A stretch of DNA of 38,105 bases from Chthoniobacteraceae bacterium. GTDB taxonomy: Bacteria; Verrucomicrobiota; Verrucomicrobiia; Chthoniobacterales; Chthoniobacteraceae. The translations under genes were made by a program, and so were the position numbers. The notes below the pieces were generated by a model. It saw only the letters and a program-made list of their open reading frames with translations, made no database searches and was not told the DNA's origin. The stretch lies in assembly GCA_947471505.1 (NCBI GenBank), contig CANIWM010000059.1, forward strand, positions 1 to 38,105, written 5' to 3'. Of this stretch, positions 1-38,105 are shown piece after piece (the stretch's first letter is position 1; each line of letters opens with the position of its first letter).

Positions 1-144
1 CCTAAAAACGGCAGTTGACCCCGTTTTTGAGGCCGAAAAATAGGGTATTTTACTCTGGAAATTGCCAACTGCGGAGCAGTTGAAAATCACTCACCCGTCC
101 AAGGCTCATTTTTCTCTGAAAATCCGTTCAACTGCCGTTTTTAG
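1..144. repeat. MITE-like repeat with terminal inverted repeats, left copy
   Basis: This stretch is identical base for base to 37962-38105 at the other end of the window. Its ends are inverted repeats of each other: CCTAAAAACGGCAGTTGA at 1-18 is matched by its reverse complement at 128-145. The 7-mer GCAGTTG or its complement occurs four times in alternating orientation (11-17, 66-72, 76-82, 129-135), and the middle two form a tight hairpin around GGA. This symmetry is what a small non-autonomous transposable element or a REP-type palindromic element looks like, and no transposase is encoded. The right end truncates a secreted-protein gene (128-268). Inference: a dispersed element at which the assembly stopped. 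Circular closure of the contig is the alternative reading. Confidence 0.75.
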
Positions 145-268
145 GATCATACAAACTCCCCTTTTGCTTCGCTTCGTCACGCAGCGTGTCGCTGTCCCAC
201 GCGCAGGCGCTGACTCGCTGAAGCGGAGCAACTGCGAGGCAGAAGGCTAGGAGTAGCGCGGTTTTCAT
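128..268 (-). pseudogene. 5' end of a secreted-protein gene cut by the terminal repeat
   Basis: A 46-codon reading frame starts at ATG 268 and stops at TGA 130-128. It begins with a clear signal peptide (MKTALLLAFCLAVAP, then a Cys-rich region after the small-residue cleavage site) and continues CAWDSDTLRDEAKQKG. That opening resembles secreted PVC proteins whose mature part starts with a Cys-x-x-D-x-D-T-L type motif, but I cannot name the family with certainty. The last five codons and the stop lie in the inverted-repeat end of the 144-bp element, so the element supplies the stop and the rest of the protein is missing. A good promoter (276-303) lies just upstream, suggesting the locus was recently intact. 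A deliberately short secreted peptide is less likely. Confidence 0.55.
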
Positions 269-275
269 GCCGAGA

Positions 276-303
276 ATTGTATGCCCATAAAACTACCGTG
301 CAA
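276..303 (-). promoter_or_regulatory. sigma-70-type promoter for the truncated secreted gene
   Basis: Reading leftward, TTGCAC (303-298) and TACAAT (281-276) are separated by 16 bases. The -10 box ends seven bases before the ATG at 268, so the transcript would have almost no leader. No Shine-Dalgarno motif is visible, which fits a leaderless message. The call rests on box similarity only. Confidence 0.45.
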
Positions 304-365
304 TCGAAGACTAGGACGACCCGTTGGATGAATCATCTGCGAAGCGAGCACTCTTCGCCCGCACC

Positions 366-1253
366 CTACACCAGATTCATCAACCGCTGCGCGTTGCCGA
401 AAAGCAGCTTCCGCTCGACTTCCTTGCTCGGCGAGAGGCGGCGGATTGCCGTGAGCATTTGCGAACCGCTGCACTTTTCGCCTTCGCCTACCGCGTCGTT
501 GCAATCGCTCCCGAACATCAGTTTATCCGCGTGGCGTGTTATAAAACTACGCGCGTGCTCCTCGTCGCGTAGGAGCGCGTTCAACCCCGAGCCTGCACTC
601 ATGTCGGCGAAGAAATTCGCGTAGTCCGCGAGATACTTATCCGTCAGCCCTCCGGGCGTCACCGGGCCCTTTGGATAGAGAACCGGCTGCGCCGCCTTCG
701 CATCGATGTTTGCCCAGAACGTCTGCGCATGGCCGATGAAATTCACCTTCGGGAACTTCTCCAGAATGCGCGGGAACTTTTCGTAGCTCGTATTGTAACG
801 CCCAAACTGAAAATGGAGCAGTACAGGGACGCCAAACTCCTGCGCGACCTCCGCCACCATCGCCACCGCCCGCGAATCTGCATCCACCATGAATTTCTGC
901 TCTCCGATTCCCTTGCCACCCGCCTTCAGCGTCCGCTCCAACTCCGCACGGGCGTCGCTCAGATAAGGCACTTCGTTGGCGAAAAATGAGTATTCCTTTG
1001 GCATACGGCGCGACACTTCCATCACGCGATCATTTCCGCTGCACATCGCCTCCAGCCCGAAGAACCTCCCGGCTGGCAGCAGTACCGTATGCGTCACGCC
1101 CATCTTGCGCTGATGCGCAATGAGTTGTTCGTCTGTCCGTCCCGAGTAATCGGTGTGTTGATGAATATCGATGATCGGCTCTGGTTCGGCAGCGTGACTG
1201 AGCACGGCGGAAGCAGTGGCGAGGAGAAACTGGCGGCGCGAGAGCGATTCCAT
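366..1253 (-). CDS. Tat-exported amidohydrolase-2 family metal-dependent hydrolase
   Basis: The 295-residue product starts with a twin-arginine signal (MESLSRRQFLLATASAVLSHAAEP). This sets the start at 1253 rather than the longer open frame from 1325, which would run across the start of the divergent neighbour. After the signal comes DIHQHTDYSG, with the HxH metal pair of the amidohydrolase superfamily. It is followed by VLLHFQFG, FIGHAQTFW and, near the C terminus, MFGSDCND, which supply the remaining barrel histidines and the catalytic Asp. The fold is therefore a TIM-barrel metallohydrolase acting outside the cytoplasm; the substrate cannot be read from sequence. It diverges from the dehydrogenase fusion at 1300 across 46 bases, so the two may share a control region. 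No terminator is evident at the 3' end. Confidence 0.85.
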   Translation of the reverse strand: MESLSRRQFLLATASAVLSHAAEPEPIIDIHQHTDYSGRTDEQLIAHQRKMGVTHTVLLPAGRFFGLEAMCSGNDRVMEVSRRMPKEYSFFANEVPYLSDARAELERTLKAGGKGIGEQKFMVDADSRAVAMVAEVAQEFGVPVLLHFQFGRYNTSYEKFPRILEKFPKVNFIGHAQTFWANIDAKAAQPVLYPKGPVTPGGLTDKYLADYANFFADMSAGSGLNALLRDEEHARSFITRHADKLMFGSDCNDAVGEGEKCSGSQMLTAIRRLSPSKEVERKLLFGNAQRLMNLV

Positions 1254-1299
1254 AGTTTGAGAATTGCTTGCTGAGTGCCGAGTGGCAAGCCTCGCCGTT

Positions 1300-4269
1300 A
1301 TGCGTTGGCTCGCTCTTATTTCCATCCCGGTCCTTGCGGCGAATCCCGTTGTGGAAGAGCTCCCGCGCGTCCCCGCGACTTCGCCAGAACAGGCGGCGGC
1401 GAACTTGGTCGTGCGTCCCGGTTTTCATGCGGAACTGATGGCCTCGGAGCCGCTTGTGGTGGACCCGGTCGCGATGGCGTTCGATGAAAACGGACGGCTG
1501 TTTGTCGTGGAGATGCGCGACTATTCCGAGCGTCGCGACGAGAAACTGGGGCGCATAAAGTTGCTCGAAGATACGGATGGCGACGGCCGCTTTGACAAAG
1601 CGCACGTCTTTGCCGAGGGCCTGCCGTGGCCGACCGCGGTGACTTGCTGGGACGGCGGGGTGTTTGTCGCGGCGTCGCCGGACTTGTTCTATTTCAAAGA
1701 CACGGACGGCGATCATCGCGCGGATGTTCACGCATTTGTGTTCACGGGCTTTGGCAATCTCGCGGAAAAGCTGAACGTGCAGGCGTTGCCGAACTCGCTG
1801 CAGTGGGGGCCGGACCAGCGCATCCACGGCGCGCTCGGCGGCAATCCGGGGCGAGTGGAAAATTTTGCGCTGCACGGCTCGCCGAAAGTTGAGTTGCGAG
1901 GACGGGATTTCTCTTTCGACCCGCGCCGCATGGACCTCCGGCCCGAGAGCGGCGGCGGTCAGTGGGGTATGACGTTTGACGACGCGGGCCGGAAGTTTGT
2001 GAGCGCAAACAGCAGGCACATCATGCAGGTGCTTTTCGACAATCGTTTCGCCGCCGCAGCGAAGACTCCGCTATCCGCGCCCGCTGTGGACATCGCGGTG
2101 GACGGGCCGCAGGCGGAGGTTTTCCGACTGAGTCCCGAGGAGTCTTGGCGCGTCATCCGGACGAAGTGGCGTTTAGACGGGACGGTAAAGGGGCTGGTCG
2201 AGGGCGGCGGGCGATCGAGTGGATACTTCACGGGTGCGTGTGGCATCACGATTTACCACGGCGATGCGTGGCCTGCGGAGTTCCGCGGGAACGCGTTCAT
2301 CGCCGATTGCGGGAGTAATCTGGTGCATCGAAAAATCCTACGCGGTGAGGGGCAGCTCACCGCCGAACGTGCGGCGGATGAAAAGCGCAGCGAGTTTTTG
2401 GCGAGTCGCGACAATTGGTTTCGCCCTGTCGCCTTCGCGAACGCGCCGGATGGGTGTTTGTGGATCGCGGACATGGCGCGCGAAGTCATTGAGCATCCGT
2501 GGTCGCTGCCGGAGCCGCTGAAGTCGAAGCTCGACCTGAATTCCGGCAACGACCGTGGCCGCATCTGGCGCATCGTTCCCGATGGCGCAAAGCTCCGTCC
2601 CGCTCCGAAGCTCGCGGCGAGCACGACCGCCGAACTCATTGCCATGTTGGAGCACCCGAACGGCTGGCATCGCGACACCGCCGCGCGCCTTCTCCACCAG
2701 CGCCAGCCCGCCGAGGCCGCCCCAGCCATTGCCTCGATGATGGTAAAGCGCACGCCGAAGAACCTCCTGCCCGCTGTCGCGAAGGGCGCATCCGTGGACT
2801 ACGTGGTACCAACGCCGAATGCGACGCGCACGGAGGCCATCGCGCTATTTCGTCCCGCACTTACGCTCTCTGGCGATGCGCAAAAGGGCCGGGCGATTTT
2901 CGCGGAGCGGTGTGCAGTCTGCCATCGCTTCGGCGGCACTGGCAGCGCCGTTGGGCCGGACCTCGATGCCTCCGCCGGGGCGGGACGCGAGAAGTTACTC
3001 GGTAATATCCTGGAGCCATCGCGCGAAATCACCGCTGGCTTTCCTCTCGGCATCGTCACGCTGAAAGCTGGCGGAGCAATCGCCGGAATTCTCGCCAACG
3101 AATCACCCGCTGGAGTCGTGCTCCGAACGCCGGGTGCCGCCGAGCGAGCGATCTCAACCGCCGACATCGCGAAGATTGAGCGACCAGCGCTATCGCTTAT
3201 GCCCGATGGAATCGAGACCGGCATGAACGTGCAGCAAATGGCCGATTTGCTCACTTTCCTTGCGCCGCCGCGTTCCGCGCCGCGCGACCTACTCACATTC
3301 CGCGACGCGGACGGCGAGCATCCAGTCACAACTCCCGCGCAGTGGGAAATGCGCCGAGGCGCGATTCGCGAGGCAGTGCAGAGCATCATGGGCCCGCTGC
3401 CGGGTTTGCCAAAGCGCGTGCCGCTCGATGTCAAAGTGGAGGATGAGACGGACTGCGGCAGCTACGTCCGGCGGAGAATCACCTACACGAGCGAGCCCGG
3501 CTCCCGCGTGCCGGCGTTTCTGCTGATTCCGAAAGCCGTGCTCGGCGCTTCGTCGGCAAAAGCACCCGCCGTCCTGTGCCTGCACCCGACCGACAACGCC
3601 GCAGGAAATAGAGTCGTCGTGGGGCTCGGAGGGAAGGGAAACCGCCAGTACGCGGTAGAACTCGCCGAGCGCGGATTCGTGACGCTCGCACCCGCGTATC
3701 CGCTTCTCGCCGACTACCAGCCGGACCTGGTCGCGCTCGGTTACTCCAGCGCGAGCATGAAGGCGATTTGGGACAACATCCGCGGGCTCGACGTGCTGGA
3801 GTCGCTGCCGTTCGTGCAGCCCGGAGGATTCGGCGCAATCGGACATTCCCTCGGCGGACACAACTCCGTCTTCACCGCAGTCTTCGATGAACGCATTCGC
3901 GTCATCGTGTCGAGTTGCGGCCTCGACTCATTTCGCGATTACAAAGGCGGCGACCTCACCGGCTGGACCGGACCGCGCTACTTGCCCGCGCTTGCGGCTT
4001 ACAAAAATCGGCTTAATGAGCTGCCCTTCGATTTCGACGAACTACTCGCGGCCCTCGCTCCGCGCACGGTTTTCATCAGCGCGCCGAAGGGCGACGACAA
4101 CTTCCGCGCCGACAGCGTGGATCGTATTGCCGCGAGTGCGCGTGCGGTTTTCGAACTGCTCGGAGTCCCTGGCAATCTCACCGTCGAACACCCGGAAGGC
4201 GGTCACGATTTTCCGGACGCGATGCGCACGCGCGCCTACGAGTTGTTGGGGATAACTCTGAAGCGCTAG
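1300..4269 (+). CDS. PVC-type dehydrogenase / cytochrome c / alpha-beta hydrolase fusion
   Basis: The 989-residue protein has a short signal peptide (MRWLALISIPVLAANP), which fixes the start at 1300. Residues about 40-400 form the propeller-like PVC-type membrane-bound dehydrogenase domain (LVVRPGFHAELMASEPLVVDP, DTDGDGRFDKAHVF, WIADMAREVIEHP). A very short HEAT-like stretch follows. A class I cytochrome c domain comes next, with heme motif CAVCH at residue 538 and a GPDLD segment. From about 660 the protein becomes a secreted alpha/beta hydrolase with nucleophile elbow GHSLGGH near 848 and a C-terminal GGHDFPD supplying the histidine. Family knowledge: these dehydrogenases usually have long HEAT arrays and end soon after the cytochrome domain, and the hydrolase is usually a separate gene. 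The frame is continuous with no sign of an error. The likely role is periplasmic carbohydrate or ester oxidation coupled to electron transfer; the substrate is unknown. Confidence 0.82.
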   Translation: MRWLALISIPVLAANPVVEELPRVPATSPEQAAANLVVRPGFHAELMASEPLVVDPVAMAFDENGRLFVVEMRDYSERRDEKLGRIKLLEDTDGDGRFDKAHVFAEGLPWPTAVTCWDGGVFVAASPDLFYFKDTDGDHRADVHAFVFTGFGNLAEKLNVQALPNSLQWGPDQRIHGALGGNPGRVENFALHGSPKVELRGRDFSFDPRRMDLRPESGGGQWGMTFDDAGRKFVSANSRHIMQVLFDNRFAAAAKTPLSAPAVDIAVDGPQAEVFRLSPEESWRVIRTKWRLDGTVKGLVEGGGRSSGYFTGACGITIYHGDAWPAEFRGNAFIADCGSNLVHRKILRGEGQLTAERAADEKRSEFLASRDNWFRPVAFANAPDGCLWIADMAREVIEHPWSLPEPLKSKLDLNSGNDRGRIWRIVPDGAKLRPAPKLAASTTAELIAMLEHPNGWHRDTAARLLHQRQPAEAAPAIASMMVKRTPKNLLPAVAKGASVDYVVPTPNATRTEAIALFRPALTLSGDAQKGRAIFAERCAVCHRFGGTGSAVGPDLDASAGAGREKLLGNILEPSREITAGFPLGIVTLKAGGAIAGILANESPAGVVLRTPGAAERAISTADIAKIERPALSLMPDGIETGMNVQQMADLLTFLAPPRSAPRDLLTFRDADGEHPVTTPAQWEMRRGAIREAVQSIMGPLPGLPKRVPLDVKVEDETDCGSYVRRRITYTSEPGSRVPAFLLIPKAVLGASSAKAPAVLCLHPTDNAAGNRVVVGLGGKGNRQYAVELAERGFVTLAPAYPLLADYQPDLVALGYSSASMKAIWDNIRGLDVLESLPFVQPGGFGAIGHSLGGHNSVFTAVFDERIRVIVSSCGLDSFRDYKGGDLTGWTGPRYLPALAAYKNRLNELPFDFDELLAALAPRTVFISAPKGDDNFRADSVDRIAASARAVFELLGVPGNLTVEHPEGGHDFPDAMRTRAYELLGITLKR

Positions 4270-4282
4270 GCTCGCCCGTCGC

Positions 4283-4314
4283 GCACCGGATTATTCCGGT
4301 GCCTGCGTTTTTTT
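4283..4314 (+). terminator. hairpin terminator after the dehydrogenase fusion
   Basis: GCACCGGA (4283-4290) pairs with TCCGGTGC (4295-4302) around a four-base loop, and a run of seven T follows at 4308-4314. The T run is five bases past the stem, so termination may be weak. From 4315 to 4482 I see no gene, only a loose inverted repeat (AGTCGGGGAG near 4376 with CTCCCGACT near 4443). Confidence 0.5.
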
Positions 4315-4482
4315 GATTCCCGCCCGCAACCGCGCCTCCGCTCCCGTGCGCATCAAAACAATTCCCATGGTTAGCAGTCGGGGAGAGAATCGGTATCTAC
4401 TTGCCACTGCGGGGGCGATTGAGTGCGAATGTTTTTTCGAAGCTCCCGACTCTTGAATCCTCTATTCATGCCATTTTCAGAG

Positions 4483-4568
4483 TGGTACCGACGAAGGGAC
4501 TCGAACCCTTACACCCGTGAGGATACCAGATTTTGAGTCTAGCGCGTCTGCCATTCCGCCACGTCGGC
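4483..4568 (-). tRNA. tRNA-Leu (anticodon CAA), CCA encoded
   Basis: Reading leftward from 4568, the acceptor arm GCCGACG pairs with CGTCGGT (G-U at the first pair). It is followed by discriminator A and an encoded CCA ending at 4483. The anticodon arm is CTAGA-CTCAAAA-TCTGG, giving anticodon CAA. A long variable arm (class II, as expected for Leu) precedes a standard T arm, AAGGG-TTCGAGT-CCCTT. It is transcribed away from valS. Confidence 0.93.
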
Positions 4569-4585
4569 CTTTTTAAAGCTGGCGA

Positions 4586-4614
4586 ACGTTATGGAGCCAT
4601 GAACCCGATGGCAA
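4586..4614 (-). promoter_or_regulatory. promoter of the tRNA-Leu gene
   Basis: TTGCCA (4614-4609) and TAACGT (4591-4586) are 17 bases apart, and the -10 box ends 17 bases before the tRNA 5' end. An 8-bp inverted repeat, CCATGAAC / GTTCATGG (about 4598-4605 and 4622-4629), brackets the -35 box within the valS-tRNA divergent region. Whether it binds a regulator is unknown. Confidence 0.4.
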
Positions 4615-4691
4615 GCGCTCTGTTCATGGGATTTCACGCGACGCCGGACTTGCCTCTTTCCGCGCACTGGGCATCTTCGCGCCCCATTTTT

Positions 4692-7682
4692 ATGACCGAG
4701 ATTCCGAAGACATTTGAGCCCGCATCCATCGAAGCGAAGTGGTATGCCCATTGGGAAAGCACCGGCTGTTTTGCTGCCGACCCGGCTTCCACGAAGCCCG
4801 CGTATTCCATCGTCATCCCGCCTCCGAATGTCACCGGCCAGCTCACGCTCGGGCATGTGCTGAACAATACCATCCAGGACATCCTCGCCCGCCGCGCTCG
4901 CATGACGGGGCACGAAGTCCTCTGGCTGCCAGGCACCGACCACGCGGGAATCGCCACGCAAAACGTGGTGGAGAAGACGCTGCGCAAGGAAGGCAAGATG
5001 AAGCATCGCGACGAACTCGGACGCGAGGCTCTCGTGGGAAAAATCTGGGAGTGGAAGGAGAAATACGGCGGCATCATCCTCAAGCAACTCCGTGCGCTCG
5101 GCGCTTCGTGCGACTGGTCGCGCACGCGGTTCACGATGGATGAAGACTACTCGCAGTGCGTGTCGCGCGTGTTCGTGGACCTTTACAAAAAGGGGCACAT
5201 CTATCGCGGCAAACGCATGGTGAACTGGTGCCCTAGCTCCCTCACCGCGCTGTCCGACGAGGAAGTGATCCCCAAGCAGCAGAACGGGTTTCTTTACTAC
5301 TTCCGCGTGGAGGTCGTTGAGGAACCGGGCCGCTGGCTCAGCATTGCCACGACGCGCCCGGAGACGATCCCCGGCGACTCTGCCGTGGCCGTGAATCCCA
5401 AAGACCCGCGCTACGCCGACCTCATCGGCAAGCATGTGCGCCGCCCGCTGCCGCTGGAAAACCAAGCCGCCATCCCCATCGTCGGCGACGATGCGGTGAC
5501 GTTCGACTTCGGCACCGGCGTGTTGAAAGTGACGCCCGCGCACGACAAGGCCGACTTTGAAATCGGCGAGCGTCACGGGCTGGAGAAGATCGACATCATG
5601 CACCCCAACGCCGTGATGAACGACCTCGCCGGCACCGACCTCGCCGGGCTCGACCGCTTCGCCGCGCGGAAGCGCGCCGTGGAGATTTTGCGTGAGGCGG
5701 GAGTGTTGGAAAAAGAAGAGCCGTATCAAAACAACGTCGGCTACAGCGAGCGCGCCGACGTGCCCATCGAGCCGCGCCTCAGCGAGCAGTGGTTCCTCAA
5801 GTATCCGAGCGTCGAGGCGTCGAAAGCATGTGTCGCGGGTAGGGTGGGCGTCCCGCCCGCCGAATCCGGCGTCTCGCCGGATTCATCGAACGTCGATAAC
5901 GGTCATTCTGCAAACAACGCCGCCGTGAATTCGGATGTGTCACGCGAGACGCGCGACACGGCGGGCGGGACGCCCACCCTACCCGCATCAAATGCCCAGA
6001 TGCGCTTTTTCCCGGACCGCTGGGCGAAGGTTTACGAGCACTGGATGGACGGCATCAAAGACTGGTGCATCTCGCGCCAGCTTTGGTGGGGACATCGTGT
6101 GCCGGTGTGGACGAAGCGTATCGAGAAGAACTCTGCGAAGAAGTCCAGTATTCCACTTCTCCAAATAGTCCTCGATGAAGGCACTAGCGGGAATGGCGTT
6201 ACAACAACGAGTTTCTCAGTTTCAGGAACTGCTCAATCAGAGACATATTTCCAATGGGATAGATACGATGATGAGGCCACTGTCTTGGTTTCCGCTCTGA
6301 CTGTTTCTCCGGATGAGGCACGGCTGTTGGAAGCTGACGGCTTCACCCAAGACCCCGACGTCCTCGACACCTGGTTCTCCAGTTGGCTCTGGTCGTTCGC
6401 CACGATGGGGTGGCCGGAGAAGACGAACACGCTCGCCAAATTCTACCCGACCACGGACCTCGTCACCGGGCCGGACATCATCTTCTTCTGGGTCGCTCGC
6501 ATGATCATGGCGGGCTACGAATACATGGGCGAACTGCCATTTAAGAACGTCTATTTCACCGGCATCATCCGCGACAAACAGGGGCGCAAAATGTCCAAGT
6601 CGCTCGGCAACTCGCCCGACCCGCTCGACCTCATCGCGCAGTATGGCGCGGATGCGTTGCGCTTCGGCGTCATGCGCAGCGCGCCGCTCGGCTCCGACGT
6701 GCTCTTCGACGACAAAAACGTGGAGCTCGGACGCAACTTCTGCACGAAGCTCTGGAACGCCGCGCGCTTCCGCCAAATGCACGAAGGCGAAGTGGAAGGC
6801 GAAATCAACCCGACGCTCCTCACCAGCGACGAAAAGTGGATTCTCCTCCGCCTCGACACCGCCATCGCCGAAGTCACCGCCGCGCTCACCGAGTATCGTT
6901 TCAGCGATGCCGCCAACGCGCTCTACCGCTTCTTCTGGAACGAGTATTGCGATTGGTTCGTCGAGGCCAGCAAAGCCACGCTCTACGGCACCGACGCCGC
7001 GCGGAAAGCCAACACGCTCGCAGTGATGGATTTCGTCTTCTCGCACACGCTCCGGCTCTTCCATCCGTTCATGCCGTTCATCACGGAAGACCTCTGGCAG
7101 GGCATGGGCTTCGCCAAAGACATGCCGCCAAAGCAAGGCGGCGAGACGATCATGTTCGCACCGTGGCCCAAAGCGTTCACCGCTGAAGAGCGCGAATATT
7201 TCATCCTCGATGAAACCGACGAAGCCTTTGCCAACGCCAAATACGAAGTCGTAAACCGCAGCCGTTCCCTCCGTCGCGACTTCAATATCGCCAGCAACAA
7301 ACGCGTCCGCTTCGTGCTCAAACCCAACGCCGAACTGCCCGCGCACGAAGCCGCCGTGCTGCAAATCCTGCTCAACGCCGAGCCCTTCGAAGTCGATGCC
7401 GCCTACGCGCCATCGAAAGGAACGCCCGCCGCGCTCACCCCGCTCGGCGAGCTATTCCTGCCGCTCGACGGCCTCATCGACGTCGCCGCCGAGCGCGAGC
7501 GCATCGGCAAAGAAATCGCCAAAGTGGAAAGCGAGCTGGAGAAAGTCCGCGCCAAACTAGCCGACGAGAACTTCGCCGCCAAGGTACCGGCAAAGGTTCT
7601 CGAAGACCACCGCCAGCGCGAAATCGACTGGTCGGAAAAGCATACGCAACTCGTGAAGATGCGCGACGCGCTTGGAACGTAA
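4692..7682 (+). CDS. valS: valyl-tRNA synthetase with an in-frame palindromic insertion
   Basis: This 996-residue class I synthetase charges tRNA-Val. The catalytic HIGH-type motif sits in PPNVTGQLTLGHVLN, the editing domain follows, and the KMSKS loop is intact (GRKMSKSLGNSPDP). The anticodon-binding helical domain and the C-terminal coiled-coil arm (ERIGKEIAKVESELEKVRAKL) are also present. The start at 4692 (MTEIPKTFEPASIEAKW) matches the family; the longer open frame from 4533 would run through the tRNA gene. Residues about 382-432 are translated from a 152-bp palindromic repeat (see 5835-5986). Removing them would join KACVA to NAQMRFFPDRW, as an ordinary synthetase would read. A second unusual stretch, 6115-6330, replaces the usual short insert before QDPDVLDTWFSS and is much poorer in G+C. 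All catalytic motifs survive, so the enzyme is probably functional. Confidence 0.95.
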   Translation: MTEIPKTFEPASIEAKWYAHWESTGCFAADPASTKPAYSIVIPPPNVTGQLTLGHVLNNTIQDILARRARMTGHEVLWLPGTDHAGIATQNVVEKTLRKEGKMKHRDELGREALVGKIWEWKEKYGGIILKQLRALGASCDWSRTRFTMDEDYSQCVSRVFVDLYKKGHIYRGKRMVNWCPSSLTALSDEEVIPKQQNGFLYYFRVEVVEEPGRWLSIATTRPETIPGDSAVAVNPKDPRYADLIGKHVRRPLPLENQAAIPIVGDDAVTFDFGTGVLKVTPAHDKADFEIGERHGLEKIDIMHPNAVMNDLAGTDLAGLDRFAARKRAVEILREAGVLEKEEPYQNNVGYSERADVPIEPRLSEQWFLKYPSVEASKACVAGRVGVPPAESGVSPDSSNVDNGHSANNAAVNSDVSRETRDTAGGTPTLPASNAQMRFFPDRWAKVYEHWMDGIKDWCISRQLWWGHRVPVWTKRIEKNSAKKSSIPLLQIVLDEGTSGNGVTTTSFSVSGTAQSETYFQWDRYDDEATVLVSALTVSPDEARLLEADGFTQDPDVLDTWFSSWLWSFATMGWPEKTNTLAKFYPTTDLVTGPDIIFFWVARMIMAGYEYMGELPFKNVYFTGIIRDKQGRKMSKSLGNSPDPLDLIAQYGADALRFGVMRSAPLGSDVLFDDKNVELGRNFCTKLWNAARFRQMHEGEVEGEINPTLLTSDEKWILLRLDTAIAEVTAALTEYRFSDAANALYRFFWNEYCDWFVEASKATLYGTDAARKANTLAVMDFVFSHTLRLFHPFMPFITEDLWQGMGFAKDMPPKQGGETIMFAPWPKAFTAEEREYFILDETDEAFANAKYEVVNRSRSLRRDFNIASNKRVRFVLKPNAELPAHEAAVLQILLNAEPFEVDAAYAPSKGTPAALTPLGELFLPLDGLIDVAAERERIGKEIAKVESELEKVRAKLADENFAAKVPAKVLEDHRQREIDWSEKHTQLVKMRDALGT
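5835..5986. repeat. 152-bp palindromic element inserted in frame in valS
   Basis: The two ends are perfect 28-bp inverted repeats (5835-5862 and 5959-5986) built around the core GGGCGTCCCGCCC. Inside are three smaller palindromes: AATCCGGCG-TCT-CGCCGGATT (5863-5883), ATCGA-ACG-TCGAT (about 5885-5897), and GTGTC...GACAC enclosing CGCG-AGA-CGCG (5937-5959). In the valS frame it has no stop and encodes about 51 residues, beginning GRVGVPPAESG and ending AGGTPTLPAS. No target duplication is obvious. The hairpin at 35969-35987 has the same GGGCGTCCCGCCC core, suggesting a dispersed family. The behaviour resembles Rickettsia palindromic elements, which also enter genes in frame; that analogy is inference. 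Confidence 0.85.
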
Positions 7683-7730
7683 GTTTTTGTTTCCCTAGCG
7701 CATGGTTGCGCGGTTACACAACGCACTCTT

Positions 7731-8501
7731 ATGACCATCCGGACCACGATTCTCGCTACCACCATTGCAATGTGCGCTTTCACCCAAGGCGCTGAGACAC
7801 CCGCTGCCGCGCCTGCTGCTGCGCCCGCCGCTCCACAGCCGCCCAAGCCGAAGCCCGCGCCACGCACGGCAGAGTCGGCGGTCACTCCCGCCACGCGCAA
7901 TGAAGGGCGGCGCAAAGGCTTCCTCGAAGCGGGCAAGAAGCCTGGCATCCAGATCGTGTTCCTCGGCGATTCGATCACCGATGCATTCCCCGGTCGCGGC
8001 AAGGCCGTGTGGACGGAACACTACGCGCCGTTTAATGCGGTCAGCTTCGGCGTTTCGGGCGAGCGCACCGAGGACACGCTCGGCCACATCGCTGGCGGCG
8101 TGCTCGATGGACTCACACCGAAGGCCGTCGTCATCATGATCGGTACCAATAACATCGGCCATTTCTCCGAGGAGAAGCCAGAGTGGGCAGCCGCGGGCGT
8201 CAAAAAGATTATCGAAGAAGTGCATGCAAAACTTCCGAAGTCGAAAGTGCTCCTTCTGGGCGTATTTCCACGCGACAAGAAAGGCTCGGCAAAGCGCGTC
8301 GCCGTGGAAGGCATCAACGCCATCATCAGCAAATACGACGATGGCAAGACCGTCCGCTACCTCGACATCAGCGCGAAGTTCCTCGACGCCGCAGGCGAAA
8401 TCCCAAAAGAGATCATGCCCGACGGACTCCACCCAAACGCCGACGGCTACAAGCTCTGGGCCGACGCGATGAAGCCGTTGCTCGATGAGTTGATGAAGTA
8501 G
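7731..8501 (+). CDS. secreted SGNH/GDSL-type esterase (PAF acetylhydrolase-like)
   Basis: This 256-residue protein has a signal peptide (about 1-20) and an Ala/Pro-rich linker (about 21-55), then a complete SGNH hydrolase domain. Block I is FLGDSITDAF (nucleophile Ser81), block II is GVSGERTEDTL, block III is IGTNNIG, and block V is MPDGLHPNADGY with the Asp/His pair. Such enzymes release acyl or acetyl groups from lipids or glycans outside the cytoplasm. It lies 49 bases after valS and may be cotranscribed, although a small GCGCA/TGCGC hairpin lies between. It converges with xth. The exact substrate is not readable. Confidence 0.85.
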   Translation: MTIRTTILATTIAMCAFTQGAETPAAAPAAAPAAPQPPKPKPAPRTAESAVTPATRNEGRRKGFLEAGKKPGIQIVFLGDSITDAFPGRGKAVWTEHYAPFNAVSFGVSGERTEDTLGHIAGGVLDGLTPKAVVIMIGTNNIGHFSEEKPEWAAAGVKKIIEEVHAKLPKSKVLLLGVFPRDKKGSAKRVAVEGINAIISKYDDGKTVRYLDISAKFLDAAGEIPKEIMPDGLHPNADGYKLWADAMKPLLDELMK

Positions 8502-8521
8502 GGAGTGGCAGCGCGTCGTTG

Positions 8522-8535
8522 CCCGCAGATGCGGG
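8522..8535. terminator. hairpin between convergent SGNH and xth genes
   Basis: CCCGCA and TGCGGG face each other around GA, within a looser outer pairing of GTCGTTG with CAAGCGAC. It lies in the 54-base gap between two convergent genes. There is no T run, so it may be a REP-like stabilising hairpin rather than a true terminator. Confidence 0.35.
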
Positions 8536-8555
8536 TGGACAAGCGACGTTCGGAT

Positions 8556-9314
8556 TCAGTTTAACTCCAGCCCGACAGGGCAATGATCGGAGCCTGTGAT
8601 GTTCGGGTGGATGCTCGCGGCTTTGAGTCTTGGCCGGAGAGCGGCGGAGCACAGGAAATAGTCGATGCGCCAGCCGATGTTCTTTGCGCGGGCACCACTC
8701 ATCACACTCCACCAAGTGTAGTGCCCACCGCCGCGCTCGAACTCGCGGAAGGTGTCCACGAAGCCGGCGGCGATCGCTGCGCTTAGGCCGGAGCGTTCTT
8801 CGATGGTGAAGCCGTGGTTGCGTTCGTTGCCCTTGGGGCGCGCGAGGTCGAGCGCGGTGTGTGCGACGTTGAGATCGCCGCAGACGATGACCGGCTTTAT
8901 TTTTTGCAAAGCGGAGAGGTAGGCGAGGAAGGCGGCGTCCCACTCCATCCGGTAGGGCAGTCGTGCAAGTTCGCGCTGTGAGTTGGGAACGTAAACGTTC
9001 ACGAGAAAGAAGTCGGCAAATTCCGTAGTGAGCACACGCCCTTCGCGATCGTGCTCGGGGACGCCGATGCCGCGTGTGATGGAAAGCGGTGGACGTTTTG
9101 AGAGCGTGAGGACGCCGCTGTAGCCCTTCTTCTCCGCCCAGTTCCACTCGGCGGAAACGTAGCCGAGAGCTGTCCAATCTTGGTTTACGTCGGTTGGTTG
9201 GGCTTTGGTTTCTTGGAGGCAGACGAAGTCGGCGTCTTCTTTAGCAAGGATGCCGACGAGGTCTTTCTTTAGGACGGCGCGGATGCCGTTGACGTTCCAC
9301 GAGATGAAGTTCAT
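8556..9314 (-). CDS. xth: exodeoxyribonuclease III (AP endonuclease)
   Basis: The 252-residue protein belongs to the exonuclease-endonuclease-phosphatase fold and acts in base-excision repair at abasic sites. It opens with MNFISWNVNGIRA, contains LQETKAQ with the metal-binding Glu, GDLNVAHTALDLARP with the catalytic Asp and Asn, and GWRIDYFL, and ends with GSDHCPVGLEL carrying the catalytic Asp-His. Length and motif order match ExoIII. The start is four bases after the stop of the upstream PSD1 cytochrome gene, so the two are very likely cotranscribed and translationally linked. That pairing is odd for a cytosolic repair enzyme. Confidence 0.93.
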   Translation of the reverse strand: MNFISWNVNGIRAVLKKDLVGILAKEDADFVCLQETKAQPTDVNQDWTALGYVSAEWNWAEKKGYSGVLTLSKRPPLSITRGIGVPEHDREGRVLTTEFADFFLVNVYVPNSQRELARLPYRMEWDAAFLAYLSALQKIKPVIVCGDLNVAHTALDLARPKGNERNHGFTIEERSGLSAAIAAGFVDTFREFERGGGHYTWWSVMSGARAKNIGWRIDYFLCSAALRPRLKAASIHPNITGSDHCPVGLELN

Positions 9315-9318
9315 GCGG

Positions 9319-12300
9319 CTATTCTTTGCTGAGTGTCTCGTCGAGATTCAACAGAATCGTGCCGATGCCCGTCCACGCAGCGAGTTCGGGGGCGGCGAGT
9401 TGCGCGCTGGGTTTGGATGCGCCGACGGCGATGAGCTTTTTGGCCTGCGCTTCGTCTTGCTGATAAACGGTGCGCAGTGCGGCGAGGCGAGCGGTGAGGA
9501 GGGCAAGCTCGTCCGCCTTGGGCAGCCGCGCGGTGCATCGCTGGAACATCTCGGTGAGCCGTGCGGCGTCGTCTTTTCCGGCGAAAAGGAGCGTGCGCTG
9601 GGCGAAGGCGCGGGCGGCTTCCACATACTGCGGGTCGTTGAGCGTGACGAGGGCGTGGAGGGCAGTGTTTGTCGTCCCGTTTTTCACGGAGCACTGCTGG
9701 CGGTTCGCTACGTCGAAGAACATCGTGGGCGCGACGATGCGCCGCCAGAATGTGTAGAGGCTGCGGCGGTAGAGCGCCTCGCCTTTGTCCTGCGCGTATT
9801 TGATTTGGCCAAAGGTCGCATCCTCCCACACGCCATCGGGCTGGTAGCCTTTCACGGGCGGGCCACCGACGTGCTCGACGAGCAGGCCGCCGATGGCGAG
9901 CGCTTGGTCGCGGAGCATCCACGAAGGCCAGCGATTGCGTGGGCCGCGAGCGAGGAGCTTGTTCGTCGGGTCGCGCTCGGCCATGCCGGGTGGGACGATG
10001 GACGACTGACGGTAGGCCGCGCTCGTGACCATGAGGCGCACGAGCTTCTTCGTATCCCAGCCGCTTTCGCGAAACTCCACGGCCAGCCAGTCGAGCAGCT
10101 CGGGTTGCGTGGGCTTGTCGCCTTGCACGCCGAAGTCCTCCGCGCTTTTCACCAGCCCGATGCCGAAGAACTGCGCCCACAGGCGATTCACGGTGACTCG
10201 CGCGGTGAGCGGATGCTCCGGCGAGACGAGCCACTTCGCCAGCGTGAGCCGGTCGCGCGGCGCGTCGGGCGGCATGGTGCCGATGCGGGCGGGGAAGCCG
10301 TGCTGCACTTCATCGGCGGGCGCGGTGTAAGAGCCCTTCACGAGCACGGTCGTCTTGCGCGGCTCCTTGCGCTCGCGCATGACCATCGTGCGCGGCGTGG
10401 ATTTCTCGGCGGCTTCGCGGTTCTTCTTCGCGTCGTCGCGGCGGGCCTTTACGCCCGCGAGGCGCGGATGGGTATCGAGGTAAAATTGCGTGAGTTCTTT
10501 TTTCTCCGCGTCGCTGCGCTGGTCGGAGGGCTTGGCGAGGATGGATTTCGTTTTATCCGGCAGCCCTCCGCGAAGCAGTGCGGGGCTGTCCGTCGTCGCG
10601 GAAATCTTGAAGCGCCCCATCGTGTGCTGCCGCCCGTAACGCTGCATGAGTCGGAAGCCGAGCTGCACTTTCCCGCCGTAGCCGACTTTGTCCTTCGCCT
10701 CGAAGATGAGCGTCTGCGGCTTCCCAAACTGCGGCATCAGCGCCCAGCCGCCCTTCTCCTTTTCGCCGTCAAAAACCGCCGCCGCCGAGAACCCGCCCTG
10801 CGCGAACGACGTGCTCACTCCCGCCAGCGCGACGCGCTTGCCGCTGCCTTGCAGCTCGATCTCGGTGAGCACGAAGTTCCCATTCTCCGGCGCACGCCCC
10901 GGCCCTTTGTTGGTGAAGGAATCATGCGGCAGAACCTCCAGCTTGAAGCCCGTGATCTCGCTGAGGTCCACGTTCGCCGCGAAGACATAGTCGTCTTTCT
11001 CCGGTAGAGTCCCGCTGGCCAAAACGCTCCCGTCTTCCAGCTTCGCGAGCGTCGTCCCGTGGTCGGAGAAAAGCTCCTCCGGCACGATGATCGTCCACTT
11101 TACCTCGCCCGTTTTCCCATCGCCGCCGAGCATCGTCTTCTCCCAAGCGGGCTGCTCGGCGCGCAGCTTCTTCTCCAGCTCATCGCGCTCTTTTTGCACC
11201 GCCGCTTCCACCGCTTTTAGCTCCTCGATTTTCTTTTGCTGTTCGGGGTTGGCGAATGAATACACGGGGTTCGCGAGGCCGCCCGCATCGTTTGCACCCG
11301 TCTCGTCGATCGAGTTCCAGAACGCGGAAAGCTGGTAGTATTCTTTTTGTAAAATGGGATCGAACTTGTGGTCGTGACAGCGGCAGCAGTTCAGCGTCAG
11401 GCCCATCCACACAGTCCCGGTCGTCTCTACGCGGTCCATCACGTATTCCACCCGCGACTCCTCGGCGATGCGCCCGCCTTCGCCGTTGATCATGTGGTTG
11501 CGGTGAAATCCTGTGGCGATGAGCTGCGATGGCGTGGCGTTTGGCAGCAGGTCGCCCGCGAGTTGCTCGATGGTGAACTGGTCAAACGGCATGTTGGAAT
11601 TGAACGACTCGATGGCCCAATCCCGCCAGTACCACATCGCTCGCGTCGGGTCGCCCTGATACCCGTTCGTATCCGCGTAGCGCGCCGCATCGAGCCAATC
11701 CCACACCATCCGCTCACCATAGCGTGGCGAGGCCAACAGCCTGTCCACGAGTTGCTCGTAGTCCGGCTTCTGGATGAATGCCGCGACTTCTTCCAGCGTC
11801 GGCGGCAAGCCCGTGAGGTCGAGGGTCACGCGGCGGATGAGCTTTTCCGGCGACGCCTCGGGGTTTTGCTTCAGCCCCTCGGCAGCGAGTTTTTTCAAAA
11901 TGAACGCATCAATCGCGTTCCCCGGCGCAGGAACTTCAGGCCGCTTCGGCGCGACGAAAGCCCAGTGCTCGCCCCACTTCGCGCCATCATCCACCCAGCG
12001 TTTCAGCGTCTCCTTTTGCGCAGCAGTCAGCGTGCGCTTTGACTTCTTCGGCGGCATCAAGTCATCCTCATCGTCCGTGAAAATGCGGGCGACCAACTCG
12101 CTCTCCTTGCTGCTCCCCGGCTTGATGATCGCCACGCCTTCATCCACGCGAAACGCCCCCGTCTGCCCCTCGCGAACATCCAGCCGCAGCTTCGCCTCCC
12201 GCGCTTTCCCATCCGGCCCGTGGCAGTGGTAGCAGTTCTCCGAAAGGATCGGCTGAACATCGCGATTGTAGTCCACCGGAGCGGACGCGGCGACGGCGGC

Positions 12301-12327
12301 ACTGAGAGCAAAAATAGAAAGGCGCAT
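9319..12327 (-). CDS. PSD1 family planctomycete-type cytochrome c protein (DUF1549/DUF1553)
   Basis: The 1002-residue secreted protein has a signal peptide (about 1-17), then a cytochrome-c-like domain with heme motif CYHCH (residues 32-36) and a DLMPP axial-Met candidate. DUF1549 follows (RRVTLDLTGLPPTLEEV, SPRYGERMVWDWLDAARYADTNGY) and holds a second motif, CCRCHDHKFDPI. A middle lectin-like beta-sandwich spans about residues 415-610, and DUF1553 closes the protein (TVNRLWAQFFGIGLV, SAAYRQSS). Family knowledge: PVC genomes carry many of these, usually next to a DUF1501 gene, and they are linked to degradation of complex or sulfated sugars. Here no DUF1501 partner is present, and the next gene is xth. 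The stand-alone gene at 22810-23673 resembles the middle domain. It diverges from the Uma2 gene. Confidence 0.9.
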   Translation of the reverse strand: MRLSIFALSAAVAASAPVDYNRDVQPILSENCYHCHGPDGKAREAKLRLDVREGQTGAFRVDEGVAIIKPGSSKESELVARIFTDDEDDLMPPKKSKRTLTAAQKETLKRWVDDGAKWGEHWAFVAPKRPEVPAPGNAIDAFILKKLAAEGLKQNPEASPEKLIRRVTLDLTGLPPTLEEVAAFIQKPDYEQLVDRLLASPRYGERMVWDWLDAARYADTNGYQGDPTRAMWYWRDWAIESFNSNMPFDQFTIEQLAGDLLPNATPSQLIATGFHRNHMINGEGGRIAEESRVEYVMDRVETTGTVWMGLTLNCCRCHDHKFDPILQKEYYQLSAFWNSIDETGANDAGGLANPVYSFANPEQQKKIEELKAVEAAVQKERDELEKKLRAEQPAWEKTMLGGDGKTGEVKWTIIVPEELFSDHGTTLAKLEDGSVLASGTLPEKDDYVFAANVDLSEITGFKLEVLPHDSFTNKGPGRAPENGNFVLTEIELQGSGKRVALAGVSTSFAQGGFSAAAVFDGEKEKGGWALMPQFGKPQTLIFEAKDKVGYGGKVQLGFRLMQRYGRQHTMGRFKISATTDSPALLRGGLPDKTKSILAKPSDQRSDAEKKELTQFYLDTHPRLAGVKARRDDAKKNREAAEKSTPRTMVMRERKEPRKTTVLVKGSYTAPADEVQHGFPARIGTMPPDAPRDRLTLAKWLVSPEHPLTARVTVNRLWAQFFGIGLVKSAEDFGVQGDKPTQPELLDWLAVEFRESGWDTKKLVRLMVTSAAYRQSSIVPPGMAERDPTNKLLARGPRNRWPSWMLRDQALAIGGLLVEHVGGPPVKGYQPDGVWEDATFGQIKYAQDKGEALYRRSLYTFWRRIVAPTMFFDVANRQQCSVKNGTTNTALHALVTLNDPQYVEAARAFAQRTLLFAGKDDAARLTEMFQRCTARLPKADELALLTARLAALRTVYQQDEAQAKKLIAVGASKPSAQLAAPELAAWTGIGTILLNLDETLSKE

Positions 12328-12388
12328 ACGGCGGTGTTAAAAACCTGCGGAGACTGTGCTGGTTAGACCGCTTGCCGGGGAGACTAAA

Positions 12389-13072
12389 ATGCGTAACCTC
12401 CGCGTCATGTCATCGCTGGTGGAACAACTATATTCCTCGCCCACACTTCCCGAGGAACTCGAGGAGCTGAGTCGGATGCTCACAGAAGAGCGAGGCCGAC
12501 GTCTGGAGTTTTACGCCGACATCACGCCGGAGCACAAATGGGAGTTCATCAACGGCCAAGTCATTCTTCACTCGCCTGCGCTGAACCGGCATCTCTTCGC
12601 GTGCAAACGACTCATGCGGATGCTGGATTCGTTTGTCGCCACCAACCGCCTCGGCGTCGTCCACACCGAGAAAGCGATGTGCTCTTTCCCACGCAACGAC
12701 TACGAACCGGACATCGTGTTTTTCGGGAGTGCCAAGGCCGGTGTTTTCGGTCCCGATACGCTGCGCTTTCCTGTGCCCGACTTCATCGTGGAAATCCTCT
12801 CGCCCAGCACGGAAGAGCGAGATCGCGGCATCAAAATGCGCGACTACGCTTTTCACGGCGTCGGCGAGTATTGGATCGTGGACCCGGAGGCGGAAACCGT
12901 GGAGCAGCACTTCCTCGCAGGGGACACCTACCCAGCCGCACCGCGCCGCAGCGACGGCGCGTTGATGAGCAAAGCAGTCGCCGGATTCGAGATTCCGGTG
13001 CGGGCGATTTTCGATGAAGCCGAGAACCTTCGCGCGCTGAAAAACCTGCTCGACCCGCTGGGGAACTTGTAG
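12389..13072 (+). CDS. Uma2 family endonuclease-like protein (DUF820)
   Basis: This 227-residue PD-(D/E)XK-like protein shows the Uma2 signature: KWEFINGQVILHSPA with an early acidic residue, YEPDIVFFG, then PDFIVEILSPSTEERDRG followed by KMRDYAFHGVGEYWIVDPE. The Asp of PDIVF, the Glu of VEILSPS and the Lys of IKMRDY make the nuclease-like active site. The start at 12389 is preceded by GGGGAG at a good distance; GTG 12356 and ATG 12407 are alternatives. The family is abundant in cyanobacteria and PVC bacteria and has no settled role. It ends 11 bases before the convergent phospholipase D-type gene. Confidence 0.85.
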   Translation: MRNLRVMSSLVEQLYSSPTLPEELEELSRMLTEERGRRLEFYADITPEHKWEFINGQVILHSPALNRHLFACKRLMRMLDSFVATNRLGVVHTEKAMCSFPRNDYEPDIVFFGSAKAGVFGPDTLRFPVPDFIVEILSPSTEERDRGIKMRDYAFHGVGEYWIVDPEAETVEQHFLAGDTYPAAPRRSDGALMSKAVAGFEIPVRAIFDEAENLRALKNLLDPLGNL

Positions 13073-13083
13073 CGCGCCAAGCC

Positions 13084-14529
13084 TCACTCCTCCTTGCCGC
13101 GCCCGGCGCGTCGCAGCCGCCATGCGCGGAGTAAAAGGGTGAGTCCGCACCACGAGAGCAGCACTGCGAGCGGCCAAGCAAAGACGGTGGGGAAAGCGAA
13201 CGCCAGTGCCCCGATGGCGAGCGGTGCGAGGGCGGAGAGCGCGAGCGGCGTGGCCTCTGCGGGGCCGAGGATGCGGTGGTTCAGCACGGCAGCGCCGACC
13301 GTGCGGCCGAGGCGGATTGCTCCGGCTGCGGCGCGGCTGATGGAGCCTCCGCCGGGGCGGGAGCGCGGGCCTTCGGTCTGGCTCGGGAGGCGGATGCGTT
13401 TGCGCTTTCGCAAGACGACTTCGGTGGAGCGCTGGAGATCGCGCTCGTAGGCGGCCTCCATCTGCGCGGCGAAGGCTTCATCTTCGATGGCTACGTCGAG
13501 TTCCCAGTTGTTGATCCAGCTTGCGACATTGAGGTTCGTGGAGCCCACGCGCGCCCAGCGCCCATCGGGGACGGCGGTCTTCGCGTGGAGCATAGAGCCG
13601 TTCCACTCGAAGACGCGGACGCCCGCATCCAGCAGCGGTCGGTAGCCTGCGGTGGAAAGCGGGCGCAGCCACGGGAGGTCGCTGCCGCCGGGGACGAGGA
13701 GGCGCACGTCCACGCCATCTTGCGCGGCACTGCGGAGCGCCTGCACGTAGGCGGGGACGCCCGCGAAGTAAGCATCCGTGAGCCACAGACGGCGCACGGC
13801 CATCGCGGCGATGAGGAGGTCTAGCCGATAGACGCCCGCGAGATTCGGAGCCGTGGCGAGGAGGCGGACGGCGGTTTCCCCGGCAGGATATACTTCGGGC
13901 AATTCGAGCAAGTCAGCGGAAAGTGGGCTGCCATTTTCATCCCACACTTGCCCGAACGCTCGCACGAGATCGGCGCAGACAGGGCCGCGAAGCTCCACGC
14001 CCGTATCGCGCCACGGCTCGATGTTGCGGTCGGGGTTTCCCTTCCACACATCGCTCACGCAGAGCCCGGAGACAAAGCCCACGCGGGCATCCACCACGAG
14101 CGACTTACGGTGGTCGCGGCTCATCCACGCCAGCGGGCTGTCCCAGCGAGCGGGGTTGTGCGTGCGGACGATGCCGCCTGCATCCACAAGCGGCTGCCAG
14201 AATTTGCGCGTGGTGGTTAAAGAGCCGAGCCAGTCCTGCACCACGCGCACTTTCACTCCAGCGCGCGCACGCTCGGCAAGTGCATCGCGAAACATCGCGC
14301 CCGTCGCGTCGTCGTGGATGATGTAGTTCTCGAAAAAGATGACGCTCTTCGCATCGCGGATCGCAGCGAGCCACGCGGGGTAATTCTCCGCCGCATCGAG
14401 CAAGAGCCGCACGGCATTCCCTTCGATGAGCGGCGCCCCGACTGCCCGCGCAAATGCCCGTTGAGCGACGTTGCGCAGCTCGCGCACATCGGCACCTCGG
14501 AAACGACGTTCTGACGGCAGAGTGTTCAC
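13084..14529 (-). CDS. phospholipase D / cardiolipin synthase-like protein with C-terminal membrane anchor
   Basis: The 481-residue protein has two HKD motifs: DHRKSLVVD (His140, Lys142, Asp147) and LHAKTAVPD (His315), each followed by the usual Gly-Ser stretch (FVSG, VGSTNLN). Such enzymes transfer phosphatidyl groups, as in cardiolipin synthesis. Bacterial cardiolipin synthases normally carry their transmembrane helices at the N terminus. Here the N terminus is soluble, and two hydrophobic segments lie at the C terminus (LALSALAPLAIGALAFAF and WPLAVLLSWCGLTLLL) after a basic, Pro-rich linker. I therefore name the superfamily and not the exact enzyme. Confidence 0.82.
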   Translation of the reverse strand: MNTLPSERRFRGADVRELRNVAQRAFARAVGAPLIEGNAVRLLLDAAENYPAWLAAIRDAKSVIFFENYIIHDDATGAMFRDALAERARAGVKVRVVQDWLGSLTTTRKFWQPLVDAGGIVRTHNPARWDSPLAWMSRDHRKSLVVDARVGFVSGLCVSDVWKGNPDRNIEPWRDTGVELRGPVCADLVRAFGQVWDENGSPLSADLLELPEVYPAGETAVRLLATAPNLAGVYRLDLLIAAMAVRRLWLTDAYFAGVPAYVQALRSAAQDGVDVRLLVPGGSDLPWLRPLSTAGYRPLLDAGVRVFEWNGSMLHAKTAVPDGRWARVGSTNLNVASWINNWELDVAIEDEAFAAQMEAAYERDLQRSTEVVLRKRKRIRLPSQTEGPRSRPGGGSISRAAAGAIRLGRTVGAAVLNHRILGPAEATPLALSALAPLAIGALAFAFPTVFAWPLAVLLSWCGLTLLLRAWRLRRAGRGKEE

Positions 14530-14616
14530 ACCGCTTACGCTAAACCAATTGGCGAGAGAGGGAAACTACCAATGACTAACGAGCCCGATGGCTAGGCAGA
14601 GACGGGTTTCGACAGC

Positions 14617-14648
14617 AAAAATGCCCGGAGCCGAAGCCCCGGGCATTT
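14617..14648 (-). terminator. Rho-independent terminator of the EF-hand protein gene
   Basis: Read leftward, AAATGCCCGG (14648-14639) pairs with CCGGGCATTT (14628-14619) around a GC-rich ten-base loop. The stem runs straight into a short T run (14620-14617). It is 26 bases after the stop at 14675. Confidence 0.8.
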
Positions 14649-14674
14649 GCGTGATTGTGTCGCTGTCCGTGCGA

Positions 14675-16003
14675 TTAGCGTTTCGTTCCGCCGACAGTCG
14701 TGGTGGTCGTCGTCGGTGGGACTGGCGGCGGCGGTGGGACGAGTGTGCCGGCTTCGATAGCGGCGTGTACGGCGGCTTGTTCGGCTGGTTCGAGGATGTT
14801 GTTATTGTTCACGTCGAACGGCTTGAGCCATGTCGGCAATGCGGGCGGCGGTGGTGGGGTGCCTCCTCCTGTGGTTCCTCCCGGTGGGACGAGTGTGCCA
14901 GCGGCGATGGCGGCCTGCACGGCTGCGGCTTCGGAGGCATCGAGGACGTTGTTGTGATTGAGGTCAAACGGCACGAGCCACGTTGGGAGCGTTGGCGGTG
15001 GTGGCGGGGTGGCTCCGTTTGGTGGCACGACGACTCCGCTGGTGATGTCGGCGCGTAGGGCGGCGCATTCGACTGGGTCGAGGATGCCGTTGTTATCCAC
15101 GTCATACGGCTTTACCCATTCGGGCAGCGCGGGCGGGACGACGGTCGGCGGGACGACGGTGCCGGCGTGGATAGCAGCTTGCAGAGCGTCGTTCTCGGCT
15201 TGTTCGAGGATATTGTTGTGATTGAGGTCGAACGGGCGCATCCACGTTGGAAGCTCTGGTGGGCGCGGTGTGGGGAGGACGAGCGTCCCGGCAGTGATGG
15301 CGGCTTTGACGGCGGCGATTTCGGTCGCGTCGAGGTGCCCATCGTTGTTCACGTCGAACGGCTTGAGCAAGTCGGGCAAGTGCCCGGCATGGCCTGCGGG
15401 CGTTAGTTTGCCGCTTTCGATGTCGGCTTTCACGGCGGCCAGTTCGGTGGCGTTGAGTTTTCCGTCGCCGTCCAAATCGTAGGGCTTCAACTGGTCGGGT
15501 AGCGTGGCGTGGAAGCCGAGCGGCGGCACGAGTTTGCCTTCTTTGATGGCTTTGCGGGCGGCTGTCCGCTCAGCGAGGCTCAGGCGTCCATCGCTGTTGA
15601 GATCGAATTGTTTCAGCGCGTCCGGGAGCTTGCCGTCGAAGTTTGGCAACTCGACCTCTCCATCGTGGAGCGCGGCGCGGAGTGCGCGGACTTCATCGGG
15701 GCCGAGTTTTCCGTTGCCGTCGGTATCGAATTTTTTGAGGTCTTCGGGCAATGGGAAGACGGGCGCTGGCGGCGGCGGGAATTTCCCGGCTTCGACATCG
15801 GCCTTCCAAGCGGCGCGTTCGGTGTCGTCGATCGTGCCGTCTTTATCGGCGTCATAATGACCACGGACTGCGGCGAAGTAATTGCACACTTTGGCGACTT
15901 GGCCATCGGTGGGCACTGTGGATGTTGTGCGTTTCGCGGCGTGAGCCTGCGTGGCGAGCCCGGCTGCGGCGATTGCTGCGACGAGGATTGGTGTTCGTTT
16001 CAT
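14675..16003 (-). CDS. secreted protein with nine EF-hand-type calcium loops
   Basis: The 442-residue product has a signal peptide cut after AHA (about residue 22), which sets the start at 16003 rather than 16090. Nine 12-residue EF-hand loops follow at roughly 40-45-residue spacing. The first five are canonical (DADKDGTIDDTE, DTDGNGKLGPDE, DLNSDGRLSLAE, DLDGDGKLNATE, DVNNDGHLDATE). Of the last four, three have Asn instead of Gly at position 6 (DLNHNNILEQAE, DLNHNNVLDASE, DVNNNNILEPAE). Each unit carries one loop, a short helix (AAVKAAI...AGTLVPP) and a Pro-rich linker; linkers grow toward the C terminus, which ends in a Thr run. No catalytic domain is seen. It is probably a calcium-stiffened periplasmic or surface protein. 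Confidence 0.85.
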   Translation of the reverse strand: MKRTPILVAAIAAAGLATQAHAAKRTTSTVPTDGQVAKVCNYFAAVRGHYDADKDGTIDDTERAAWKADVEAGKFPPPPAPVFPLPEDLKKFDTDGNGKLGPDEVRALRAALHDGEVELPNFDGKLPDALKQFDLNSDGRLSLAERTAARKAIKEGKLVPPLGFHATLPDQLKPYDLDGDGKLNATELAAVKADIESGKLTPAGHAGHLPDLLKPFDVNNDGHLDATEIAAVKAAITAGTLVLPTPRPPELPTWMRPFDLNHNNILEQAENDALQAAIHAGTVVPPTVVPPALPEWVKPYDVDNNGILDPVECAALRADITSGVVVPPNGATPPPPPTLPTWLVPFDLNHNNVLDASEAAAVQAAIAAGTLVPPGGTTGGGTPPPPPALPTWLKPFDVNNNNILEPAEQAAVHAAIEAGTLVPPPPPVPPTTTTTTVGGTKR

Positions 16004-16102
16004 GGGTGTTGGTTTTTGTTTTGAGAAGTGAAGGAGGTCGGCAGAGTAGGGGAGTGGTGCGGACTGTAAAGTGACATTTAGTAAATACATCTACCTCTCC
16101 AA

Positions 16103-16270
16103 ATGGACGTCCTCGTTTACGCCGGGTTGGGCGACGCGACGATTCGCGCTACGCATCTCGTTCCGTGCCGCGACATCACGGTGCTCATCCAGGAAAGAGT
16201 GGCCGCGAATCCCGCTGCGCAAATCGCCGTTCTGCCGCAGGGGCCGCGGACGATTCCGTATATCGGGTAA
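16103..16270 (+). pseudogene. possible C-terminal remnant of a LarA-like (lactate racemase family) protein
   Basis: A 55-codon frame, ATG 16103 to TAA 16268-16270, reads MDVLVYAGLGDATIRATHL and ends IAVLPQGPRTIPYIG. The ending resembles the C terminus of large LarA/DUF2088-type proteins, which are several hundred residues long, and no upstream part exists. The frame is closed 5' by TAA at 16082. Its stop codon directly abuts the stop of the opposite-strand gene at 16271. The best reading is a gene remnant; the family match is from memory and modest. Confidence 0.4.
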
Positions 16271-16639
16271 TCACCGCCGCAGCGCCGCGCGGTAGGTCTT
16301 CGCTGCTTGCGCCACTTGGAGGGCGGATTCGCGGAGAGCTTCGCGGGAGAGCTTTCCTTTGCGGAAGAGTTCCGTCTTCCTGCGGTAATCGTTTGCGGCG
16401 GAGATGAGTTCGGCTTTTGCAGAGCTTGCGCTGCTTTTCTTGCTACTGGGCGGATTAGGTAGCGCGTCGGGCGCGGGGAGGATTTCGGGGACGGGCTTGC
16501 CGGGGTCGAGGAGGTTCTCCAGCGAGAGCGGGTCGTCTTGGTCCATGCCCTTCTGAGGGAGAGCGGGGCCGACGTTTTTCTTTTCCGCAGCTGCGGATGT
16601 GGCGAGCAGTGCAGCAACAGAAAAGACGATCGCTTTCAC
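16271..16639 (-). CDS. small secreted hypothetical protein, last gene of the nadD-rsfS-pheA train
   Basis: The 122-residue product has a signal peptide (MKAIVFSVAALLATSAAAEKK), a Pro-rich acidic middle (GKPVPEILPAPDALPNPP), a Ser-rich linker and a basic helical C-terminal part (about 75-122, Ala/Arg/Lys-rich, possible coiled coil). I do not recognise the family. It starts with GTG 16639, which overlaps the pheA stop (GTGA), so translation is coupled to pheA. Being last in a coupled series suggests cotranscription with pheA, not necessarily a shared function. Confidence 0.65.
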   Translation of the reverse strand: MKAIVFSVAALLATSAAAEKKNVGPALPQKGMDQDDPLSLENLLDPGKPVPEILPAPDALPNPPSSKKSSASSAKAELISAANDYRRKTELFRKGKLSREALRESALQVAQAAKTYRAALRR

Positions 16640-17457
16640 GACTGGAACCGCAGTTTTGCCGGGAACGAGCCGAGGCTATCCAGCCGCTCGGAAATTTCCG
16701 GGCTACTCGCGGCGGCGATGGCGGCGGCGACGTTTGGCGCGTCTTCGTGGCCGGTCAGCTCGATGAAGAAGAGATGTGCGTTCGGCTTGCCAAAGATGGG
16801 CCTCGACTGAATACGCGTGAGGTTCACGTCGTGCGCGTTAAACGGCGCGAGGAAGCGGTAGAGCGCACCGGGCTTATTCGGCAGCGCGACGACGTACGCC
16901 GAGCAGTCGCCGGTGTGCGCTCGCTCGTGGCCGATGACGTAGAACTGCGTGACGTTCGGCACACCTTCCTCGATGGGAAAATGCAGGACGTCCAGTCCGT
17001 TTGGTGCGGCGAGTTCGCGCTGGGCGATGGCCGCGGCGGTCACATCGTCCGTCGCCAGTTTCACCGCGTGGCTCGTGCTCTTGGAGGCGACGGCTGCCGC
17101 GGAGGGATAGGTGCGTTTTAGCCACTTTTCCGAGTGCTGGAGCGGCACCGCGTGCGAATACACAATCTCCGGCACACGCCCCGCGCGGCCCAGCAGCGCG
17201 AGCTTCACGTCGAGGAGCAGAAGCTCCTGCACGAAGACGCACTGCGTATGCTCCATCAGGCTGTCCACCGTTGGCATAATCATCCCGCCCGAGCTATTCT
17301 CAATCGGCACGACGCCGAGCGCACCGGGCGTGGCGCGGACAAACTCAAACACTTCAGGCACTCCAGCAAACGGACGCAAGTCCGTCGCATCGGGAAAACG
17401 ACGGCGCGTGAGCAGGTGGGAAAAACTGCCGTCCGGGCCGAGGTAAGCGACGATCAT
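16636..17457 (-). CDS. pheA: prephenate dehydratase with ACT domain
   Basis: The 273-residue enzyme converts prephenate to phenylpyruvate for phenylalanine synthesis. The dehydratase part opens with AYLGPDGSFSH and contains VVPIENSSGG. The C-terminal ACT regulatory domain runs from about residue 185 (VALPNKPGALYRFLAPFNAHDVNLTRI) with the phenylalanine-binding motif as QSRP rather than ESRP. The catalytic Thr-Arg-Phe motif near residue 168 reads Thr-Gln-Phe; the catalytic Thr is kept. There is no chorismate mutase domain, so it is the monofunctional form. The start overlaps the rsfS stop (ATGA), and the stop overlaps the next gene's GTG start, so the three genes are tightly coupled. Confidence 0.93.
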   Translation of the reverse strand: MIVAYLGPDGSFSHLLTRRRFPDATDLRPFAGVPEVFEFVRATPGALGVVPIENSSGGMIMPTVDSLMEHTQCVFVQELLLLDVKLALLGRAGRVPEIVYSHAVPLQHSEKWLKRTYPSAAAVASKSTSHAVKLATDDVTAAAIAQRELAAPNGLDVLHFPIEEGVPNVTQFYVIGHERAHTGDCSAYVVALPNKPGALYRFLAPFNAHDVNLTRIQSRPIFGKPNAHLFFIELTGHEDAPNVAAAIAAASSPEISERLDSLGSFPAKLRFQS

Positions 17458-17795
17458 AGGCTCAAGCGCGGAGCATCATTCCAAAGGTCCTCCAGCCGAT
17501 AAAGCGCCCGCTTCTCTGGATGGAAGACGTGGACCACCACACTCCCGAAATCCGCCACCACCCACTGGCTGAGCGGGAAGCCATCAATGCCCAGCGCCGG
17601 GGTGTTGTGCTCCACCTTCAGGCGGTCCTTGATCTCCCCAGCGATGGCCTTGAGCTGCGGCTCGGACGCACCGGAGCAGATCACAAAAAAGTCGGTGAAA
17701 GTGGATAGACTGCGCAGGTCAATCGCGATGATGTCTTCGGCCTTTTTATCGGCTGCGATGCTTGCGCACAAACGGGCTAGTTCTTCTGAGTTAAT
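17454..17795 (-). CDS. rsfS: ribosomal silencing factor RsfS (Iojap family), probable ATT start
   Basis: The 113-residue protein binds uL14 on the 50S subunit and blocks subunit joining under starvation. It shows the family pattern: EELARLCASIAADKKAEDI, IDLRSLSTFTDFFVICSG, GFPLSQWVVADFGSVVVHVF and ALYRLEDLW. The first helix (SEELARLC) lies upstream of the first usable TTG (17771), so translation should begin earlier. In frame there is no ATG, GTG or TTG before the upstream stop; an ATT at 17795-17793 lies six bases after a perfect AAGGAG. That ATT overlaps the TAA of the nadD fragment (ATTAA), the geometry of translational coupling. The stop overlaps pheA. nadD-rsfS is a widespread bacterial neighbourhood. 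Confidence 0.9.
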   Translation of the reverse strand: MNSEELARLCASIAADKKAEDIIAIDLRSLSTFTDFFVICSGASEPQLKAIAGEIKDRLKVEHNTPALGIDGFPLSQWVVADFGSVVVHVFHPEKRALYRLEDLWNDAPRLSL

Positions 17796-17930
17796 GACGT
17801 TCTCCTTGGTAAAGTCCGTGCGTTTCGATCATCGAGCGCACTGCTTCCGGGACGAGATAGCGGATGCTCCGCCGCTCTGCAACACGCTTACGCACTTCCG
17901 TCGCCGAAACATTGCTCAGCGTGGAAATCA
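17791..17930 (-). pseudogene. nadD: displaced 3' end of a second nadD copy
   Basis: In the leftward frame this reads LSNVSATEVRKRVAERRS, then IRYLVPEAVRSMIETHGLYQ and a short tail to TAA 17793-17791. It aligns along its length with the last ~35 residues of the intact nadD at 18617 (SATEVRKRVAEGRSTRYL, PEAVRTILEAHRLY). By eye the DNA identity is roughly three quarters, so the copies are diverged and not a recent duplication. No start codon or nucleotide-binding part is present. It abuts the toxin stop on one side and contains the rsfS ribosome binding site on the other. Inference: the original nadD tail, stranded when the toxin-antitoxin genes entered the operon. Confidence 0.8.
17793..17807 (-). 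promoter_or_regulatory. ribosome binding site that supports an ATT start for rsfS
   Basis: AAGGAG (17807-17802) is followed by six bases and then ATT (17795-17793). It lies within the last codons of the nadD 3' fragment. It is the strongest Shine-Dalgarno motif I noticed at any gene start here and points to no standard start codon. Confidence 0.6.
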
Positions 17931-18347
17931 GTCGAGCCAGTTCTCAAACCGCAGCCCCGGCACTTTGGCGAAATCAACGGTGTTGCGAGTCAAGAGCGTG
18001 GCGTCGTGCTCAATAGTGATGCAGGCGATTCGGAGGTCCATCGTGCCAATGCGGATGCCTTGCGTGCGGAGGTGTTTGGCGCGAAGGGCCGCGTCTTCGT
18101 CCCACGGCAAGAGAGTGTATTCGGCGAGGAAATTGATGAAGTCGGTCAACTGCCGATAACCGCTGATTTGCTCTGGGATTTCGCGGGCTGCGGCGAGGCG
18201 AGCTAACCACCCACGCAGACATTCCTCTGCGGAGACAACCGTCACGACGCAATCGGTGTCGGCACGCTCCATTCGCTCTTTGAGCAGGAGTCCTAGCGCC
18301 GTGGAAAACGCGATTTCTCGGATATGATTTGTGTCGAGGACCAGCAT
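17928..18347 (-). CDS. vapC: PIN-domain toxin of a type II toxin-antitoxin pair (VapC-like)
   Basis: The 139-residue PIN ribonuclease has MLVLDTNH (Asp5), VVSAEECLRG (Glu41/42), IGTMDLRIAC (Asp104) and LLTRNTVDFAKVPGLRFENWL (Asp125), the full acidic quartet and the usual VapC ending. Such toxins cleave tRNA or rRNA when freed from the antitoxin. It starts six bases after the antitoxin gene, a typical module layout. Its stop meets the nadD 3' fragment. Placement between nadD and rsfS means the module probably shares the housekeeping transcript. Confidence 0.88.
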   Translation of the reverse strand: MLVLDTNHIREIAFSTALGLLLKERMERADTDCVVTVVSAEECLRGWLARLAAAREIPEQISGYRQLTDFINFLAEYTLLPWDEDAALRAKHLRTQGIRIGTMDLRIACITIEHDATLLTRNTVDFAKVPGLRFENWLD

Positions 18348-18353
18348 GAAAAA

Positions 18354-18536
18354 CTAGTCCTTCTGCGCGCGGCGATACTGCTCGCCAAGCTCGAACGCCT
18401 CGCGCGCAAATGGCGTGTCCTGAATCATCCCGACGGTTTTGCGCCATCCTTTTTTGACCACGACTGCCTCGCGCTTCCGCCGCGCACGTTCAAGTGCAGA
18501 CGCTTCAGTTTCCGGCTCAGTTTTGACTGCTTTCAT
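18354..18536 (-). CDS. antitoxin partner of the PIN toxin
   Basis: This 60-residue basic protein starts MKAVKTEPETEAS at 18536; a longer TTG start at 18572 is possible. The N-terminal half is charged (ARRKREAVVVKKGW), and the C-terminal tail QDTPFAREAFELGEQYRRAQKD resembles the toxin-wrapping tails of antitoxins paired with PIN toxins. No clear DNA-binding fold can be assigned by eye. The call rests mainly on size and on its position six bases before the toxin gene. Confidence 0.75.
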   Translation of the reverse strand: MKAVKTEPETEASALERARRKREAVVVKKGWRKTVGMIQDTPFAREAFELGEQYRRAQKD

Positions 18537-18616
18537 GCCGGCGAACGTAGCTGCGGGGTGGGATGCTTGCAACTTTCATTGCGGTTCGCCGTGCAAGTGA
18601 AACAGCGATTACTGTG

Positions 18617-19171
18617 TTACCGGTAAAGGCGGTGCGCTTCGAGGATGGTGCGCACGGCTTCGGGGAGGAGGTAGCGGGTGCTGCGGCCCTCGGCGACTCG
18701 CTTGCGCACTTCCGTCGCGGAGACATCGAAGCGGCGGACGATGCGGGGGAAGTCGTGCGGGGGGGCGCCGGAGTCGCGCTCGAAGACGACGAATTGCACG
18801 AGTTCCCGCAGCTCGGGCCAGCGCCGCCATTTGGGGAGGTCGCGCACGTTATCCTGCCCGATAAAGTAGAACAGCTCGTCGCCGGGCGCGCGTTTTTTCC
18901 ATGCCTCCACGGTGTCCACGGTGAAGCTCGGGCCAGGGCGATGCACCTCGGAGTCATCGCACTCGAAGCCCGCTTCGCCTGCAATCGCCGCCCGCACCAT
19001 CGCCAGCCGAACGTCTGCGGGAGCGGGTTTGGCGTCTAGTTTGAATGGGGAGACGGCTGCGGGGATGAAGACGACACGGTCGAGCCCAAGCTGCTCCATG
19101 GCCTCGCGAGCGAGGATCAAATGTCCGTGGTGAATCGGGTCGAAGCTCCCGCCGTAAAGCGCTGTTTTCAT
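18617..19171 (-). CDS. nadD: nicotinate-nucleotide adenylyltransferase
   Basis: This 184-residue enzyme adenylates nicotinic acid mononucleotide in NAD synthesis. It has the nucleotidyltransferase signature GGSFDPIHHGH (residues 7-17), the substrate segment GPSFTVDTVEAW, YFIGQDN, and the C-terminal SATEVRKRV motif of the (I)SSTEIR type. It is complete. Family context normally places rsfS directly downstream. Here an antitoxin, a toxin and a second nadD tail come first, so the intact gene's 3' end no longer touches rsfS. It lies 52 bases after the TPR membrane protein gene. Confidence 0.94.
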   Translation of the reverse strand: MKTALYGGSFDPIHHGHLILAREAMEQLGLDRVVFIPAAVSPFKLDAKPAPADVRLAMVRAAIAGEAGFECDDSEVHRPGPSFTVDTVEAWKKRAPGDELFYFIGQDNVRDLPKWRRWPELRELVQFVVFERDSGAPPHDFPRIVRRFDVSATEVRKRVAEGRSTRYLLPEAVRTILEAHRLYR

Positions 19172-19223
19172 CCGCGGGGAGCATCGTCGCCGACGCCCTT
19201 GCCGGGCAAGCGCGATTTGCCGC

Positions 19224-20363
19224 TCACTTCAGCCCGGTCCGCTCGCGGATGGTGGCCATGCGCTCTTCGGCGAACTTGCGGTGCTCGGCGGAGAGCGTTT
19301 GGTCGGCGAGGGCTTTGCGGAGATGCTCGATGGCGAGGGGGACATGCGCGGCGTCTTCGGTGGAGAGGTAAATGTGGGCGTCGCCGAGGTAGAACTCATA
19401 CGCGCCGGTGGGGCGGCCCTCGTCTTCTGCGAGCTTGATGAGGCGTTCGAGCGCCTTCACTTGCTCGGATCGCAGCCGCGCTTCGCGGGCTGTCTCCGCG
19501 TGCTGGAAAAGGCGCACGGGGTCTTCGGGGATGAGGGTGTTCAGCCGCTTGGAGGTGCGGAAGGCATCGAGGAAATGCTTCGTGGCCCGCTGTGCGACGA
19601 GCTTCGCCGCGAGCGCCGGGACGAAGTCGGCATTTTTCTCCAGCGCCTTATCGGCCAGGGCTTCCGCCTCTTTCCACTTGCCGAGCGTGATCTGGTAGTT
19701 TGCCATCCCGGCCAGCGCATCCACTGAATCGCCGTCCAGCGCCAGCGCTTCTTCCACCCACTTCCGCGCTTCTCCATTCTCACGCATCGCCAGCATTTTC
19801 GCGGCGGTCTTGGAGAGGAAAATCGCACGGTCTCCTGCGGATAGGCCCGCCATTTTTGCCCGTAGCGCCTCGGCGTCAGCGGGCTCCCACGGCTTCACGT
19901 TCCCGCGTTTGAAGACGTAGGACCAGTGGTCCATATAGACGAGTTGGAAGTCGCGCTTCGATGGCTCCGGCTCGATGAGATGATCCAGCAGCCGCTGAAA
20001 CCCGCTCGGGTCGCCGAGGAGCAGCACGGTGTCGAATCGCACCTGCCGGTCCAACTGCCGGAAGAGCTTCGGATTCACGTTCGCCTGACGCACCGCGCGG
20101 CTCCGGTTGCTGTCCGGGGCGCGGTCATCTTCCGTCAGCAAGTCTGGGCGCAGTTTGAGCAGCCACCCACGCGCTTCATTACTAAAAAAGAGCGACTTCG
20201 CGCTGAGGTCCGCGAGTGCCAGTGAGGGCGTGACGATCATCGGCGTGGGCGGGTTCATCCACGGCCCGAGCCAGCGTTTCCACACCTGCCAGCCCGTCAG
20301 CACGACGATCCCGCAGAGGAGGGTGATGAGTAAGAGTCGGACTTTTCGGGATACGATGCGCAT
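19224..20363 (-). CDS. membrane-anchored TPR-like protein
   Basis: The 379-residue protein has one N-terminal transmembrane helix (about 8-28, LLLITLLCGIVVLTGWQVW). A large periplasmic region follows. Residues about 190-370 contain degenerate tetratricopeptide-type helices (ARKWVEEALALDGDSVDALAG, WKEAEALADKALEKNADFVPAL, AIEHLRKALADQTLSAEHR). Residues 60-180 are not recognised. It probably heads the leftward transcript to nadD. TPRs mediate protein-protein contacts; the partner is unknown. Confidence 0.75.
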   Translation of the reverse strand: MRIVSRKVRLLLITLLCGIVVLTGWQVWKRWLGPWMNPPTPMIVTPSLALADLSAKSLFFSNEARGWLLKLRPDLLTEDDRAPDSNRSRAVRQANVNPKLFRQLDRQVRFDTVLLLGDPSGFQRLLDHLIEPEPSKRDFQLVYMDHWSYVFKRGNVKPWEPADAEALRAKMAGLSAGDRAIFLSKTAAKMLAMRENGEARKWVEEALALDGDSVDALAGMANYQITLGKWKEAEALADKALEKNADFVPALAAKLVAQRATKHFLDAFRTSKRLNTLIPEDPVRLFQHAETAREARLRSEQVKALERLIKLAEDEGRPTGAYEFYLGDAHIYLSTEDAAHVPLAIEHLRKALADQTLSAEHRKFAEERMATIRERTGLK

Positions 20364-20487
20364 GATTTTCCGGCAGACGCTTAACGGCTTTCTGCGACCC
20401 CGTCACGCCGCACCGACATGAATCTCCTGTTCGTCGGGAGCGGAGTGCGGGCTGGACCGCGAAGAGCGCACGGCACACACTGCCGCC

Positions 20488-21306
20488 ATGCTCCGACCAC
20501 GCAAAAAATACACCGTCTTCGACCTCCAGCAGCTCAAAGGGAAACGCTGCCTCACGCACATCCACGTCAAGTCCCCGCAGGAAGCCGCTGCGGCTGAAGA
20601 GGCGGGAGTTGATTTGATGAGCTGCAGCTTCGATAGCCCCGAGGCGCAATCGCGTCTGCCCGCACTCGTCGCCGCCGCGCCACGCAGTTTCCTCTCGTGC
20701 GCCACACCGCACGGCCTCTCATCGCCGGAGGAAGCTATCCGCGTCGCGTTCCGCGCCCTCGAACTCGGTGCCAGCTCCGTCTATTGCTCCGCCAGTCCCT
20801 TTATAATAGAGGCGATGGCCCGCGAAGGCATCCCGGTCGTCGGGCACCTCGGGCTCGTCCCGCGCCACGTCACGTGGACCGGCTACCGCGCCATCGGGCG
20901 CACCGTCGCAGAGGCCAAAGAACTCCACCGCCGCATGAAGCAGCTCGAAGCAGCCGGAGCCTACGCCGCCGAGCTCGAAGTCGTCCCTCACAACCTTGCG
21001 CGCTTCCTTTGCTCGCAGACGAAGATGCTCTTAATGTCCCTCGGCAGCGGCGGCGGATGCGACACGCAATTTCTTTTCTCCGACGACATCCTCGGCGACT
21101 ACGAAGAGCGCCCGCCGCGCCACGCCAAAGCCTACCGAGACTTCGCCGCCGAGCACCGCCGCCTCCAGAAAGAACGCATCGCCGCCTTCCGCGAATACAT
21201 CGCCGACGTGCAGGAAAACCGCTTCCCTGAGCGCAGTCATCTCGTGGAAATGGAGGCGGCGTTTTTGGATGAGGTGATGAGGGCGATCGGCGAGCAGCGG
21301 GCCTGA
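20488..21306 (+). CDS. PanB-like ketopantoate hydroxymethyltransferase family protein
   Basis: The 272-residue protein resembles 3-methyl-2-oxobutanoate hydroxymethyltransferase, the first pantothenate enzyme. It opens with YTVFDLQQLKGKRCLTHIHV, and the core has GIPVVGHLGLVPRHVTWTGY (PanB has GHVGLTPQ), an AGAYAAELEVVP segment with the conserved Glu, and GSGGGCDTQFLFSDDILG in the place of PanB's GAGxxCDGQ segment. The early Asp-containing metal-binding segments of true PanB are weak (DLMSCSFDS). It may therefore be a divergent PanB or a related PEP-mutase-fold enzyme. It is monocistronic; the next gene is convergent, ten bases away. It diverges from the TPR gene across 124 bases. Confidence 0.7.
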   Translation: MLRPRKKYTVFDLQQLKGKRCLTHIHVKSPQEAAAAEEAGVDLMSCSFDSPEAQSRLPALVAAAPRSFLSCATPHGLSSPEEAIRVAFRALELGASSVYCSASPFIIEAMAREGIPVVGHLGLVPRHVTWTGYRAIGRTVAEAKELHRRMKQLEAAGAYAAELEVVPHNLARFLCSQTKMLLMSLGSGGGCDTQFLFSDDILGDYEERPPRHAKAYRDFAAEHRRLQKERIAAFREYIADVQENRFPERSHLVEMEAAFLDEVMRAIGEQRA

Positions 21307-21315
21307 TGGGTAGCG

Positions 21316-22656
21316 TCACTCCCCGCGCAGCGCGCTGAGCTGCGAACCTCGCAGAGCTAGGCGGGTGGCCAGCCAGACCCAAAAGACGCTGAGCGCAGCC
21401 ATCCCGACGAAGAGGATGGAAAGCTGCCCCCACGGGAAGCTCGCCCCTTTCTGCAAAATACCGGGCAAGACGGCGACGATGGCGCTTACCGAGCCGATGC
21501 CCAACGCGGCCACGATGAGCCAGCGGTGCTCGGCGAAGACGAGTGCACGGAGTTGTGCGGGGTTGAATCCGACGGCTTCGAGGAGGCCAAACTCGCGCCG
21601 CCGTTCGAGGACATTTCGGGCGACTACGATGCCGAGCCCGGCGCTGCCGAGGAGGATGCCGAGGCCGCCGAGGACTTGGAAAATGGAGAGGTACGTGTTT
21701 TCCACGGCGTTGAACTCTGCGAGGCGCTGCGCTGCGGGGACCAGCTCCAGCCCGCGGTCGCCGAGTTGCGCGGTGAGGTGCTCGCGCACGGCAGCGGCTT
21801 TGGCGGGCGGGCAATCAATGAGGAAGAAGCGGTAGCCAGCGGAATTGGGGAATTTTTCGATGAAGCGGGCTTCGGGAATGAGCACGAGCCCTTGCATCAT
21901 AGAGCCCTTTAGCGTGGCGGACATTTCTACGGCGAGCGGCTGGCCGCGTTCGTCCGTGTAGTCGAGCTTGTCGCCCACGCTTTTTTGCAGCGCCCATTGG
22001 AGGGTGTTGGCATCCACGACGCCGGGGATCGCGGCGGAGTCTTTGGGAACGATGCTGTTCCAGTTGATGCCGAAAGCAATGTCTCCAAGCTCTGAAAACC
22101 TCGTTCCCAGCAGCTTTGGCTGCGCGGCACGATTGAGATTCAAGCAGCTCGCATCATCCCCGTCCCGCACGCGCATCTGCACGACGCGCACGCCGTCCAT
22201 GAGCTTGTCGTCGAGCGCGTAAGCGTCGCGTCCTTTCTGCGAGTTCAGGTCTTCGTAGATGGCGGATGCGCTTTCCCCCACGAGCGCGAAACCGCCGGTG
22301 CCGACCGTGTCATCCGTTCCCGTTTTGCGGAAAGAATCCACGGCGACGACCATGAAGACGCCACTCGCCAGAACGCCAATCGTCGCCAGCGAGCGTCCGG
22401 ACCGGCGCGTGGTGTTGCGAAGGGCGAGGTCGCTCGCGGAGTCGAGGGTGGAGGCGGTGGCCAGCCGGCCCATGGCGTAACGGGTAAATAGAATACCGCT
22501 GGTGAGAAGGAGTGCGCCTGCGCCGAAGAAGAGCTGAGGATTGCCGCCGCTCATCGCGGCTAAAGCGAGCGCTGCCACGCCTGCAAGCATGGCGATTACC
22601 GGACGCCGTCTCGGTTTTCCGCCGGACTCTGATGCTGGTGCTTTGTTGTCGTTCAT
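21316..22656 (-). CDS. FtsX-type ABC transporter permease, C-terminal half only
   Basis: The 446-residue product begins with two hydrophobic helices (VIAMLAGVAALALAAM, LFFGAGALLLTSGILF). It then reads LALRNTTRRSGRSLATIGVL, which in long FtsX/MacB-like permeases of this group lies about the middle of a roughly 1000-residue protein. A periplasmic domain follows, then the C-terminal three-helix FtsX domain (LGGLGILLGSAGLGIVVARN, RREFGLLEAVGFNPAQLRAL). The first FtsX half is missing, and the 80 bases upstream encode nothing homologous. ATG 22656 is chosen; a TTG at 22731 gives a 25-residue extension without family features. No ATPase gene is nearby. It could be a decayed gene or a true half-size permease. 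Confidence 0.7.
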   Translation of the reverse strand: MNDNKAPASESGGKPRRRPVIAMLAGVAALALAAMSGGNPQLFFGAGALLLTSGILFTRYAMGRLATASTLDSASDLALRNTTRRSGRSLATIGVLASGVFMVVAVDSFRKTGTDDTVGTGGFALVGESASAIYEDLNSQKGRDAYALDDKLMDGVRVVQMRVRDGDDASCLNLNRAAQPKLLGTRFSELGDIAFGINWNSIVPKDSAAIPGVVDANTLQWALQKSVGDKLDYTDERGQPLAVEMSATLKGSMMQGLVLIPEARFIEKFPNSAGYRFFLIDCPPAKAAAVREHLTAQLGDRGLELVPAAQRLAEFNAVENTYLSIFQVLGGLGILLGSAGLGIVVARNVLERRREFGLLEAVGFNPAQLRALVFAEHRWLIVAALGIGSVSAIVAVLPGILQKGASFPWGQLSILFVGMAALSVFWVWLATRLALRGSQLSALRGE

Positions 22657-22809
22657 TGGTGTTTGCCCTTCGTGCGATGGTTTCCCGCGAGACGGAGGCG
22701 GAGTCGAGATGATAACGCTCTCTTTCCCCAACTCGACAGTGCTCTGAACTATCCGACGATCCCGCTACGCTTTCTCGCGGCACGGGATTTATGATGCGAC
22801 ACGCATCTC

Positions 22810-23673
22810 ATGCTTCGACCGCTCATTTTTCTCGCAACAATTTTTGCCCATGCTGCTTTCGCGGACAGGTCACTGTTGCGCAGTAAGGCGGAGGCGGAAC
22901 TCGCTGCGCTGGAGTCTGCGGCGAAAGCGATGACGGAAGACTTTGAGCGTGAGCTGCATGAGTGGGAATCCGACTTGCACACGCCAGTGCAGTGGGAGCC
23001 GCTTAAGGTGCTCGATGCTGTGTCGCGGAACGGCAAGCTGGAGGCACTGCCGGATGGCTCGCTAAAGGCTCCAGCGGAACTCGCGGACAAGGAGCGTTAC
23101 ACGATTCGGGCGACGACGGCGCTGAAAAAGATCACCGCCTTTCGCGTAGAAGTGCTCCCAGAGCCCGGCACCATCGGGCGCACGGGGAGGGGGATCCTGA
23201 GTGAGCTCCGAGTAACCGGTGCGACGCTCACCGTGGCGAGCGCGGATGATTCGCAGAAGAACTTCGGGCCGGAGGCTGCAATCGATGGAAATCCGAAGAC
23301 AGGTTGGGCCTTCGGAGGTTCGACCGACAAGCCGCACGCAGCCGTTTTTGAGCTGAGCCAGCCGCTCGACCTCGGCGCAGAGGCGGTAATCACCTTCGTC
23401 CTCCGGCAGGATTTCAGTGCGCGCAATCTGAACCGCATTCGCATTTCAGCCACGGCAAAGGCGCCGCCCGTGCGGGAACTACCGGAGTCTATCCGGCAAA
23501 CCATCGCGCTGGAGCCGAGCGAGCGTACGGCGGCACAGCAAACGGAGTTGGCAGATTATTTCCGCCCGATGTCGAAAGTGATCGCAGCCGTGAATCAGCA
23601 GATCGATGCGAAACGTGCGGAGCTTACCAAAATCAAACAGTCGGAGTTGCCCGCGAATCGACGCCGGAAGTAG
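22810..23673 (+). CDS. stand-alone copy of the PSD1 middle (lectin-like) domain
   Basis: This 287-residue secreted protein has signal peptide MLRPLIFLATIFAHAAFA, a charged helical stretch (20-55), and a beta-sandwich region. It matches the middle of the 1002-residue PSD1 protein at 9319-12327: YTIRATTALKKITAFRVEVL against YVFAANVDLSEITGFKLEVL, and VLRQDFSARNLNRIRISAT against RLMQRYGRQHTMGRFKISAT. The following ESIRQTIALEPSERTAAQQ also aligns. It has no CxxCH, DUF1549 or DUF1553. In PSD1 proteins this module is a presumed carbohydrate-binding or spacer domain, so the stand-alone form may be a solo glycan-binding protein. Confidence 0.7.
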   Translation: MLRPLIFLATIFAHAAFADRSLLRSKAEAELAALESAAKAMTEDFERELHEWESDLHTPVQWEPLKVLDAVSRNGKLEALPDGSLKAPAELADKERYTIRATTALKKITAFRVEVLPEPGTIGRTGRGILSELRVTGATLTVASADDSQKNFGPEAAIDGNPKTGWAFGGSTDKPHAAVFELSQPLDLGAEAVITFVLRQDFSARNLNRIRISATAKAPPVRELPESIRQTIALEPSERTAAQQTELADYFRPMSKVIAAVNQQIDAKRAELTKIKQSELPANRRRK

Positions 23674-23744
23674 AGCGATCCCGCCGAGGTTGGGCGGACG
23701 CTTCGGCTGTAAACTCCCAGTTGAAAAACGCACTGGCATACACG

Positions 23745-24266
23745 ATGCTGAACAAAGAAATCGTTATCATGCTGACTCTTTCCAACCGCTCGAAACAGCA
23801 CAGTGCTGAGACTTACAACGCGCTTCAGGCCGCTGAAGGCTTCGTGTTTCTAGGCCTCCACCGGGAAGCCTTGAAGCAACTGGATTCCATTCTGGAAGAC
23901 GAGCAGGAGACGGCAGACGTCCTCATCGCTCGCATCCGAATCTTGCTCCACCTTCGCCGATTCTCCTCCGCCGCACGCTTGTCTGTCAGGGGCTCATCGC
24001 TCTTTCGGGATGAGGATGAATTTACCGTGCAGCGCGCCTTTGCCCTGCACCAGCTCGACAAAGGAGACGAAGCCGCCGAAGTCCTCCAAGGTGCCCCCGA
24101 ATGGCTTCGCCGAACCGGAATCCTTCACTACAACCTCGGCTGCTACGAAGCCCGCTGGGGGAATCTGAAAATCGCCCGGCAGTGCGTGCAGACAGCGGTA
24201 AAGCTCAACGCCGCGATCAAGAACAACATCAAGCAGGACCCCGACCTTGCTGAGCTCTGGAACTAA
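23745..24266 (+). CDS. TPR-like cytoplasmic protein
   Basis: The 173-residue protein has three or four tetratricopeptide-type helix pairs (EGFVFLGLHREALKQLDSI, LIARIRILLHLRRFSSAARL, QRAFALHQLDKGDEAAEVL, GILHYNLGCYEARWGNLKIA). It has no signal peptide or catalytic domain. Possible starts are ATG 23745 and ATG 23769; neither has a strong ribosome binding site. It resembles small TPR proteins found widely in Verrucomicrobiota; the role is unknown. A CGGAAG/CTTCCG hairpin at 24311-24326 may end the transcript. Confidence 0.72.
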   Translation: MLNKEIVIMLTLSNRSKQHSAETYNALQAAEGFVFLGLHREALKQLDSILEDEQETADVLIARIRILLHLRRFSSAARLSVRGSSLFRDEDEFTVQRAFALHQLDKGDEAAEVLQGAPEWLRRTGILHYNLGCYEARWGNLKIARQCVQTAVKLNAAIKNNIKQDPDLAELWN

Positions 24267-24310
24267 GGCCGCCGCATCGAGGGGGGACTGTCAGCTAACG
24301 AGCGATTCTG

Positions 24311-24326
24311 CGGAAGAATCCTTCCG
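24311..24326. other. short perfect hairpin upstream of the Minf_1886-family gene
   Basis: CGGAAG and CTTCCG flank a four-base loop AATC. It sits between the TPR gene and the promoter-like boxes at 24332-24359. Without a T run it could be a weak terminator or an operator-like site. Confidence 0.3.
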
Positions 24327-24331
24327 AACGG

Positions 24332-24359
24332 TTGACGCCTCGCGCGACATTGCTACCTT
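24332..24359 (+). promoter_or_regulatory. candidate promoter for the Minf_1886 gene and glnD
   Basis: TTGACG (24332-24337) and TACCTT (24354-24359) are 16 bases apart, with the gene's ATG 14 bases after the -10 box. The leader would be very short. Box similarity is the only evidence. Confidence 0.35.
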
Positions 24360-24373
24360 GTTGCCGCTCAACC

Positions 24374-24805
24374 ATGCAGAAGCTCGAATTTACAGAGGCT
24401 GTAGAACTCATCATCGACTCGGATCCGCGCTTTACGCGCGAGGCTTACTTCTTCCTGCGTGATGCGCTCGACCAAACCGTGAAGCTCCGCAAACGCCAAC
24501 TCGGCGAGGGCGGACACGTCACGGGCCCGCAGCTCTGCGAAGGCATTCGGCTTTTTGCTATCAAGCAATATGGACCGATGGTGCCGACAGTGTTGGAATA
24601 CTGGGGCGTGAAAAAGACGGATGACTTCGGTGCGATGGTCTGGAACCTCATCGAACTCGGTGTGTTCGGAAAGACGCCGACGGATTCGATCGACGACTTC
24701 AAGGATGTGTTCACTTTCCACGATGCGTTTGTCGCTCCCTACTTGCCCGAAAGCGCGGGGAAAAAGGAGCAGATCGCGAAGCGTGCGGAGCGAGTGGAAT
24801 CGTAA
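24374..24805 (+). CDS. Minf_1886 family protein
   Basis: The 143-residue protein starts MQKLEFTEAVELIIDSDPRF and continues REAYFFLRDALDQTVKLRK, HVTGPQLCEGIRLFAIKQYG, and FGAMVWNLIELGVFGKTPTD. This is the pattern of a small conserved family best known from Verrucomicrobiota and other PVC bacteria, with no assigned function. The start at 24374 fits the family; the open frame extends 14 codons further 5'. It lies 11 bases before glnD and is almost certainly cotranscribed, so a link to nitrogen signalling is possible but unproven. Confidence 0.82.
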   Translation: MQKLEFTEAVELIIDSDPRFTREAYFFLRDALDQTVKLRKRQLGEGGHVTGPQLCEGIRLFAIKQYGPMVPTVLEYWGVKKTDDFGAMVWNLIELGVFGKTPTDSIDDFKDVFTFHDAFVAPYLPESAGKKEQIAKRAERVES

Positions 24806-24816
24806 CTGGCTTACGC

Positions 24817-27612
24817 ATGGGACGTTTCGCCAAGGTGCTCGCCGAGATCGCAAAACGGCTAAAGAATGACGGGGAGTTCACGCTCGAAAAACGCATCGCT
24901 GCATACAAAGTAGCGCTGAAGGAGAACTCGGATTTTATCTCCACCCGGAAGCGCGATATCCTTTATCCCGGTCTCACAGAAGGCCGCGAGCGGGCGGAGA
25001 GCTTGGATGATTTCCTCATCCATATCCTCGACGAAGCCGCTGCGGCCGCGAATACCGGCAAGAGCACGCCGCCCGTGATGATTGTCGTCGCCCTTGGCGG
25101 CTACGGACGGATGGAACTGAACCCGATCAGCGATGTCGATGTGACCTTTATCCACGGCGGTGGCGCGAAGTTTCCGGCGGGCTTCGAGTTCATCGTGCGA
25201 GAGGTGTATGACATCATCAGTGGCTGCGATTTCACCCTCGGGCACAGCACGCGGAGCCTCAATGAGACAATCTCCGAGGCGAACAAAGAGATGCAGTCGA
25301 AGACGGCGATGCTGGAGTCCCGCCTGCTTTGGGGGGCGTCCACGCTCTACGAGAAATTCCGCGCGCGCTTTGAAAAAGAATGCATCGCGGGGAAGGTGGA
25401 TTGGTATCTGAAACTGCGCGTTACCGACCAGGCCGAGCGCCACGGGAAATACGGCGAGACGCCCTACATGCAGGAGCCGAATATCAAAAATGGGTGCGGC
25501 GGGCTTCGCGATTACCAGAACCTCCTGTGGATGGCGCGGGTGAAGTACGGCGTGCGAACGGTCGCCGACCTTGTCGAAAAAAAATACATCAACGAAAGCG
25601 AGCAAACGGAACTCCAAGACGCCTACGAATTCATCTTCCGGCTCCGCACCGAGATTCACAATCTCACCGGGCGACATACGGACATCATCCTCACCAACCA
25701 GCAACTCGCGCTGGCCAATCGGCTCGGCTATGAGGCCAAGTATCCCGACATCCTTCGGCGTACCGAAGCATTCATGCGCGACTACTATCGGCGCGCACGC
25801 AGCATCTTTGAGCTGACAGAGCTTGTGTCCGAGAAGCTCGCGCTGCCCACGGCGCAGACGCAAAAGCTGCGTAGGCTCTTCCGGTTTTTACCGTTCAGGA
25901 GGCGCACGACGGAGAAGGAAACGTTCGACGGTTTTGTCGCCACGGGCGACTTGCTGACCTTTGAGAATCGCCAGATTTTCAAAGGTGACGCTGCACGGAT
26001 GATGCGGCTCTTTCTCCACGTCCAGCAGCGCCAGCTCGTGATGACTGCGGAGCTACGCCACCTCGTCCGGCGGCGGCTCAAGTACGTGGATGACGACTTC
26101 CGGAAAGAGAAGGCGAACAGCGAAACCTTCGCGGAGATTCTCCGGCAAAAAGGACAGGTCGGGCCAATCCTCCGGCTCATGCACCGGGTGGATTTCCTCG
26201 GTCACTACCTGCCCGAGTTTGGAAGCCTCACCGCGCTGGTGCAGCACGAGTTTTTCCATCGCTACGCGGCAGATGAGCACACACTGGTGTGCATCGAGAA
26301 GCTCGACGGGCTACTCGACACCGAGGACCCGAAGTTTGCCGGCTACCGCGACCTTTTTCAGAAAGTGGAGGATTCGTTCCTCCTCTATCTCGCGCTCATT
26401 TTGCACGACACAGGCAAGGCTGCGAACGTCCGCTCACACTCAGACGTGAGTGCGATGAACGCACAGAATGTCGCAAAGCGGCTCAAGCTTAGCGTGGCGC
26501 AGCGCCAGATGTTGATCTTCCTCGTGGATTGCCACGACGAACTCGCCAAGACGGCACAAACACAGGACCTCGACGATATGGCGACCATCGTCGAGTTTGC
26601 CGGCATCGTCGGCAATCAGACGCGCCTCGACCTACTCATGCTCCTCACCACCGCCGACGGGCTTGGAGTCGGCGACACTAAAATGTGGAACGACTGGAAG
26701 GCGTCGCTCATGTGGAATCTCTATCGCCAGACGACGGCGTTTTTCACCGATGCCGCAGCCTACCGTGAGCAGCGGGCAGGGCAGCGAAAACAGTTGAGGG
26801 AGAAAGTCGGACAACTTCTCAAAGAGAGCGACTGGGAGTTCGAGATCGACGCGCACTTTCACTCGATGCCGGACCGCTACTTCCTCAGCGAGCGGCACAC
26901 GGCAGAAGTCATCGCACAGCATGTGCGGATGTTCCGGCAGTTCCTCGAAGAACGGTGGTTCGGCGAGGATGCGATTTTTGAACCTACGGTCGATTTGGTC
27001 ACGCACCCAAATGCGGGCCACAGCACGCTCCAGGTCATCACTTGGGATCGGCGTCAACTCCTCGCGCGCATCTGCGGCAGCATCTCTGCGGCTGGGCTGA
27101 GCATTCTGAGCGCCGATATTTTCACCCGTGAGGATGGCCTCGTGTTGGATACGTTCCGCATCTCGACGACGCGGTTCGAGGCCATCTCCGACAAGCGCGA
27201 TCTCGACCTTGTCGCCAAATATCTGCGGGCATCGCTCAAGGACGATCAGTTCGACTTTCTGCCGCTCATGAAGAAGGCGCTTGGGCGCGTCGGGAGTTCG
27301 TCGCTCGATTTCCCCATCCGCATCGCCATAGACTCCGAGTCGCACCCTCAGTTCACTGTCGTGGAACTCACCGCGCCGGACCGTCTCGGTCTGCTGCACG
27401 ACTTGCTTCGCGCCATCAGCGATGCGGACTTCGAGATTAGCGCCGCTCGCGTCGCCACGGAGAAAGGTGCTGCGATGGATACGTTTTTCGTCGGCAGAAA
27501 AGTGGGGGCCGAATGCGACAAGCAGATGACTGTAACGAAGCCGACGGATCCCGCAGAACTCGACCGCCTACGTGCCGCGTTGATTCGAGCGGCAGCGGGG
27601 CAGCCAGCTTAG
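24817..27612 (+). CDS. glnD: [protein-PII] uridylyltransferase / uridylyl-removing enzyme
   Basis: The 931-residue sensor senses glutamine and modifies PII. The nucleotidyltransferase domain has GGYGRMELNPISDVD (Gly94 onward, catalytic Asp pair near 106 and 108). The HD domain carries ILHDTGKA with His-Asp near residue 530. Two C-terminal ACT domains start near 738 (LQVITWDRRQLLARICGSIS) and 845 (FTVVELTAPDRLGLLHDLLR). Length and order match GlnD. Its stop overlaps the stop of the convergent cytochrome gene by a few bases. No glnB or glnA is in the window. Confidence 0.96.
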   Translation: MGRFAKVLAEIAKRLKNDGEFTLEKRIAAYKVALKENSDFISTRKRDILYPGLTEGRERAESLDDFLIHILDEAAAAANTGKSTPPVMIVVALGGYGRMELNPISDVDVTFIHGGGAKFPAGFEFIVREVYDIISGCDFTLGHSTRSLNETISEANKEMQSKTAMLESRLLWGASTLYEKFRARFEKECIAGKVDWYLKLRVTDQAERHGKYGETPYMQEPNIKNGCGGLRDYQNLLWMARVKYGVRTVADLVEKKYINESEQTELQDAYEFIFRLRTEIHNLTGRHTDIILTNQQLALANRLGYEAKYPDILRRTEAFMRDYYRRARSIFELTELVSEKLALPTAQTQKLRRLFRFLPFRRRTTEKETFDGFVATGDLLTFENRQIFKGDAARMMRLFLHVQQRQLVMTAELRHLVRRRLKYVDDDFRKEKANSETFAEILRQKGQVGPILRLMHRVDFLGHYLPEFGSLTALVQHEFFHRYAADEHTLVCIEKLDGLLDTEDPKFAGYRDLFQKVEDSFLLYLALILHDTGKAANVRSHSDVSAMNAQNVAKRLKLSVAQRQMLIFLVDCHDELAKTAQTQDLDDMATIVEFAGIVGNQTRLDLLMLLTTADGLGVGDTKMWNDWKASLMWNLYRQTTAFFTDAAAYREQRAGQRKQLREKVGQLLKESDWEFEIDAHFHSMPDRYFLSERHTAEVIAQHVRMFRQFLEERWFGEDAIFEPTVDLVTHPNAGHSTLQVITWDRRQLLARICGSISAAGLSILSADIFTREDGLVLDTFRISTTRFEAISDKRDLDLVAKYLRASLKDDQFDFLPLMKKALGRVGSSSLDFPIRIAIDSESHPQFTVVELTAPDRLGLLHDLLRAISDADFEISAARVATEKGAAMDTFFVGRKVGAECDKQMTVTKPTDPAELDRLRAALIRAAAGQPA

Positions 27613-28673
27613 GGGAGCAGCGCGGGAAGCGCTTCGAGCAGTCCCGCGAAGGTCGCCGGGGTGAAGGATACGGGGCTGCGAAGTTGATCCTCTAGCGAGC
27701 GAAGTTGTTCTTCGACTTTTACGTCTTTTTCCCGCCGGAGTGGTAGTGCGAGTGCGCGGACGGATGAGACGATGACCTCGGCACGACGGCGGAGGATCGT
27801 GGCGTCTTGCGTAGCGTCGCGGAAAAGGGCGGCGTTTTTGCATAACTGCTCAATCTGCGTGCGAGTGCTGGATTCAGTCCATCGGGTCTTCGCGGCATCA
27901 ATGGCGAGACGGTCCGCCGTGGTGCGAAGCTCGGCGAGATTATCCGTCTTCTCCGGGAGTGCGGCCTTTCCCGCATCTGTCTGGGTGAGGATCCAGTGGA
28001 TCGCAGCGATCCGCGCCGAGACTCCGGCATCGGGCGTTTTTTGCGAACGCCACGCAAGCTCTCGGAGGGAGACGGCTTGGCCGGCGAGCCAATGGCGCGG
28101 AGCGTCGAGCGGGACATCACCATCCCAGTGTGGTGGGAGTCCCGCGAGCTGGCGGGCGAGCTCGAAGCGGAGTTCTGGGTGCCCAGCGGTTTGGAGCCCG
28201 GCCGGAAGGTGAAGGTGACAGCCTGCGCAAGCATTCGCACGCTGGGCTGGTTGAGAAAGATCGCGCAGCCCGGACGCGACTCGCTGGGCATGGGTGACAT
28301 CTAGGCGAGTGTGGAAGCGCACCCATTTTTCCGCTGGGCCGTGGCACGCTTCGCAGTTCACTCCGTGGATTGGTTTCACACCAGCCATCAGGCGTTCGGG
28401 CGCAGCGCTTTGCATGGGCGAATGGCAGACGGTGCATTGCTCGCTCTTTGTGGCATCGGTGATGCCGAGTGCCTCTCCGATGCGCTTGCTGCGCTCGGCA
28501 CTGAGAATGGAGTCGGCGCGAGCATGGGGGTCTTTCTTCATCCAGATCCACGTTTGATCGTCGCCTTTTCCTCCCCCGTGACATCCCGATGAGGCACAGG
28601 ATTGGAAGCCGGTGAAACGGTCCTCCGCACAAAGCGGCAAGACAATGAGAGCGAGTAAGGTTGTAAAGCGCAC
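27609..28673 (-). CDS. secreted multiheme c-type cytochrome
   Basis: The 354-residue protein has a signal peptide (MRFTTLLALIVLPLCAED). It has three standard heme motifs, CTVCH (80-84), CEACH (107-111) and CAGCH (149-153), and an N-terminal CASSGCH (26-32) with four residues between the cysteines. Spacing and GxxSC...CHGG context resemble cytochrome c554-type tetraheme proteins. The C-terminal half (about 200-354) is helical and heme-free. It likely carries electrons in the periplasm. It is convergent with and overlaps the end of glnD, and diverges from the giant secreted protein at 28816. Confidence 0.83.
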   Translation of the reverse strand: MRFTTLLALIVLPLCAEDRFTGFQSCASSGCHGGGKGDDQTWIWMKKDPHARADSILSAERSKRIGEALGITDATKSEQCTVCHSPMQSAAPERLMAGVKPIHGVNCEACHGPAEKWVRFHTRLDVTHAQRVASGLRDLSQPAQRANACAGCHLHLPAGLQTAGHPELRFELARQLAGLPPHWDGDVPLDAPRHWLAGQAVSLRELAWRSQKTPDAGVSARIAAIHWILTQTDAGKAALPEKTDNLAELRTTADRLAIDAAKTRWTESSTRTQIEQLCKNAALFRDATQDATILRRRAEVIVSSVRALALPLRREKDVKVEEQLRSLEDQLRSPVSFTPATFAGLLEALPALLP

Positions 28674-28771
28674 GCCTCTCCGTAACTAACTTTTGCCCCC
28701 ATGACCAGCGAGGATTTAACTCTATGAGGCTTGCGAAACTGTTAGGAGATTCCTTTGGGAAAATTGCATTT

Positions 28772-28789
28772 CTGCGTTTAGATACGCAG
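28772..28789. promoter_or_regulatory. inverted repeat upstream of the giant secreted protein gene
   Basis: CTGCGT and ACGCAG flank a six-base spacer, ending 27 bases before the ATG at 28816. The start is preceded by an A/T-rich stretch (TAAATATATT) and no Shine-Dalgarno motif, so a leaderless transcript is possible. The repeat is where an operator could sit; no direct evidence. Confidence 0.3.
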
Positions 28790-28815
28790 TCGCCACACCC
28801 CTTAAATATATTCTC

Positions 28816-31800
28816 ATGCTTCGCACTCCATACTCTCGCCTCTTGTCTTTGTCGTCCTTAATCGCGCTCGTGGTCACCGCTCGTGCCGATGTGCTGATTT
28901 CGGAAATCATGTATCACCCGCAGTCGGAGATTCCGCTCCAAGAGTATATCGAGCTGCACAATCCGGATACAGCGGCGGTAAGCGTGGCGGGGTGGCAGTT
29001 TACGAGTGGTGTTTCGTTTACGATTCCGGCGGGGACGACGATTCCGGCAGGTGGCTACTTGGTGGTGGCGTCAAATGCGGCGGCGTTTGCGGCGAAGTAT
29101 CCCACCGTGACAAATTACGTTGCTGGGTGGACGGGGCAGCTCTCAAACAATACGAACAACATCGAGCTGAAGGATGCGACTCTCGTAGTTCGCGATAGCG
29201 TGCATTACGCGGATGATGGAGATTGGGCGACGCGGCGGATGGATGCGGTAGCAGACCTCGGGTATCGCGGCTGGTCGTGGTATTCGGCAGCGGATGGCTA
29301 TGGGAAGTCGCTGGAACTGATCAATAAGGCGTTCGATAATTCAAAAGGGCAGAACTGGGGAGACTCGACGACGGCGGAAGGCACGCCGGGCGTGGCAAAC
29401 TCGATTGCGGCGACGAACATCGCGCCCGTCATTTCGAGCGTGGAGCATTTTCCACTGCTGCCGACTTCGAGCGATGTGGTCACGGTCAATGCGAAGCTCA
29501 CGGATGAGTTGACGACGGGACTGACGGCAACGCTTTTCTGGAAGCTGGATGCGGCGGGCTCGTTCACCTCGGCGGCGATGTTCGACGACGGGGCGCACGG
29601 CGACGGGCTGGCTGGCGATGGGCGCTTCGGCGCGCAGATTCCGGCGCAGGTGAATGGGGCGATTGTGGAGTTTTACGTGCAGGCCAGCGACGCGGCGGCG
29701 AATACCCGGACGTGGCCGAAAATTGCGCAGGACTATAATACGGGGACTTCGACTTACTTCGCCTCGCAGGCGGCGAACTGCCTTTACCAAGTGGACAATA
29801 CAACGTTCGGGGGGGCGATGCCGATCTACCGGATGGTGATGAAGGCGGCGGATAAAGTGACGCTCGCAGCGATCAATGACGCAGGCGGCGGCGGGGGCGG
29901 AAGCCACGCGAAGTTCAATATGACGTGGATCACAGTGGACGGCTCCAGCCGCGAGTTGCGCTACACTTGCTCGGCCCGAAATCGCGGCCACGGCAGCGGC
30001 TCCCACGACCCTCAGAGTTTCCACGCCAGCTTCACCAGCGACCAAGACTGGAAGGGCGTCACGGGGCTAAACTTGAACACGTTTTATACCTACTTGCAGC
30101 TCTTCGGTAGCACACTGATGCGCAAGGCGGAGTTGGCGTGCTTTGAGTCGCGGCAGGTGCAGGTCCGGATCAATGCGACAGACCTCACGCAAGCAGGCGG
30201 CCTCAGCGCGGACGGCGGGCACAGTTACTACTGCTACGTGGCCAATGAGAACCCGGATTCGGACTACGCGGCGCACCATTTCCCACTCGATAGCAGCGGG
30301 AATATCTACAGCGTGCGCCGGGAAGACGCGGGCTCGCTGGAGGGCGACTTGAAATACATTGACGCAAACCCGAACTCGTATCGAACCGTCTATTTCAAGG
30401 ACACGAACGTGTCGGAGGATAACTGGTCGGACCTCATCGGGCTGAACCTCGCGCTCTCCAAAGGCGTCTCCACCACTCTGACGAATGTGAGCTACACCCC
30501 AAGCGCGGCTGCCTACGCAGCGGATATTTTAACGAAGGTAGATGTGGACCAATGGATGCGCTGGATGGCTGCGGAAAATCTTACGGGTAACAACGAAACG
30601 AATCTCGTCGGCGGCTACGGCGACGACTACTATCTCTATTTCGGCAAGACGGACATTCGCGCCCGCTTGCTCCCTCACGATCTCGATACGATCCTCGGCC
30701 ACGGCGACCAAAATTCCGCCGACTCGCCAGCGACGTTTGCATCTACCGACAGTATTTTTCAAATGATGAGATATCACGGTGCCGGTGCTACTCCGACAGC
30801 GCTGAACGCGCTCATCCGCCACCAAGACTTTGCACCGCTTTTTTACCAAGCGCACCTTGACTTGATGGGCGGCCTCCTCTCGCAGGCCAATTTCGACTCG
30901 CTCGCAGATCAGATTCTCACGGGCGTCGTCAGCGCGCCCACTATCGCGAACCGTAAAGCGTGGTACGCTGCGCGGCTCGCTTACGTCGCGACGCAAATCC
31001 CCACGACGATCTCCGGCATCGTCGCCGCGACGACGGGCGGCACGACGCTCACCGTCACCAGCGGATACGCACGCTCGATAGCGGCAAACTGCAAACTCTC
31101 TGGCCGCTCCCACGCAGGCCGCACCCGTTCGGTGAAAGTGAACGGCACGCTCGCGGCATGGGATGCTTTCAATGCAACCTGGACGGTGAATCCGTTGGCG
31201 CTCACGCCGGGTATCAATCGCTTCAATATCGAAGCATTTGATTCGACTGGCGCGGAGTTCGAGGAAGTCATCACCGATGTCTGGTACGACGATGCGACGG
31301 TCGCCAGCGTCTCGGGCACGCTCGGTGCGGGGACCACGACATGGACCGCAGCAGGCGGGCCTTACCAAGTCACCGCAAACCTCATCGTCCCCGCGACCGG
31401 CACACTCGTCATCCAGCCCGGCACATCGGTCTATTTGAACAGCACGATCACCATCAGCGTCACGGCGGGCGGGAAGATTCTTGCGGAAGGAACGGAGGCG
31501 CAGCCCATCCGCTTCACGCGTGCGCCGGGCCTCGCGACGAATGGCGGCACCATCACCATCAACGGCAGCGCGGGCGCACCGGAGACGCACTTCTATTACA
31601 CATTCTTCGAGTTCGGAGGAAACCCGGCAGTCACTGCGACGGCGAACTCGAACATCGTGATGGACCATTGCGAATTTGGCACGACTACTTCCGCTTACGT
31701 CCATCTCGACGGCGGCTCGTATCTCATCAGCCACTGCGTCTTCCCATCGCCTACGGTCGGGACTTTTGAGCCGCTGCATGGAACGATCGGCTTCCCGGCG

Positions 31801-34800
31801 GGTGGGCGTGGAATCGTCCGCGATTCTTTCCTCGGAAAAGCGCAGGGCTACAACGACGTTTTCGACTACACTGGCGGCAATCGTCCAGGAGCGATCCTGC
31901 AATTTATAAATAACGTCTGCATCGGCTCGGATGACGACATTCTCGACATCGACGGCACGGACATGTGGACCGAGGGCAACATTTTCATGCACACGCACCG
32001 TAACGGTTCGCCGGACTCGTCCAGTGCGATCAGCGGCGGCAACGATGGCGGCGGCGGGACCGGCAGCCGGAAGCAAGCGACGGCCATCGACACGGCGACC
32101 GAGCAGATTACCTGCGGCACGCATGGATTCACGACTGGGCAGGAAGTGGTTGGGACTTCATGGGTCGGTCAAAACTTCCCTGCAGCGACTCCTGCACTCC
32201 GTAACGGCACGTATTTTGTCCGCGTAATAACCACGACCGCGGTAAAGCTCTATCTCACAGCGGCAGACGCAAACGCGGATACGAACGCGATCAATTTCAG
32301 CGCCACAGTCGGCACGGTAACCAATAACGTGCCCACGAATCCGAGCATTGCGCTCACCACCGTGAACGGCGTCTCAAACATCACCGTGGTCGGAAATCTG
32401 TTTTACGACGTGGATCAAGCGACGACGGCGAAGGAGGGGAACTTCTACACCTTTTTGAACAACACCGTAGTCAGCCAGAACAATACGGGCAGCGGCGACG
32501 CAGTGACCGGTGTGTTCAACTTCGGCGACGACGGGTACAACGAAGCCGCTGGTATGTATATCGAGGGCAACATCATCCACAGCGCTGCGTCGCTCACCCG
32601 CAACTACCCCGGCGCGGGGCTCACGCAGAATGTGACTTTCAACAACAACATCCTCCCGCCCGGCCTCGTCTGGACGGGCACCGGAAGCGGCAATACGAAT
32701 GTGGACCCGCTCCTCGCCAGCGTGCGTAACACAGCCAACACCGCATTCACCATCCCGACTCCGGGACCGCGTGATTTTGACCGCCTCGCCGTGCAAATCC
32801 GCCAGCAGTTCGGCCTGAAAGCAGCATCGCCCGCGAAGGGCACCGGCCCCAACGGCACGGATAAAGGCGGCGTCCGCACGCTCGGCGTCAGCCTCTCTGG
32901 CGCACCCTCTGGCACCACGAATCTGCAAACTGCGACTATCACCGTCGGCACGCGCATGACTGGCAACGGCATCTCTACATTCACCGGCGCATGGCCCGGC
33001 GGCGGCTCCGGCTGGACGCACTACAAATACCGCCTCGACGGCGGCGCACTCAGCGCGGAAACCGTGAACGGCGCACCGATCACCCTCAGCGGCCTCGCGA
33101 ACGGCTCGCACACACTTCAAGTCATCGGCAAAAACGACGCGGGGTATTACCAAGACGACGCCGCTTTTGGCACGAGCGGCCGCACTGCCAGCGCGACTTG
33201 GATGGTTGATACCACTTACATCCCGCCAGCCGCAGCGCCGATTGTGCGGTTCAACGAAGTGCTCGCCTCGAATACCGAGACGCTCGGCTTTAGCGGCAAC
33301 TTCCCCGACATGATCGAACTCGCCAACGTCGGAAACGCCACCGCCGACCTCTCCGGCTGGGGCATCACGGACAACACCGCGCTGCCCTATAAATACACCA
33401 TCGCCAACGGCACTATGCTCGCCCCCGGCGCGTTCCTCACGATTTACGCCAGCGCCGTCGTGGCCGTCCCCACACCGAAGACCGGCTTCTCCGTGAAGCA
33501 AAGCGGCGACGACCTCACCCTCACAAAATCCGTCGCGCAAGGCGGCACCATCGCCGACAGCGTGACGTGGGGCCAGCAGCTCAACGACTACTCCATCGCC
33601 CGCGCACTCGACGGCTCGTGGGCGCTCGGTGTGCCGACTTTTGGCGCAGCCAATAAGCTCGCCGGTACGGGCGACATCAACGGCATCCGCATCAACGAAT
33701 GGCTCGCCGACTCCGCCACGCTCTTCGCGAACGACTTCGTCGAACTCTACAACCCATCCACGCTCCCCGTGGACATCGGCGGCTGCTACCTCACGGACAA
33801 CCCTGCCGAGTTCCCGACCAAGAGCCTCATCCAACCGCTCACCTTCATCGGCAACCCCGGCTACATCTCGTTCAAAGCGGACGGCGACACCACGCAAGGG
33901 CCGGACCATGTGGACTTCAAGCTCTCGCCGCTTCAGGGCGAAATCGGCTTCATGTCGCCCACTCAAGCCGCAATTGATGTCGTCATCTACGCCCCGCAGA
34001 CCACCGACATCTCGCAAGGCCGCACTCCCAACGGCACAGCCACCACCGCATTCTTCACCCAGCCCACACCCGGCGCGCCGAACCCCGGCGTTGTCGGCGG
34101 AGGTGGCGGCGGCTCACAGACCGATACCCTCGTGACCGCGCCACAAGTGTGGAAATACGTCGCCAGCGGCACCGATCCATTTGCCGGAGCGACGACGTGG
34201 AAAGACACCGCATTCGTGGACACCGCGTGGAGCAGCGGCGGCGGCGTGCTCCATCTGGAGCCCGACGCCATCCCAGCGACCGACGGCTTTGTGAAAACCA
34301 CGCTCCTTCCCGGCTACGACGCCACCCACCCGTACCAGACCTACTATTTCCGCACGCACTTCACCTACAGCGGCCCGCTCACCGGCGTCACGCTCACCGC
34401 TCTCATGACGTGCGACGACGGCTGCATCATCTACCTCAACGGCCAAGAAATCACCCAGACCAGCGGCTCGCGAATCCGCGCCAATGCAGGCGCCGACACC
34501 TACGCACTCCAATCCGGCAACCTCGTCGCCGACCACACCATCGAGACATTTACCCTCAACACCAACGGCCTCGTGAACGGCGACAACGTCATCGCCGTCT
34601 CCGTCCACCAAAGCTCCACGCAAGGCGTCGGGACTGGCAGCTCCGATGTCACTTGGGGGCTGAAACTCACCGCGACCTACACGTTAGCCGGCAGCAGCCC
34701 CGCGCTCGTCATCAACGAAGTCCTGCCGATCAACCTGACCTACCCAAATCCCGACACCAGCCTCGCCGGATGGATCGAACTTTATAACCCGACCGCCAGC

Positions 34801-35934
34801 CCCGTCAGCCTTGTGGATTACAGCCTTTCCAACGAAATCGGCATCCCGCGCAAATACATCTTCCCTGCGGGAGCATCGATCCCCTCCAACGGCTACTACG
34901 CCGTCTCCTGCAATGCGCTCGCCGCAGCATCCGCGACCAATACCGGGTTCGCAATTAGTGGCACCGGCGACCAGCTTTACTTCTTTAACCCGCTTGCCAC
35001 CGGAGGCGGGCTGCTCGACAGCGTGGTCTATGGCCAACAACTCCCCGACCGCTCCGTCGCCCGCATCCCAAATGCCAGCGGCCCATTCGCCCTCGCCGTG
35101 CCCACCCGCACCGCCATCAATAGCGCCGCCACCACCACCGCCATCACCAACGTCAAACTCAACGAATGGATCACCACCAGCGTCCCGACATGGCTGGAGC
35201 TCTACAACACCGCCGCCACACCCGTCCTTCTCAGCGGCAATTACCTCACCGATTCCTTCGGAAATAAAACCAAGCACCTCATCCCGCCGCTCACCTACCT
35301 CGGCGGCACTGGCACCTCGCGCTGGCTCCAGCTCATCGCCGATAACGACAGCGGTGCAACGCCCAACCACGTCAACTTCACCATCGAAAACGGCGAGGGC
35401 CTCTGGCTATTCACCAACACCGGCACACAGCTCGACGGCGTCGCAGTCACCGCCCAATCCGGCGGCGCTTCGCAAGGCCGCCTCGCAGACGGCAGCGCCA
35501 CCATCGTCGCCCTCCTCCCCACGCCCGGCGCGCTTAATCTCGCCGCCAGCACCGACACCGACGCCGACGGAATCCCCGACCTCTGGGAACTCGCCAACGG
35601 CCTGAACCCCAACAGCGCCGCCGACGCCACCCTCGACTCCGACGGCGACGGCCAAACCAACAAAGCCGAGTATCTCGCCGGGACAAACCCGCAATTCCCC
35701 GGCAGTAAACTCGCCGCCACCGTCGCCAAAACCGCCACCCCCGGCCAATACGCCATCACCTTCACCGCCATCGCCGGAAAAGCCTACACCGTCCGCTACA
35801 AAGACGACCTCACCAGCGCGACGTGGACGAATCTCCAGCAAATCAGCGCCCCCGGCGTAGATACCGTGACCACCGTCAACGACACGCCCGGCGTCGCAAA
35901 ACGCTTCTACCAAGTCGTCACCCCGCAGCAGTAA
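28816..35934 (+). CDS. giant secreted protein: lamin-tail, CotH-like, beta-helix and calcium-repeat domains
   Basis: The 2372-residue product has a signal peptide (to about residue 24). A first lamin-tail-like domain opens with DVLISEIMYHPQSEIPLQEY. A CotH-kinase-like region spans about 340-720 (WKGVTGLNLN, then RARLLPHDLDTILG at 616). A right-handed beta-helix lies at about 846-1330, rich in Asn/Thr turns. Further lamin-tail-like domains start near 1476 (VRFNEVLAS), 1623 (IRINEWLAD), 1964 (LVINEVLPI) and 2111 (VKLNEWITT), with a galactose-binding-like beta-sandwich at about 1776-1957. Residues about 2246-2292 form a thrombospondin-3-type calcium repeat (DTDADGIPDLWELANGLNP, DSDGDGQTNKAEYLAGTNP), then a short beta C terminus. 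It is an extracellular or surface protein; CotH homologues elsewhere phosphorylate proteins. Activity here is inference. Confidence 0.85.
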   Translation: MLRTPYSRLLSLSSLIALVVTARADVLISEIMYHPQSEIPLQEYIELHNPDTAAVSVAGWQFTSGVSFTIPAGTTIPAGGYLVVASNAAAFAAKYPTVTNYVAGWTGQLSNNTNNIELKDATLVVRDSVHYADDGDWATRRMDAVADLGYRGWSWYSAADGYGKSLELINKAFDNSKGQNWGDSTTAEGTPGVANSIAATNIAPVISSVEHFPLLPTSSDVVTVNAKLTDELTTGLTATLFWKLDAAGSFTSAAMFDDGAHGDGLAGDGRFGAQIPAQVNGAIVEFYVQASDAAANTRTWPKIAQDYNTGTSTYFASQAANCLYQVDNTTFGGAMPIYRMVMKAADKVTLAAINDAGGGGGGSHAKFNMTWITVDGSSRELRYTCSARNRGHGSGSHDPQSFHASFTSDQDWKGVTGLNLNTFYTYLQLFGSTLMRKAELACFESRQVQVRINATDLTQAGGLSADGGHSYYCYVANENPDSDYAAHHFPLDSSGNIYSVRREDAGSLEGDLKYIDANPNSYRTVYFKDTNVSEDNWSDLIGLNLALSKGVSTTLTNVSYTPSAAAYAADILTKVDVDQWMRWMAAENLTGNNETNLVGGYGDDYYLYFGKTDIRARLLPHDLDTILGHGDQNSADSPATFASTDSIFQMMRYHGAGATPTALNALIRHQDFAPLFYQAHLDLMGGLLSQANFDSLADQILTGVVSAPTIANRKAWYAARLAYVATQIPTTISGIVAATTGGTTLTVTSGYARSIAANCKLSGRSHAGRTRSVKVNGTLAAWDAFNATWTVNPLALTPGINRFNIEAFDSTGAEFEEVITDVWYDDATVASVSGTLGAGTTTWTAAGGPYQVTANLIVPATGTLVIQPGTSVYLNSTITISVTAGGKILAEGTEAQPIRFTRAPGLATNGGTITINGSAGAPETHFYYTFFEFGGNPAVTATANSNIVMDHCEFGTTTSAYVHLDGGSYLISHCVFPSPTVGTFEPLHGTIGFPAGGRGIVRDSFLGKAQGYNDVFDYTGGNRPGAILQFINNVCIGSDDDILDIDGTDMWTEGNIFMHTHRNGSPDSSSAISGGNDGGGGTGSRKQATAIDTATEQITCGTHGFTTGQEVVGTSWVGQNFPAATPALRNGTYFVRVITTTAVKLYLTAADANADTNAINFSATVGTVTNNVPTNPSIALTTVNGVSNITVVGNLFYDVDQATTAKEGNFYTFLNNTVVSQNNTGSGDAVTGVFNFGDDGYNEAAGMYIEGNIIHSAASLTRNYPGAGLTQNVTFNNNILPPGLVWTGTGSGNTNVDPLLASVRNTANTAFTIPTPGPRDFDRLAVQIRQQFGLKAASPAKGTGPNGTDKGGVRTLGVSLSGAPSGTTNLQTATITVGTRMTGNGISTFTGAWPGGGSGWTHYKYRLDGGALSAETVNGAPITLSGLANGSHTLQVIGKNDAGYYQDDAAFGTSGRTASATWMVDTTYIPPAAAPIVRFNEVLASNTETLGFSGNFPDMIELANVGNATADLSGWGITDNTALPYKYTIANGTMLAPGAFLTIYASAVVAVPTPKTGFSVKQSGDDLTLTKSVAQGGTIADSVTWGQQLNDYSIARALDGSWALGVPTFGAANKLAGTGDINGIRINEWLADSATLFANDFVELYNPSTLPVDIGGCYLTDNPAEFPTKSLIQPLTFIGNPGYISFKADGDTTQGPDHVDFKLSPLQGEIGFMSPTQAAIDVVIYAPQTTDISQGRTPNGTATTAFFTQPTPGAPNPGVVGGGGGGSQTDTLVTAPQVWKYVASGTDPFAGATTWKDTAFVDTAWSSGGGVLHLEPDAIPATDGFVKTTLLPGYDATHPYQTYYFRTHFTYSGPLTGVTLTALMTCDDGCIIYLNGQEITQTSGSRIRANAGADTYALQSGNLVADHTIETFTLNTNGLVNGDNVIAVSVHQSSTQGVGTGSSDVTWGLKLTATYTLAGSSPALVINEVLPINLTYPNPDTSLAGWIELYNPTASPVSLVDYSLSNEIGIPRKYIFPAGASIPSNGYYAVSCNALAAASATNTGFAISGTGDQLYFFNPLATGGGLLDSVVYGQQLPDRSVARIPNASGPFALAVPTRTAINSAATTTAITNVKLNEWITTSVPTWLELYNTAATPVLLSGNYLTDSFGNKTKHLIPPLTYLGGTGTSRWLQLIADNDSGATPNHVNFTIENGEGLWLFTNTGTQLDGVAVTAQSGGASQGRLADGSATIVALLPTPGALNLAASTDTDADGIPDLWELANGLNPNSAADATLDSDGDGQTNKAEYLAGTNPQFPGSKLAATVAKTATPGQYAITFTAIAGKAYTVRYKDDLTSATWTNLQQISAPGVDTVTTVNDTPGVAKRFYQVVTPQQ

Positions 35935-35968
35935 AGGAAACACCCGGAAGCGAAGCGCGAGGAAGTAG

Positions 35969-36026
35969 CGGGGGCGTCCCGCCCCCGAGCTCCAAAGGTG
36001 CGCAGCGCCATGTCCCTGCGGGACAT
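35969..36026. repeat. two REP-like hairpins between convergent genes
   Basis: The first hairpin is CGGGGGCG-TCC-CGCCCCCG (35969-35987), containing the same GGGCGTCCCGCCC core as the element inside valS. The second is ATGTCCC-TGC-GGGACAT (36010-36026). They fill the gap between the giant gene and mrp, which converge, and may serve as a bidirectional terminator or transcript-end stabiliser. There is no T run. Confidence 0.65.
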
Positions 36027-36052
36027 CGGGGCCGCGTCTCGACAGTCCTCCG

Positions 36053-37099
36053 TCAGTGCCCCAGCGTCTGCCGGAGTTGCTTCGCGATCTCGACGAATGC
36101 CTGCCCGATCACGCCATCTGGCTCGGCGGCGGTGATGGGCTTGCCTCGGTCGCCGCTTTCGCGTGTCGGGATGTCGATCGGGATTTGGCCGAGGAGCGGG
36201 ATTTTCTGCCGCGCAGCCTCGCGCTCTCCTCCGCCGCTGCCGAAAATATCGTAGCGCACGCCGTCGCTCGGGCACTGGAAGTACGCCATGTTCTCGATGA
36301 TGCCGAGCACGGGCACGTTCACCTTCTGGAACATCGTGACGGCTTTCCGCGCGTCGAGCAGCGCGACCTCTTGCGGCGTGGTGACGATGATTGCGCCTGC
36401 CAGCGCGACCGTCTGCACGATGGTGAGCTGGATGTCGCCGGTGCCGGGCGGCAGGTCGAGGATGAGGAAGTCCGTGCCGTCCCAATTTACCTGCCGGAGA
36501 AATTGCTGGGTGTACTTCGTCACCATAGGCCCGCGCAGGATGGCGGGCGCATCGTCTTCGAGCAGGAAGCCCATGCTCATCAGCTTCAAGCCGTAACGCT
36601 CGATGGGGATGATGCGGTTATCCTCATCCGCAAAAGGCCGCTCGTTCGCGCCGAACATGATGCCCACACTCGGGCCGTAAAGGTCGCAGTCGCACAGCCC
36701 CACGGAGGCTCCCGTCGCGGCAAGGGCGCAGGCGAGATTGGCGGCGACGGTGCTCTTCCCCACGCCGCCTTTTCCGCTGGCGACGGCGATGATGTGCTTC
36801 ACGCCGGGCACGGCAGTTTGCGGCATGGACTGCGCGCCCATCGGCTGCTGCTGCGGCGCGGTGATGTCGATGCGCACGGAGGCACTCGTCACCCCCGGCA
36901 TCGCGGCGAGCGCGGCTTCGGCGTTCGCTTTGATCATCTTCGGCACCGTGGCATCCGCCGTGGACATGCTCATCTGCACGACGACTTCGGTGCCCGTGAT
37001 GCGGATGTCTTTCACCAAGCCAAAGCTGACGATGTCGCGGCTGAAGCCGGGATATTTGACCGTGGTGAGTTGTTGGCGAATGGAGTCGGTAGTAAGCAT
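36053..37099 (-). CDS. mrp: Mrp/ApbC-type P-loop iron-sulfur cluster carrier
   Basis: The 348-residue protein has an N-terminal MIP18/DUF59 domain (about 1-80), a linker rich in Gln/Pro, and a ParA-like ATPase with Walker A GKGGVGKST near residue 108. It continues with CDCDLYGPSVGIMFG, PAILRGPMV, LILDLPPGTGD and ENMAYFQCPSDG. Family members carry or insert Fe-S clusters. In many, the last motif is CPxC, with both cysteines binding a bridging cluster; here the second cysteine is Asp (Cys276-Pro-Ser-Asp). It is probably a functional ATPase with altered or absent cluster binding at that site. No iron-sulfur operon is adjacent. Confidence 0.9.
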   Translation of the reverse strand: MLTTDSIRQQLTTVKYPGFSRDIVSFGLVKDIRITGTEVVVQMSMSTADATVPKMIKANAEAALAAMPGVTSASVRIDITAPQQQPMGAQSMPQTAVPGVKHIIAVASGKGGVGKSTVAANLACALAATGASVGLCDCDLYGPSVGIMFGANERPFADEDNRIIPIERYGLKLMSMGFLLEDDAPAILRGPMVTKYTQQFLRQVNWDGTDFLILDLPPGTGDIQLTIVQTVALAGAIIVTTPQEVALLDARKAVTMFQKVNVPVLGIIENMAYFQCPSDGVRYDIFGSGGGEREAARQKIPLLGQIPIDIPTRESGDRGKPITAAEPDGVIGQAFVEIAKQLRQTLGH

Positions 37100-37166
37100 G
37101 GCAAAAAAAACGAGGGGCCGGAGGGAAGCGGGCTACCGCGCGGCTGGCAAGCGCCGTTCAGCAAGA

Positions 37167-37259
37167 TTACTTCGCCAGCACTCGCAGGTTCACGCACGCC
37201 GCTTCGTTCGTGCTGCGCACAAAGACGAGGCCGTTGCTGGTGGCGGGCGTCCCGTCGTG
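37167..37259 (-). pseudogene. C-terminal remnant of a PQQ-like beta-propeller protein
   Basis: In one leftward frame the sequence reads HDGTPATSNGLVFVRSTNEA, then ACVNLRVLAK and stop TAA (37169-37167). That is how many PQQ-like or BamB-like propellers end (last blade strand with a Cys-x-x-L pattern). No start or upstream blade is present; the frame is lost upstream, where another frame is open. Best seen as debris between mrp and the minisatellite. From 37260 to 37539 I see no gene. Confidence 0.35.
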
Positions 37260-37539
37260 CCGTCGAGGAAACAGAGGCAGGCGAAAAATGGGGAATCTTC
37301 CGGCTTCATGGTGCGTCGTTTTTCTTTTTCATCGCCGGACCCGCTTCTCACGCTTTCCACTCGGAGTATCCCATCGCAAAGGTTGGCCTTGGGCATCGGT
37401 GCCGTTCCAGGTGAGTGGTTGCTGTGGCATGGGCGTTTTTGGGTTGTGGAAGTGGTCGTCGGAGCCGTGCAGGCGGTCTTCGGGCTGGCGGAGGCGGGCA
37501 TTTCCGGGCGGGAAAGGCCCGTTTCCTCTGTAGAGGCGG

Positions 37540-37791
37540 TTTTTTGGGCGGCTGACAAAACCTTCTCAGTGGCTGAGAGAGTCTTGTCCGTCACGGAAAA
37601 GGTCTTCTCAGCCATTGAGAAGGTCGTCTCAGCGACGGAGAGAGTTTTGTCCGTCACTGAAAAGGTCGTCTCAGCCCCTGAGAGAGTTTTTTCCGCCACG
37701 GAAAAGGTCTTCTCAGCGACGGAAAAGGTCTTCTCAGCTACGGAGAGAGTTTTCTCCGCCACGGAAAAGGTTACCTCCGTGACCGAGAAGG
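37540..37791. repeat. 21-bp minisatellite, eleven intact units, each nearly self-complementary
   Basis: From 37561 to 37791 there are eleven consecutive units of exactly 21 bases, for example TCTTCTCAGCGACGGAAAAG plus one G; a degenerate twelfth precedes at 37540-37560. Units vary mostly in the middle, and ends alternate between GAGAGAG and GAAAAGG. Neighbouring unit edges pair with each other (CTTCTCA with TGAGAAG around GCCAT), so the array can fold into serial hairpins. Because 21 is divisible by three and the units are near palindromes, both strands are open: plus gives EKVFSAT repeats, minus gives AEKTFSV repeats. A minus frame 37906-37190 spans it, but no ribosome binding site or family supports it, so I do not call a gene. 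Confidence 0.8.
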
Positions 37792-37961
37792 TTGCATCAA
37801 CCGCTCCCTTCACCACCTCGCCCCCCGCGAAATGCCCCGACGCCCCTGCGCTCCGAAGCGAAGCGCGTGCGGCGGTTTTTGTCTGGCTTGAAAAGGCGGA
37901 GTTCATTTCAACGGTTGGAAGCTGGCGGACGGAAAGAACCGCGTCAGATTAGCCGATTCAA

Positions 37962-38105
37962 CCTAAAAACGGCAGTTGACCCCGTTTTTGAGGCCGAAAA
38001 ATAGGGTATTTTACTCTGGAAATTGCCAACTGCGGAGCAGTTGAAAATCACTCACCCGTCCAAGGCTCATTTTTCTCTGAAAATCCGTTCAACTGCCGTT
38101 TTTAG
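37962..38105. repeat. MITE-like repeat with terminal inverted repeats, right copy
   Basis: Perfect copy, same orientation, of bases 1-144. The window ends exactly at the last base shared with the left copy, so the base expected to complete the 18-bp inverted repeat lies outside. Flanking DNA on its left (37920-37961) does not continue the secreted-protein gene that the left copy interrupts. Confidence 0.8.

Follow-up and report, generated by a model that had tools for sequence, protein, structure and literature searches.

A 21-bp minisatellite of constant period and free sequence in a Chthoniobacteraceae genome, one of many unlike arrays and very probably non-coding

Close to one end of a Chthoniobacteraceae contig, near-palindromic units of 21 bp follow one another and leave a reading frame open on each strand, which raises the question of whether the tract is a gene, a structured RNA, a slip-prone tract or an array that matters as DNA. 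The window analysed here is the whole stretch of 38,105 nucleotides that forms contig C59 of a 6.07-Mb draft genome (G000). The features around the tract are as follows.

37554..37805, no strand assigned: 21-bp minisatellite of 12 rows, the last degenerate, in which the unit types GAGAGAGTTTTNTCCGCCACG and GAAAAGGTCTTCTCAGCNACG alternate
37496..37553, plus strand: conserved array edge, TTTCCGGGCG..CTCTGTAGARGCG..TTTT, also seen at arrays C2 and C50 within G000 and in congeners G006 and G009
37806..37953, no strand assigned: downstream flank, common to array C2 and without codon constraint
36053..37099, minus strand: Mrp/NBP35-type P-loop NTPase gene of 348 aa, the nearest gene to the array

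The register of the array is unbroken from 37554 to about 37805, with zero indels. TRF returned period 21 over 37581-37793 together with higher-order periods of 63 and 105, and a repeat search found nine 105-nt copies, each offset by exactly 21. The initial annotation, which had counted eleven units at 37540-37791, thus described a real array and was right to within one unit, about twelve being present at 37554-37805. The units are near-palindromic around two centres. The edge is approximately in the same 21-bp register, and its sequence YCTCTGTAGARGCGNNNTTTT is confined to the host genus in a pattern search of 57 genomes. The Mrp-type gene starts about 455 bp away. One open frame crosses the array on each strand, encoding EKVFSAT repeats on the plus strand (ORF 36738-37952) and AEKTFSV repeats on the minus strand (ORF 37190-37906); the likeness of the two heptapeptides is, as the initial annotation correctly explained, an automatic outcome of self-complementarity in a length that is a multiple of three.

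At each end of the contig, over its first 144 bases and at 37962-38105, lies a 143-bp element bounded by 26-bp terminal inverted repeats, CTAAAAACGGCAGTTGA..., of which the genome has at least 40 virtually identical copies. These lie mostly at contig ends, so that the element is probably a young MITE-like repeat which broke the assembly. Elsewhere in the window, a 150-bp tandem duplication (14732-15016; 1.9 copies, 75% matches) is overlapped by a 471-aa minus-strand ORF.

Three relatives of the array, C2, C65 and C50, occur in the same genome. The nearest, C2, is 68% identical and has the leader and the downstream flank in common with the window array, the flank being about 89% identical over 37791-37953. 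C50 has orthologs with matching flanking sequences in G006 and G009. The 21-bp period is held in C2, C65, C50 and the genus-mates despite strong divergence, and the unit counts of orthologous arrays differ by whole units, which supports the suggestion that the tract is slip-prone. Indels of 1 bp were seen in the sister arrays of G009 and C65. The orientation of the units flips half-way through the C50 array (L054:7087-7334), so that the two halves form an imperfect inverted repeat, its arms about 83 nt long and separated by 5 nt. In the congener G001, several contigs (L092, L093, L094, L095, L096 and L097) terminate inside 21-bp arrays; both the number and the length of arrays are therefore probably underestimated from short-read bins.

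The relatives also bear on whether either open frame is translated. C2 contains two stops in the candidate plus frame and four in the candidate minus frame. The flank common to the window array and C2 has 4 synonymous against 12 non-synonymous changes in the candidate plus frame, as in neutral sequence. In C50 and its orthologs the synonymous fraction is 0.07-0.47 in all six frames, compared to 0.84 in the adjacent M29 peptidase gene, and thus codon-level selection is seen in none of the frames. Synonymous excess was not general among 68 arrays (median p 0.37); seven reached p<=0.05, part of them in stop-containing frames, and 56 independent units showed no excess of 3-bp periodicity over random genomic 21-mers. 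Given the stops in C2, the neutral flank and the sister-locus orthologs without codon constraint, coding on either strand was rejected and the window array is very probably non-coding; a young repetitive protein gene, one of the possibilities raised initially, is disfavoured. One observation favours translation of the window array, whose plus frame has a synonymous fraction of 0.71, reached by 0 of 100 column permutations, with variable columns favouring third positions; it is weak, since this is one of 68 arrays tested. Pfam matches to both heptapeptide ORFs all fell under the curated cut-offs, and LbR_Ice_bind at 5.8e-5 was judged a repeat artefact.

Similar arrays elsewhere in the genome were looked for by scanning 1.19 Mb of G000 for all periods between 10 and 60, in whole stretches of contigs that were not selected for arrays except C40, whose array was known beforehand. 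Of the 29 tandem arrays found, 17 have period 21 or 42, a density of about 14 per Mb that extrapolates to about 85 per genome. The units of these 17 arrays are mutually unrelated as judged by eye. A member of another family, G037, has 5 arrays in 0.22 Mb, and G008 of the same genus has 0 in 0.40 Mb, where about 5.7 would be expected at the G000 rate. Comparison with phage or plasmid sequences gave no match, and such an origin was rejected.

A few arrays sit within genes, namely alaS and a fused uvrA-like gene. In alaS, G000 has a 42/21-bp array in the linker and G003 an unrelated 21-bp array in the same linker, which indicates that the period recurs without the sequence; the G006, G001 and G009 linkers that were read have none. 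The G000 alaS gene (contig C1, L174:14549-18199) also contains an insertion that preserves the reading frame and encodes a Y1-transposase (RAYT-like) domain, matched to Pfam Y1_Tnp at E 7.5e-4, under the curated cut-off. The fused double UvrA of 1978 aa (L222:3814-9750) holds its 21-bp array in the linker joining its halves.

The initial annotation had placed the tract outside the usual repeat classes, and this proved wrong. Many bacterial groups are known to carry tandem repeats whose size is constant (20-21 or 52 nt) and whose sequence varies; their function is not established, and 20-21 nt was remarked to equal two helix turns (Subirana & Messeguer, PMC8161180). The arrays of the window genome match this class in their period of 20-21, their many loci per genome, their unlike sequences across loci, their mostly non-coding and patchy occurrence among species and the proposed link to two helix turns. 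The unit size is kept through divergence, and differing units occur at many loci (17 in 1.19 Mb). A further criterion of the class is a short characteristic sequence common to most repeats within a species; to the eye, the units of G000 are unrelated. On the matching properties, the window array is filed as a variant of these published repeats.

A CRISPR array was rejected, since the units abut head to tail and spacers are absent. REP/BIME elements are short imperfect intergenic palindromes, sometimes in tandem, and REPs have a genome-wide common sequence with a GTAG/CGTC tag and depend on a RAYT, which moves the palindrome family. The arrays here are likewise short imperfect palindromes in tandem, but only their period is common to them; REP/BIME was rejected as units are unrelated across loci and the GTAG tag is absent from the window units.

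The hairpin potential of the window array is above chance, as had been proposed, with fold z-scores of -6.5 (plus) and -9.1 (minus) against dinucleotide shuffles. Under a stricter null, in which the 21 columns were permuted identically in every unit so that repetition was preserved, the scores were -3.7 and -4.3. Across the 68 arrays the mean fold z against this null was -2.0 to -2.9 with both strands alike; about half of the arrays beat it, and about half are without significant dyad excess. A set of 56 mutually unrelated units, compared to random genomic 21-mers, gave a palindrome score z of 6.2, and the unit consists of a purine-rich half against a pyrimidine-rich half (first purine harmonic, z 7.7). 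In the same comparison no excess was seen at the 10.5-bp harmonic (k=2). Arm covariation within units is absent, arm changes being uncompensated; between units it is weak in the window array (p 0.04) and stronger in C2, where it is confounded by the alternating unit types. Arm covariation was therefore rejected as proof of hairpins. Together, the dyad excess, the purine and pyrimidine halves, the strand-equal folding and the lack of within-unit arm covariation point to a DNA-level property rather than to a particular RNA.

Taken on these grounds, we incline, at somewhat better than even confidence, to the view that the window array is a non-coding minisatellite, one of about 85 in the genome, whose sequence drifts and of which only the 21-bp period and a tendency towards dyad symmetry persist. 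The best reading places the array at the DNA level, its period coming from helix geometry or from a copying mechanism with 21-bp steps and not from codons. Such arrays may be born through local tandem duplication and be homogenised through slippage or unequal recombination. A length of 21 bp would be favoured as two turns of B-DNA, a proposal resting on the match of numbers, and each unit would then show the same helix face; the most likely reader of that repeated face would be a putative dimer- or filament-forming protein that lies along the DNA with little base specificity. The initial suggestion of a protein-binding array may hold. The preferred reading is weakened by the missing 10.5-bp excess, by the half of the arrays that are without dyad excess, by the uncompensated arm changes and by the third-position bias of the window array in the plus frame.

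The strongest rival is a purely mutational origin, in which duplication by the replication or repair machinery proceeds in 21-bp steps, more easily at quasi-palindromes, and functionless arrays persist wherever they are tolerated. We regard this as possible although on balance unlikely. It is consistent with the arbitrary unit sequence, with arrays in the tolerant linkers of alaS and the uvrA-like gene, with the unrelated arrays at the same alaS site and with densities as unequal among congeners as those of G000 and G008. Tolerance alone, however, hardly explains where arrays lie relative to one gene family, which was reached via the relatives of the array. This FN3-like family is multicopy and its proteins of about 210 aa combine a long helix with an FN3 fold. 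A profile scan of public genomes returned 41 loci; Verrucomicrobiota account for most of them and bins labelled Acidobacteria/Blastocatellia for some. The best period within 900 bp upstream of the gene, scored at identity thresholds of 0.5 and 0.6, was exactly 21 at 45 of 52 FN3-like loci (identity >=0.5), in comparison with 4% of random windows from the same genome and, among 68 windows lying distal or downstream at FN3-like loci, 2. At identity >=0.6 the corresponding figures were 37 of 52 (71%), 22 of 3000 random windows (0.7%) and 0 of 68. The Fisher p for the upstream enrichment is 7e-58, which overstates independence because the paralogs are related. In a bin deposited as Klebsiella pneumoniae (L165), a 21-bp array also precedes an FN3-like gene; this bin is probably mislabelled or contaminated.

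A more specific proposal is that FN3-like proteins, or genes travelling with them, recognise or create DNA of 21-bp step irrespective of its sequence and thus form a geometry-reading chromosomal system. We put this forward tentatively, as an improbable reading. It is supported by the upstream arrays and by G008, which lacks FN3-like genes as well as arrays in 0.40 Mb, a co-occurrence across genomes that rests on very few genomes. In the converse direction, 1 of the 17 sampled G000 arrays adjoins an FN3-like gene, and no such gene lies beside the window array. FN3-like paralogs are 58-77% identical, yet the arrays facing them are unrelated in sequence, and in one paralog set a conserved 75-bp stretch ahead of the start codon adjoins an array of unrelated sequence. 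Plasmid iterons and partition arrays are likewise tandem, with binding sites at intervals of about 20-22 bp (or 11 bp), and frequently lie upstream of their binder's gene; they keep a conserved binding sequence, unlike the arrays that FN3-like paralogs face. The RNA repeats of type III toxin-antitoxin systems were rejected, as the nearest gene to the window array is Mrp and what the gene-linked arrays face is a protein of FN3 fold, not a ToxN-like endoribonuclease.

We consider it improbable that the array is transcribed as a structured RNA leader whose serial hairpins serve as attenuator, stabiliser or protein sponge. The fold scores of the window array would suit such a leader, as would the position of the arrays, which end a median of about 140-210 bp ahead of FN3-like start codons, with the conserved 75-bp leader between in one paralog set. 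Equal folding of the strands, the many arrays without extra structure, the location of some arrays inside genes and the lack of within-unit arm covariation argue against it. Rfam matches were spurious, mostly to eukaryotic microRNA models, with no family near its gathering score. The structured RNA initially suggested is thus unsupported past self-complementarity. It is very improbable that the plus-strand EKVFSAT frame is a heptapeptide-repeat protein gene, for its openness and synonymous bias, the latter from one of 68 arrays, are met by the stops in C2, the neutral flank, and sister arrays that have 1-bp indels and lack codon constraint.

In the passages of PMC8161180 considered here, Verrucomicrobiota, dyad symmetry, purine and pyrimidine halves, a link to FN3-like genes and unrelated arrays recurring at one site, as in alaS here, are not mentioned. 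Relative to those passages, the dyad excess and the purine and pyrimidine halves over 56 units, the FN3-like gene link and the unrelated alaS arrays are new. Repeats of constant size and variable sequence have been known for years without a function or a partner, and the FN3-like family together with the alaS linker brings two questions within reach of a test: what determines the 21-bp step, and whether it has a reader.
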